A stretch of 47,851 nucleotides of DNA, taken from contig CABYIF010000006.1 in assembly GCA_902518985.1 (NCBI GenBank), positions 1-47,851 on the forward strand, read 5' to 3'. This document shows, piece after piece, positions 1 to 47,851 of the stretch. Each line of letters opens with the position of its first letter. The first letter of the stretch is position 1. Source of the stretch: an uncultured Alphaproteobacteria bacterium. GTDB lineage: Bacteria; Pseudomonadota; Alphaproteobacteria; HIMB59; GCA-002718135. Made by a program: the position numbers and the translations under genes. The notes below the pieces were generated by a model. That model searched no databases. It had not been told where the DNA came from and was given only the letters and a program-made list of their open reading frames with translations.

Positions 1-14
1 GTTCTTTATATTTA

Positions 15-629
15 TCAATTTAATACTTTATTATTTGAAATATAAATTGGTTTTAAAATTTCATTTTTCTGAAAGTTTAATTTAGAATGATTTTTTAATA
101 ACTCTTCTGCAAAAGAAAATTTATATTGTTTGATTTTTTTGATTTCTAAATTTAATTTAGAAATATTATAAAATATTGTATCGATCTGATTGGGAATAAT
201 AAAACTACCATTTTCAATTTTTGAATACATAATTTTATTATTTTTTTCTAAATAACAAAAAAATTTTTGTTCGTTTGCTGATTCAAGATAGAAACCAGAG
301 CTATTTTTATTATTTATATTTAATTTAAAATTAATAATATCAGAAATTGAGAAGGAGCATAAATGTATATCTTTCAAAATATGTAGACCAGAAACAAAGG
401 CAGCACCGACCCTGAGACTTGTATAGGATCCTGGGCCAATAGTAATTACAATTTTCTCTAAATTTTGTATCAAATTCAAATCTTTATTTAGGCCTATAAA
501 AGCCTGAAAAATATTATCACTCAATTTATCTGACTCATTATCAATTATTTTCCTATGAAGTATTACTTTGTTGTCTTCAATTACCAAAAATTCTGGTAAT
601 GGTGAAATAACATCTAGAAATAATAACAT
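15..629 (-). CDS. tsaB: TsaB-like tRNA threonylcarbamoyladenosine biosynthesis protein
   Basis: TsaB is the inactive ASKHA-fold partner of TsaD and TsaE, which together place the threonylcarbamoyl group on A37 of ANN-decoding tRNAs. The 204-aa product begins in the family way, with a short beta strand ending in Asp (LLFLD), and carries GPGSYTSLRVG near residue 65, matching the family signature GPGSFTGLRIG. The C-terminal half is divergent and Lys/Asn-rich, as expected in an A+T-rich genome. The stop is 15 bases from the window edge, so the next gene (often rimI) is not visible. The ATG abuts the start of the divergent deacetylase gene. The call rests mainly on the N-terminal motif. Confidence 0.85.
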   Translation of the reverse strand: MLLFLDVISPLPEFLVIEDNKVILHRKIIDNESDKLSDNIFQAFIGLNKDLNLIQNLEKIVITIGPGSYTSLRVGAAFVSGLHILKDIHLCSFSISDIINFKLNINNKNSSGFYLESANEQKFFCYLEKNNKIMYSKIENGSFIIPNQIDTIFYNISKLNLEIKKIKQYKFSFAEELLKNHSKLNFQKNEILKPIYISNNKVLN

Positions 630-632
630 ATG
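627..632. promoter_or_regulatory. Abutting divergent start codons (CATATG)
   Basis: The start codon of tsaB on the minus strand (cat, 627-629) and that of the deacetylase on the plus strand (atg, 630-632) form one CATATG with no base between them. Each gene's promoter and ribosome-binding region must therefore lie inside the other's coding sequence, unless transcripts are leaderless or a start is wrong. Both starts fit their protein families, which argues against simple misannotation. Confidence 0.6.
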
Positions 633-1661
633 GTATTAACTAAATATATTTTCTTACAAATAATAAAAAGTGTTTCTTTGATATTTTTATTTATATCTGC
701 AGTTAATGCTACAAATATAAAGAATTCCGCTACAGTTTTTATGTATCATAAATTTGGAGTATCTAAATACCCCTCAACTAGTGTAACAATTGAGCAGCTT
801 GAAAGTCATATAAATGAACTTATTAAAGAAGAATATAATATACTTTCGCTAGATTTTATAGTTGATACAATAATTAATGATGGTGATCTTCCAAAGAACG
901 CGATTGGTATTAGTATTGATGATGCCGATAAGTCATTTTTAGAAATTGGATGGCCATATTTTAAAAAAAATAATATTCCTGTAACACTTTTTGTGACTAC
1001 TGGAACAATTGTTAAGAATAACAAAAACTACATAAATTGGGATCAAATAAGACAGCTTAAAAAAGAAGGTGTTACTATAGGTGCGCACTCACATACTCAC
1101 GAGCATATGCCTGACCTTGATATTGATGATGTAAAAACTGAAATTGAATTATCCAATAAAATATTTCTAAGAGAACTTGGCGAAATTCCTACTTTATTTG
1201 CATTTCCTTATGGCGAAACAAATAGTGAAATAATAGAATTAATAAAAGAATATAAATTTAAAGTTGCATTTGGACAACACTCAGGAGTTATTAATGAAAC
1301 TTCTAATATGTATTATTTACCAAGGTTTTCACTAAATGAAAAGTATGGTGAAATAGAGAGAGTAATATTTGCTGCTAAATCAAAAGGATTGGGTGTTTAT
1401 GATTTTATACCAAGTAATCCTTCCATTAATGAAAATCCACCATTTATAGGATTTTCTCTTTTAGATGAAAAACTCTCCAATTCACTTAACTGTTTTATTT
1501 TTGATATGAAAGGTCAAGTTGAAAGAGAAATATTTAAATTTAATGAGAGAATTGAAATAAGATTATCTAGAGAATTATCTAAAGGAAGATCAAGAATGAA
1601 TTGTACAGCTAAAGACTCTTCGGGAAAATGGAGATGGTTTGGACATCAATTTTATAATTAA
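630..1661 (+). CDS. Exported polysaccharide deacetylase (NodB/PgaB-like)
   Basis: This is a carbohydrate esterase family 4 type deacetylase that would remove acetyl groups from N-acetylated glycans in the cell envelope. Residues 1-27 look like a signal peptide (KYIFLQIIKSVSLIFLFISAVNA). The NodB domain follows, with VFMYHKFG as motif entry, SIDDADKSF in place of the usual TFDDG with the Asp pair kept, the metal-binding HSHTHEHM, and FAFPYGE. About 100 residues after the NodB domain have no recognisable fold. It is convergent with the Bax-like gene, with one base between the stops. The substrate cannot be read from the sequence. Confidence 0.85.
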   Translation: MVLTKYIFLQIIKSVSLIFLFISAVNATNIKNSATVFMYHKFGVSKYPSTSVTIEQLESHINELIKEEYNILSLDFIVDTIINDGDLPKNAIGISIDDADKSFLEIGWPYFKKNNIPVTLFVTTGTIVKNNKNYINWDQIRQLKKEGVTIGAHSHTHEHMPDLDIDDVKTEIELSNKIFLRELGEIPTLFAFPYGETNSEIIELIKEYKFKVAFGQHSGVINETSNMYYLPRFSLNEKYGEIERVIFAAKSKGLGVYDFIPSNPSINENPPFIGFSLLDEKLSNSLNCFIFDMKGQVEREIFKFNERIEIRLSRELSKGRSRMNCTAKDSSGKWRWFGHQFYN

Positions 1662-1662
1662 A

Positions 1663-2622
1663 TTAATAAGATATAACTTTTAAATCGTATTTATAAAAAT
1701 TATTTTTTTCTATTACTGCATTTAAAGTATTAACATAATTGTTATCTTCAGCGTAAGTGTTTAACTCGTAGACTAAAAGACCTATTTCAGAAAAATTATT
1801 TTTATTTCTCATTACATTTCTGACTGCTCTAAAATTATTATAGGCTTTATGAGAGTTTATGTTTCTAAAGTAAGATGAAACACTGCTGTTGTATGAGTTG
1901 AACGATTTAATTAGATGTTTATCTCCATATTCTCTTTTCAAAGGGACAACTCCTTTAGATTGGTCATATGTATATTCTCCAAAAAGAGCGTTATACTCTT
2001 TAGCAAATCTAGATTTTCCCCAACCGCTCTCAATCGCTGCCTGAGCTAATGCAATAGAGTTAGGTATCACATCAACATTTGATAATATTTCGTTAATTAA
2101 ATCTAGTTTGTGTTTATTTGAGGAGTTAATATTATATTTTTTAGCAATATTGTTTAATTTACGGATTTCTTTACTGTTTAGAGTTTTAAAAGTATCTAAC
2201 TTTATTTTAAGATCATTAACAAAATTTCTTGTAGTAATTATATTTTGATTTTCATTAATAATTATAGGTAAAACAGCTTTAACGAATTCTTTTTTATTTG
2301 TATCTAAATGATCATAATCAATATCTGTCAGATTTGATATTAAGTCTAGTTTAATTTTGTTATCAATTTTAGATATGATTTTTGGGTTTAAAGGCTTAGA
2401 CCTTATCTTTACTAAAAACTTACTACTCAAAACCTCAGATATTGGGGGATCTTTTAAAGTGATTTCCTTTTCTGAATATAAACTGTTTATTTGTTTAGAA
2501 GTTTTAGAATTGGTTTCAATAGAAATTTGATATAGTTTGTTATAACCTAAAAGGCCATTACTAATAAAAATTAATCCAACAAGTAGGGCTGGAAAACAAA
2601 AAAAATTTAGCAATTTATGCAT
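1663..2622 (-). CDS. Bax-like glucosaminidase-domain protein
   Basis: The 319-aa product has one N-terminal hydrophobic segment (signal anchor) and a long polar linker. The C-terminal glucosaminidase/Bax domain carries IALAQAAIESGWGKSRFAKEYNALFGEYT, in which the Glu of AAIESGWG is the expected catalytic acid. Such proteins are thought to cleave peptidoglycan beta-N-acetylglucosaminyl bonds. The ORF track starts at a TTG at 2625; I prefer the adjacent ATG at 2622 (MHKLLNFF). The gene overlaps the end of the Nfu gene by 8 bases, so it is probably co-transcribed and translationally coupled. The region between anchor and domain is unrecognised. Confidence 0.8.
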   Translation of the reverse strand: MHKLLNFFCFPALLVGLIFISNGLLGYNKLYQISIETNSKTSKQINSLYSEKEITLKDPPISEVLSSKFLVKIRSKPLNPKIISKIDNKIKLDLISNLTDIDYDHLDTNKKEFVKAVLPIIINENQNIITTRNFVNDLKIKLDTFKTLNSKEIRKLNNIAKKYNINSSNKHKLDLINEILSNVDVIPNSIALAQAAIESGWGKSRFAKEYNALFGEYTYDQSKGVVPLKREYGDKHLIKSFNSYNSSVSSYFRNINSHKAYNNFRAVRNVMRNKNNFSEIGLLVYELNTYAEDNNYVNTLNAVIEKNNFYKYDLKVISY

Positions 2623-3178
2623 CAACTGGTCTTACCTCTTGTACTTCGGGTACATAATGCTTTAACATATTTTCAATTCCCATTTTTAAAGTCGCAGTCG
2701 AACTTGGACAACCTGAGCACGCTCCTTGCATATGAAGATACACAATACCATCTTTAAAACTGTCATATATTATATCACCACCATCCATGGCAACTGCTGG
2801 TCTTACTCTTGTATCAAGTAATTCTTTAATTTGCTTAACGATGTCTGAGTCATTTTCATTTTGCGACAAAGACTCGTTACTTTTGTTTTCTTCTTTTGAA
2901 ATAGTTTCATCATCCGAGTTATAGTGATCAATTATTGAAGCGAGTATTAATGGTTTCATAGTTTGCCAATCAATTGATTGACCTTTTGTAATAGTTATAA
3001 AATCACTCCCAAAAAATACACCTTCAACACCCTCAACTTTAAATAACCTTTTGGCAAAAGGCGAGTTTAATGCTGAATTGACATCTTGAAAGAAAGCAGT
3101 ACCATCTTCCATAACTACTTTTCCAGGCAGAAACTTTAAAGTTTGTGGGTTCGGAGTCTGTTCAGTCTGTATAAACAT
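2615..3178 (-). CDS. NifU-domain Fe-S carrier (Nfu family)
   Basis: Nfu proteins receive 4Fe-4S clusters from the assembly machinery and pass them to client enzymes. The N-terminal Nfu_N domain (residues 1 to about 90) opens with MFIQTEQTPNPQTLKFLPG, typical of alphaproteobacterial and mitochondrial Nfu1. An acidic Ser/Asn/Glu linker follows. The C-terminal NifU domain carries the cluster-binding CxxC in GACSGCPSSTATLK. The 187-aa length matches the family. It is transcribed after trpS on the same strand with a 74-bp gap and is followed by the overlapping Bax-like gene. Confidence 0.93.
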   Translation of the reverse strand: MFIQTEQTPNPQTLKFLPGKVVMEDGTAFFQDVNSALNSPFAKRLFKVEGVEGVFFGSDFITITKGQSIDWQTMKPLILASIIDHYNSDDETISKEENKSNESLSQNENDSDIVKQIKELLDTRVRPAVAMDGGDIIYDSFKDGIVYLHMQGACSGCPSSTATLKMGIENMLKHYVPEVQEVRPVDA

Positions 3179-3252
3179 AATATCCTATATATAGTTATTA
3201 ATATGTCTTTCGTATGAATTTTGTTAAAAAAAAATAAAAATTTGGGGAATTT

Positions 3253-4260
3253 TTAGCCTAAAAAACCAATAATTTCTTTTGTTTTAGCTAAAACAGGTTC
3301 AGCAACGGTAATTGCTTTGTCTTTTCCCTCTTTTAAAACTGTGTCTATAAAAGCAAAATCGCTTTTTAGTTTGTTCATTTCTAGGGTAATTGGCTCAAGT
3401 TTTGATACAGCTAAATCAATTAAGTCCTTCTTGAATAAGGAAAATTCTTTACCTTTATATTTGTTAATAATATCTTCTAGTGAATTATTTTGAAGTGATG
3501 CATAAATAGAGACTAAATTTTGTGCCTCAGGTCTGGAATTTAAATCTTTTACATACTCGGGTAAGGGTAATGGATCTGTTTTTGCCTTTTTAATTTTAAG
3601 AGTAATGTCATCTGCAGTATCTGTAAGCATAATTCGCGAATAATCAGATGGGTCCGATTTGCTCATCTTCTTAGACCCATCTCGTAAACTCATTACTCTT
3701 GTTGCTTGTCCAAAAATTAGAGGCTCCGGTATTGGAAATAAATCTGTCTTAAAATCATTATTAAATTTTTGTGCAATATCTCTGGTTAGTTCCAAATGTT
3801 GTTTTTGATCATCACCAACAGGAACATGGGTTGCTAAATAAATTAAAATATCTGCAGCCATTAGTGTTGGGTAAGAAAATAAACCAACAGAAACATTCTC
3901 GCTATTTTTACCTGCTTTATCTTTAAATTGTGTCATACGGTTCAACCAGCCCATTCGTGCGACACAGTTAAATATCCAAGCAAGCTGCGCATGTTGAGGA
4001 ACTTGAGATTGAACAAAAATATTATTTTTTTTGGGATCAATACCAGAGGCTATAAATGCAGCAGTCACTTCTCTTGTTTTATCTGCTAATACTTTTGGAT
4101 CTTGCCATACTGTTATTGCGTGTAAATCAACTACACAAAAGAAACATTCATATTCTTTTTGAAGTGATACAAAATTTTTTATAGCTCCAAGATAATTTCC
4201 TAGATGCAAATCACCAGACGGCTGAACACCAGATAGGATTCTTTTTGTTGGTTTTTGCAT
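3253..4260 (-). CDS. trpS: Tryptophanyl-tRNA synthetase
   Basis: This class I aminoacyl-tRNA synthetase charges tRNA-Trp. The 335-aa length is usual for bacterial TrpS. The HIGH-like motif is in [17 protein letters not shown] near residue 10, and the KMSKS loop is present as [22 protein letters not shown] and [13 protein letters not shown] are further family blocks. Its ATG is one base from the end of murJ, so it sits in a murJ-trpS-nfu-bax run on the minus strand, an arrangement familiar in alphaproteobacteria. Confidence 0.97.
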
Positions 4261-4261
4261 T

Positions 4262-5809
4262 TTAATTTTTTAAATATTGTCTTAGTTGATTAATGGTTAA
4301 AACTTTTAACATAATTACTAAGGCAAGATAAATAATTATAGTCAAAAAGATTGTTAGAAGTAAAAATAAAGAATTTAGAAGAATTGAATTATTAACAAAA
4401 TCCTCAAAGATTATTACTTTTAGGCCATATACACCTAAAATAAGCACTATGGAGCTTATTAGAATCTTTATAGAATTACCTATTAATAATCTGTCAAATT
4501 TGAAGTTATTTCTTAGAGACAACATAAGATAGAGTAATAAAGCATTGATCCAAGCGCTTATAGCGGTGGCTAAAGCGATACCCATTTCACGCATTGATTC
4601 AATTAATAATAAAGAGAGCATAATATTACTAATGACACTTACAATGGAAATATAAAGTGGTGTTTTCGTATCTTCTCGAGCAAAAAAACAAGAAACAAGA
4701 ACTTTAATAATTATGTAAGCTGGTAAACCTAAAGCAAAGTATCCAAGAACTCTAGCAGTATAAAAAGTATCTTCTTGTAAAAATGCGCCGCGCTCAAATA
4801 AAATATAAATTATTGGTTCGGCTAAGATAAATAATCCAATTGCTGATGGTAAAGAAATTAATAAAGAAAATTCTATAGATCTATTTTGAATATTATGAGT
4901 AGTTTCTTGATCAGTTTGTTTAATAGCTTTTGATAGATTGGGTAATAAAACTATTCCAAGTGCTATTCCAAAAATGGCAAGTGGGAGTTGGTTAAGTCGA
5001 TCAGCATAATAAATATGACTGATGGCACCTACTGGTAAGAGTGAAGCAATGATTGTTCCAATGACAATATTTAATTGGATAACACCAGAACCAACAATAC
5101 CTGGTAAAAATAATTGAAAAAACTTTTTGAGTTTTTCGTTTAAAACAGGAATTCGAAGACGGGGTCTATAAAAATTTAAAACTTCTCTATATAAATATAG
5201 AAATTGGAAAAGACCTCCAATTAAAACACCATATGACAGTGCATGTCCTGCACTTGGTAATAGAGGTGTTAAAAAAAATAATGAAAGTATAAAGCTAATG
5301 TTAAGTATTGCGGGAGCAAAAGCACCTGCTGCAAACCTCTCATGCACATTATTGATAGAAGTAAAGTGAGCAGCAAGGGAAATAAAAATCAAATATGGGA
5401 ATATAATTTTACCAAAATGAACTGCTAGTTCATACGCTTCTTTGTTATCCGTAAAACCAGGTGCCAATATTTGAATGATGTAAGGCATTCCAAAGAAAAA
5501 AAGGATAGTCAAAACCACCGTAGCAATTAGTAGCATTGAGGTTGTATTCTCAACAAATTCCGATGCTTCATGGTCATCTTTTGGATTAAGAACAACACCA
5601 GAGAAAACTGGGATTAATGCAGCACTGTAGGCTCCTTCTGCTAGGACACGGCGAAAGAAATTAGGAATACGAAATGCTACGAAGAAAGCATCAGCCATTA
5701 CCGTCGATCCAAGATATCTTGCTATTAATATGTCACGGATAAAACCTAATACTCGACTTAAAAACGTATAGAAGCTGACAGTAAAGAATGACCTAAAAAG
5801 ACTCTTCAT
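4262..5809 (-). CDS. murJ: Lipid II flippase MurJ
   Basis: MurJ (MviN) moves lipid II across the inner membrane for peptidoglycan synthesis. The 515-aa product has about 14 hydrophobic segments and the family's N-terminal signature [19 protein letters not shown]. Arg in GFIRD and in FRVPN-like [15 protein letters not shown] fit residues lining the MurJ cavity. It is the first gene of the minus-strand run. The 179-bp region upstream is shared with the divergent PiT-like gene and holds a Pho-box-like repeat. Confidence 0.96.
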
Positions 5810-5897
5810 AAGATAGTTTTATAGTTTGAATAGTGATTTGTATAAATGAATTTTAGGGCCTAATTATGCCCAAAGCTATAACCTGCAGATCTTATAT

Positions 5898-5915
5898 GTT
5901 ACAGATTTGTTACAG
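5898..5915 (-). promoter_or_regulatory. Candidate Pho box (PhoB site)
   Basis: Read on the minus strand this is CTGTAACAAATCTGTAAC: two identical 7-mers CTGTAAC with an 11-bp period. The known PhoB box is CTGTCAT-N4-CTGTMAY, so the second half matches fully and the first partly. It lies 74-91 bp upstream of the PiT-like gene and about 90 bp upstream of murJ. Its orientation points toward murJ, but phosphate control of the PiT-like gene is the simpler reading. No equally good site was found in front of plcP, the DUF47 gene or phnW. Confidence 0.55.
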
Positions 5916-5988
5916 AAGTATTATTTTTTTATCAAATCAAATAATTTATCTTTCGAATCTAATTTTAAATAAATATATGAGTTGAAAA

Positions 5989-6948
5989 ATGGAGTTAACC
6001 TTAATTTATACTATAATAGGTTTTGGACTTGCAGCATATTCTGTTATTGCAAACGACTCTGTTCAAACTCTCGGAACATTTATAGCTTCAAACCAACGCT
6101 TTAAATGGTACTGGTTAGCTACTGCTGGCTCTGCTGTACTAGCATTTACACTTATATATGGGTGGAACATTAACGACGGTGATATTACCTTTGGACGTTT
6201 AAATAAAATTCCATATCAAACTATTCAGTGGTACCACGCTGCGGCTCCATTAATTTTAGTACTTCTTACAAGAGGTGGAATTCCAGTATCTACTACTTTT
6301 TTAGTTTTGTCTGCTTTTGCATCAACAGTCGTATTAGAAAAAGTTCTGATGAAATCTGTAATTGGTTACGGATTAGCAGCAATGATAGCGTATATGGTTT
6401 GGATTGGTGTAAGTTATTTTATCAATGAAAAATTTGATAAAGTTCAAGATAAGCACAGAAGACCATGGGTAATAGCTCAATGGTGTACAACTGGTTTTCT
6501 TTGGTACACTTGGTTGAGCCATGATATTGCGAATATAGCTGTCTTCCTTCCTCGTGAACTTCCATTCAGTTTATTAATAGGAATCATTGCTCTATTAAGT
6601 GTTCTCTTATTTTATATCTTTTGGGATAGAGGCGGACGTATTCAACGAGTTGTTTATTCAAAAACTGGAACACGTTATACTCGTTCAGCCACTATAATAG
6701 ATTTTGTTTATGCAATCATTCTACTCTACTTTAAGCAATACAATGATATTCCAATGTCAACTACATGGGTCTTTGTTGGCTTATTATGTGGAAGAGAATT
6801 AGCAATTTCCACAATGAACAAAGATTATAAACTTCGTTATGTCTTTCCATTGATTGGAAAAGATTTTCTAAAAATGATTTTTGGATTAACAGTATCAGTA
6901 GGAATTGTTTTATCAATTCATTATGTTTTAATACCAAACGGTTTTTAA
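5989..6948 (+). CDS. Atypical PiT/PHO4-like permease
   Basis: This 319-aa protein has about nine hydrophobic segments and two copies of a PiT-type signature. The first half has VIANDSVQTLGTFIASN (compare GANDAANVFGTAVG in PiT) and GIPVSTTFLVLSAF. The second half has YNDIPMSTTWVFVGLLCGREL. PiT carriers move metal-phosphate complexes with protons or sodium. The sequence is far from the classical PiT at 10377-11429, so the substrate could differ. Upstream lies a Pho-box-like repeat, which favours phosphate or another phosphorus compound. The stop overlaps the convergent SET gene by 4 bases. Confidence 0.7.
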   Translation: MELTLIYTIIGFGLAAYSVIANDSVQTLGTFIASNQRFKWYWLATAGSAVLAFTLIYGWNINDGDITFGRLNKIPYQTIQWYHAAAPLILVLLTRGGIPVSTTFLVLSAFASTVVLEKVLMKSVIGYGLAAMIAYMVWIGVSYFINEKFDKVQDKHRRPWVIAQWCTTGFLWYTWLSHDIANIAVFLPRELPFSLLIGIIALLSVLLFYIFWDRGGRIQRVVYSKTGTRYTRSATIIDFVYAIILLYFKQYNDIPMSTTWVFVGLLCGRELAISTMNKDYKLRYVFPLIGKDFLKMIFGLTVSVGIVLSIHYVLIPNGF

Positions 6949-7442
6949 AGTTTACCTTTTTTCTTTTTAAGTTCTTTTTTTAGTTTAGGCCAATCATTAT
7001 CACTTAAAATATAGCCTACACAATTTCTGTAACCACATTTACAAATATGATCAACAAAATCTGTATCAAATGGATAGCCATAATTGTAGAATAGTTCAGC
7101 TCCTTTTTCTATTCGTTTAATAGAAGAAATCCAGATTTCGTTATCTATAATGTCTACTTCACAGTTAGGATTGCATGAATGATTAATAAATTTTGCAAAA
7201 TTATAATCAACATCACCGTCTATGTCGTATCGCTTGTTTAGTTCAAAAACATAGACCATACCGTTATTTTTATCTTTTTTTGCTTTGCGTATTTGTTTAT
7301 CAGCTCTTTTGTCACCCTCTCTTTTTGTTACTTTATCCCCTATATATTGGATAACTTTTGAGCCTTTTTTGATGTCATTTTTGGCAAATAAACCTGATCC
7401 GTGAAGAGGAGATTTTTTTTTGAACCAGAGTTTTTGCGCCAT
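6945..7442 (-). CDS. SET-domain lysine methyltransferase-like protein
   Basis: SET domains use S-adenosylmethionine to methylate protein lysines. The 165-aa product is one compact SET domain: LHGSGLFAKNDIKKGSKVIQYIG at the start, FINHSCNPNC (residues 85-94) forming the cofactor pseudoknot, LFYNYGY near residue 120 with the catalytic Tyr, and a zinc-binding post-SET tail CKCGYRNCVGYIL. All key residues look intact. The target protein is unknown; in bacteria these are scattered and often thought to be of eukaryotic origin. It sits alone between two phosphorus genes, convergent with the first and divergent from plcP. Confidence 0.88.
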   Translation of the reverse strand: MAQKLWFKKKSPLHGSGLFAKNDIKKGSKVIQYIGDKVTKREGDKRADKQIRKAKKDKNNGMVYVFELNKRYDIDGDVDYNFAKFINHSCNPNCEVDIIDNEIWISSIKRIEKGAELFYNYGYPFDTDFVDHICKCGYRNCVGYILSDNDWPKLKKELKKKKGKL

Positions 7443-7537
7443 ATATATATGACTAATCTATTACATTACGAAGATATGCAAATAAATTATATTATAAAAT
7501 GTATCTTTTATGTATATAGACGCTTCTGTAAATTTAC

Positions 7538-8350
7538 ATGAAATTTGAAACTAACAAAAAATATTATCGTACAATCTGGATATCAGATACACATTTAGGT
7601 ACTAGTGGATGTAAAAGCTCAATGCTTTTAGAATTTTTAAAAGAGACAGATTCGGAATATTTATTCTTAGTAGGCGACATTGTTGATGGATGGCGTATGC
7701 GTAAGAAAATGTATTGGCCTCAAGAACACAATGATGTGGTTCAAAAAGTTCTGAAGAAAGCTAAGAATGGAACCAAGGTGGTACTTATCCCAGGCAATCA
7801 TGACGAGGTATTAAAAGATTTTACAAATTTTTCTTTTGGAGAAATTTCAATCAAAAATGAAGATAAGCATCAATTAGCCGATGGAAGAAAAGTTCTTATT
7901 ACTCACGGAGATGAATTTGATGCTGTCATTATTAATGCAAGATGGTTAGCCAAAGTTGGATCAGCACTTTATGAATATTTACTAAAATTAAATAATGTTT
8001 TTAATTTTGTTCGAAGAAAGATGGGTTTATCTTACTGGTCACTATCTCAATACTTAAAAAAGAAAACAAAGCATGCAACTAATTTTATTAGTAACTTTGA
8101 GTTTGCTGTGTCTGATAGAGCAAGAAGAGAAAATGCCGATGTTGTCGTATGTGGTCATATACATAGACCTGAAATAAAAGAATTAAATGGCGTCTTGTAT
8201 TGTAATGACGGCGATTGGATTGAAAGTTGCACAGCACTAGTTGAAGATGAAGTTGGTAATTTATCAATTTTAAATTGGCCAGTAGAAAGAGAAAAGTTAA
8301 AGTTAGTTTCTCTTGAAGAAAGGCGTAAAATTAAAGAGGATGCAGCATAA
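7538..8350 (+). CDS. plcP: PlcP-type phospholipase C (lipid remodelling)
   Basis: Calcineurin-like metallophosphoesterase of 270 aa. The metal motifs are in order: SDTHLGTSGC (residues 16-25), LVGDIVDGWRMR, IPGNHDE, THGDEFD and CGHIHRPE. The pattern SDxHLGT.GC...LVGDIVDGW...YWPQ.HNDVVQK, as I remember it, is that of PlcP in Sinorhizobium and marine alphaproteobacteria. PlcP cleaves phospholipid head groups under phosphate starvation, leaving diacylglycerol. LpxH (UDP-diacylglucosamine diphosphatase) is the related alternative, but the following overlapping glycosyltransferase gene is the known Agt partner, which decides for PlcP. Confidence 0.87.
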   Translation: MKFETNKKYYRTIWISDTHLGTSGCKSSMLLEFLKETDSEYLFLVGDIVDGWRMRKKMYWPQEHNDVVQKVLKKAKNGTKVVLIPGNHDEVLKDFTNFSFGEISIKNEDKHQLADGRKVLITHGDEFDAVIINARWLAKVGSALYEYLLKLNNVFNFVRRKMGLSYWSLSQYLKKKTKHATNFISNFEFAVSDRARRENADVVVCGHIHRPEIKELNGVLYCNDGDWIESCTALVEDEVGNLSILNWPVEREKLKLVSLEERRKIKEDAA

Positions 8351-9347
8351 AAAAATTGCTTTAGTAAGCGATGCATGGGTTCCTCAAGTAAATGGTGTCG
8401 TTACAACATTTCAAAGCATAATTCCTATTTTAGAAAATAAAGGTTTTGAAATTAAAATATTACATCCTGAGATGTTTAATAATTTTAGTTATCCTTGGTA
8501 CAAAGAAATAAAGATTTCATACAATACTAAAAAAGTTACTGAAAAATTTTTTAATGAATTTAATCCAGATATTGTTCATATAATCACAGAGGGCCCAGTA
8601 GGTTTTGCTGGTCGTAAGTACTGTCTTAAAAATAAACTAAAATATACTTCTTCCTTTCACACTCGTTTTCCTGATTATATTAAACAAAGAGCTTATATTC
8701 CTAAAAGCTTAACATATTCAATTTTAAGAAAACTTCATGATCATTCTTTAAATGTACTTGTTCCATCACTTTCAATGGTTGAGGAATTAGAGGAATATAA
8801 TTTCAAAAATTTAAAAGTATGGAATAGAGGGGTTGATACTGAATTGTTCAACCCAAATAAAAGGCATAGGAATGATAATGATATTAAACTAACTTATGTT
8901 GGAAGAGTTGCTATTGAAAAAAATATTGAAGAATTTTTAAAACTTAACGGGAATTATAATAAAACTGTTGTGGGTGATGGTCCTGAATTACAAAAATATA
9001 TAAAAAAGTATCCTGAGGTAGATTTTGTTGGATTGAAACGAGGTAAAGAACTTGCAGAATATTATGCAAATGCTGATGTATTTGTTTTTCCATCTAAAAC
9101 GGATACTTTAGGGAATGTAATACTTGAGGCTCTTGCTTGCGGAACGCCAATTGCTGCATTTCCTGTCACTGGACCAAAAGACATTCTTAAAGATTCTAAA
9201 ATAAATACACTTGATGACAGACTAGGTAATTCAGTAGATAAAGCTCTTAAAGTGGATAGAAATGATTGTCGTGATTTTGCTTTAAAATTTACGTGGGAAG
9301 ATTGTGCTAAAGAATTTCTAGACTCACAGATTGACTCTAAAAATTAA
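8340..9347 (+). CDS. agt: Agt-type diacylglycerol glycosyltransferase (GT4)
   Basis: GT-B fold glycosyltransferase of family 4 that probably adds glucose and/or glucuronic acid to the diacylglycerol released by PlcP. Motifs: ALVSDAWVPQVNGVVTTFQS at the N-terminus, SSFHTRFPDYIKQRAYIP, WNRGVDTELFNP, YVGRVAIEKNIEEFL, VGDGPEL and the donor-site FVFPSKTDTLGNVILEALACGTPIAA. The ORF track begins at 8313, but an AAAGAGG Shine-Dalgarno stretch and family alignment support the ATG at 8340 (MQHKKIALVSD). It overlaps the last 11 bases of plcP, so the two are coupled. Confidence 0.85.
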   Translation: MQHKKIALVSDAWVPQVNGVVTTFQSIIPILENKGFEIKILHPEMFNNFSYPWYKEIKISYNTKKVTEKFFNEFNPDIVHIITEGPVGFAGRKYCLKNKLKYTSSFHTRFPDYIKQRAYIPKSLTYSILRKLHDHSLNVLVPSLSMVEELEEYNFKNLKVWNRGVDTELFNPNKRHRNDNDIKLTYVGRVAIEKNIEEFLKLNGNYNKTVVGDGPELQKYIKKYPEVDFVGLKRGKELAEYYANADVFVFPSKTDTLGNVILEALACGTPIAAFPVTGPKDILKDSKINTLDDRLGNSVDKALKVDRNDCRDFALKFTWEDCAKEFLDSQIDSKN

Positions 9348-9355
9348 TAACTTTT

Positions 9356-9583
9356 CTAAACAAATAAATAGACGTAACCAAAAATAAAAAGAGGTAATTG
9401 TAATCCAAAGTTTGTTAACAAAGCTTTATCTCTTGTCATGTAACCAACCACTGACCAACCGACTGCACCTGTTCCATGTATAATAATATTATATGGATAT
9501 GCATTTAAATTAGTCAGTAATATTCCAGACAAGATTAAAAAGGTGCTAAACCACTTAATTCTATTAATTGATATATCTGTCAT
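9356..9583 (-). CDS. Small two-to-three-helix membrane protein
   Basis: A 75-aa protein with hydrophobic segments WFSTFLILSGILLTNL and a C-terminal LLTNFGLQLPLFIFGYVYLFV. A Gly-rich middle (HGTGAVGWSVVGYMTRDKAL) resembles small conserved proteins of marine alphaproteobacteria (DUF6552-like, from memory). A GGAG Shine-Dalgarno sequence stands 4 bases before the ATG. It is convergent with agt and divergent from the DUF47 gene. No function can be assigned. Confidence 0.65.
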   Translation of the reverse strand: MTDISINRIKWFSTFLILSGILLTNLNAYPYNIIIHGTGAVGWSVVGYMTRDKALLTNFGLQLPLFIFGYVYLFV

Positions 9584-9706
9584 AAAACTCCTAAATTATG
9601 AAAATTTTCATAAATATAATTTATCCTAAAGATAAAAATATTAATCAAATTATAACGAATTTTTAACATTTCTTTCTTTTTTTTTGAAAAGTTCTATAAG
9701 CAAGCC

Positions 9707-10369
9707 ATGTTCGGTCTAAAAAGCGCTTCTTTATTTGGTGAAACCAAGAAACTTGAGAGAGAAATTGATGAATTTGTCGATATTGTTTCTGAAGTAGGCT
9801 TGGTATTTAAGTCTATTGTTCCAACATATCTAAATCACTCAGCAAATGGCAAATTTGAAGAAATGGTCGAGAAAGTAAAGGAAATGGAAAGTAAGGCTGA
9901 TAAAATTACAAAAGATGTTGAATATACTTTGTATGAAGAAACATTAATTCCAGATGCAAGAAGTGATGTTTTGCGACTTTTAGAACATATTGACGAGTTG
10001 ATTGGTATGTACCAAGGAAATTGCTATCACTTCTCTATTCAAAAACCAAACTTTCCAAAAGAGTTTCATGGAGATTTAATTGAATTAACAAATACTGTTG
10101 TTAATTGTGTTGAATCACTCTGTTTAACAGTTCGTTCATTTTTTAGGGATATTAAATCTGTTAGGGATAACGCGCATAAAGTTACATTTTATGAAAAAGA
10201 ATCAGATATTAAATTTAGTTCTCTTGCTAGAAGGATTTTTGACTCTGAGTTACCTCTAGATCAAAAAATGCACTTGCGATATTTTGTGGAAAAAATTGAT
10301 AGAATTTGTGATCAAGCAGAAGATATTGCAGATGAAATTCAAATTTACGCAATTAAACGTTCAGTTTAA
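9707..10369 (+). CDS. DUF47 (PhoU-like) phosphate transport accessory protein
   Basis: TIGR00153/DUF47 proteins are all-helical PhoU relatives encoded beside PiT carriers and are thought to modulate phosphate uptake. The 220-aa product starts MFGLKSASLFGETKKLEREIDEF. It has the repeated E/D-xxx-D metal-binding pattern of PhoU-like helices, for example MESKADKIT near residue 63, HIDELIG and EKIDRICDQAEDIADEI near the end. It ends 7 bases before the PiT gene, so they form an operon. A TATAAG -10-like hexamer lies 7 bases before the ATG. Confidence 0.92.
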   Translation: MFGLKSASLFGETKKLEREIDEFVDIVSEVGLVFKSIVPTYLNHSANGKFEEMVEKVKEMESKADKITKDVEYTLYEETLIPDARSDVLRLLEHIDELIGMYQGNCYHFSIQKPNFPKEFHGDLIELTNTVVNCVESLCLTVRSFFRDIKSVRDNAHKVTFYEKESDIKFSSLARRIFDSELPLDQKMHLRYFVEKIDRICDQAEDIADEIQIYAIKRSV

Positions 10370-10376
10370 TTTTTAA

Positions 10377-11429
10377 ATGGAAATAACAATATTAATCTTT
10401 TTACTTGGTGGTTTATTTTTAGGCTGGTCGCTTGGTGCAAATGATGCAGCCAATGTATTTGGAACTGCTGTTGGTACGAGAATGGTAAGCTTTACAAGTG
10501 CGGCAATTATTTGTAGCATCTTTGTAATTCTTGGAGCTATTATAAGTGGGGCAGGAACAACTGAAACATTAGGTAAGCTTGGTGCAATTAATGCTTTGCC
10601 CGGAGCATTCGCTGCCTGCGTAGCTGCTGGTATTTCAGTTTACTTAATGACGAAAGTTGGTTTGCCAGTTTCTACAACACAAGCAATTGTAGGAGCAATC
10701 GTTGGTTGGAATTTATACACTGGATCTTCGACTAATATTCAAGTTTTATTAACTATTTTGAGCACATGGATTCTGTGTCCAATAATAGCAGGTGTAATTG
10801 CAATGGGATTATTTACTTTTACAAAGAGAGTTATTTTAAATAGAAAATTACATATCTTAAGACTGGATGCATATACAAGAACAGCCTTACTTTTAGCAGG
10901 CGCTTTTGGAGCTTATAGCTTAGGTGCAAATAACATAGCCAATGTAATGGGAGTGTTTGTTCCCATTTCTCCTTTCACAGATGTGAACATGGGTAACCTA
11001 TTTATTTTTTCATCAAAAGAACAATTATTTTTACTCGGTGGTTTAGCAATTGCTGTTGGTGTATTTACCTACTCAAAAAGAGTGATGTATACAGTCGGAA
11101 ACGATCTTTTGAAGATGTCTCCTGTAGCAGCTTTTATCGTTGTTATTTCACATTCTATAGTTTTGTTTTTGTTTGCTTCTCAAGGTATTAGTGCTTTTTT
11201 ACAATCTATTAATCTTCCTTCTATCCCGCTTGTTCCTGTTTCTAGTTCGCAAGCTGTTGTTGGAGGTGTTATTGGTATTGGTCTATTAAAAGGAGGAAAA
11301 GAAGTACAATGGTCTATTGCAGGTAGAATATCAATGGGTTGGATTACTTTACCAATTATTGCGGCTATTATTTCTTTGATAGTTCTTTTTATTTTAGAAA
11401 ATATTTTTAATTTAACAGTTTCTTTTTAA
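10377..11429 (+). CDS. pit: Low-affinity inorganic phosphate transporter (PiT)
   Basis: This 350-aa PHO4-family carrier imports phosphate with a coupling ion. It shows the duplicated signature: GWSLGANDAANVFGTAVGTR with GLPVSTTQAIVGAIVG in the first half, and AYSLGANNIANVMGVFVPIS with LVPVSSSQAVVGGVIG in the second. About ten transmembrane segments are evident. It follows the DUF47 gene directly. The second repeat has ANN rather than AND. Convergent with the phosphatase gene, whose stop it overlaps by 4 bases. Confidence 0.95.
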   Translation: MEITILIFLLGGLFLGWSLGANDAANVFGTAVGTRMVSFTSAAIICSIFVILGAIISGAGTTETLGKLGAINALPGAFAACVAAGISVYLMTKVGLPVSTTQAIVGAIVGWNLYTGSSTNIQVLLTILSTWILCPIIAGVIAMGLFTFTKRVILNRKLHILRLDAYTRTALLLAGAFGAYSLGANNIANVMGVFVPISPFTDVNMGNLFIFSSKEQLFLLGGLAIAVGVFTYSKRVMYTVGNDLLKMSPVAAFIVVISHSIVLFLFASQGISAFLQSINLPSIPLVPVSSSQAVVGGVIGIGLLKGGKEVQWSIAGRISMGWITLPIIAAIISLIVLFILENIFNLTVSF

Positions 11430-11950
11430 TTTACGGCTCTGTAAGCAAAAATAAATTCTTCTTGAATTTTAGATTCAATAGCACCTATTCGTCTTGATCG
11501 AACTAAATCGATTGCTTCTTGTTTAGGATAATTAAATTCTACAAGTAAAATGGCGGCGATAGTTCCTGCTCTTCCTTTTCCTCCACGACAATGTAAAACT
11601 ATATTTTTTCCATCTATCAATTCGTTCTTTAATAAAACTTTTGTTGTTTCCCATTTATATTTAAAATCTTTATCAGGTGCTCCCATGTCATAAATAGGTA
11701 AATGATACCAATGTAATTTGTGATCATATATATTTTTAACAAATAATTTTTTTTCACATAATTTTTCAAATTCTACATCTTCTACAAATGAAGTAATCGA
11801 ACTACAATTATTATTCTTAAATAATTCAAGCTCAGAATTTAAAATATTTTCTTCAAAAATTCCCTCAGAGTTTAATCCCGGAAATGAAGTTAAAATAATT
11901 TTGCCTGAAAATGATTGTGAGTCTATAAAATCGTATTCGCTAAATTGCAT
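11426..11950 (-). CDS. Cys-based protein tyrosine/dual-specificity phosphatase
   Basis: The 174-aa product has the PTP loop IVLHCRGGKGRAGT, with Cys121 and Arg127 forming the CX5R signature, and an upstream YDMGAPD that could supply the general-acid Asp. It resembles CDKN3-type dual-specificity phosphatases. It ends the minus-strand pair with the HD oxygenase, whose stop is 3 bases away. The substrate is unknown. It might dephosphorylate a regulator, or act on a small phosphoester released during phosphonate breakdown; the latter is speculation from context. Confidence 0.8.
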   Translation of the reverse strand: MQFSEYDFIDSQSFSGKIILTSFPGLNSEGIFEENILNSELELFKNNNCSSITSFVEDVEFEKLCEKKLFVKNIYDHKLHWYHLPIYDMGAPDKDFKYKWETTKVLLKNELIDGKNIVLHCRGGKGRAGTIAAILLVEFNYPKQEAIDLVRSRRIGAIESKIQEEFIFAYRAVN

Positions 11951-11953
11951 TTA

Positions 11954-12520
11954 TTATTGACTGGCAAGAAAAGATTTTCTTGCTTCCTCTAAATAAGGGC
12001 GAAAGTGTTCAACATCAGGTGTTTTTTTATCTAGAATTTTTGCTAAATCATCAAATCTTCTTAATTCTACTGCTTCATCCATAAAAGGTTTGCTAATAAA
12101 TTCTTCTGCTTCTTCTTTGGTAAACGGTCCGCCTTGTACTTTCAATGAAAGCTTAGATGCTTCAGATAAGCTGTCATAATACCCTTCTTCAACACTTGAT
12201 AAATATCTTTTTGAGTCAACATGAGCTCTAATTGGGGAAATAACATCTTCACTAAAATATTTTTTTAGAAAATCAGCTCCTAAGTTTTCATGATGTCCAT
12301 CCTTACCCTCATGTATAGGATCTCCATCTTCATATATGAGATGCCCAACATCATGCAATAAAGCAGCAGCAATTGTTGGACCTGGTAATTTATGTTTTTC
12401 AGCTAGTTCAGCACATTGAAGAGCGTGCTCTAGTTGTGTCACATCTTCATTCCCATACTGAATATCTGCACCCTTTGTTTTTAAAAGGTCTAGCAAATAA
12501 TCTACTATATTTTCTTCCAT
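11954..12520 (-). CDS. phnZ: PhnZ-class HD-domain phosphonate oxygenase (TIGR03276-like)
   Basis: PhnZ is a mixed-valence diiron oxygenase that splits the C-P bond of (R)-1-hydroxy-2-aminoethylphosphonate to glycine and phosphate. Compared with PhnZ from memory, this 188-aa protein keeps the metal ligands His32, His56-Asp57 (LLHDVGH), His77, His100 and Asp157. It also keeps the substrate Lys104 (HVDSKRYL) and the induced-fit pair Tyr22 and Glu25. Usual family length. It is divergent from phnW and upstream of the phosphatase gene. The partner hydroxylase (PhnY* or TmpA) is not in the window, so the true substrate is open: hydroxy-AEP, its trimethyl form or another alpha-hydroxyphosphonate. Confidence 0.82.
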   Translation of the reverse strand: MEENIVDYLLDLLKTKGADIQYGNEDVTQLEHALQCAELAEKHKLPGPTIAAALLHDVGHLIYEDGDPIHEGKDGHHENLGADFLKKYFSEDVISPIRAHVDSKRYLSSVEEGYYDSLSEASKLSLKVQGGPFTKEEAEEFISKPFMDEAVELRRFDDLAKILDKKTPDVEHFRPYLEEARKSFLASQ

Positions 12521-12616
12521 TCTAATTAATAATTAACTTATTAGAAAATAATTTCAATTCTAAGTTTAATAGGATTGATCAAATTTATAATAATATTTAA
12601 GAAGATACTAAGTTTA
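12521..12616. promoter_or_regulatory. Divergent promoter region between HD oxygenase and phnW
   Basis: A 96-bp, very A+T-rich gap serves both directions. It holds TTAGAA-N11-TTCTAA (12541-12563), a short inverted repeat that could be an operator, and a TATAAT at about 12586 on the plus strand. No Pho-box-like 11-bp repeat is seen. Co-regulation of the two phosphonate arms from here is plausible but unproven. Confidence 0.4.
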
Positions 12617-13714
12617 ATGGATAAAAAATTATTAACACCAGGTCCTCTCACAACCTCAATGTCTACAAAAGAAGCTATGCTTCATGATTGGGGATCAAGA
12701 GATAAAAAATTTATCGATCTCAATTCATCTATAAGAGAGTCACTAATTAAATTGATTGATGGTGAAGATAATTATCAGTGTGTTCCAATGCAAGGAAGTG
12801 GAACATTTGCTGTTGAGTCTATGGTTAGTTCACTAACATCAAAAGATTCAAAAATACTAATTTTAATAAATGGTGCATACGGACAACGTATGAAAAAAAT
12901 GTGCACTTACTTAAATAGAGATTTTATAGAGTATGAAGTTGCAGAACATGAAGTACATGATTTAACTAAAATTGAAGAGCTAATTGACAATAATGAGTTA
13001 ACACATGTTTTCACTGTCTATTGTGAAACAACATCTGGTATTTTAAATCCTATTGAAGAAATTGCAAAAATAGTTGAAACAAAAAAACTATCTTTATTTA
13101 TAGATGCTATGAGTGCCTTTGGAGCATTACCTCTAAGTGCAAAAAAAATTAGTTTTGATGCGGTAGCTGCATCTTCTAATAAATGCTTAGAAGGTGTTCC
13201 AGGTGTTGGTTTTATTTTAGTAAAAAATAATGTTATTCAAAATGCAAAAGGAAATAGTCATTCACTCAGTTTAGATTTGTATGATCAATGGCAAGCGATG
13301 GAAAAAAATAAACAATGGCGCTTTACACCTCCAACACATGTATTAGCAGCTTTCAATCAAGCTATTAAAGAACATGAAAATGAAGGTGGGGTTCAGGGAA
13401 GACATCAGAGATATAAAAGTAATTGTGAAATAATATGCACCGGTATGAAAGAATTAGGTTTTGAACAATTACTTCCTGATAATTTACAAGCACCAATCAT
13501 TATAACTTTTAAACAACCTAGTGATTCAAGTTTTAATTTTGAAAAATTTTATAATGCACTTAGTGAAAAAGATTTTTTAATTTATCCTGGCAAACTAACT
13601 GTTGCTGAAACTTTTCGTATAGGCTGTATTGGTAATTTAAATAAAAATGATATGCTCGATACAATAAAAGCTGTTAAAGAAGTGATTCAAGAACTAGGTT
13701 TAAAAATTAATTAA
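12617..13714 (+). CDS. phnW: 2-Aminoethylphosphonate:pyruvate transaminase
   Basis: PhnW transfers the amino group of AEP to pyruvate, giving phosphonoacetaldehyde and alanine. The 365-aa PLP enzyme matches PhnW along its length: LLTPGPLTTSMSTKEAMLHDWGSRD, MQGSGTFAVESMVSS, FIDAMSAFGALP, SSNKCLEGVPG with Lys189 as the PLP lysine, HSLSLDLYDQW, WRFTPPTHVLAAF and FLIYPGKL...FRIGCIG. The ORF track start at 12575 adds 14 hydrophobic residues not found in the family; the ATG at 12617 (MDKKLLTPGP) is preferred. It leads a three-gene plus-strand unit with the cupin and phosphoesterase. Confidence 0.95.
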   Translation: MDKKLLTPGPLTTSMSTKEAMLHDWGSRDKKFIDLNSSIRESLIKLIDGEDNYQCVPMQGSGTFAVESMVSSLTSKDSKILILINGAYGQRMKKMCTYLNRDFIEYEVAEHEVHDLTKIEELIDNNELTHVFTVYCETTSGILNPIEEIAKIVETKKLSLFIDAMSAFGALPLSAKKISFDAVAASSNKCLEGVPGVGFILVKNNVIQNAKGNSHSLSLDLYDQWQAMEKNKQWRFTPPTHVLAAFNQAIKEHENEGGVQGRHQRYKSNCEIICTGMKELGFEQLLPDNLQAPIIITFKQPSDSSFNFEKFYNALSEKDFLIYPGKLTVAETFRIGCIGNLNKNDMLDTIKAVKEVIQELGLKIN

Positions 13715-13720
13715 TTATAA

Positions 13721-14353
13721 ATGACACAAGAAATTGAAATTCCACTAATTCAAGCTACTGATGAAAATCTTAAAGGATATGGTTATTTAATTGATACGTA
13801 TGAAAAAAGTGAAATTGAAATTGTTACTTGGCCAAAACAAGGTTGGAGAGATATAGAAGAAGGAACAGGAAATGAAGGAGGAACAACAGAAGGCTCATTT
13901 GATACTTGGTGGCAAGGTGATACTCTTTATGGACAAAATAATGCTGTTCAACATAAAAGTGATTATGAAGTTGATGGAAAATATATTCTTGGATATTCAA
14001 CTAATCCTGATAATGATTTACAAAAAGAAAGTTATAAAACTCCAGATAAAATTTATTTATGGCATGCTAATTATCATCCAGATGGTGGACAACTTTTTTA
14101 TCCTGAAGAAAAAAAACCTTTCATTTGTCCGTTAGCATTACCAACTGACGATATAGAACCAGAGCGCTTTAGAGCGTTTTATTGTGATGGCTCAAAAGGT
14201 CTCTATATTCATCCCAATGTATGGCATGAAGGAGTTTTCCCTGTATCTGAAAAGCAATCTTTTCAAGGGAAACAAGGGAAAGTTCATGCCCGAGTTAGTA
14301 TTGATCTAAAAGAAGAATTTAATAAATATATTTATTTTAAAACTGAAATTTAA
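13721..14353 (+). CDS. Ureidoglycolate lyase-like cupin of unknown role
   Basis: The 210-aa product looks like the ureidoglycolate lyase (AllA) cupin family: WWQGDTLYGQNNAV, IYLWHANYHPDGGQLFYPEEKKPFICPLALP, and LYIHPNVWHEGVFPV near residue 165. It is longer than classical AllA (about 160 aa). Six bases separate it from phnW. No allantoin genes are present, so ureide breakdown is unlikely to be its job. AllA breaks a hemiaminal C-N bond, and a similar step on an amino- or hydroxy-phosphonate is conceivable. That is inference only. Confidence 0.65.
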   Translation: MTQEIEIPLIQATDENLKGYGYLIDTYEKSEIEIVTWPKQGWRDIEEGTGNEGGTTEGSFDTWWQGDTLYGQNNAVQHKSDYEVDGKYILGYSTNPDNDLQKESYKTPDKIYLWHANYHPDGGQLFYPEEKKPFICPLALPTDDIEPERFRAFYCDGSKGLYIHPNVWHEGVFPVSEKQSFQGKQGKVHARVSIDLKEEFNKYIYFKTEI

Positions 14354-14376
14354 TTAAAATTAGCTTAATTTAAGTT

Positions 14377-15171
14377 ATGAAAATTATTCATTTATCTGAT
14401 CCACATATTTATACAGATAAGATTCATGGGATTGATCCAGTAAGTAGGTTTAAAAAAGCATTAGATCACATTTTACAAAATCATAATGATGCAGATCTAT
14501 TTGTTATAACAGGTGATATCACAGATCTAGGTGATAAAGAATCATATCAATTATTTATAAAAATAATTCAAGATGCAGATTTACCTGCAAAATTAGATCC
14601 AAAACTTATTATTGGGAATCATGATAACCGTGAAGAATTTAAAAAAAACTTTCCATTAGTGCAAGAAGATGAAAATGGTTTTATTCAATACTTTACAGAT
14701 ATAGAAAATAAACGTTTTATTTTTATTGATACGAATTTAATCAATACTCATTCAGGTCATTATTGTGATGATAGACAAGTATGGCTTAAAAAAATTTTAA
14801 ATGAAACATCTATAGACCAAGATGTTTATATTTTTATGCATCACAATCCCCTGGCATTAGTTATAGAAGAAAGTGATGAGATTGGTCTAAAACAAAAAGA
14901 AGAATTTAAAAAAATTTTATTAAATAATAACAAAAATATAAAACATATATTTTTTGGTCATCAACATATTACAAGCTCTGGTTCATATTGTGGTATTACT
15001 TTTTCATCACCGCGCAGTACTTGGTCACCACTGATACCAAACTTTTCAAATCAATACAGATTGGGCACAGCAAATACTGATACAAATTATAATATTGCAA
15101 TAATCCGCCCAGATGCAACAATTATTCATACTGAGGATTTTTTAAAAACAGAAGTAAATTGGTTTAAATAA
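14377..15171 (+). CDS. Class III phosphodiesterase-like metallophosphoesterase (GpdQ/CpdA type)
   Basis: The 264-aa product has all calcineurin-like motifs: IIHLSDPHI at residues 3-11, FVITGDITDLG, LIIGNHDNR, IFMHHNPL and IFFGHQH. The short motif-I spacing SDPH and the order fit CpdA/GpdQ enzymes, which cleave cyclic nucleotides or glycerophosphodiesters. It lies 23 bases after the cupin in the phnW unit, and no phosphonate ABC importer is seen. I infer it may free AEP or other phosphonates from esters such as glycero-AEP. A cyclic-nucleotide role is the alternative. Confidence 0.8.
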   Translation: MKIIHLSDPHIYTDKIHGIDPVSRFKKALDHILQNHNDADLFVITGDITDLGDKESYQLFIKIIQDADLPAKLDPKLIIGNHDNREEFKKNFPLVQEDENGFIQYFTDIENKRFIFIDTNLINTHSGHYCDDRQVWLKKILNETSIDQDVYIFMHHNPLALVIEESDEIGLKQKEEFKKILLNNNKNIKHIFFGHQHITSSGSYCGITFSSPRSTWSPLIPNFSNQYRLGTANTDTNYNIAIIRPDATIIHTEDFLKTEVNWFK

Positions 15172-15179
15172 AAATTTAA

Positions 15180-16286
15180 TTATTTTTTTTCAATAACAAA
15201 AATTTCATTATTAAAATAAAGACCTTTATTTTTTGCAACTATATTTTGAACAATCTTTTCATAATTTTTTGTTTTTTCAACTTTCATTACTTTGTCATCA
15301 TCCATTTGATTAACATATATAGAAGCATTCCAAGCAGAAAATACTAAAGAAGTAGCTATGCCACCACTTATTTCTGTTGGAAGAGCTCGCAGTTTACATT
15401 TAATTTTTCTTTTTTCTCCAAAAGATAACTTATCTAACAACTCTTTATCTAGGTTTTTCTTTAGGTATGAAATGATACTATTTCCAAGTGAAGGAAAAGG
15501 ATCCTCTTTTGGCCAAATTTTTTGAATAATTTCATTTGCCGGATCTTTTCCTGATGCATGAATTATTAGCAATCTTCCTTTTGATTTTAGAGCTTTAAGC
15601 ATAGGCTCGATTACATATTTTGATTTTTTTTCAGCAGAAATTCTTGATCGATATGGTTGTGATGCAATTATGAGATCAAATTTATTTTCAGAATTATTTT
15701 TTGTTGGAATTAGCTCGTTTACATTAAATTCTTGGTCCTCTCGATAAATCACTATTATGGATGGTTCTTTATAGGTATGATTACCTGATTTTTTATTAAT
15801 TTCTATGTTCCATTTTTTTTCTAAAAATTCATTTTGGTTTCTTAATTGTTGAGAAAATTCAATTGAAGTATTCCCTTTTAGTTTTATTACATTCCAATTT
15901 ATTTTTTTTTGCTTCTTTTCATTTTTTGATTTTAAATTAGCAGCTTCCGAATAATGTAAATTTGAAATTACAAAAACAGTGTTTTTATGTTCAACAAATC
16001 TATCAGGTAGCTTTTCTAAGCCTAATCTTACATCTTCAATACTAATTTCTTTTGTTGCAACTAACAAGGGAATGGTCGGATTTTCAGAATGGCATTGTCG
16101 CATTACGTTCATAAGCAAAGATCCATCACCCATACCTGCATCGAATATTTTTATTCCAGGTTTTTGCGGTTTAATTTTATTAACATAAGGACGAATAGCA
16201 TCTGCAATCTGATTTTTTTCATTTGTTGTTGTTACAAATAATAAATATTTTTGTCTATTGTCATAAAATCTAAAATTTTTTTTCAT
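15180..16286 (-). CDS. Class I SAM-methyltransferase-like protein of unknown target
   Basis: The 368-aa product has a Rossmann motif I, IKIFDAGMGDGSLL, near residue 48, and a motif IV-like FDLIIASQPYRSR near residue 205. Motif IV of N-methyltransferases is usually NPPY; here it is SQPY. A C-terminal domain carries SFGEKRKIKCKLRALPTEISGGIATSLVFSAWNASIYV. It is the last gene after phnA and phnY on the minus strand, with a 48-bp gap. I do not recognise the subfamily. Methylation of a phosphonate-derived or regulatory molecule can only be guessed from context. Confidence 0.6.
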   Translation of the reverse strand: MKKNFRFYDNRQKYLLFVTTTNEKNQIADAIRPYVNKIKPQKPGIKIFDAGMGDGSLLMNVMRQCHSENPTIPLLVATKEISIEDVRLGLEKLPDRFVEHKNTVFVISNLHYSEAANLKSKNEKKQKKINWNVIKLKGNTSIEFSQQLRNQNEFLEKKWNIEINKKSGNHTYKEPSIIVIYREDQEFNVNELIPTKNNSENKFDLIIASQPYRSRISAEKKSKYVIEPMLKALKSKGRLLIIHASGKDPANEIIQKIWPKEDPFPSLGNSIISYLKKNLDKELLDKLSFGEKRKIKCKLRALPTEISGGIATSLVFSAWNASIYVNQMDDDKVMKVEKTKNYEKIVQNIVAKNKGLYFNNEIFVIEKK

Positions 16287-16334
16287 TGTTTTAAAATTAA
16301 AAATAATTAATTTTTAATACTAGGATGTATTTCT

Positions 16335-17774
16335 CTACCAAGGAAGAGAAAAAGTTTTAACATTTGTAAAACTTTTCATTGCTTCAATCACACCTTCTTT
16401 GTAGCCAAGTCCAGAGTCTTTAATTCCACCAAATGGAGACATTTCAATTCTATAGCCTGGAACTTCCCAGATATTGACAGTGCCCACTTCAAGATTTTTA
16501 ATATAATTTTTAGCTCTCATAAAGTTATTTGTACACACACCTGATGATAAACCAAAAGCAGTCGAATTAGATATTTTTATTACTTCTTCATCTTCATCTG
16601 GAACACGGATAATAGGAATAATTGGGCCGAATGTCTCTTCTAAAACTAATTCACTTTTATAATCCACATGATCAACAACAATAGGAGGTAGAAGTGCTCC
16701 TTCTCTTCCAGGGTGGTATAAAACTTTTGCTCCATTTTCTTCAGCCATTGATACTCTTCTATCAAAAAGCTCTGCCGCTTCAGCATTTACAACTGTCCCC
16801 AGATCGGTGGATAAATTCATTGGGTCACCGAATTTAATTTTTTTTGCTCTATCTAAAGCCATTTCAACAAACCTGTCTGCAATTTTATTTTGACATAAAA
16901 TTCTTTTAACAGCTGTACATCTTTGTCCTGAATTTTTTGTTGCTCCAGTAACTGCTAACTCCACAGCTTTTTTTAAATCATCATCATTTAAATCATTTAA
17001 GATTATAAGAGGATCATTACCTCCTAATTCTAAAACAGTTCTTTTGTATCCAGCTTGTTCAGCAATATATTTACCAACCCCAACACTCCCTGTGAAAGTG
17101 ATAAGATCAATATTTGGATTTTGTATCATTTCTAAACCAATATCTTGAGGCCAGCCTGTAATAACGGAAAACATTTCAGGTGGAAGACCTGCATCATACA
17201 AGATATCTGCTAATAGCATCGCTGTCATCGGTGTCAGTTCTGTCTGTTTACATACCATACAATTATTTGTGGCAATTGAAGGAGCAATTTTATGAGCAAC
17301 CATATTAAGTGGATGATTAAAAGGTGTAATAGCGGATATAGCTCTAAGAGGCTCTCTTATAGTAAATATTTTTCTTGCTTTGCCGTGCGGAGTTAAATCA
17401 CATGAAAATATTTCACCATCATCTAAAATAGATAATTGAGCAGTTAGTGAAAAAACATCAAAAGCTCTTCCAACTTCATAGAGTGAGTCTTGTTTTGATA
17501 TACCTAATTCATAAGTAATGACATCCGATACCTCTTCTTTTCTTCTAACAAGTTCCTCAGCTGTTTTTTGTAAAATTTGTTGTCTTTCATATCGAGTTAG
17601 TTTTGGTTTGTACTTAGCTGCAATGTCCAATGCTTGTTTTGCATGCTCAGCACTTCCAGCTGGCACTGTACCAATTATTTCATTTGTATAAGGATAATGT
17701 ACATTAATGTTTTTTTCTGAGTTAACTTTTTTACCTGCAATTCTCATTGGTTCGTGCTTAATTGGATTTGTCAT
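16335..17774 (-). CDS. phnY: Phosphonoacetaldehyde dehydrogenase
   Basis: This NAD-dependent aldehyde dehydrogenase oxidises phosphonoacetaldehyde to phosphonoacetate. The 479-aa protein has ITPFNHPLN with His154, LELGGNDPL with the base Glu249, and [11 protein letters not shown] with Arg285 and nucleophile Cys286. Relative to the Sinorhizobium PhnY residues I recall (Arg108, His159, Arg290, Cys291), all four occur at a constant offset of five, including Arg103. The Arg pair binds the phosphonate group, so this is PhnY and not a general dehydrogenase. Its ATG overlaps the phnA stop by one base (TAATG). Confidence 0.94.
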
Positions 17775-19015
17775 TACATTGCTCCAGCTATTGCATAATA
17801 AAATGCATCGTAGTTATTTAATTTTTCATTGCTTAAAAAAGAATTAATTTTTTTATTAGAGATGAAAGGCACCTCTCTCTCATGAAGCCCTCCATGAGAA
17901 CGCAGTGGTTCTTTTAACTTGCTGAGATCATGAGAACTTTCAGATGAGCCTATGGTCACATATTGAGACGACATACAAATAATATCTCCCATTCTATCTT
18001 TAGGTAAATCATACTCTTCACACCCAGCTTCATTAGAAACAACAACCTCTATTTCCTTTATTTTTTTTATCTCTTCCATAGCGTCATTAATTTTAGATTT
18101 ATCCTCTAAATAAATTGTTGCAAATGATCCTAGTGCACCGTGATGTACTACATAAGGATCAGTGATTGGAAGTATTACTTTTGAAAAATGATCACCAAAT
18201 TTTTTATCCAAAATGTCTTGGAGATATATTGCATTGGGTGAACCATCTGCTTTTGACTTAGGTTGCATTCCATGATCAGCAGTAATTATAATTGAGTTAT
18301 TATTTACATTTAATTCTCCAATATATTTATCAAACATAGCATAAAATGTATTTGCCACTTGATCGCCTGGTGCATATTTATGTTGAATAAAATCTGTTGT
18401 AGATAAATACATAATGTCAGGTTTAAATTCGTGAAGTAGCTTTACTCCCGCAGCCATGACAAACTCTGATAGACCTTGAGAATAGACATCAGGAACACCC
18501 ATACCAAGCCATTTATTAATGTTATCTATTCCATTTTCACTTATTGTTGCTTGATCTGATTTTTCTGAAGAAAAACAAATTGCTCGAGAGTCGTTAAAGT
18601 TAAGACCGTGGGATAATAATTTTCTTAGTTTATCTTTTGCGGTTACAATGGCAATCTTAGCTCCTTGCTCATAATATTTTTGAAAAATAGTTGGCGCTCT
18701 TAAAAACTGTGGATCATTCATCATAACTTCTTCTCCAGTAGATGGAGTATAAAAAAAATTGCCACAAATACCGTGAACTGAGCTAGGTCTTCCTGTAACA
18801 ATAGAAATATTATTGGGATTAGTAAAACTAGGGATAGCACTGTTTGCTAACAAATTTTCTCCAGTATTAATTATTTTATCTAAGTTAGGTGTTAAGTTTA
18901 ATTTTGACGCTTCCTCAAAGTATTCTTTTTGACTACCATCCAAACATATAACTATAGCTGTTGAAGTTGGAAATCCTGTGTAGATTCTTTCGTTAATTGT
19001 AATTGTTTGTGTCAT
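17774..19015 (-). CDS. phnA: Phosphonoacetate hydrolase
   Basis: PhnA is an alkaline phosphatase superfamily zinc enzyme that cleaves phosphonoacetate to acetate and phosphate. The 413-aa product has [10 protein letters not shown] (Asp26), IPSFTNPNN with Thr65 as nucleophile, [10 protein letters not shown] (Asp208, His212), ITADHGM (Asp247, His248) and SHGGLHE (His374). These match the published Sinorhizobium residues, as I remember them, at a constant offset of three. Length is normal. It is the first gene of the minus-strand phnA-phnY run and is divergent from the DMT gene. Confidence 0.95.
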
Positions 19016-19073
19016 ATTTTAAAAGTTCTTAAAACTGGTATCTATATTGATTTACCTATAAAATAAATAAGAT

Positions 19074-19916
19074 TTGTCTCTTAGTTTTGTTTTTTTAATT
19101 ATTATATTTGCTGCGTTCTGTCATGCAGGATGGAGCACGATAGTTAAGAAGAGTGAAAATGGATTAGCAATGATGGGAATAACATCAATCATAGAAATAA
19201 TAATATTTTTTCCCTTAATATTTACAGTGCCATTCCCAACAACAAGTATCTGGTTTTTTATTTTTGCAACAACTTTTTTGCATGGATTATATCGCTACAG
19301 CGTAGTTAAATCTTATCAGTACGGAGATCTTTCATTTGTGTATCCAATTGCAAGGGGTGGCTCAGTTCTAATTATTGGATTAATAAGTATATTAATTTTA
19401 GGCGTTGATATCAACTTAGCAGGTATTCTAGGTATTATTTTAATTTGTTTAGGATTGTTTATGATATCTTTTTTAACAGCTAAAAAATTTAATAGGTTTG
19501 CCTTCATCATTGCCACCACAACAGCTAGTTTAATAGCAACCTATACAATCTTAGATGGGATAGCAGTTAGAAGAAGTGTAAACCCATTAACTTTTATATA
19601 TTGGATGCTGTTATTAAATGGGATACCGATGCTTATTTATGCTTTTTTTTCACAAACTGGTTTACGAAAAAAAAACAGTTACAAAGTGAAGGATGGGATA
19701 GTCGCTGGGGTTCTTGCTATTCTGGGATATGGGCTCGTGGTGTGGTCAATGCAGTTTATTGAAATTGCGTATGTCTCAAGTATTCGTGAAATAAGCATAG
19801 TATTGGCTACTCTTCTAAGTTTTTACTTATTAAAAGAGACAGATGCTCAAAAACGGGTAGTACCATCAATTACAATATGTATAGGCATTACAATTTTATA
19901 TTTTCAAATAACTTAA
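19074..19916 (+). CDS. DMT/EamA permease, resembling phosphonate-associated phn_DUF6
   Basis: The 280-aa product has ten hydrophobic segments in the duplicated EamA layout, for example FHAGW-like FCHAGWSTIVKKS at the N-terminus and SSIREISIVLATLLSFYLLKE in the last repeat. A family of EamA-like proteins occurs beside phosphonate operons (TIGR03340, from memory), and the position divergent from phnA fits it. The likely start is TTG at 19074; no ATG stands near the expected N-terminus. It could move a phosphonate or a breakdown product. The 58-bp gap to phnA contains no clear operator. Confidence 0.72.
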   Translation: MSLSFVFLIIIFAAFCHAGWSTIVKKSENGLAMMGITSIIEIIIFFPLIFTVPFPTTSIWFFIFATTFLHGLYRYSVVKSYQYGDLSFVYPIARGGSVLIIGLISILILGVDINLAGILGIILICLGLFMISFLTAKKFNRFAFIIATTTASLIATYTILDGIAVRRSVNPLTFIYWMLLLNGIPMLIYAFFSQTGLRKKNSYKVKDGIVAGVLAILGYGLVVWSMQFIEIAYVSSIREISIVLATLLSFYLLKETDAQKRVVPSITICIGITILYFQIT

Positions 19917-19968
19917 AAAATTACGAAAATCCTAGACTATTGATATTTTTTTTTCTATAGCCAAAAAA

Positions 19969-20130
19969 GTGGAAGAAAATATAGTAAAAGTAAGCCCAGA
20001 AACTGAAACTATTTGTTGCGATGGCGGTGAAGATGGTTTAGGACATCCGGCAGTTTATTATACCTTTAATAATGAAAATAAAATTGTTTGTGGTTATTGT
20101 GGTAAAATATTTATTAAAAAAGAAGAATAG
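19969..20130 (+). CDS. zf-CHCC zinc-finger protein (NDUFS6-like)
   Basis: This 53-codon gene is too short for the ORF track. Reading from a GTG at 19969 gives a protein with the zf-CHCC pattern: Cys in ICCDGGEDGLGHPAVYY, then His, then VCGYCGKIF. The family includes the complex I accessory subunit NDUFS6 of mitochondria and alphaproteobacteria. The stop is 2 bases before the FYDLN-acid gene, so they are probably one transcript. GTG is the only reasonable start before the conserved part. Role in complex I is by family only. Confidence 0.85.
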   Translation: MEENIVKVSPETETICCDGGEDGLGHPAVYYTFNNENKIVCGYCGKIFIKKEE

Positions 20131-20132
20131 AA

Positions 20133-20486
20133 ATGTATAAAGAATCTTGGGGACTAAAAAGAATTTGTCCAATGTGTAGTAAACAATACTATGATCTTGG
20201 AAGAACAGAGCTTGAATGCCCTGAGTGTGGTAAAGAAATTGAAGTAACCACCATGACAAGACCAAGACGTGGAAGAAAACCAGGCAGTACAAATGCTGCA
20301 CCACTAACGAATCCTGTTCCTCCTAAACCTAAAGAAAAAGATGATGATCTTGATATTGAAAATTTAGATTTAGATAACAATGAAGATAATCTTGAGGATG
20401 ACACTGTTTTATTAGAAGATGAAACAGAAATTGACCCTGTCGTTGAAGGTATTAAGCCTAAAGAAGACGGTGAAGAAGAATATTAG
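20133..20486 (+). CDS. TIGR02300/FYDLN-acid zinc-ribbon protein
   Basis: The 117-aa product has the alphaproteobacterial family start WGLKRICPMCSKQYYDLGRTELECPECGKEI. Two CxxC pairs form a zinc ribbon, with YYDLG replacing the usual FYDLN. A basic patch RPRRGRKPGS follows, and the C-terminal half is strongly acidic (DDDLDIENLDLDNNEDNLEDD). The function is unknown in all organisms I know of. It sits directly after the zf-CHCC gene and before the MFS gene. Confidence 0.9.
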   Translation: MYKESWGLKRICPMCSKQYYDLGRTELECPECGKEIEVTTMTRPRRGRKPGSTNAAPLTNPVPPKPKEKDDDLDIENLDLDNNEDNLEDDTVLLEDETEIDPVVEGIKPKEDGEEEY

Positions 20487-20511
20487 TACCTACTAGAAAT
20501 TTTAAATAATT

Positions 20512-21750
20512 ATGTTTCCTATTTTACAAAAGACTTGGGCGCTTTTTTTTGGCTTTGGAATTATTTGTCTTGGACATGGTCTTCAAGGAACCCTAATTGG
20601 TGTAAGGTCTGTAATTGAAGGATTTAGTTTTATATCTGCAGGTCTTATTATTGCTGGATATTATGTAGGTTATTTAACAGGCGCATTAACTATTCCTATT
20701 TTTTTACAGAGAGTAGGACATATTAGAGTATTTGCTGCGCTAGCCTCACTTGCTTCCATTGCTATATTACTTCATTCAATATTTGTTCATCCTCACTCAT
20801 GGTTCTTTATTAGGATTATGACAGGAGTTAGTTTGTCAGGAATTTATGTAATCATGGAAAGCTGGTTGAATGATAGATCAACAAATCAAACAAGGGGACA
20901 ATTGTTATCAATTTATATGATTGTAACATTTGTATTCGTAGGTGCTGGACAATTTTTATTAAATTTAAGTGATCCAGCAAAAGTAGATTTATTTATTTTA
21001 GTTTCTGTACTTCTTTCTTTTGCATTATTGCCTATCTTACTTACAATTACTGAACAACCTAATACAACAAATCCTAAATATTTTTCTCTAAAAGAATTTT
21101 ATAAAGTTTCTCCATTTGGGTTTGTTGGTGCGTTGGCAACTGGACTATCTCATAGCGCAGTCTTTGGATATGGGGCCATATATGCAACATCAATTAATTT
21201 AAGCTTATTTCAGGTATCTTTATATATGACAATAATCTCCTCATTCGGTGCAATAGTTCAATGGCCAATTGGATACCTATCAGATAGGATTGATAGACGG
21301 GTAATTCTCATTGGAACAACTTTTGCAGCTGCAGGACTAAGTCTTATTTTTATTTTTGCAACTTTTTTACCAATTACGATATTTTTTGTAATGACTGCTT
21401 TGTTTTCATGTGCCTGCCTTCCGATGTATTCATTAGCTGTAGCTCACACAAATGATTTTTTACAACCAGATGAAATTGTCTCTGCAAGTGCTACTTTCAG
21501 TATAATTATTGGTATAGCTTCAATCATTGGTCCTTTAGCAGTATCAGGTTTTATGCAAATCCTTGGTCCTACTGGATATTTTATTTACTTATTTTTCATT
21601 CACAGTGCTCTAGGTTTATTTGGATTATACAGAATGACACAAAGGACTAAACCAAGAGACCTTGAATCACAATATACACCATTACCTAGAAATATTAGTC
21701 CTGCAGGTATGGAAATGAACCCTGTTACCGAGCCAACTGACGAGGAGTAA
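20512..21750 (+). CDS. MFS transporter
   Basis: The 412-aa product has 12 hydrophobic segments. It resembles the YcaD/YfkF-type MFS carriers, with GTLIGVRSVIEGFSFISAGLIIAGYYVGYLTG early, MESWLNDRSTNQTRGQLLSIYMI in the middle loop, and QWPIGYLSDRIDRRVILIG as the A-like motif in the second half. The C-terminal tail is cytoplasmic and polar. The substrate is unknown. Its end overlaps the convergent msrQ by 26 bases. Confidence 0.88.
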   Translation: MFPILQKTWALFFGFGIICLGHGLQGTLIGVRSVIEGFSFISAGLIIAGYYVGYLTGALTIPIFLQRVGHIRVFAALASLASIAILLHSIFVHPHSWFFIRIMTGVSLSGIYVIMESWLNDRSTNQTRGQLLSIYMIVTFVFVGAGQFLLNLSDPAKVDLFILVSVLLSFALLPILLTITEQPNTTNPKYFSLKEFYKVSPFGFVGALATGLSHSAVFGYGAIYATSINLSLFQVSLYMTIISSFGAIVQWPIGYLSDRIDRRVILIGTTFAAAGLSLIFIFATFLPITIFFVMTALFSCACLPMYSLAVAHTNDFLQPDEIVSASATFSIIIGIASIIGPLAVSGFMQILGPTGYFIYLFFIHSALGLFGLYRMTQRTKPRDLESQYTPLPRNISPAGMEMNPVTEPTDEE

Positions 21751-22330
21751 TCTTTTTGAAAACTCTATAAAGCAATAATAAAATTATTATTCCCATATAT
21801 ATTGCTGGTTCACTTTTGTTTGCTCTAACTAGCATATAAAAATGCATACTGGATAAAATTGCTGCTGGGTAAATTAAGTAATGAAGTTTTTTCCATAAGT
21901 TAAATCCTAGTTTTTTTACCATGCTATTTGTAGAGGTTACTGCGAGAGGTATAAGAAATAAAAAACTTATAAACCCGAAAGTTATAAATGGTCTTTTAAT
22001 GATATCTTTTATGATGAATTGTAAATCAAGAAAATGATCTAAAAAAATATAAGTCGAAAAGTGAAGTGATACATAATAAAAAGCAAAAAGCCCTATCATT
22101 CTTCTAAAAGTTGTTATGGATTTGAACGCTTTAATATGTGCTATTGAGGATATAACTAGTGTTAGTATTATTAGTCTTAATGCCATTAAACCAAACTCAT
22201 CCATTATCCTTTCAATTGGATTAACTCCTAAATTGCCATTAATAAATTGGTAAACCCAAAGAATACTTGGAAATAAAATTAGTAAAAATATGAAAGGCTT
22301 ACTATGATCAAAAATTTTTTTTGAAAACAT
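21725..22330 (-). CDS. msrQ: MsrQ heme-binding membrane subunit
   Basis: MsrQ (YedZ) is the six-helix heme protein that passes electrons to periplasmic MsrP. The 201-aa product has the ferric reductase-like layout: FKSITTFRRMIGLFAFYYVSLHFSTYIF with a heme His, RPFITFGFISFLFLIPLAVTSTNSMVKKLGFNLWKKLHYLIYPAAILSSMHFYML with two further His. It follows msrP with 3 bases between them. It is convergent with the MFS gene and overlaps its end. Confidence 0.93.
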   Translation of the reverse strand: MFSKKIFDHSKPFIFLLILFPSILWVYQFINGNLGVNPIERIMDEFGLMALRLIILTLVISSIAHIKAFKSITTFRRMIGLFAFYYVSLHFSTYIFLDHFLDLQFIIKDIIKRPFITFGFISFLFLIPLAVTSTNSMVKKLGFNLWKKLHYLIYPAAILSSMHFYMLVRANKSEPAIYMGIIILLLLYRVFKKITPRQLAR

Positions 22331-22333
22331 TTG

Positions 22334-23251
22334 TTAATAAAATTTTTTTAAATCTAAATCTTTGTAAAGATGTGCAACTTCCTCTTGATATCCATTAAAC
22401 ATTAAAGTCTCTCTTCTTTTGAATTCTCCAATTCTTCTTTCAGTTGATTGACTCCATCTAGGATGATCTACACCTGGATTAACATTAGCGTAAAAACCAT
22501 ATTCCCAAGGAGCAAGAGTTTCCCAGGAGGTTTCAGGTTGTTTATCTAAAAACCTAATTTCTACAATTGATTTAATTGATTTAAAGCCATACTTCCAAGG
22601 AACAACCAATCTTATAGGAGCACCATTTTGATTAGGCATCTCGTGTCCATATAAACCAGTTGCTAATATTGTTAATGGATTCATAGCTTCATCCATTCGC
22701 AGTCCTTCTCTATATGGCCAAATAATTGTTCTTTTATTTTGTCCTGGCATTTCTTCAGGTCTAAATACAGTTACAAATTGAATATATTTTGCCGAACTTA
22801 AAGGTTCGGCCATTTTTATAAGTTCAGATAATTGAAAGCCTTGCCAAGGAATAACCATAGACCACGCCTCAACACATCTTAATCGATATACTCTATCTTC
22901 TATTGTGACATTTGATAAAATTTTTTCTAAATCAAATGTTTGAGGTTTTTTTACTAAACCATCAATTTTTATTGACCATGGGTTAGGATTAAAATTTCCT
23001 GAGTTTAAATGCGGATGTTTTTTATGTGTGCCAAATTCGTAAAAATTATTATAAGTTGTGATTTCTTCATAAGAATTAAGTTTATCATTCTCGCTTAAAT
23101 ATTTATTGTAAATTGAAGTATCATTATCATGATTAGCGAAGGCCGAGAATGATACTGTTGCCAATAAAGCACTTGCTAATGAACCCTTGATGAACTTTCG
23201 TCTATTTAGGTAAGTTTTGTAGGGTGTAATCTCAGAACTTAAAATCTTCAT
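22334..23251 (-). CDS. msrP: MsrP periplasmic methionine-sulfoxide reductase
   Basis: MsrP (YedY) is a molybdopterin enzyme that repairs oxidised methionines in envelope proteins. The 305-aa product begins with a Tat signal (YLNRRKFIKGSLASALLATVSFSAFA). The Mo-binding Cys lies in YRLRCVEAWSMVIPWQGFQL, and APIRLVVPWKYGFKSIKSIV and NPGVDHPRWSQSTERRIG follow. Length and motif order are standard. It is the promoter-proximal gene of msrPQ. Confidence 0.95.
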   Translation of the reverse strand: MKILSSEITPYKTYLNRRKFIKGSLASALLATVSFSAFANHDNDTSIYNKYLSENDKLNSYEEITTYNNFYEFGTHKKHPHLNSGNFNPNPWSIKIDGLVKKPQTFDLEKILSNVTIEDRVYRLRCVEAWSMVIPWQGFQLSELIKMAEPLSSAKYIQFVTVFRPEEMPGQNKRTIIWPYREGLRMDEAMNPLTILATGLYGHEMPNQNGAPIRLVVPWKYGFKSIKSIVEIRFLDKQPETSWETLAPWEYGFYANVNPGVDHPRWSQSTERRIGEFKRRETLMFNGYQEEVAHLYKDLDLKKFY

Positions 23252-23337
23252 AATTTGAATATATATTAATAAATCTGAAATTGTAGTAATGTTAAGAACA
23301 TCTTTATCAAATCCATTTAAATTGTTAGTGTAAATCT

Positions 23338-25128
23338 ATGAAAAATCTATCGATCATAATACTTAGTGTTTTATTATTTTTAACGCCTATAAAATTTGCC
23401 AATGCAGATAAAGTCCATGGTATTGCAATGCATGGAACGCCAAAATATAACAGTAATTTTACACATTTAGATTATGTAAACCCTAATGCACCCAAGGGGG
23501 GTTCAGTAAAATTTGGATCATATGGTTCTTTCGACAATTTAAATAGAGTTGCCTTTAAGGGTTCTAAAGCTGCTGGCCTTGGTTATGTTAATGATACATT
23601 AATGAGGAGAGTGTGGGATGAAGCATTTTCTCTATATGGATTAATAGCTGAGAAGGTGGAATTACCTGCAGATAGATCTTCAATAACTTTTTATCTAAAT
23701 CCAAATGCAACTTTCCATGATGGTTCATTAATAACACGGAATGATGTTTTGTTTAGTCTAGAAACATTTCAAACTAAAGGTACTCCTAATCAGAAAAAAA
23801 CTTATGGAAAAGTTGTGAGAACTGAATTGATTGGAAATAATGGAATAAAAATGATTTTTGAAAATAATGAAGATAAAGAATTACCTCTTATTATTGCAGG
23901 CTTTTTACCAATCATTCCCAAAAAATTTTATGAAAATCTTGATGTCACAAAAACATTTTTAGATATACCGTTAGGAAGTGGCCCGTACAAAATTGATAGT
24001 CTCGATCCAGGACGTCAAATTAAATACAAGCGTGTAGAAGATTACTGGGCAAAAGATTTACCTGTGAATAAAGGTCTCTATAATTTTGATACAATTATTT
24101 ATGATTATTACAAGGATTCAAATGTGTTGGTTGAGGCTTTTAAAGTAGGCGAATATGACTTTAGAAGAGAATATAATGTTAAACGTTGGTTATCAGAATA
24201 CGATTTCAAAGCTGTTCAAAATGGTGATGTAATACTTACAGAAATGAATAATGATAGGCCGGTTGGAATGAATGGTCTCGTTATGAATACTAGACGTGAC
24301 ATATTTAATAACAGAAATGTCAGACTTGCCTTAAGTTATGCCTATGATCATGAATGGATAAACAAAACAATATATCAAAATGCATATGTGAGAACAGATA
24401 GTTATTTTGATAATTCACCATTAGCATCTTCAAACTTACCCTCTAAAAATGAATTGGAATTATTAAATGTATGGAAAGATGAAATTCCTGCAGAAGTATT
24501 TACGGAAACATTTACTCCTCCTACAACAGATGGAAGTGGTAACGATCGAAAAAATTTATTGAAGGCAAAAGAGATACTCGAAAAAGAGGGATGGTTTGTT
24601 GAAAATGGTAAACTTTTTAAAGATGATAAGGAATTCAAGTTTGAGTTCTTGATTGTCAGCCCATCTGATGAAAAAATTGCATTAGCATATCAAAGTAATT
24701 TAAAAAAACTTGGTATTACCATGGATGTAAGGACTGTTGATTCATCTCAGTATCAAGAACGTCTGTTAAGTTATGATTATGATATGATCAAAAGATACTG
24801 GGGAGTCAGTTTAAGTCCAGGAAATGAGCAACAATTCTATTGGGGGTCAGAAGTTGGTCAAAAAGATGGAAGCAGAAATTATCCTGGAATTAATAGTAAA
24901 GCTGTTGATGGATTAATCGAAAAACTAATTAGTGCAACAAATAGAGAAGAATTAACAACTGCAATTCATGCACTTGATAGAGTATTGTTATGGGGTCATT
25001 ATGTAATTCCTCTTTATCATAGTAACAAAGACAGAATTGCTTATTGGGATTTTTTTGAATATCCTGATGAGATTCCACTTTACGGAATTGTAATTGAATC
25101 TTGGTGGGTTAATAAAGATAAGCAATAA
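23338..25128 (+). CDS. YejA-like peptide ABC transporter binding protein
   Basis: A family 5 extracellular solute-binding protein of 596 aa with a signal peptide (residues 1-23, ending NADK). The start HGIAMHGTPKYNSNFTHLDYVNPNAPKGGSVKFG is close to YejA, which binds oligopeptides or microcin C-like compounds. Later blocks include FYLNPNATFHDGSLITRNDVLFSLETF and RLALSYAYDHEWIN. No permease or ATPase of this class is next to it; the following gene is a DMT carrier. So the binding protein is an orphan in this window. Confidence 0.9.
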   Translation: MKNLSIIILSVLLFLTPIKFANADKVHGIAMHGTPKYNSNFTHLDYVNPNAPKGGSVKFGSYGSFDNLNRVAFKGSKAAGLGYVNDTLMRRVWDEAFSLYGLIAEKVELPADRSSITFYLNPNATFHDGSLITRNDVLFSLETFQTKGTPNQKKTYGKVVRTELIGNNGIKMIFENNEDKELPLIIAGFLPIIPKKFYENLDVTKTFLDIPLGSGPYKIDSLDPGRQIKYKRVEDYWAKDLPVNKGLYNFDTIIYDYYKDSNVLVEAFKVGEYDFRREYNVKRWLSEYDFKAVQNGDVILTEMNNDRPVGMNGLVMNTRRDIFNNRNVRLALSYAYDHEWINKTIYQNAYVRTDSYFDNSPLASSNLPSKNELELLNVWKDEIPAEVFTETFTPPTTDGSGNDRKNLLKAKEILEKEGWFVENGKLFKDDKEFKFEFLIVSPSDEKIALAYQSNLKKLGITMDVRTVDSSQYQERLLSYDYDMIKRYWGVSLSPGNEQQFYWGSEVGQKDGSRNYPGINSKAVDGLIEKLISATNREELTTAIHALDRVLLWGHYVIPLYHSNKDRIAYWDFFEYPDEIPLYGIVIESWWVNKDKQ

Positions 25129-25149
25129 AATAATTTAATCAAAATTTGA

Positions 25150-26034
25150 ATGAGTCATACAAGAGCTAATATACTGATGTTAATTGCCTCACTTATTTGG
25201 GGTACTGCTTTTGTAAGCCAAACTACAGGAATGGGAACCATAGGCCCTTTTACTTTTAGCTTTGGAAGATTTTTTTTTGCTTTTTTAACAGTAATTCCAT
25301 TTGCAATTTATTTGGAACAGAAAAATGTTTTAAAAATATTAAATGATAGAAAAAAAGTTTATCTTTGTTTGGCTACAGGTTTTTTTCTTTTTGTAGGTAT
25401 GGGTCTACAACAATATGCTTTACAAAAATCTTTGATATCGAATGCTGCTTTTCTCAGCACTCTTTATGTTCCCTTTGTTGGTATAATTTCAAGATTTATA
25501 ATAAAAAAACAAGTACATTGGATTATCTGGATTGCTATTTTACTTTGTTTATATGGTTCATATCTTTTATCCTCTAATCAATCAGTTGAAATTCAACAAT
25601 CAGATTCACTCTTGTTTATAGCTGCTTTATTTTTTGCCTTACATATTATTTGTATTGATATTTTTATGAAAGAACTTAACAGTCCTTTTTTATTTGGAAG
25701 TATTCAGTATTTAATTGTTTTTATTTTATCTATGATCTTGGCTTTTATATGGGAGGAACCAAAACTCTCAAATATGCAAATTGAATGGTTTGAAATTTTA
25801 TACACTGGAATTTTTTCAGCTGGTATTGGATATACACTTCAAATTATTGCTCAATATAAAGCTAATCCTGCTCCAGCTGCTATTATTTTATCAATGGAGT
25901 CAGTCTTTGCTGCATTTGCAGGTTGGATACTTTTAAATCAAGTTTTAGACACACAAAAAATACTTGGATGCCTTGCAATATTTATTGGAGTCATTATAGT
26001 ACAACTTGTACCAATAATAATTAAACAAAAATGA
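25150..26034 (+). CDS. DMT/EamA family transporter
   Basis: The 294-aa product has ten transmembrane segments in two EamA repeats. The first has ANILMLIASLIWGTAFVSQTTGM and the second ends in the family motif PAPAAIILSMESVFAAFAGWILLNQVLDTQKILGC. Family members export or import metabolites such as amino acids or nucleosides. The last bases overlap the adenosine kinase-like gene by ATGA, so the two are coupled. A purine or nucleoside substrate is possible from context but not shown. Confidence 0.87.
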   Translation: MSHTRANILMLIASLIWGTAFVSQTTGMGTIGPFTFSFGRFFFAFLTVIPFAIYLEQKNVLKILNDRKKVYLCLATGFFLFVGMGLQQYALQKSLISNAAFLSTLYVPFVGIISRFIIKKQVHWIIWIAILLCLYGSYLLSSNQSVEIQQSDSLLFIAALFFALHIICIDIFMKELNSPFLFGSIQYLIVFILSMILAFIWEEPKLSNMQIEWFEILYTGIFSAGIGYTLQIIAQYKANPAPAAIILSMESVFAAFAGWILLNQVLDTQKILGCLAIFIGVIIVQLVPIIIKQK

Positions 26035-27005
26035 GTGATAAATTAGACGTAGTTGGAATTGGAAATGCCATGGTAGATGCCATAATTCCTTCCAATCAAA
26101 GCGAGATTGAAAAACATAAAATTAACAGAGATTCAATGAATCTTATTGATGAAAATTTAAAAAATAATTTACATGAAAGTTATTCTATCAGAGAAATGGC
26201 AGGTGGGGGTTCACTTGGTAACTCCATGTTTGGTATCACCTCTTTTGGTGGCAATGGAAGTTTTATTGGAAAAATTAAAAATGATGAAGTAGGAATTTTT
26301 CTTCAAAAAGATATGGTCAGAGAAGGTTTACAATTTCCCTTAGGGTTCACTTCGCCAGATATTTCTACAGGATGTTGCACAATTTTTGTTGAGGAAGATG
26401 GGACGAGAACAATGTGTACATTTTTAGGAGCAGGAACATTGATCGGACCAGATGATATTAATGATCAGCACATAAAAAATCATAAAATAGCTTATTTAGA
26501 AGGTTACTTGTGGGATAATGAAAATGCAAAAAAGGCAATGAAAAAAATGGTTGATATTTGTAAAGCAGATAATCAACAAATTGCTTTTACTTTGTCAGAT
26601 TTATTTTGTGTTGATAGGCATAGAGATTCTTTCAAAGAATTAATTGAGAATGATGTAGATATTCTTTTTGCTAATGAGGATGAAATTAAAGCTCAATCTG
26701 AAGAATCAAACTTTGACAATGCTATAGAATATGCAAAATCTTTAAAAATGACAGTAGCTATTACAAGGGCAGAGAAGGGCTCAGTTATTATAGAAAAGGA
26801 TAACGTAGTTGAGATAAATCCAATTCAAGTAGACAAAGTTGTTGATACAACTGGAGCTGGAGATCTTTATGCGGCTGGATTGTTGTTTGGTATTGCCAGA
26901 GAAAAAGACATTTCTACTTGTGGAAATTATGCCAGTATAGCTGCAGCGGAAATCATTTCACATTATGGTGCAAGACCTCTAGTGAAATTATCTAATTTAA
27001 TTTAG
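26031..27005 (+). CDS. PfkB-family adenosine kinase-like sugar/nucleoside kinase
   Basis: The 324-aa ribokinase-fold protein has DVVGIGNAMVDAIIP at the start, AGGGSLGNSMFGITSFGG for substrate binding, and DTTGAGDLYAAGLLFG near residue 275 with the catalytic Asp. ISHYGARPL at the end is common in alphaproteobacterial adenosine kinase-like proteins. It would phosphorylate adenosine or a related nucleoside. It overlaps the convergent adenosine deaminase gene by 14 bases, and such pairing supports purine salvage. Confidence 0.87.
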   Translation: MSDKLDVVGIGNAMVDAIIPSNQSEIEKHKINRDSMNLIDENLKNNLHESYSIREMAGGGSLGNSMFGITSFGGNGSFIGKIKNDEVGIFLQKDMVREGLQFPLGFTSPDISTGCCTIFVEEDGTRTMCTFLGAGTLIGPDDINDQHIKNHKIAYLEGYLWDNENAKKAMKKMVDICKADNQQIAFTLSDLFCVDRHRDSFKELIENDVDILFANEDEIKAQSEESNFDNAIEYAKSLKMTVAITRAEKGSVIIEKDNVVEINPIQVDKVVDTTGAGDLYAAGLLFGIAREKDISTCGNYASIAAAEIISHYGARPLVKLSNLI

Positions 27006-27972
27006 CTAATAACTTAGCTTTATTTTCTTCATCACAAAAAGAATATTTTATTGCATTATGGGTAAGTGAAGTTAGTTCATTTTTATTTAAACCCAAATCT
27101 TCCATAACTTTGTATTCACCACTTATTGTTGCGTTAAAAAAAGGAGGGTCATCTGAATTGACTGTAACTTTTACTCCTCGATCAAATAATGTTTTCACAG
27201 GATGATCTTGATAATCTTGATAAATTTTTGTTGCAATATTGCTCGTAGGACAAGTTTCTAAAACAATATCTTTATCGATTATTTCTTTTACTAAATCTGG
27301 ATCCTCTATTGATCGAACACCATGACCTAATCTTGTTGGATGGAGAAGCTTAATAGCATTTCTTATATTTTCTGGACCATCCCATTCACCTGCATGAACA
27401 GTGATTGGAAAATTTTCTTTTTTTAACATATCAAATGTCTCAACAAATAAACTTGGAGGAAAGTGGAGTTCATCTCCTGCCAAACCAAAACCAACTAAAC
27501 ATGGATGTGGGTTATTTAAAACTTCCTCTGCTGTTCCTTTTACTGATTCTGCTCCTAAGTGTCTAATCCCGTTCATTATAAAACGAGATACTATACCGTG
27601 ATTTTCTTCTGCTTTTTTTGAAGCTTCATGGACACCTTCAATAAATGAATGGTAAGTCATGCCTTTTGCTTTTGCGTGAGTAGACGAAATCATAGCCTCG
27701 ACATAAAGAACATTATTAGCAGCACATTCTTTCAAATATTCATAAGTTAATTCAAAATAATCTTCTGGTGTATGAATGACTGATGTTACAATGTCATATT
27801 TTTTAATAAAATCATAAAAGTCATCCCATTGATAAGCATATTTAGAGCCAAAAAATTCATTAGATATTTCATGGTTGTTGCGCTTAGCAAATTTTTTACA
27901 GAGATCTGGAGTAATAGTTGCCTCTAAATGAACATGAATTTCTGCTTTTTTAACTGTATTAAAAATATTCAT
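26992..27972 (-). CDS. add: Adenosine deaminase
   Basis: Zinc amidohydrolase that converts adenosine to inosine. Motifs: AEIHVHLEATI (zinc His pair), VGFGLAGDE, TVHAGEWDG (third ligand), RLGHGVR, ETCPTSN and VTVNSDDPPFF with the fourth ligand Asp. The usual HLEGT is HLEAT here. The ORF track starts at 28101, but the first 43 residues are unlike the family and would cross the divergent protease start. The ATG at 27972 (MNIFNTVKKAEIHVHLE) is preferred, giving 326 aa. Adenine deaminase of the same fold is a weaker alternative. Confidence 0.88.
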   Translation of the reverse strand: MNIFNTVKKAEIHVHLEATITPDLCKKFAKRNNHEISNEFFGSKYAYQWDDFYDFIKKYDIVTSVIHTPEDYFELTYEYLKECAANNVLYVEAMISSTHAKAKGMTYHSFIEGVHEASKKAEENHGIVSRFIMNGIRHLGAESVKGTAEEVLNNPHPCLVGFGLAGDELHFPPSLFVETFDMLKKENFPITVHAGEWDGPENIRNAIKLLHPTRLGHGVRSIEDPDLVKEIIDKDIVLETCPTSNIATKIYQDYQDHPVKTLFDRGVKVTVNSDDPPFFNATISGEYKVMEDLGLNKNELTSLTHNAIKYSFCDEENKAKLLAKLN

Positions 27973-28001
27973 ATAATTAAAATTACCTATATAATAATAA
28001 T

Positions 28002-28919
28002 ATGGAAGCAAGAATAAATAGAAGAAAATTTGTTGTTGGAGCAAGTTGCTCTTTATGTGGGTCTTTAATTTTACCATCTTGTACACAAGTTCCATTAACA
28101 AATAGAAATCAGCTAAACTTATATGATAGTAACTTACCTATTGTTATTTTTCAGGGTAGTGTTGGAGGTATTCCAATTCCAAAAGTCTATGCAAATGAAA
28201 AATCATTGAACAAAGAAATTGATAAAGTGTATAACAAATTTCTATCAAAAGCTAAGGAAGATAAAGTTCTATTAGATAATACAGATGAATCAAAAAAACT
28301 TGAAGAAATAGGAATAGAAATCTATAGTTCTATTAATAAGTATTACATAAATAATGGAGAAAAAAATCCAGTTGATGGATTTAATTGGAAATTTGCTCTT
28401 ATAGAATCAGAAACTAAGAATGCTTGGTGTATGCCTGGGGGCAAAATAGCTTTTTATACAGGAATTCTTCCTGTTTGCAAAAATGATGATGGGATTGCTG
28501 CTGTAATGGGTCATGAAATTGCTCATGCTTTTGCTAGACATACTGTTGAAAAACTAACACAGTCATCTATGATCCAAATGGCAACTATAGGAATTTCAAA
28601 TAGTCGATATGCAGAATTATTAAATAAATCCTATAGATTAGGTAACGTTGGAGGCAACGTATACAATTCAGTTGTAAAGTATGGAATTTTTTTACCATTT
28701 AGCAGAACTATGGAAAGTGAAGCTGATTACCTTGGTATGGGGTTTATGAATCTAGCTGGTTTCAATATAAAAGAGCCGTCTTTATTATGGCAAAGAATGA
28801 TGGCAGACAAGGAGGGTAAAATGCCAGAATTCATGGGATCTCATCCAAGTCCAGAAAATAGATCAAAAAAATTCTTGGAATGGGAAAATGAAATAATAGA
28901 TAAATTTCCAAGGGTTTGA
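28002..28919 (+). CDS. M48-family zinc metalloprotease, exported
   Basis: The 305-aa product has an N-terminal RRKFVVGASCSLCGSLILPSC that could be a Tat signal with a lipobox-like Cys. The catalytic motif is GHEIAHAFARH, near residue 168 (HExxH), with SEADYLGMGFM supplying the third zinc ligand. GSHPSPENR near the end is typical of the LoiP/YcaL-type M48C proteases. The likely role is envelope protein quality control. It is divergent from add by 29 bases and is followed by fbpC after a 21-bp gap. Confidence 0.9.
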   Translation: MEARINRRKFVVGASCSLCGSLILPSCTQVPLTNRNQLNLYDSNLPIVIFQGSVGGIPIPKVYANEKSLNKEIDKVYNKFLSKAKEDKVLLDNTDESKKLEEIGIEIYSSINKYYINNGEKNPVDGFNWKFALIESETKNAWCMPGGKIAFYTGILPVCKNDDGIAAVMGHEIAHAFARHTVEKLTQSSMIQMATIGISNSRYAELLNKSYRLGNVGGNVYNSVVKYGIFLPFSRTMESEADYLGMGFMNLAGFNIKEPSLLWQRMMADKEGKMPEFMGSHPSPENRSKKFLEWENEIIDKFPRV

Positions 28920-28940
28920 TTTATAGTATATGTATAAATA

Positions 28941-29987
28941 ATGTCCGCAGTAGTAATAGAAAATTTAAACCATAAAATTGGCAAAAAACAAATTTTAAAA
29001 AATATAAATTTTGTTTTAAAAAAAGATAGTATCTCTTGTATATTAGGGCCTTCAGGTAGTGGTAAAACATCACTTTTAAAACTTATTGCTGGTTTAGATA
29101 AAGTACAGACTGGGAGAATAAAAATAAACGAAAAAGAAGTTAGTAGTTATTCAAAACATTTGCCAACTGAAAAAAGAAATATTGGCTTTTTGTTTCAAGA
29201 TTATGCTTTATTCCCTCATTTAACCGTTAAACAAAATCTTGAATATCCAATTAATTACAAAACATCGCCTCACACAATAGATGATATTATAAATTTGATT
29301 AAACTTCCTAATTCATTAAATAAATATCCTCATGAATTAAGTGGTGGTGAACAACAAAGAGTTGCATTAGCAAGATCTATTATTTCAAATCCTGATATTT
29401 TATTGTTAGACGAACCATTCTCTAGTCTTGATTTGAATCTTAGAGAAGATGTAAGAGATGATACTTTGCATTTACTTCAAAAATCAAATGTTTCAGTAAT
29501 AATAGTTACTCATGATCCCTTTGAGGCAATGTTTATTTCTAATCAAATAAACATAATGGATACAAATGGTGAAATAGTACAATCAGGAAGTCCTGCTGAA
29601 TTGTATAATAACCCAATTAATTCTTACGTTGCAGAATTTTTTGGTGAAACAAATAGGTTTGAAGGAGTTGTTAAAAACTCACATATATTAACTCCAATAG
29701 GTAAAATTAAAGCGCCAAGTAAATTAGAAAATCAAAAAGTAAAAGTCCACGTAAGACCAAAAGGTATAAAACTTAATCAACAACCCACCCCTGTTAATGG
29801 CATAAAAGGAACAGTTATGGCTTCTAAATTAATGGGCTCTTTTAGCTTCATTCATTTATCTGTATTAAATAGTGATAATGAGGTTATGCATATTCATAGT
29901 CACATGCCGCCAGACTTTAATCCTAAACAATCTTCAGCAGTTGGGATAGAGGTTGATGAAAAACAGGCTTTTATTTTTGAAAATTAA
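28941..29987 (+). CDS. fbpC: Ferric iron ABC transporter ATP-binding protein
   Basis: The 348-aa product is an ABC ATPase with Walker A GPSGSGKTS (residues 36-44), Q-loop FLFQDYALFPHLTV, signature LSGGEQQRVALARS, Walker B LLLDEPFSSLD and switch His VTHDPFEA. The C-terminal 110 residues form a TOBE-like domain, as in FbpC/FutC. It is convergent with fbpB, overlapping by 4 bases, so the ATPase is transcribed apart from its permease and binding protein. This split is unusual but the three together make a full importer. Confidence 0.9.
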   Translation: MSAVVIENLNHKIGKKQILKNINFVLKKDSISCILGPSGSGKTSLLKLIAGLDKVQTGRIKINEKEVSSYSKHLPTEKRNIGFLFQDYALFPHLTVKQNLEYPINYKTSPHTIDDIINLIKLPNSLNKYPHELSGGEQQRVALARSIISNPDILLLDEPFSSLDLNLREDVRDDTLHLLQKSNVSVIIVTHDPFEAMFISNQINIMDTNGEIVQSGSPAELYNNPINSYVAEFFGETNRFEGVVKNSHILTPIGKIKAPSKLENQKVKVHVRPKGIKLNQQPTPVNGIKGTVMASKLMGSFSFIHLSVLNSDNEVMHIHSHMPPDFNPKQSSAVGIEVDEKQAFIFEN

Positions 29988-31597
29988 GAGCTTTTCTTTT
30001 TTTTAGATACTCTTTGTAATTTAGAATTTAAGAATATAACTGGCCCTAAACCAACCAAAATAATAATAAGTGCAGCAAATGAAGACTCCTGAAGCAATTC
30101 ATCAGAAGCATATTGATATACATATGTTGAAAGAGTCTCGAAATTGAATGGCCTTAATAAAAGTGTGATAGGTAACTCTTTTAGAATATCAACAAAAACT
30201 AAAATACCGCCAACTAAGACATTGCTATATATTAGAGGTAAAATAATTTTTCTTATACTTTTATAAAAGCCTATACCCATTGATGATGATGCATCCATTG
30301 CATTAGGGTGTACTTTTAATATTCCTGATCTTATAGCAGCATTACCAACTGCTAAAAACCTGGTTACGTATGCGAAAATTAATACAATAAAACCACCAGC
30401 TACGTAACTAAGATGAAAATTTATTAAACTATTTAACCAGCCTACAAAAATAACTATTCCAACTGCTAATATTGTTCCAGGTAATGCATATCCACATGAA
30501 GCTAGAAAAATTATAATTTTGTGAAAATTATTAGATTTATAATTAGATATTAAGATAAGCAAAACAGAAGATAGCATAACAAAAAAAGCGCCTGCTATTG
30601 CAACGGTAATACTAGTTAATGCAGTTTTAAAAATTTCTGAAAAATTTATAATTGAAAAACCACTTATAACAAAATCTAAAAGTATTATAACAGGCACAAT
30701 GAAACCTAAAAAAATGGGGACAAGACAAACCAGAAAGCAAATTAGTTTTTTAGAATTTGATAAATTTTCAGAAATTAACATATTTTGTCCGCTACTCAGT
30801 TCATGAAACCTCTGTCTTCTTCTTGCTAAATATTCAATAGTTAAAAGGATTACTACAAAAATAAATAATACAGATGATATTTGAGATGCACCAGAAAGAC
30901 TATTCATACCAAGCCACACATTAAAGACCCCAAGTGTTAAAGTTTCTAAGGCAAAATACTCAACTGTTCCAAAATCTGAAATAGTTTCCATTAATACCAA
31001 AGCAAGGCCTGCAAATATTCCAGGTCTTGCTAATGGTAAAGCAACTGAAAAAAAACTATTGCGTCCATAAATTAAACTTGTTTGATAAAAAGATATTGGA
31101 ACTGTTAAAAAAGATGCTCGCGTCATCATGTAAACATATGGGTATAACACACAAGACATTACCAATATTGCCCCGCTCATCGATCTTATTTCAGGAAACC
31201 AATAATCAGATGAACTATCCCAATTAAAAATCTCTCTTAAAGTTTTTTGAAAAGATCCTGCATACTCAAGAAAGTCTGTGTAGGTGTATGCGATTATGTA
31301 TGCAGGTACTGCTGCTGGCAACAAAAGCGCCCACTCAAATATTTTTTTACCAAAAAAATTATATCTTGTTACAACCCAAGCACTAGATATACCAAATACT
31401 GAAGATAAAATACCAACGCCAAGCATCAAGACTAATGTGTTATAGACATATCTAGGCAATACAGTTGAAAATAAATGTGGCCACAACGTCGTGTCACCTA
31501 AAAAAGCAGAAAAAAAAACTGCAATTATAGGAGAAATAATAGCTAAAGCTAGTACTGTTGCTAATGTTGACGAACTATTCCAATTATACAAGATCAC
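29984..31597 (-). CDS. fbpB: Ferric iron ABC transporter permease (two-domain FbpB)
   Basis: The 537-aa permease holds two fused BPD-transport domains with about 12 helices. An EAA-like loop is in each half: SLIYGRNSFFSVALPLARPGIFAG and AMDASSSMGIGFYKSIRKIILPLIYSNVL. This fused form is typical of FbpB/SfuB/FutB iron importers. The start is GTG at 31597; the next in-frame ATG would remove part of the first helix. It follows fbpA by 12 bases. Confidence 0.92.
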   Translation of the reverse strand: MILYNWNSSSTLATVLALAIISPIIAVFFSAFLGDTTLWPHLFSTVLPRYVYNTLVLMLGVGILSSVFGISSAWVVTRYNFFGKKIFEWALLLPAAVPAYIIAYTYTDFLEYAGSFQKTLREIFNWDSSSDYWFPEIRSMSGAILVMSCVLYPYVYMMTRASFLTVPISFYQTSLIYGRNSFFSVALPLARPGIFAGLALVLMETISDFGTVEYFALETLTLGVFNVWLGMNSLSGASQISSVLFIFVVILLTIEYLARRRQRFHELSSGQNMLISENLSNSKKLICFLVCLVPIFLGFIVPVIILLDFVISGFSIINFSEIFKTALTSITVAIAGAFFVMLSSVLLILISNYKSNNFHKIIIFLASCGYALPGTILAVGIVIFVGWLNSLINFHLSYVAGGFIVLIFAYVTRFLAVGNAAIRSGILKVHPNAMDASSSMGIGFYKSIRKIILPLIYSNVLVGGILVFVDILKELPITLLLRPFNFETLSTYVYQYASDELLQESSFAALIIILVGLGPVIFLNSKLQRVSKKKKSS

Positions 31598-31609
31598 TTG
31601 TTATATAAA

Positions 31610-32629
31610 CTACCATCCAACTCTATCAATAATCTTTTGAGCATCTGGAGCTAATTCAGCAATTTTAATAATTGGTAGATTATCTTCCCTAAATTCTCCC
31701 CATTTTTTAAGCTCATCACTTGGAGAAACTTTTGGATTTACAGGATATTCAAAATTAATTTCACCATAAAGTTTTTGAGCTTTTTCACTGGTTAAAAATT
31801 CTAAGAGTGCCAAAGCTTCTTTTTTATTTTTGGAATATTTTGCAATACCGCCACCAGATATATTCACATGTGCGCCTCTATCTCCATCCCCTTGATTTGG
31901 AAATATTAGTCTGACATTCTCTACCCATTTTCTTTGTTCAGGGTCTTCTGAAAATTTTAATTTACCATAATAATAGTTATTTATTATTGCAATGGTGCAC
32001 TCACCTTCATAAATTGCTTTTACTTGGGCCCTATCATTACCTTGGGGTCTTTTAGCAAAATTTGCAACCAGTCCTTTTCCCCAATTTTCAGTTTTTTCTT
32101 CACCATATTCTGCTAGCACTGATGCCATTATTCCTCTGTTATAAACATGACTTCCAGGCCTAGTACAGATTTGTCCTTTCCATTTTGGATCTGCAAGATC
32201 TTCAAGTCTTGTTATTTCACCTTCTTTAATTTTAGTGTTATTAACAACAATGACTCTTGCCCTCTTTGATAAACCAAACCATGTATTTTCTGGGCTTCTT
32301 AAATAAGGTGGGATATTTTTAATTAATTTTTTTGACTCAACTGGCGAAAGTAAATCTAGATCATCATAAATATACAATCTTCCAATATCTACTGTAAGGA
32401 TGATATCTGCAGGACTATTTTCACCTTCAGCCTTTAGACGTTGCGCTAAACCTTTTTTTGAATAAATAACATTTGTTTTTATACCTGTATCCTTAGTAAA
32501 TAATTCCAAGAAAGGATTTATTAAAAAAGGCTGTCTGTGAGAATATATATTAATTTCTTTAGACATAAGATATGGTGTAAAAATGAACGTAATAATGAAA
32601 AATATAAAGCTAATCAGATTAGTTTTCAT
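31610..32629 (-). CDS. fbpA: Ferric iron-binding periplasmic protein
   Basis: The 339-aa product has a signal peptide (residues 1-23) and the FbpA/FutA fold. INIYSHRQPFLINPFLELFTKDTGIKTNVIY opens the mature part. Tyr-rich IINNYYYGKLKF supplies the adjacent iron-binding tyrosines, and NISGGGIAKYSKNKKEALALLEFLTSEKAQ is the typical C-terminal block. A GGAG Shine-Dalgarno stretch stands 8 bases before the ATG. It overlaps the end of the hydroxylase-like gene by 11 bases, which ties that gene to iron uptake. Confidence 0.92.
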   Translation of the reverse strand: MKTNLISFIFFIITFIFTPYLMSKEINIYSHRQPFLINPFLELFTKDTGIKTNVIYSKKGLAQRLKAEGENSPADIILTVDIGRLYIYDDLDLLSPVESKKLIKNIPPYLRSPENTWFGLSKRARVIVVNNTKIKEGEITRLEDLADPKWKGQICTRPGSHVYNRGIMASVLAEYGEEKTENWGKGLVANFAKRPQGNDRAQVKAIYEGECTIAIINNYYYGKLKFSEDPEQRKWVENVRLIFPNQGDGDRGAHVNISGGGIAKYSKNKKEALALLEFLTSEKAQKLYGEINFEYPVNPKVSPSDELKKWGEFREDNLPIIKIAELAPDAQKIIDRVGW

Positions 32630-33629
32630 GAAAAATTCTCCTTTTAATATTAATTGTAAAAATTTTGTGTTTTAGTTTTTTGAACCTTCTTAAAAAGTAA
32701 TTTTTAATTTCGATAAATGGGTTAATATACAAATCTTTGAGGTTGTGAGTTTCATCTTTTTGATTTTTTTCGATACCTAGTTCAAGTGTTTCATATTCTA
32801 CAGAATGATGAAGAGAGCCAAAGATCCAATCCCAGATGGCGAGTGCGGCACCAAAATTTTTATCATGATGTTCTCTTGCAATTGAATGGTGTAATTGATG
32901 TTGTGCAGGAGAAATAAATATATATTCAACCCAGCGCCAATAGCGAATTCCAATATGGGAATGTCGAAGATTAGAACCAAATATATTAAATAAAAATACG
33001 AATATATTCACGCCAAGAATAGTAAATAAATCTACAGAATTACCAAAAAGAAATATAAATGAAGATATGCTTATTGCTTGAGTTACGGAACTTCTTAAAG
33101 AAAATATAATGCCTTCTAATGGGTGTGTTCTGAAGACAGTCATAGGTGTCAAAACTGTAGCTGAGTGGTGAACCTTGTGAAGTGACCATAAAACTGGCCA
33201 TCTATGCATAAAACGGTGTATTATATATTTACTGAAATCATCTAAAGTAAATTGGAAACTTGTAAAAAAAATTACTACAATAAATGGCAAAGTATTTTTA
33301 AACATTCCTACACTTAGCCAATCAACAGAATGAAAATAAAAGTATAAAGCTGTTGCGATAGTTAATTGAGTAATCAACAATGGTGAAACCGTCATCATTA
33401 TTAACTGGTTGATAAAAAATATTTTATAGTCAGACTTAGCTGATTTAGAAAAAAATATTTTTTTATCAAATATTTTCTTTATTGCTTTTTTAAATGATAG
33501 TTTTCTATTTAAGACAAACCATCCAAGAGCAATAATTATAGAGATGACTATATAGGCAAAAAAAACTCTTTTTTTTGGATCAACAAATTGATTGCCAATC
33601 TTAACTAAGTATTCTGAAAAAATTTCCAT
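32619..33629 (-). CDS. Sterol desaturase/fatty acid hydroxylase family protein
   Basis: A membrane di-iron enzyme of 336 aa. The His boxes are readable: HRFMHR, HKVHHS and the later HQLHHS with REHHDKNFG, following the family's HX3H, HX2HH and HX2HH scheme. Four to five hydrophobic helices precede and separate them. Substrates in this family range from sterols and hopanoids to lipid acyl chains. Its place between DUF4856 and fbpA suggests an iron-linked lipid modification or simply an iron-demanding enzyme controlled with uptake. Confidence 0.9.
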   Translation of the reverse strand: MEIFSEYLVKIGNQFVDPKKRVFFAYIVISIIIALGWFVLNRKLSFKKAIKKIFDKKIFFSKSAKSDYKIFFINQLIMMTVSPLLITQLTIATALYFYFHSVDWLSVGMFKNTLPFIVVIFFTSFQFTLDDFSKYIIHRFMHRWPVLWSLHKVHHSATVLTPMTVFRTHPLEGIIFSLRSSVTQAISISSFIFLFGNSVDLFTILGVNIFVFLFNIFGSNLRHSHIGIRYWRWVEYIFISPAQHQLHHSIAREHHDKNFGAALAIWDWIFGSLHHSVEYETLELGIEKNQKDETHNLKDLYINPFIEIKNYFLRRFKKLKHKIFTINIKRRIFHEN

Positions 33630-33637
33630 TCCAAAGA

Positions 33638-33664
33638 GGTGTGGCTTTATTTAAAAGCCACACC
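33638..33664 (-). terminator. Intercistronic hairpin (attenuator or weak terminator)
   Basis: GGTGTGGCTTT-ATTTA-AAAGCCACACC forms a perfect 11-bp stem with a 5-base loop. It lies between the DUF4856 stop and the hydroxylase ATG, only 8 bases before the latter. On the minus strand it is followed by TCTTTGG, a poor U tract. It may partly terminate or process the mRNA, so that the DUF4856 gene is expressed more than the downstream transporter genes. Confidence 0.65.
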
Positions 33665-33674
33665 AAATTTAATG

Positions 33675-35054
33675 TTAATCATTTTCTGCAGAGTCAGAAC
33701 TTCCCATTGAACTAGAGAGGTCTTCCATTGCAGACAGTTGATCGTTAGCTCTTGCAGTAACACCAAACTCATCCACCATAAGTTTTTGAATTTTAAGCAT
33801 GTGTAACTTGAATTCACCCCAATCTTGAGCTTGGTCTTTTATAAAATCACCATTCGACTGAACACCAACAACTTGTGATGCATTCAATAAAACTGGTCCA
33901 AAGCCCATCATACGGTTCATTTTTACAGCTGTTTCACCTAAATTTTCTGGTCCACACTGAAGTGCTAGAGCAAAACCTTTAAGCTCCCCCCAGTGTTTTG
34001 CATATTTTCTAAATGCATCAGTTGTGTCACCATTAGCGTCCATGATTGTTTCGAGAGCGACAATATCTTTGTAAGTTGAACCTGCGTACTTGAATACAGA
34101 TTCAGCAATTACTTTTTGCCAGTTCTCTCTAATTGTATCTCTTGCTGCTAACATATCTGATCTTTCAGCAAAATTAAGGTTACGACCTCCAGCATCTCTG
34201 ATAACTTTTCTTCCATCAATAAACGCATGATTTATTGTTGCTAGATAATCAGTTTTACCACCTTTGTCATAACTTGATGCGTAATATGCATGTGCGAATA
34301 CCATCTCAGAATACAAGTCTACTACGCCATCACCATTATAATCTGCAGCAGAGAAATCTTTCATCTTTGCAATGTTATAATTATCTTCAGCTGATATCAT
34401 CATAGAATGTGCTGGTGCGCCCCAGTATCCAAAAGCCTCATCCCAGCTATGTTCTTTACCAGTGTAGTATGCACCATCTTTATAAGGTTTGTTATTTGGT
34501 TTTTGACCAATTTCCATTTTCTTTCCAAGATAGTTATTTACTGCTTGGTTATAAAAAACTGCACCCATTGCAAATTTGGATATTAGCTGAGTGTAATCAA
34601 ATCCAGTATCAGGATCAAAACCTCCTTCAACTTCACTAGCTTTTTTCATCATGTGCTCTAATGTTTCAGGACCAGTTAGACCTCCCCATCCAGCAATTGC
34701 GCCTTTATACATTTTACCGGATAAGTTACCACTGCCTATCTCAGAAACCATAGTTTGCATTATTGGAAAACCATCTTTAGACTTTGGATCAATAATTTCT
34801 AAACCATCTTCCCCGTTGTAGTAAGCCATCATTTTTTCTAGGTCACCAGTTTTGACAAGTTTTTTCAAACTATTATGAAGAACTTGTCTTGCCATTTGAC
34901 CAGTATATTTTACTGAGTTTGTTTTATCTCCATCATAACCTTTAAGCGTAATTGGATATGGACCATAAACTTCTGGACCATGACCATCAGCAAATGATTT
35001 TGAAACACCAAAAGAAAAAACTAACGCAGTTGCAATTAGTAGTATTTTTTTCAT
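33675..35054 (-). CDS. Imelysin-like DUF4856 exported protein
   Basis: The 459-aa product has a signal peptide (KKILLIATALVFSFGVSKSFA). Its sequence fits DUF4856 (from memory), a family in the imelysin/peptidase M75 clan linked to iron in several bacteria. Visible blocks are VKYTGQMARQVLHNSLKKLV, GKEHSWDEAFGYWGAP and KHWGELKGFALALQ. The tail is Ser/Asp-rich. Two ATGs lie 6 bases apart; AAGGA is 8 bases from the second, so 35054 is chosen over 35060. It heads the operon with the hydroxylase, fbpA and fbpB. The upstream region holds a long leader and an ICE-like palindrome. An iron-uptake role is inferred. Confidence 0.8.
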   Translation of the reverse strand: MKKILLIATALVFSFGVSKSFADGHGPEVYGPYPITLKGYDGDKTNSVKYTGQMARQVLHNSLKKLVKTGDLEKMMAYYNGEDGLEIIDPKSKDGFPIMQTMVSEIGSGNLSGKMYKGAIAGWGGLTGPETLEHMMKKASEVEGGFDPDTGFDYTQLISKFAMGAVFYNQAVNNYLGKKMEIGQKPNNKPYKDGAYYTGKEHSWDEAFGYWGAPAHSMMISAEDNYNIAKMKDFSAADYNGDGVVDLYSEMVFAHAYYASSYDKGGKTDYLATINHAFIDGRKVIRDAGGRNLNFAERSDMLAARDTIRENWQKVIAESVFKYAGSTYKDIVALETIMDANGDTTDAFRKYAKHWGELKGFALALQCGPENLGETAVKMNRMMGFGPVLLNASQVVGVQSNGDFIKDQAQDWGEFKLHMLKIQKLMVDEFGVTARANDQLSAMEDLSSSMGSSDSAEND

Positions 35055-35098
35055 ATACATATTCCTTAATTAAATTAAATTTTCTTAGTTTTATAGAT

Positions 35099-35166
35099 GT
35101 GGAGATAAGCGAAAACAGTTGAGGCTAAGATGTGCATTTACCCTTAAATAATTTACTTATCTCCAC
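35099..35166 (-). ncRNA. Candidate structured 5' leader of the DUF4856 operon
   Basis: In the 232-bp gap before the DUF4856 gene, GTGGAGATAAG (35156-35166 read on the minus strand) pairs perfectly with CTTATCTCCAC (35099-35109), closing a 46-base interior. A second small pairing (TCCT/AGGA, about 35168-35182) lies just upstream in the transcript. The stem ends about 45 bases before the ATG. An 11-bp perfect match over this distance in an A+T-rich gap is unlikely by chance. I do not recognise a known riboswitch class. Confidence 0.5.
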
Positions 35167-35261
35167 GTCCTATTACTAAGGATCTAGGGTCTATTTATAA
35201 TAAAACAATTTTTATAATTATTTATTTGATAAATTAAGTCTCATAATGAATTTTGTGTAAA

Positions 35262-35278
35262 TTTAGAATTATTCTAAT
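35262..35278. promoter_or_regulatory. ICE-like palindrome 1 (candidate Irr operator)
   Basis: TTTAGAATTATTCTAAT matches the alphaproteobacterial iron control element TTTAGAA-N3-TTCTAAA at 13 of 14 defined positions. The core TTAGAAT-T-ATTCTAA is a perfect 7-1-7 palindrome. It lies about 205 bp upstream of the DUF4856 ATG, in the gap that leads the iron operon. ICE sites are bound by Irr in rhizobia and relatives; whether this organism has Irr is not visible here. Confidence 0.65.
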
Positions 35279-35286
35279 TTAAAGAA

Positions 35287-35646
35287 TTAGTTAAATTTAG
35301 ATTTTTTTTCCAAGTACCAATTTGTAATCATTAATGAGAATTTTTTAGATATTTTGTAGTATGTCTGTTTTTTATTATCTAAATATTTTTTTTCCTTAAA
35401 AAAGTTTTTTTCTAAACCCTCTTTTAAAACCTCTTTGACTTGATTTTCATCACCTAGTGAAGTTGGTATAGATAATCTAAGTTTAGAATAGCTGATTTTT
35501 TCATCTAATATGCTTGATGAAGCAATCTCTAAAGACACCATAAGATGCATGATAGATTTGAAAAAAAAACGCTTACATTCATTATGATTATTATGAGTTA
35601 TGATGTCTTTTTTAAAGTTATTTATAAAGCTTACTAATGAACCCAT
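35287..35646 (-). CDS. Unrecognised 119-aa protein, possibly winged-helix
   Basis: The product is basic and mostly helical at the N-terminus (CKRFFFKSIMHLMVSLEIASSSIL). The C-terminal half, KLRLSIPTSLGDENQVKEVLKEGLEKNFFKEKKYLDNKKQTYYKISKKF, could form a helix-turn-helix plus wing, as in MarR-like regulators. I cannot name a family. It is the only gene between two ICE-like palindromes, with its own 174-bp leader containing an inverted repeat. No good Shine-Dalgarno is seen before the ATG. A regulator of the metal genes around it is a reasonable guess. Confidence 0.6.
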   Translation of the reverse strand: MGSLVSFINNFKKDIITHNNHNECKRFFFKSIMHLMVSLEIASSSILDEKISYSKLRLSIPTSLGDENQVKEVLKEGLEKNFFKEKKYLDNKKQTYYKISKKFSLMITNWYLEKKSKFN

Positions 35647-35657
35647 ATTGTTAAAGT

Positions 35658-35714
35658 TGGTGGTTAATAATCATAAGATTAATGTGAGTTATAATGTTAA
35701 CATACTAACCACCA
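35658..35714 (-). promoter_or_regulatory. Inverted repeat in the leader of the 119-aa gene
   Basis: TGGTGGTTA and TAACCACCA form a perfect 9-bp inverted repeat around a 39-base interior that itself contains the palindrome TGTTAACA. On the minus strand the stem ends 11 bases before the ATG at 35646, close enough to affect ribosome access. It could equally be a DNA operator. Confidence 0.45.
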
Positions 35715-35804
35715 TGGAACGGAAGTAGTCTTATTTATACTAAAAAAAAAATTTATTTGTTAAATAAAAAAAAGATATATAAAACTCAATGATAATAGTA
35801 TGGT

Positions 35805-35821
35805 TTTAGAACTATTCTAAT
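35805..35821. promoter_or_regulatory. ICE-like palindrome 2 (candidate Irr operator)
   Basis: TTTAGAACTATTCTAAT is again 13 of 14 to TTTAGAA-N3-TTCTAAA. It touches the last base of the HupE-like gene and lies about 160 bp upstream of the 119-aa gene. Having two near-identical palindromes within 550 bp, both in front of minus-strand genes, strengthens both calls. Confidence 0.65.
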
Positions 35822-36408
35822 TAAAATAATAAATAGAATCCAAAAAGCGCACAACTAAAACCAAGAATCCTTAATATTATATTTAGCAAATTATTTTTTA
35901 TAAGTGTAAGTCCAATACCAACACCAAACAGATGTAGGGCCGCAGTTCCTAAGGAAAAACCTAAAGCAAACAATAAGGGGTTTGCTGCCCAAGGCATTTC
36001 AATGCCATGAGCTAAACCATGAAATGATCCAAAAAAAACAACTGCTATCATTATAATATTTGTTGGCAATTTTTTTTCTATTGCAACTGATAAACCTAAA
36101 AAAATAACTGAAAAAATTATTCCCCATTCAATGATTTCAGAAAAAGTAATGGCTAGTAGCTCTATAAACAACCCAGCTGCACCTCCTAAAATCATAAATA
36201 AAACAAATAAAGAGGGAACTGTCCATATAGCTCTTCCACCAATTTGTGAGCTGACAACTCCAACACAAACCATTGCTAAAAAATGATCTAACCCTAAAAC
36301 AGGATGTGACAGACCATCATAAAAACCATTCATCCCAGTAAAGGTATGAGCATGTATAGGTTTAATAATAAAAAGTGTACTTATGAGAAAAAAAATTCTT
36401 AGAAACAT
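35821..36408 (-). CDS. HupE/UreJ-family membrane protein
   Basis: The 195-aa product has a signal-like first segment and about six helices. It carries the family's metal-coordinating motifs SHPVLGLDHFLAM near residue 35 and FFGSFHGLAHGIEMP near residue 127. HupE/UreJ proteins are thought to carry nickel or cobalt. No hydrogenase or urease gene is in the window, so the metal cannot be named. The gene follows the unknown 224-aa gene by 8 bases and its stop touches an ICE-like palindrome. Confidence 0.87.
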   Translation of the reverse strand: MFLRIFFLISTLFIIKPIHAHTFTGMNGFYDGLSHPVLGLDHFLAMVCVGVVSSQIGGRAIWTVPSLFVLFMILGGAAGLFIELLAITFSEIIEWGIIFSVIFLGLSVAIEKKLPTNIIMIAVVFFGSFHGLAHGIEMPWAANPLLFALGFSLGTAALHLFGVGIGLTLIKNNLLNIILRILGFSCALFGFYLLF

Positions 36409-36416
36409 ATTTAACT

Positions 36417-37091
36417 TTATGCCTTTCTTCTAAAAAACATTTTTTTAATTAAAAAATAAATAATTGTTATTAGAACTAAAAGAACAATATGAGGAATATA
36501 AGCGCGAATATCAAACTTTTGCCAGTGGACAATATCCATAAAGGGTCCAATATAGAGAATGATAGGTGTCCAAGTTAATATTTGTTCCCATAGATTGGAT
36601 CCAAAAAATTCTGCCTCACCGACCGCTAGTGAATAATGCCCTATGTTATCATCATTAAATACTTTTATATAATAAGTGCCAGCATCTATCGTAAAACTTG
36701 TTTTAAATTCTTCATTTCTTTCAGTTCCTATTTCAGGGCCTTTCCAATACCAGTCTCTTGCATAAGGTTCATACCAAGCATTCCACTCAAATCCTCTACC
36801 ATCTGCCTTGTAAATAATTTCTTGGCTTTCATTCAAAACTTCAAGAGATAACCATTTATAATCTTCATTTATTTTTGGGCTTAATATGCCTGTGTAGAAT
36901 AAAAAATCAGTGTCACTATTTATTTTATAGTAATGAGGTTCACCTTTTAGTTTTGAATAATAAGCTTTTGAAATTTCTGGGTATACTACCTCGTGTGGAT
37001 TATCAATTGATGGTGAATAGTTTATTAATTTAGGTTGATGTGCAAAAATTGATAAAGGATAAAATAATAAAAGAAAAATAAAAATTTTCAT
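36417..37091 (-). CDS. Unrecognised exported protein paired with HupE
   Basis: The 224-aa product has a signal peptide (MKIFIFLLLFYPLSIFAHQ), a soluble beta-rich domain of about 140 residues rich in Tyr and Trp (GFEWNAWYEPYARDWYWKG; TSFTIDAGTYYIKVFNDDNIGHYSLAVGEAEFF), and two C-terminal helices followed by a basic KKMFFRRKA tail. The domain looks like an Ig/C2-type beta sandwich facing the periplasm. I do not recognise a named family. Tight linkage to the HupE-like gene suggests a joint role in metal handling. Confidence 0.65.
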   Translation of the reverse strand: MKIFIFLLLFYPLSIFAHQPKLINYSPSIDNPHEVVYPEISKAYYSKLKGEPHYYKINSDTDFLFYTGILSPKINEDYKWLSLEVLNESQEIIYKADGRGFEWNAWYEPYARDWYWKGPEIGTERNEEFKTSFTIDAGTYYIKVFNDDNIGHYSLAVGEAEFFGSNLWEQILTWTPIILYIGPFMDIVHWQKFDIRAYIPHIVLLVLITIIYFLIKKMFFRRKA

Positions 37092-37139
37092 GATTACTTA
37101 TAGAAATTAAATTAATATTTTTCAATGAATGTAAGGTTT

Positions 37140-37157
37140 GGGGCCACTTTGGGCCCC
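37140..37157. terminator. GC-rich hairpin after hsp20
   Basis: GGGGCC-ACTTTG-GGCCCC gives a 6-bp all-GC stem, striking in this A+T-rich DNA. It begins 10 bases after the hsp20 stop on the minus strand. Neither side has a clear T run, so intrinsic termination would be weak; it may instead protect the 3' end of the hsp20 mRNA. Confidence 0.45.
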
Positions 37158-37166
37158 TATCCAAGA

Positions 37167-37604
37167 CTACTTTATTGAAATTAATCTAGCTTTTTTTTCT
37201 TCTGGAATAATTCTCTCGAGATCAATTGATAAAAGTCCATTTTTCAATTCAGCATCTTTAACTTTGATGTCTTCTGAAATTGTGAACGATCTTTCAAATT
37301 GTCTAGTTGAGATACCTTTATGAATTACACCATTACCATTTTCATTAACCACTTTTTCTTTGGCTTTATTTCTAACAGTTAGGTTATTTTCTTTTAATTC
37401 AATCTCAATATCTTCTTTACTATATCCAGCGAGAGCGACTTCAATTTTATAATTATGCTCATCAACTCTATGAATATTATAAGGTGGATAGTTTGTATTA
37501 TATCGTTCTGTGGACTCTAACATTCTATCAAATTCATCAAAAATCGAGTCAAACCCAACGGAAAATGGTCTTAGAGAATTCCAAACGGATAGGTTTCTAG
37601 TCAT
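37167..37604 (-). CDS. Small heat-shock protein Hsp20 (IbpA-like)
   Basis: An alpha-crystallin-type chaperone that holds unfolded proteins. The start MTRNLSVWNSLRPFSVGFDSIFDEFDRML is like IbpA. The crystallin domain runs through YKIEVALAGYSKEDIEIELKENNLTVRNKA and RSFTISEDIKVKDAELKNGLLSIDLERIIPEEKK, with GLLSIDL as the A-x-x-x-n-G-v-L motif. The ORF track starts at 37646; a GGAG Shine-Dalgarno before 37604 and the family start decide for 37604, giving 145 aa. The promoter upstream is of RpoH type. Confidence 0.93.
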   Translation of the reverse strand: MTRNLSVWNSLRPFSVGFDSIFDEFDRMLESTERYNTNYPPYNIHRVDEHNYKIEVALAGYSKEDIEIELKENNLTVRNKAKEKVVNENGNGVIHKGISTRQFERSFTISEDIKVKDAELKNGLLSIDLERIIPEEKKARLISIK

Positions 37605-37667
37605 AATAACTCCTTTATTCAGCAAGTTTATTTTGTCAGCACCCACAATGGCATACCGACAATTAGT

Positions 37668-37695
37668 ATTTGGGGATGATTAAATTTAATTCAAG
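37668..37695 (-). promoter_or_regulatory. RpoH (sigma-32) type promoter of hsp20
   Basis: On the minus strand CTTGAA (37690-37695), a 14-base spacer and CCCCAAAT (37668-37675) match the heat-shock promoter CTTGAAA-N11-15-CCCCATNT. It stands 64 bp upstream of the hsp20 ATG, just past the O-methyltransferase stop. Confidence 0.75.
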
Positions 37696-37701
37696 TCTTT
37701 G

Positions 37702-38358
37702 TTATTTTTTTCTTATAAACGACAATCCATCAGATAGTGGTAGCAGAGAAAATTCCACTCTTGAGTCATTTTGTATTTTTAAGTTTAGATCTCGGATAGT
37801 GTTTGTTTGTGAGTCCTGTTTAGCTTCATCCACAACATCACCATGCCAAAGCATATTATCAATCATTATAATCCCATTAGAGACTAACAAATTAAGTGAT
37901 AGCTCATAGTAATTTGGATAATTGTTTTTATCAGCATCGATAAAAATTAAATCGTAAATGTGTTGTCGGTCTATCATGCTTTGCATCACCTCCACACCAT
38001 CTCCAATAATCGATTCAATTTTTGAACTCACATTACCTAGCTCCCAATATTTTTTTGCTAAGGGTAAAAATTCGTCTGAATTATCAATAGTTACAATTTT
38101 CCCTGAGTCAGGCAAGCCTCTAGCTAAAAACAAAGTGCTCATGCCTGTAAATCTACCAATTTCTAAACAGTTTTTTACTTTAGAAATTTTAGCAATGATT
38201 TCTAAAAACTGACCTTGTTCTTTAGCAATCTGCATTTGTGAAACACTGCCAAGTTTTAAAGTTTCATTTTCTAGTTCAGTAATTGTTTTGTCTTCACGAT
38301 AACCAACACTTTGTAAATATTGAACAAGTGCCTCATTAATTTCAGTTTGAGTGCTCAT
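37702..38358 (-). CDS. CCoAOMT-family O-methyltransferase
   Basis: The 218-aa class I SAM methyltransferase has motif I KNCLEIGRFTGMSTLFLARGLPDSGKIVTIDN and YDLIFIDADKNNYPNYYELSLNLL with the metal-binding Asp. It resembles bacterial catechol/caffeoyl-CoA O-methyltransferase relatives, whose substrates are mostly unknown. Its ATG overlaps the deoA stop by one base (TAATG), so it is the last gene of the nucleoside salvage run, though no link to nucleosides is obvious. Confidence 0.9.
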   Translation of the reverse strand: MSTQTEINEALVQYLQSVGYREDKTITELENETLKLGSVSQMQIAKEQGQFLEIIAKISKVKNCLEIGRFTGMSTLFLARGLPDSGKIVTIDNSDEFLPLAKKYWELGNVSSKIESIIGDGVEVMQSMIDRQHIYDLIFIDADKNNYPNYYELSLNLLVSNGIIMIDNMLWHGDVVDEAKQDSQTNTIRDLNLKIQNDSRVEFSLLPLSDGLSFIRKK

Positions 38359-39668
38359 TAGTTAATAGTTTCAAATATTTCAGATAATTTTTGAGTTTTT
38401 TTGTCTGATATGATGAAGCATCCTAGTATTTTATTTATTAAATTATCATCAATATTTTTATTTGAGTATAAACTTAATAAAGGAGTTGAGGAGTTAATTT
38501 CATCACCAACATTGAGAACATTATTATATCCAACTCCATAATCTATTTTATCAGTAACCTGTTTTCTCCCGCCTCCAAGTTCGATGAGTATAAGGCCTAA
38601 ATCCCTGGTATGAATTTTTTCTATCCAGCCTTCTTCTTTACAAAATATATCTTTTCGAATGGAAGTATTAGTTAGGTCTTTTTCATAAGAGGTTAAAATA
38701 TTTTTAGGTCCACCCAAAGCTGCAACCATCATTTCAAATTTTTCTGCAGCAAGCCCATTATTAATGACTGTATTAATTTTATTATATGCATCTTCTTTAG
38801 AAATTTTATAAATATTTACTAACAACGAAGATATTAATTCGTTAGTGATCTTCTCTAATCGGTGATCTTTAAAATCATTTTTCATATATTTTATACATTC
38901 TAATATCTCTAGCGTATGGCCAGCACTTTTACCTAAAACCTGATTCATATCTGTTAATATGGCTTCACAATGTAAGCCAGCCCCTTTAGCCACTCTTACC
39001 AAGGAGTTGGACAAATCTCTTGCTATATCAATAGTACTATTAAAAGATCCGTTACCTACTTTTACATCAAGCACTAGAGATGAAAGACCACTTGCAATTT
39101 TTTTTGAAAGAATAGATGATGTTATTAGAGGTAATGATTCTACTGTACCTACGATATCTCTTATAGAGTATAATTTTTTATCCGCTGGTGCTAAATTAGA
39201 AGTTTGTCCTATAATTGCGCACCCAACATCTTTTACAACTTTTTTAAAGGTCTCTAAATCAGGTTTTGTATTGTAACCAGGTATTGAGTCAAATTTATCA
39301 AGTGTACCACCCGTATGACCTAAACCTCTACCTGAAATCATTGGAACATATAATCCACACGCTGCAAGAATTGGTGCCAAAACAATACTGGTCTTGTCTC
39401 CAACACCACCAGTCGAGTGTTTGTCACATACCAAATCACTATCCATAATTTCAGACCAATTCAGTGTATCACCTGAATTTGTCATTGCCTCAGTTAAATA
39501 AACAGTTTCTTCAGGAGTCATTCCATTTGAAAAAATTGCCATACTCATTGCAGCAATTTGAGCATCTGAAAATGATCCATCTGTTAAACCATCTACAAAA
39601 TGGATGATCTCTTGTTTTGATAAAGCTTTGTTATCCCTTTTTTTTCTAATTATCTCTTGAGGTATCAT
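38358..39668 (-). CDS. deoA: Thymidine phosphorylase
   Basis: DeoA splits thymidine or deoxyuridine with phosphate to base and deoxyribose-1-phosphate. The 436-aa product carries DLVCDKHSTGGVGDKTSIVLAPILAACG, the phosphate-binding signature, plus SGRGLGHTGGTLDKFDSIPGY and KIASGLSSLVLDVKVGNGSF. Length is normal. It overlaps the end of the purine phosphorylase gene by 23 bases. The last 100 residues are more divergent than the core. Confidence 0.93.
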   Translation of the reverse strand: MIPQEIIRKKRDNKALSKQEIIHFVDGLTDGSFSDAQIAAMSMAIFSNGMTPEETVYLTEAMTNSGDTLNWSEIMDSDLVCDKHSTGGVGDKTSIVLAPILAACGLYVPMISGRGLGHTGGTLDKFDSIPGYNTKPDLETFKKVVKDVGCAIIGQTSNLAPADKKLYSIRDIVGTVESLPLITSSILSKKIASGLSSLVLDVKVGNGSFNSTIDIARDLSNSLVRVAKGAGLHCEAILTDMNQVLGKSAGHTLEILECIKYMKNDFKDHRLEKITNELISSLLVNIYKISKEDAYNKINTVINNGLAAEKFEMMVAALGGPKNILTSYEKDLTNTSIRKDIFCKEEGWIEKIHTRDLGLILIELGGGRKQVTDKIDYGVGYNNVLNVGDEINSSTPLLSLYSNKNIDDNLINKILGCFIISDKKTQKLSEIFETIN

Positions 39669-40476
39669 CGAATTGAACTTCTTGTATAAATTGTTTAATT
39701 AAATTTAGAACGTTGTTTTCTGCTAAACTTGCATTCTCTAAAGTTTCTTGATGACTTAATTTTGTTTTATTCATACCAGCAGCTAAGTTTGTAATCACAC
39801 TAATACCAATAACAGGAAGACTGCAATGGTTTGCAACTAAAACCTCAGGTACCGTTGACATTCCAACTGCATTGCCTCCTATTACTTTTAAAGCATTGAT
39901 TTCAGCCGGTGTTTCAAAATTTGGGCCTGAGTACATACAATAAACACCTTCATAAATTTTTTGATCCATTTTTTTAGCGACTTGTATTAATTGATTTCTA
40001 TAAAATTTGTGATAACCATCACTCATATCATGAAAACGAGGGCCATATTCTTCGGCATTGGCTCCAATAAGTGGATTGAAACCACTCCAGTTTATATGAT
40101 CCTTAATTGCCATTAAACTTCCAGCCGGCATAGCTTCATCTAAACTTCCTGCTGCATTTGTGACAATTAATAATTTACATCCAATATCCTTTATAACTCT
40201 TATAGGTGAAGCTAAGCTTTGAGGATTGTGCCCCTCATAAATATGTGATCTTCCATACATGCAAACAACATTTAAGTTATTTATTTTTCCTAACACTAAT
40301 TTACCTGCATGACCTTTTACAGTTGGCTGTGGAAAATCAGATAACTGTTCATATGAAATTGATTCTTGAATATCTTTTTCTTCAAAAAAATTTGTTAGTC
40401 CACTTCCTAAAATTACTGCAATATCTGGTGAGCTATTATTGGTTATTTCTAAAAATTTTTTTGCCGAAGATTGCAT
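39646..40476 (-). CDS. Purine nucleoside phosphorylase (trimeric type)
   Basis: The 276-aa enzyme cleaves inosine or guanosine with phosphate. Blocks: DIAVILGSGLTNF, VKGHAGKLVLG, CMYGRSHIYEGH, LIVTNAAGSLDEAMPAGSLM, MYSGPNFETPAEI and GGNAVGMSTVPEVLVANHC. ISVITNLAAGM carries the Asn that in trimeric PNPs favours 6-oxopurines. It would use the inosine made by adenosine deaminase. Its ATG overlaps the cdd stop by one base. Confidence 0.92.
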   Translation of the reverse strand: MQSSAKKFLEITNNSSPDIAVILGSGLTNFFEEKDIQESISYEQLSDFPQPTVKGHAGKLVLGKINNLNVVCMYGRSHIYEGHNPQSLASPIRVIKDIGCKLLIVTNAAGSLDEAMPAGSLMAIKDHINWSGFNPLIGANAEEYGPRFHDMSDGYHKFYRNQLIQVAKKMDQKIYEGVYCMYSGPNFETPAEINALKVIGGNAVGMSTVPEVLVANHCSLPVIGISVITNLAAGMNKTKLSHQETLENASLAENNVLNLIKQFIQEVQFDDTSRDN

Positions 40477-40892
40477 TAGAGATTCTCGGGACCGAAAGAG
40501 TCTGGAAGTAATTCTTCGAGCGTAGATGTTTTCATATGACCTTTTTCATTACACATATGAATCTTGGTATCTAGAGCAGCAAATTCTCTCAACCTTTGTC
40601 TACAACCACCACAAGGTGAACACAGTAATTCACCAGAGCCAATAACTACAACTTCTAAAATTTTTTTGTTTCCATTAGATATCATATTTCCAATTGCAGT
40701 TGCTTCAGCGCACTGTGATTGAGGATATGCCGCATTTTCAACATTACAACCAGTTATAATTTTACTATCTTCTGTTAGAAAGGCTGCGCCTACTTTAAAA
40801 TTTGAATAAGGAACGTGGGCTTGCTCTCTCACTTCTTTTGCAGCTTTAAATAAACTATCAAAATTTTCTGAAACCATATTCTTGTTTAACAT
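40476..40892 (-). CDS. cdd: Cytidine deaminase
   Basis: The 138-aa zinc enzyme converts cytidine or deoxycytidine to uridine forms. Motifs: AHVPYSNFKVGAAFLTEDSKIITGCNVENAAYPQSQCAEATAIGNMI, with CAE as first zinc motif, and LLCSPCGGCRQRLREFA as the second. It leads the run cdd-PNP-deoA-O-methyltransferase. The start may be 40892 or the ATG at 40877; neither has a strong Shine-Dalgarno. Confidence 0.94.
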   Translation of the reverse strand: MLNKNMVSENFDSLFKAAKEVREQAHVPYSNFKVGAAFLTEDSKIITGCNVENAAYPQSQCAEATAIGNMISNGNKKILEVVVIGSGELLCSPCGGCRQRLREFAALDTKIHMCNEKGHMKTSTLEELLPDSFGPENL

Positions 40893-40918
40893 GAAATTAC
40901 TAAAAAAATTATTTATTT

Positions 40919-42070
40919 CTAAATCTTAAACAATTCTTGAGACAAATCAGCAAGTTCATCTCCCCAAAAAACTTCTTTACGCAAATATTCTGGATCTTGG
41001 TTAAAACAAACAGACATTGCAGAATTATAGACAGCCCTAGAGTCAATAGTGGAGTTTAGATCTCTTCCTTCAAATAATTCTTTCTTTTTGAGTCCAGGCC
41101 AATCTGTATAAACCTGAGATTTTTTTAATAGACCTCCTGCCATTAGTATTGCACTTCCATATCCGTGTTCTGTACCATATCCTCCATTTTGTTTTATGGT
41201 TCGGCCAAATTCTGTCAAAGTTAAAATAAGTGTATTATCAAATGCTTTGCCTAGATTTTCATGTAAGATAGTAACGATTCCATTTACCTCTTCTAGTTCA
41301 TCAGCATGAGCTCCATCTACACCGCCTTGTGCAGTATGAGTATCAAAACCATCTAAATCAAACACAGCTACTCTAGGACCACTTTGATCTTTTAATTGTT
41401 TGGCTGCTTCCAGAGCAAGTTTTTTCCTATCGTCTGAGTCTGTAGCTATTTGCATTGATAATGGTCTTTGCCTAATTGTATCAAGTGTAGATTTAATTAG
41501 CTCATTATGTTCACCTTTAAATTCACTATAAATTTGATCTATTAATTTTGTTTCAACAAAATCAGGTGAGGGAAAGAAATTGTTATTCTGCGGTACACCT
41601 CTTAATAAAAGTGGCATTGGTAAAGATATTGCTAAGCCTTGTCCTATAATATTTGACGCAAGCAGCCCCCTTCCGAGCCATCCTGTTTTTTCTTTATATG
41701 GAATATGTGCTCCTGTTTCCATTAAGTTTTGTCCGTCAAAGTGAGATCTCCCTGTGTAAGGAATATTAGTTGCATGGACAAATGCTGCTTGATTTTTTTC
41801 CCAAAGCTTATAAAAAATTTCTAATTTAGGATGAAGCCCAAAATCACTATTCAACTTAAGTACATCTTCTAAAATAAGTTTTTTTCTTAATTTTTTTAGA
41901 CGTTTATCTCCAATTACGGGTACTGCTGTTAAACCATCCATGCCTCCACGAAGTGAAATTATAATTAGATTTTTTTTCTTCATGGAAGCAGAACTTATTT
42001 TTGGAAAGTATCCAGAAAGAAATAATGTTGTTGACCCCCCAATAAGAAAATTTCTTCTTGTACAGTTCAT
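40919..42070 (-). CDS. DUF1501 exported protein
   Basis: The 383-aa product begins with a Tat signal (CTRRNFLIGGSTTLFLSGYFPKISSA). The body fits DUF1501, a sulfatase-like alkaline phosphatase fold: IISLRGGMDGLTAVPVIGD, TNIPYTGRSHFDGQNLMETG, VAVFDLDGFDTHTAQGG, LILTLTEFGRTIKQNGGYGTEHGYGSAILMAGG. DUF1501 genes are nearly always paired with DUF1800, as here (4-base ATGA overlap). The molecular role is not established. Confidence 0.9.
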   Translation of the reverse strand: MNCTRRNFLIGGSTTLFLSGYFPKISSASMKKKNLIIISLRGGMDGLTAVPVIGDKRLKKLRKKLILEDVLKLNSDFGLHPKLEIFYKLWEKNQAAFVHATNIPYTGRSHFDGQNLMETGAHIPYKEKTGWLGRGLLASNIIGQGLAISLPMPLLLRGVPQNNNFFPSPDFVETKLIDQIYSEFKGEHNELIKSTLDTIRQRPLSMQIATDSDDRKKLALEAAKQLKDQSGPRVAVFDLDGFDTHTAQGGVDGAHADELEEVNGIVTILHENLGKAFDNTLILTLTEFGRTIKQNGGYGTEHGYGSAILMAGGLLKKSQVYTDWPGLKKKELFEGRDLNSTIDSRAVYNSAMSVCFNQDPEYLRKEVFWGDELADLSQELFKI

Positions 42071-43503
42071 ACTTTAAGTACTCCTGGTAAATTACATATA
42101 ACTCCATATTTTCTACCTAAATCTTTATCTGATGTACCAAACCTAAATTGATGAATAAGTGAAGCCATATTTTCATAATCTTCAAAATTATTTTTAAGAC
42201 AAGCTATAATAAAATCATGTGAATTATTTTCAGATTTAACAAGTATTGGAAGTTCAATTGAAGCAAACCAAAACCTACGCAACAATAATTCTGGCGATAC
42301 CCAATCAATCTCAAAATCACTCCAACCATTAGGTTGTTTAGCACGATATGGTGAATTACCAATTTCTCTAAGTATCCATGATAATTGTCTTTGTTTACTA
42401 GTTGGTTTGGATTTAAATGCATAATTCATTTTTTTTGCAGAAAGCGGGATACTTAAATCAAACATTCTAGATAATTGCATCAACCAAATTTCTGGTGGAT
42501 GAAATTTATGTGTTGTCTCATTGTATTTATAAGCTTGAGTTATAACTGCTTTATGAATTTCAGTTAGGCTACCATTGGATCTGTTCCATGCTTCTATTAC
42601 TGGGCTTATCATTTCTTGAGTTGGTTCATCTGTAATAAAATGTCTGCATAATTTTGTTGAAATAAATTTTATACAGATTGGATGAGTTGCTAAATCATGA
42701 ATAACTTTTGCAAGCTCTCTTTTTGCATCATTTTTATACTTGACCCCTAAAACAATTTTATCTCCTTTCTGATGCATCTCTTGATCAAACCATACATCAC
42801 CTGTTTCTAGATTTTTCCTACTCCATTTATGACTCCAGCCTGTCATAATATAAGCTAACTGAATGACATCTTCCTGGGTGTATCCAGCATTTGGAGATAC
42901 GGTATGTAGTTCTAATAATTCTCTGGCGTGATTTTCATTTATCGTCTCCCTCCACTCCATTCCTTTTTTAGAATTGGGTCCAAAGGACTCTGAATTATCA
43001 AGGTGGTGTATCATGCACCAAGAAGTCGTGACTGACAGTACCATTTCTTCGAAAGTTTTGACCATATTAGGTCTAATAATTTCACGTTGATAAGGCCCAG
43101 TACTAAACTCAGCCAAAAAATCTTTTTCACTTATAGCAAAGTGATTTCCCCAGAATAGCCAGAAACGTTCAAAAACAGGTTGAGTGCTGTGCCTTGTTTG
43201 ATAATGACGAATAGCGTGTTCATTTAATTCAAAATATCTTTCACCAGTTTTTATTCTCAATTCATCTTTTGCTTTTTTGTAAGCATTTTTATCATTTTTA
43301 AATTTTTTTCTTAATACTTCTCTATCTCCATAAACCCATTCACCATATTTTTTTCTTAATTCTTTTTCTGTTGGTATTGTGCCTGGCCATAAAAGATCGG
43401 GTATTGAATTTAATTGGTTTAATGCCCAATTAAGAGGATCTTTATCTTGTTTTTCATTTGGAGATAAACCAAAAGCAACTCGTCTATAAAATTTTAATGA
43501 CAT
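42067..43503 (-). CDS. DUF1800 protein
   Basis: The 478-aa product has the DUF1800 layout: FYRRVAFGLSPNEKQ at the start, FWLFWGNHFAIS, NENHARELLELHTVSPNAGYTQEDVIQLAYIMTGWSHKW, and FISTKLCRHFITDEPTQEMI. No signal peptide is evident, unlike its partner. It is the upstream gene of the DUF1800-DUF1501 pair; function is unknown but a joint envelope role is commonly assumed. It is divergent from the TrpF-like gene by about 50 bp. Confidence 0.9.
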   Translation of the reverse strand: MSLKFYRRVAFGLSPNEKQDKDPLNWALNQLNSIPDLLWPGTIPTEKELRKKYGEWVYGDREVLRKKFKNDKNAYKKAKDELRIKTGERYFELNEHAIRHYQTRHSTQPVFERFWLFWGNHFAISEKDFLAEFSTGPYQREIIRPNMVKTFEEMVLSVTTSWCMIHHLDNSESFGPNSKKGMEWRETINENHARELLELHTVSPNAGYTQEDVIQLAYIMTGWSHKWSRKNLETGDVWFDQEMHQKGDKIVLGVKYKNDAKRELAKVIHDLATHPICIKFISTKLCRHFITDEPTQEMISPVIEAWNRSNGSLTEIHKAVITQAYKYNETTHKFHPPEIWLMQLSRMFDLSIPLSAKKMNYAFKSKPTSKQRQLSWILREIGNSPYRAKQPNGWSDFEIDWVSPELLLRRFWFASIELPILVKSENNSHDFIIACLKNNFEDYENMASLIHQFRFGTSDKDLGRKYGVICNLPGVLKV

Positions 43504-43555
43504 TTTTAAAAAAAGTAGTTTACATGTATTTACAATAGTTAGATATTAAATCTTG

Positions 43556-44206
43556 ATGAAAAAAATACCTCTTAAAATATGTGGCATAACAAATAAAAAA
43601 TCAGTTGAGATGGCATATAAAAATAAAGTAAAATCATTAGGTTTTGCTAGTAAAAATCTGAATGGACCAAACACTGTTAGTGATAAAAAAATACAAATAT
43701 TAATTAAAGAATGTAAAAACTATAAAATAGAATCGGTACTTTTAACACAATATGTCTCTTTAGATAAATTGGTTAAACAGATAGATTTCACTAAACCAAA
43801 AACAATATCTTGCTCCTATCACTTTGATAAAAAAGAGCTAATCGCAATAAGAAAAACTTTTAAAAGATTGAGAATTGGCATTGCTGTCAATCCAGAAAAT
43901 TTTAACATTAATTATTTAAAAAGTATAAAAGATATAGTTAACGTAATTTATTATGATTTGAATGTTTATAAAACTAAATCTATCAAAAAATATTCGTTAG
44001 AAAATAACTTAGATCAAATAAATTGGATTAAACGGCTTAAAATTCCTATTTTCATTGGCGGTGGTATAAATCAAAGTAATGTAAGTAAAATAATAAATGC
44101 TGTCAAACCTGATGGCCTAGATATCTCACGAAGTCTTAAAAATTCTAAAAATATTTTATCTTCTAAAAAACTAAATTCTTTTTTATCTCAAATTTCTGTT
44201 GCTTAA
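43556..44206 (+). CDS. Divergent TrpF-like (phosphoribosylanthranilate isomerase fold) protein
   Basis: The 216-aa product resembles TrpF at the ends: LKICGITNKKSVEMA, with Cys9 as the catalytic base position, VIYYDLN, with Asp134 as a possible acid, and the phosphate-binding IFIGGGINQSNVSKIINAVKPDGLDISRSLK. The usual QLHG motif reads TISCSYHF, and the substrate Arg after strand 2 is lost (NLNGPNT). It may be a fast-evolving TrpF or a changed activity. The track's first Met is TTG at 43553; ATG at 43556 is preferred. It stands alone on the plus strand beside the folate operon. Confidence 0.72.
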   Translation: MKKIPLKICGITNKKSVEMAYKNKVKSLGFASKNLNGPNTVSDKKIQILIKECKNYKIESVLLTQYVSLDKLVKQIDFTKPKTISCSYHFDKKELIAIRKTFKRLRIGIAVNPENFNINYLKSIKDIVNVIYYDLNVYKTKSIKKYSLENNLDQINWIKRLKIPIFIGGGINQSNVSKIINAVKPDGLDISRSLKNSKNILSSKKLNSFLSQISVA

Positions 44207-44683
44207 TTTTCTAAAAGTAAAATTTTCATCTAGTTGAGATATCAAATTTCTGATTGATATTTTTTTTGTGGGATGAATAAAATTACTATCGATGTCTGCG
44301 ATAGGTCGAAGAACAAAATCTCTAAGGTGAGCTCTTGGATGAGGAATTGTGAGTTTTTTATTTGATATATTTTGCTTACCATAAAAAATTATATCTATAT
44401 CAATTTTTCGTGGACCATTTTCAATTTTTTTATTTTTTTTTAATTTTATCTCTATCAATGAAAGTTTTTTCATAAGTTCTATTGGTTGGAGATTGGTAAA
44501 AAAAAGAATAGCTGTGTTGAAAAAATTTTGCTGATTTTTAAATCCATAAGGTTTTGAAATATAAATATCACCATAGTTAACTACTTGGCCATATTTTTCT
44601 ATTTCATGTATGCTTTGTTTTATATTAAAAACTTTATCGCCAATGTTTGACCCTAATGCAATGAATACTTTAGTTTGATACAC
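44183..44683 (-). CDS. folK: Hydroxymethyl-dihydropterin pyrophosphokinase
   Basis: FolK transfers pyrophosphate from ATP to 6-hydroxymethyl-dihydropterin. The 166-aa product has FIALGSNIGDKVFNIKQSIHEIE, the pterin loop SKPYGFKNQQNFFNTAILF, GPRKIDIDIIFYG with the magnesium Asp pair, and IPHPRAHLRDFVLRPIADID. Start is GTG at 44683, inside the end of folB (14-base overlap). It is the last gene of the folate run and overlaps the convergent TrpF-like gene by 24 bases. Confidence 0.94.
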   Translation of the reverse strand: MYQTKVFIALGSNIGDKVFNIKQSIHEIEKYGQVVNYGDIYISKPYGFKNQQNFFNTAILFFTNLQPIELMKKLSLIEIKLKKNKKIENGPRKIDIDIIFYGKQNISNKKLTIPHPRAHLRDFVLRPIADIDSNFIHPTKKISIRNLISQLDENFTFRKLSNRNLR

Positions 44684-45014
44684 TTACGGAATCAGCGCCA
44701 TATTTTTTTGCTACTGCTGTTTTATTAATTTTTATCTTAATATCTTTAATTTTAAATTTTTTTTCTAAATCTTTTGATAATTTAATTATTAAGTTTTCCA
44801 AAGTATGTGAATTTGAATTTGTGATTTTCTCTTTTAAGTATTTTGTTATTGATGAATAATCTTTAACATTTTCTATATTATTTAAATTAAGAGAATTATT
44901 AACAAAATAATTGAATGATAATGTTACTTTTAATAGTTGTTTTTTTGCCCTCTCTTTATCTGTAATTCCTATATTGGCTTTTATAGATAAGTTTTTAATT
45001 TCTACTTTGAACAT
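44670..45014 (-). CDS. folB: Dihydroneopterin aldolase-like
   Basis: The 114-aa product has the FolB pattern VEIKNLSIKANIGITDKERAKKQLLKVTLSF, then VKDYSSITKYLKEKI and SHTLENLIIKLSKDLEKKF with the catalytic Glu region. NKTAVAKKYGADSVSVSN is the typical end. FolB makes 6-hydroxymethyl-dihydropterin and glycolaldehyde. It overlaps folP by 13 and folK by 14 bases. Divergence is high but order and neighbours leave little doubt. Confidence 0.9.
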   Translation of the reverse strand: MFKVEIKNLSIKANIGITDKERAKKQLLKVTLSFNYFVNNSLNLNNIENVKDYSSITKYLKEKITNSNSHTLENLIIKLSKDLEKKFKIKDIKIKINKTAVAKKYGADSVSVSN

Positions 45015-45820
45015 AGCCTCTCAAAAACTTTCAATGATTGTGAAGTTTCTTTAACATCGTGTACTCTAAATATATCAACCCCCTTTTTATAACAATACAA
45101 TGCTGAAGCCAATGAACCGCCTATTCTTTCGCTAGAATCGCTTTTGTCAATTTTATCTATCCAACTCTTTCTTGATGAGCCTAACAAAAGTCCATATTTT
45201 TTAAATTTAAATTGGCTTATTTTTTGCATAATCTGAATATTCTGTTTTAAATTTTTACCAAAACCAATACCAGGATCAAACCACACTCTATAAGGCGGTA
45301 TCTTGGATTTTTCTAATTTTTTAATTGTTTTTTTAAATATTTTTTTAATATCTTTAACAACATCATCATAAGAATTTACCATAGATTGCATATGTTTAGG
45401 TGGTGCTGGTGTATGCATTAAAATTAGTCCTGTTTTAAATTTTTTTGTTAAATCAAAGAGGTCCTGTGAACCACCAAATATATCATTAATTATATGTGCA
45501 CCATTATTTAATGCATATTCTTGAGTTTCGATTTTATATGAGTCAATTGATATAATGAATTTGTTTTTTGGTAATTTTTTTAAAATTGGATCTAATCTTT
45601 TAATTTCTTCTTTATAACTTAAAGGGTCGGACCCTGGTTTAGTACTTTCTGCACCTATATCTATTATTTGTGCCCCATTTTTGAGCATATAGTTAATATT
45701 CTTAAGGGCATCTTTTTGTTTAAAACTTTTACCCCCATCACTAAAAGAATCTGGTGTTACGTTGCATATACCCATAACAATTGGAGCGTCTATTTTAAAA
45801 TTATTTTTACCTAAAATCAT
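45002..45820 (-). CDS. folP: Dihydropteroate synthase
   Basis: FolP joins p-aminobenzoate to the pterin pyrophosphate. The 272-aa TIM barrel has VMGICNVTPDSFSDGGKSF, IIDIGAESTKPGSDPLS, HIINDIFGG, VWFDPGIGFGKNLKQN, GLLLGSSRKSWI and FRVHDVKET. All substrate-binding blocks are intact. The ATG overlaps the pabC stop (ATGA), so translation is coupled. Confidence 0.96.
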   Translation of the reverse strand: MILGKNNFKIDAPIVMGICNVTPDSFSDGGKSFKQKDALKNINYMLKNGAQIIDIGAESTKPGSDPLSYKEEIKRLDPILKKLPKNKFIISIDSYKIETQEYALNNGAHIINDIFGGSQDLFDLTKKFKTGLILMHTPAPPKHMQSMVNSYDDVVKDIKKIFKKTIKKLEKSKIPPYRVWFDPGIGFGKNLKQNIQIMQKISQFKFKKYGLLLGSSRKSWIDKIDKSDSSERIGGSLASALYCYKKGVDIFRVHDVKETSQSLKVFERLCSK

Positions 45821-46572
45821 TTTATTAGAAGCTTAGAATATTTTTTAGATAAAAATTTATATATCTTCATAGAGGACCTATACCAATTTAATTTTTTAAT
45901 GGAAGAAATACTAACTACGCCCTTTCCGGAGCCAACTAAAAGTAATTCAGTAAATTCATCTAGTTTTTTTACATTAATATCTTTTTTTTGAACTTTGAAA
46001 GGCAATTTATTTATTAGATAATCAAGTGTGACCCCATAATAATAAGATTTTCTTGGAATAAATAATTTATTATCTTTTACACATATTATGTTCGTAGTTG
46101 AGCCTTCAAGAATTTTGTTTTTGTTATAAAAAATAATTTCTTCTTTTTTTAGATTAATCTTTTTTTGCAATGAAATTATTTTCTTATACTGTAAATTTTT
46201 AAATGAAGGTAAAACTCTTTGGTATCTATAGATTTGAGCTTTAAATAATTTGTCTTCTTTATTTCTTTTACGTAAGGAAATAGATAAAATTTTTTTAGTA
46301 ATTGCTACTCTTAGTAAATGATCATAATTTTTTATTTTAGAATTGTTGTTAATAAAATTTAATAAAAATTCTTTAGATAATTTATAATTTATACTTAACC
46401 GACTAGAATCTCTGTTAAGTTTTTTTATATGTTCTTCAGCTAAAATTAATTTTGGTTTGTTTCCTACTAGTCTTATAGTTGTAAATATACCTTTATATCC
46501 CCAAAGAGAGTTAAAATTAATTATTTTTAAATCTTTAACGCGAAATGATTTTTTTAATAAGATTTTTTCCAT
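45817..46572 (-). CDS. pabC: Aminodeoxychorismate lyase-like (PabC), PLP fold IV
   Basis: PabC releases pyruvate from aminodeoxychorismate to give p-aminobenzoate. The 251-aa product has the fold-type IV layout: GYKGIFTTIRLV at the start, VLPSFKNLQYKKII with the likely PLP Lys, NKILEGSTTNIICVKDNKLFIPRKSYYYGVTLDYLI, and ELLLVGSGKGVVSISSI. The sequence is divergent and Lys-rich. The ATG at 46572 makes a 38-base overlap with pabA; no better later start is seen. A D-amino-acid or branched-chain transaminase is less likely given the operon. Confidence 0.85.
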   Translation of the reverse strand: MEKILLKKSFRVKDLKIINFNSLWGYKGIFTTIRLVGNKPKLILAEEHIKKLNRDSSRLSINYKLSKEFLLNFINNNSKIKNYDHLLRVAITKKILSISLRKRNKEDKLFKAQIYRYQRVLPSFKNLQYKKIISLQKKINLKKEEIIFYNKNKILEGSTTNIICVKDNKLFIPRKSYYYGVTLDYLINKLPFKVQKKDINVKKLDEFTELLLVGSGKGVVSISSIKKLNWYRSSMKIYKFLSKKYSKLLIK

Positions 46573-47092
46573 TTGGCGTTAAAAAAGAATCTGGGTGAAA
46601 TTGAAATCCATAGACTTGATTAATATCATCTTCAACAGCCATTGCTACATTTGTTTTTTTACAACGCATCGTAATATGCATGGATTTAGAAATAAATGGT
46701 TCTGCCATTTTTAGTGAGTGATATCTGCCAGCAAGGAATTCTGAATTATTTTTAAAGATTGATTTGTGATTTATTATTTTTATGTAACTTTGATAACCAT
46801 GCAAAATGTTCTTTTGTTGAGTTATTTTTGCTCCTTCTGAATAAACAATTTGTTGAAAGCCAAGACAAATGCCAAGAATTTTTTTCTTTCCTTTATATTT
46901 CTTGTAAATCTTGGTTGTTTTAGGGTAATCTTTAGGCTCCCCAGGTCCAGGCGATAGTACTATTGTTGATGATTTTTCAAGTTTAACTGTATTAATATCA
47001 TAATAATTAGAAACAAATGTAGGCTCTATACTATCGAGCAAGTGAGCTAAATTATAAGTAAATGAATCCTCGTGGTCTATAAGATAAATCAT
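46535..47092 (-). CDS. pabA: Aminodeoxychorismate/anthranilate synthase glutamine amidotransferase subunit
   Basis: The 185-aa class I amidotransferase supplies ammonia to the chorismate enzyme. It has LIDHEDSFTYNLAHLL, VLSPGPGEPKDYPKT, ILGICLGFQQIVYSEGAKI with the nucleophile Cys, and GFQFHPDSFLTPNGKNLI with the catalytic His. The usual FHPES is FHPDS here, so the triad Glu is replaced by Asp. PabA and TrpG cannot be told apart by sequence alone; the folate genes downstream favour PabA, possibly shared with tryptophan synthesis. Confidence 0.9.
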   Translation of the reverse strand: MIYLIDHEDSFTYNLAHLLDSIEPTFVSNYYDINTVKLEKSSTIVLSPGPGEPKDYPKTTKIYKKYKGKKKILGICLGFQQIVYSEGAKITQQKNILHGYQSYIKIINHKSIFKNNSEFLAGRYHSLKMAEPFISKSMHITMRCKKTNVAMAVEDDINQVYGFQFHPDSFLTPNGKNLIKKIISR

Positions 47093-47851
47093 TAATGAAA
47101 TAACTCTAAAAGGGATTTTGCTTTAATATAGTTTTCATTATATTCTTTTTTAGCAGTACTCCCTAAAATAACTCCGCTGGCTACAGACAAATTAATGTTA
47201 TTTTTAAAATTGAGTAGCGTTCTTATCATTATATTAAAACGCATATCTCCATTTGAATGAATTACTCCAAAACTTCCAGTATAAATATTTCTATCATTTT
47301 TTTCTTTATTATTTAACAATTGTATTGTGCTAATCTTTGGGCATCCAATAACTGATCCTCCTGGCATTAACGATGAAATTATTTCGTGATTAGTTATATT
47401 TTTTTTTATTAATCCTTTTATAGTTGAAACATAATGAAATAGATCTCTGTATTCTTCAACTCTTTTTAGCTTTTCTATTTTCACAGACCCAGTTTTACAA
47501 ATTTTTGAGAGATCATTTCTCTCCATATCAACAATCATATTGTGTTCTTTGGTTTCTTTTTCATTTTTTCTGAAAAAAGATAGCGCTTTATTTTTATTTA
47601 AATTTTTTGTTTTTCTTAATGTGCCGGCTATTGGCTTTGTTTTTATTAAATTTTTCTTTTTTAAAATAAGCGTTTCAGGTGAACAACTAATAATGCTATA
47701 ATTTTTATCTCTGATTAAGAAACTTTCTGGGGACTCATTCATTTTCATCAATTTCCAAAAAAGCTCAACTGCATTAACTTTTCCTTTTTTAGAGTAAGTT
47801 TGAGCAATTTTAATTTGGTAAGTTTTACCTTGTTTAATGTTTTTAGAAAAA
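47092..47851 (-). CDS. pabB: Aminodeoxychorismate synthase component I (partial)
   Basis: The ORF track begins at a TTG at 47751, but the frame stays open to the window edge. Its translation IKQGKTYQIKIAQTYSKKGKVNAVELFWKLM matches the chorismate-enzyme core, so the gene is 5'-truncated by the window. Visible blocks are SCSPETLI, TKPIAGTLRKTKN, KEHNMIVDMERNDLSKI and LMPGGSVIGCPKISTIQLL. PGGS is PabB-like, whereas PIAGT has the Ala seen in anthranilate synthase where E. coli PabB has Lys. The stop overlaps the pabA ATG (TAATG). Confidence 0.87.
   Translation of the reverse strand, partial: FSKNIKQGKTYQIKIAQTYSKKGKVNAVELFWKLMKMNESPESFLIRDKNYSIISCSPETLILKKKNLIKTKPIAGTLRKTKNLNKNKALSFFRKNEKETKEHNMIVDMERNDLSKICKTGSVKIEKLKRVEEYRDLFHYVSTIKGLIKKNITNHEIISSLMPGGSVIGCPKISTIQLLNNKEKNDRNIYTGSFGVIHSNGDMRFNIMIRTLLNFKNNINLSVASGVILGSTAKKEYNENYIKAKSLLELFH

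Follow-up and report, generated by a model that had tools for sequence, protein, structure and literature searches.

A covarying double-hairpin leader upstream of an iron-transporter operon in one alphaproteobacterial genus

Iron is limiting for marine bacterioplankton. Post-transcriptional control of iron uptake has been proposed for streamlined marine alphaproteobacteria without a known RNA element, and the leader described here provides a concrete, covarying candidate. In Pelagibacter, SfuC is increased under iron limitation while most proteins decrease, and the cold-shock proteins CspE and CspL have been proposed as post-transcriptional agents (PMC2864753). The locus presented here is similar in that a ferric substrate-binding protein is encoded by a streamlined marine alphaproteobacterium and post-transcriptional control is proposed; however, it belongs to another order, and no leader motif was found described for sfuC in that work (PMC2864753).

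Three other groups of described systems are close to this locus. In Rhizobiales and Rhodobacterales, Irr exerts both positive and negative control through the ICE (PMC3413700, PMC10374146). The present locus shares with this regulon an ICE palindrome, an IrrA encoded in the genome and iron genes downstream. However, transcription of mbfA and ccpA in Rhodobacter sphaeroides starts within the ICE box or about 40 nt from it (PMC3413700, PMC10374146), whereas the site here is centered about 85 bp upstream of the predicted start and is followed by a structured leader. Secondary structure at the 5' end is known to stabilize mRNA, as RppH and RNase E require single-stranded 5' ends, and the stem-loops of Escherichia coli ompA and papA act in this manner (PMC3997798). 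These resemble the present leader in having a hairpin at or very near the 5' end (here a predicted end), structure favored over sequence and an open Shine-Dalgarno site downstream, but here the hairpins form a tandem pair found genus-wide before one iron operon, the sequence of hairpin 1 is conserved as well, and an effect on half-life is a proposal. Finally, the NiCo/czcD and other metal riboswitches of Rfam also place a structured leader before a metal-related gene, but the present leader matched no Rfam family and has no shared aptamer or expression platform.

Locus, promoter, and leader structure

The window, meaning the whole stretch of 47,851 nucleotides that was analyzed, is contig CABYIF010000006.1 (assembly GCA_902518985.1, positions 1 to 47,851) from an uncultured alphaproteobacterium (HIMB59; GCA-002718135). 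The leader precedes an operon of four genes, listed in their order of transcription.

33675..35060, minus strand: DUF4856 protein, first gene of the operon (PF16148, 42.8 bits)
32619..33629, minus strand: fatty-acid hydroxylase family protein (PF04116)
31610..32629, minus strand: ferric-iron substrate-binding protein of the FutA/FbpA type (PDB 2pt1, E 8e-88, and many ferric-binding proteins)
29984..31597, minus strand: ABC-transporter permease (PF00528)

As the best PDB match of the substrate-binding protein is 2pt1, a FutA/FbpA-type ferric-binding protein, the operon was assigned to ferric iron. The features upstream of it are as follows, from the promoter toward the start codon.

35263..35277, minus strand: Irr-type palindrome TTAGAATAATTCTAA (ICE2), 92 bp upstream of the predicted mRNA 5' end
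35194..35199, minus strand: putative -10-like hexamer TATAAA, assigned by sequence
35095..35185, minus strand: complete conserved leader element, matched by covariance model R1 with 72.4 bits
35168..35182, minus strand: hairpin 1 (nt 4-18), UCCU...AGGA, with pairs 4-18 and 5-17 changing on both sides in relatives
35156..35166, minus strand: 5' arm of hairpin 2, GUGGAGAUAAG, the stem of the preliminary description
35099..35109, minus strand: 3' arm of hairpin 2, CUUAUCUCCAC, forming 11 perfect bp with the 5' arm across 46 nt
35084..35089, minus strand: ACUAAG, found in type A leaders only, which can pair with CUUAGU (35175-35180) in competition with hairpin 1
35063..35067, minus strand: Shine-Dalgarno sequence AAGGA

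The preliminary description of this DNA had reported an 11-bp perfect stem with a 46-nt interior between the palindrome and the ATG. An inverted-repeat search recovered it, with the 11 perfect bp (GTGGAGATAAG / CTTATCTCCAC) contained in 14-nt arms at 35096-35109 and 35156-35169 that match at 93%, downstream of the Irr-type palindrome and upstream of the DUF4856 gene on the minus strand. The extent of the element had to be revised, however, as it begins farther upstream and includes the hairpin at 35168-35182, running from 35185 to about 35095 with small hairpin 1 followed by long hairpin 2. The 170-nt minus-strand leader has a predicted fold of -33 kcal/mol (z = -2.99), equaled by 1 of 200 shuffles, and the segment from the predicted 5' end to the ATG gave -30.8 kcal/mol (z = -4.2). 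The structure is considered to be beyond chance because, across the genus, this operon is preceded by the same fold, and compensatory changes maintain it. In the predicted fold, the 5 to 14 nt before the ATG are mostly unpaired. The DUF4856 ATG at 35060 is ATA in several close relatives, and for this reason translation may instead begin at 35054, where there is an in-frame ATG.

The palindrome has the form TTAGAA-N3-TTCTAA, which we take to be the ICE consensus recognized by Irr. Perfect TTAGAANNNTTCTAA sites occur only twice in the genome, both inside the window, and the genome encodes an Irr (IrrA NF045678, 151.8 bits versus a cut-off of 150). The distance from the palindrome to the first A of the element is 92-95 bp in 58 of 59 distinct leaders, and in most leaders a hexamer resembling TATAAA or GATAAT precedes this A by 8 nt, but anywhere between 56 and 131 nt separate the element from the start codon. 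This pattern indicates that the element is anchored to the predicted mRNA 5' end and not to the start codon. The sequence between palindrome and element is mostly unrelated among leader types. Hairpin 1 starts 3 nt past the predicted start in all type A-E leaders, where the start is placed by the -10 hexamer and the palindrome spacing and type A has a competing predicted fold. Such spacing would suit an activator positioned about 85 bp upstream and a transcript that begins at the element; we infer both Irr binding and the start site.

Leader types, covariation, and distribution

The upstream regions of homologous operons share the sequence 5'-AGAUYCUYARUMAKAGRACR, which leads directly into a stem arm. 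This arrangement gives tandem hairpins, with nt 4-8 paired to nt 14-18 in hairpin 1 and nt 20-27 paired to a distal arm in hairpin 2. The leader of the window represents type A, which is followed by the DUF4856 operon and has a 46-nt hairpin 2 interior; type D (stem CGGGAGC) is also followed by the DUF4856 operon. In type B (a 56-59-nt leader with a tiny hairpin 2 loop) and type C (stem GAGGGUU), the substrate-binding protein lies directly behind the leader, and types E (G036) and F (G085) are each represented by one divergent leader. The loops and the hairpin 2 interiors, ranging from 7 to 46 nt, are unrelated between types.

Comparison of 14 leaders showed 94.6% of cells paired and both-side changes in 7 of 12 pairs. 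Extension to 24 distinct sequences gave 92% of cells paired, with a covariation score of 0.497 compared to 0.253 +/- 0.019 for shuffles (0 of 500 reached the observed score) and no more than 0.22 for slid-partner controls, although these sequences were registered by hand from the structure, which biases towards structure. As expected of a 5' stabilizer, pairing is retained over sequence, based on both-side changes in 9 of 13 pairs in the larger set and on the predicted hairpin 1 of G085. In this distant relative, hairpin 1 reads GACUUUUUACGAGUC in place of UUCUCAAUAAGAGGA; pairs 4-18 and 5-17 are both exchanged and the sequence still pairs, so that the predicted hairpin is rebuilt with compensatory changes and a new loop. 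Most of the covariation signal comes from hairpin 2. Taken by itself, hairpin 1 shows both-side changes at two pairs and is not clearly above the slid controls on every measure, and its sequence is strongly conserved inside each host clade. Several near-identical type B genomes carry single-base changes, and since these often break a pair, the short-range constraint looks weak. The two checks named in the preliminary description, compensatory changes in relatives and the position of the transcript start, both turned out in favor of the stem: such changes are present, and the start predicted from sequence lies upstream of it.

The covariance model identified exactly one copy per genome in 81 of 102 genomes of the genus, with no match in six other genera of the order or in 287 other alphaproteobacteria. 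A search of Rfam 15 gave no match at the gathering threshold, nor any up to E = 5 on 35040-35850. The leader element is real, undescribed by Rfam, and restricted to the genus. The earlier suggestion of an uncharacterized cis-acting RNA is therefore supported, as a conserved, covarying structure without a matching Rfam family precedes an iron operon. A mobile or repeated element was rejected given the single copy per genome, and a virus origin was rejected because a search of viral contigs for the type A 27-mer gave no exact match. A pattern scan of GTDB returned about nine matches in unrelated bacteria, which were taken as chance among 257 billion bases. Database records with the leader are mostly single-cell genomes. 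One contig labeled as an uncultured gammaproteobacterium (L178, CAJYAP010000031.1) carries a true type C leader and the substrate-binding protein gene of the genus and is probably mis-binned.

Twelve genomes of the genus without a hit were checked, and nine of these, which are incomplete assemblies, lacked a match to the substrate-binding protein. The three that have the protein are G024, G032, and G085, the type F case. In G024 (L222), hairpin 1 and the 5' arm of hairpin 2 are deleted, but the palindrome, the -10 hexamer, the Shine-Dalgarno site, and the gene are kept. The deletion could be real or an artifact of single-cell amplification; if it is real, the element is dispensable in G024. 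The leader of G032 is unrelated in sequence but forms a strong 15-bp hairpin of its own, a further case of structure kept over sequence, and its palindrome lies 82 bp from the corresponding 5' stretch, one helical turn less. The palindrome is also present in the sister genus G126, where no strong leader structure was found (z = +0.7).

A host tree built from four flanking genes placed types A and B and the G024 deletion in one clade and types C, D, and E in another, and the leader labels need two changes on this tree, which is the minimum. The substrate-binding proteins group otherwise, with identities of 74-82% between A and D and 79-82% between B and C but only 58-60% between A and B. This disagreement indicates that one version of the coding operon has been exchanged for the other behind the leader, and that the leader itself remains with the host lineage. 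A host factor may read the leader, or recombination may merely have ended between the leader and the genes.

A possible role at the mRNA 5' end and its alternatives

Our preferred proposal, with about an even chance of being right, is a structured leader at the 5' terminus of the mRNA that works in cis to influence decay or translation, in a ferric ABC-transporter operon under Irr control. The element would form the mRNA 5' end of the ferric-iron ABC-transporter operon of the genus. When iron is scarce, Irr or a similar regulator on the palindrome, centered about 85 bp upstream, would activate the promoter, and transcription would start at the A of AGAUYCU. The first 20 nt would fold into hairpin 1, directly followed by hairpin 2, with an open Shine-Dalgarno site farther down. 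The paired 5' end could shield the mRNA from 5'-end-dependent decay by RppH and RNase E while leaving the ribosome-binding region accessible, allowing efficient synthesis of the transporter in iron starvation. Protection from RppH and RNase E is suggested by the position at the predicted 5' end together with pairing favored over sequence, and the Shine-Dalgarno region is mostly open in types A and B. However, the primary sequence of hairpin 1 appears more conserved than a generic stabilizer would need, and the most stable predicted fold of type A leaves five 5' bases unpaired.

This competing fold joins CUUAGU to ACUAAG (P1) and is predicted to be 3.8-9.2 kcal/mol better than the fold with hairpin 1 (H1). 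All 16 distinct type A leaders carry ACUAAG, and the one with a base change in it still forms a G-U pair there. Because P1 is always kept and is the more stable in prediction, a two-state type A leader is possible. The P1 partner is not conserved outside type A.

The strong conservation of hairpin 1 within each host clade counts in favor of the main rival explanation, in which a putative host RNA-binding protein, either a cold-shock or an iron-dependent one, recognizes hairpin 1 and the hairpin 2 junction and gates translation or decay by iron status. This became the main rival on account of the post-transcriptional proposal for the ferric-binding protein of Pelagibacter, and a leader type that tracks the host tree despite an alternating operon would be expected if a host factor reads the leader. 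We nevertheless regard it as doubtful, since the sequence and loop of hairpin 1 are wholly changed in G085, a resident leader staying put while genes swap explains the host pattern as well, and the Csp model is itself a proposal from another order. A broader version, a genus-wide post-transcriptional switch for iron starvation in which a host-specific factor reads the 5' double hairpin (or type A refolds between H1 and P1) and thereby selects the transporter mRNA for translation under iron shortage, is unlikely in our estimation; if true, it would explain why the leader type tracks the host while the operon is exchanged. The two mutually exclusive pairings, both found in all 16 type A leaders, could also be the two states of a riboswitch binding iron, heme, or a metabolite, and the iron operon and an untranslated leader of about 125 nt would suit this. 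We consider it improbable, because the P1 partner is not conserved outside type A, the part common to all types amounts to one stem arm and about 26 nt, type B has so short a leader with so small a loop, Rfam gave no match up to E = 5, no terminator was found, and the types have no Shine-Dalgarno trap in common. A usual aptamer would be larger and less tolerant of change than this common part, which makes a classical iron or heme riboswitch less likely. The response of the RNA to iron or a metabolite that had been put forward earlier gained no support, as the leaders showed neither a shared aptamer core nor a terminator or Shine-Dalgarno trap, and iron responsiveness is more simply explained by the upstream Irr-type palindrome.

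The fixed spacing to the palindrome and the -10 hexamer is also what would be seen if the conserved start-site bases act at the level of the DNA or of the initially transcribed sequence, for promoter escape or as an operator overlapping the start, with the hairpins being secondary, and hairpin 1 is an imperfect DNA dyad. Little probability is given to this explanation, as U-G pairs, which keep an RNA helix but break DNA symmetry, occur at 5-17 in 6 of 24 sequences, and a DNA site does not need covariation between hairpin 2 arms up to about 46 nt apart. Hairpin 2 was rejected as a DNA operator because its arms covary across a loop of variable length. Very unlikely is an element that is targeted by, or releases, a small RNA, for example by pairing with the transcript of a neighboring element (element 1, 35659-35728). 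Element 1 lies at a like distance from its palindrome (91-92 bp), its 17-nt 5' part is strictly conserved, and a portion of it can pair imperfectly, by eye, with the region from hairpin 1 to stem 2; however, this pairing is short and bulged and was judged by eye rather than against chance, and, apart from one unrelated match, element 1 was found in 19 genomes, all of them with type A leaders, with the leader being much wider in distribution.

Further candidates were rejected. A search of the leader found no intrinsic terminator or attenuator, and hairpin 2 is not followed by a U-run. By eye, the 5' pyrimidine stretch could mask the Shine-Dalgarno site in type A and partly in types B and D, but such masking is not kept in type C and G085 and was therefore rejected as a shared mechanism. 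An upstream peptide was considered for a 20-codon ATG frame in the leader of the window, the ATG of which is missing in most relatives. For the preferred reading, a cis-acting structured 5' leader, the natural variants (a rebuilt hairpin, a deletion, and exchanged operons) make the role of the leader directly testable, and the leader could also mark iron-stress transcripts in metatranscriptomes.

Neighboring open reading frame and second palindrome

On the other side of the palindrome from the leader stem lies an ORF of 119 aa (35287-35646), for which searches of Pfam and NCBIfam gave no match. It looks like a winged-helix regulator, it has its own upstream palindrome, and by eye it is related to a longer ORF that type D genomes carry in this position. 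Element 1, on the minus strand, precedes this ORF and is itself preceded by the second palindrome (35806-35820). It consists of the 5' sequence CUACUUCCGUUCCAUGG followed by a stem, GGUGGUUA...UAACCACC, in which relatives show a G-C/A-U exchange. Many type A genomes without the ORF keep the palindrome and the element, and element 1 may therefore be an iron-regulated small RNA or a second leader. In the type D genomes L006, L009, and L043 (minus strand), a palindrome of its own also accompanies the ORF upstream of the leader, and a conserved hairpin follows this palindrome after roughly 100 bp. This hairpin could encode a short peptide, MFLL-VEKLLQVPAQFF, ending near the start codon of the upstream ORF.
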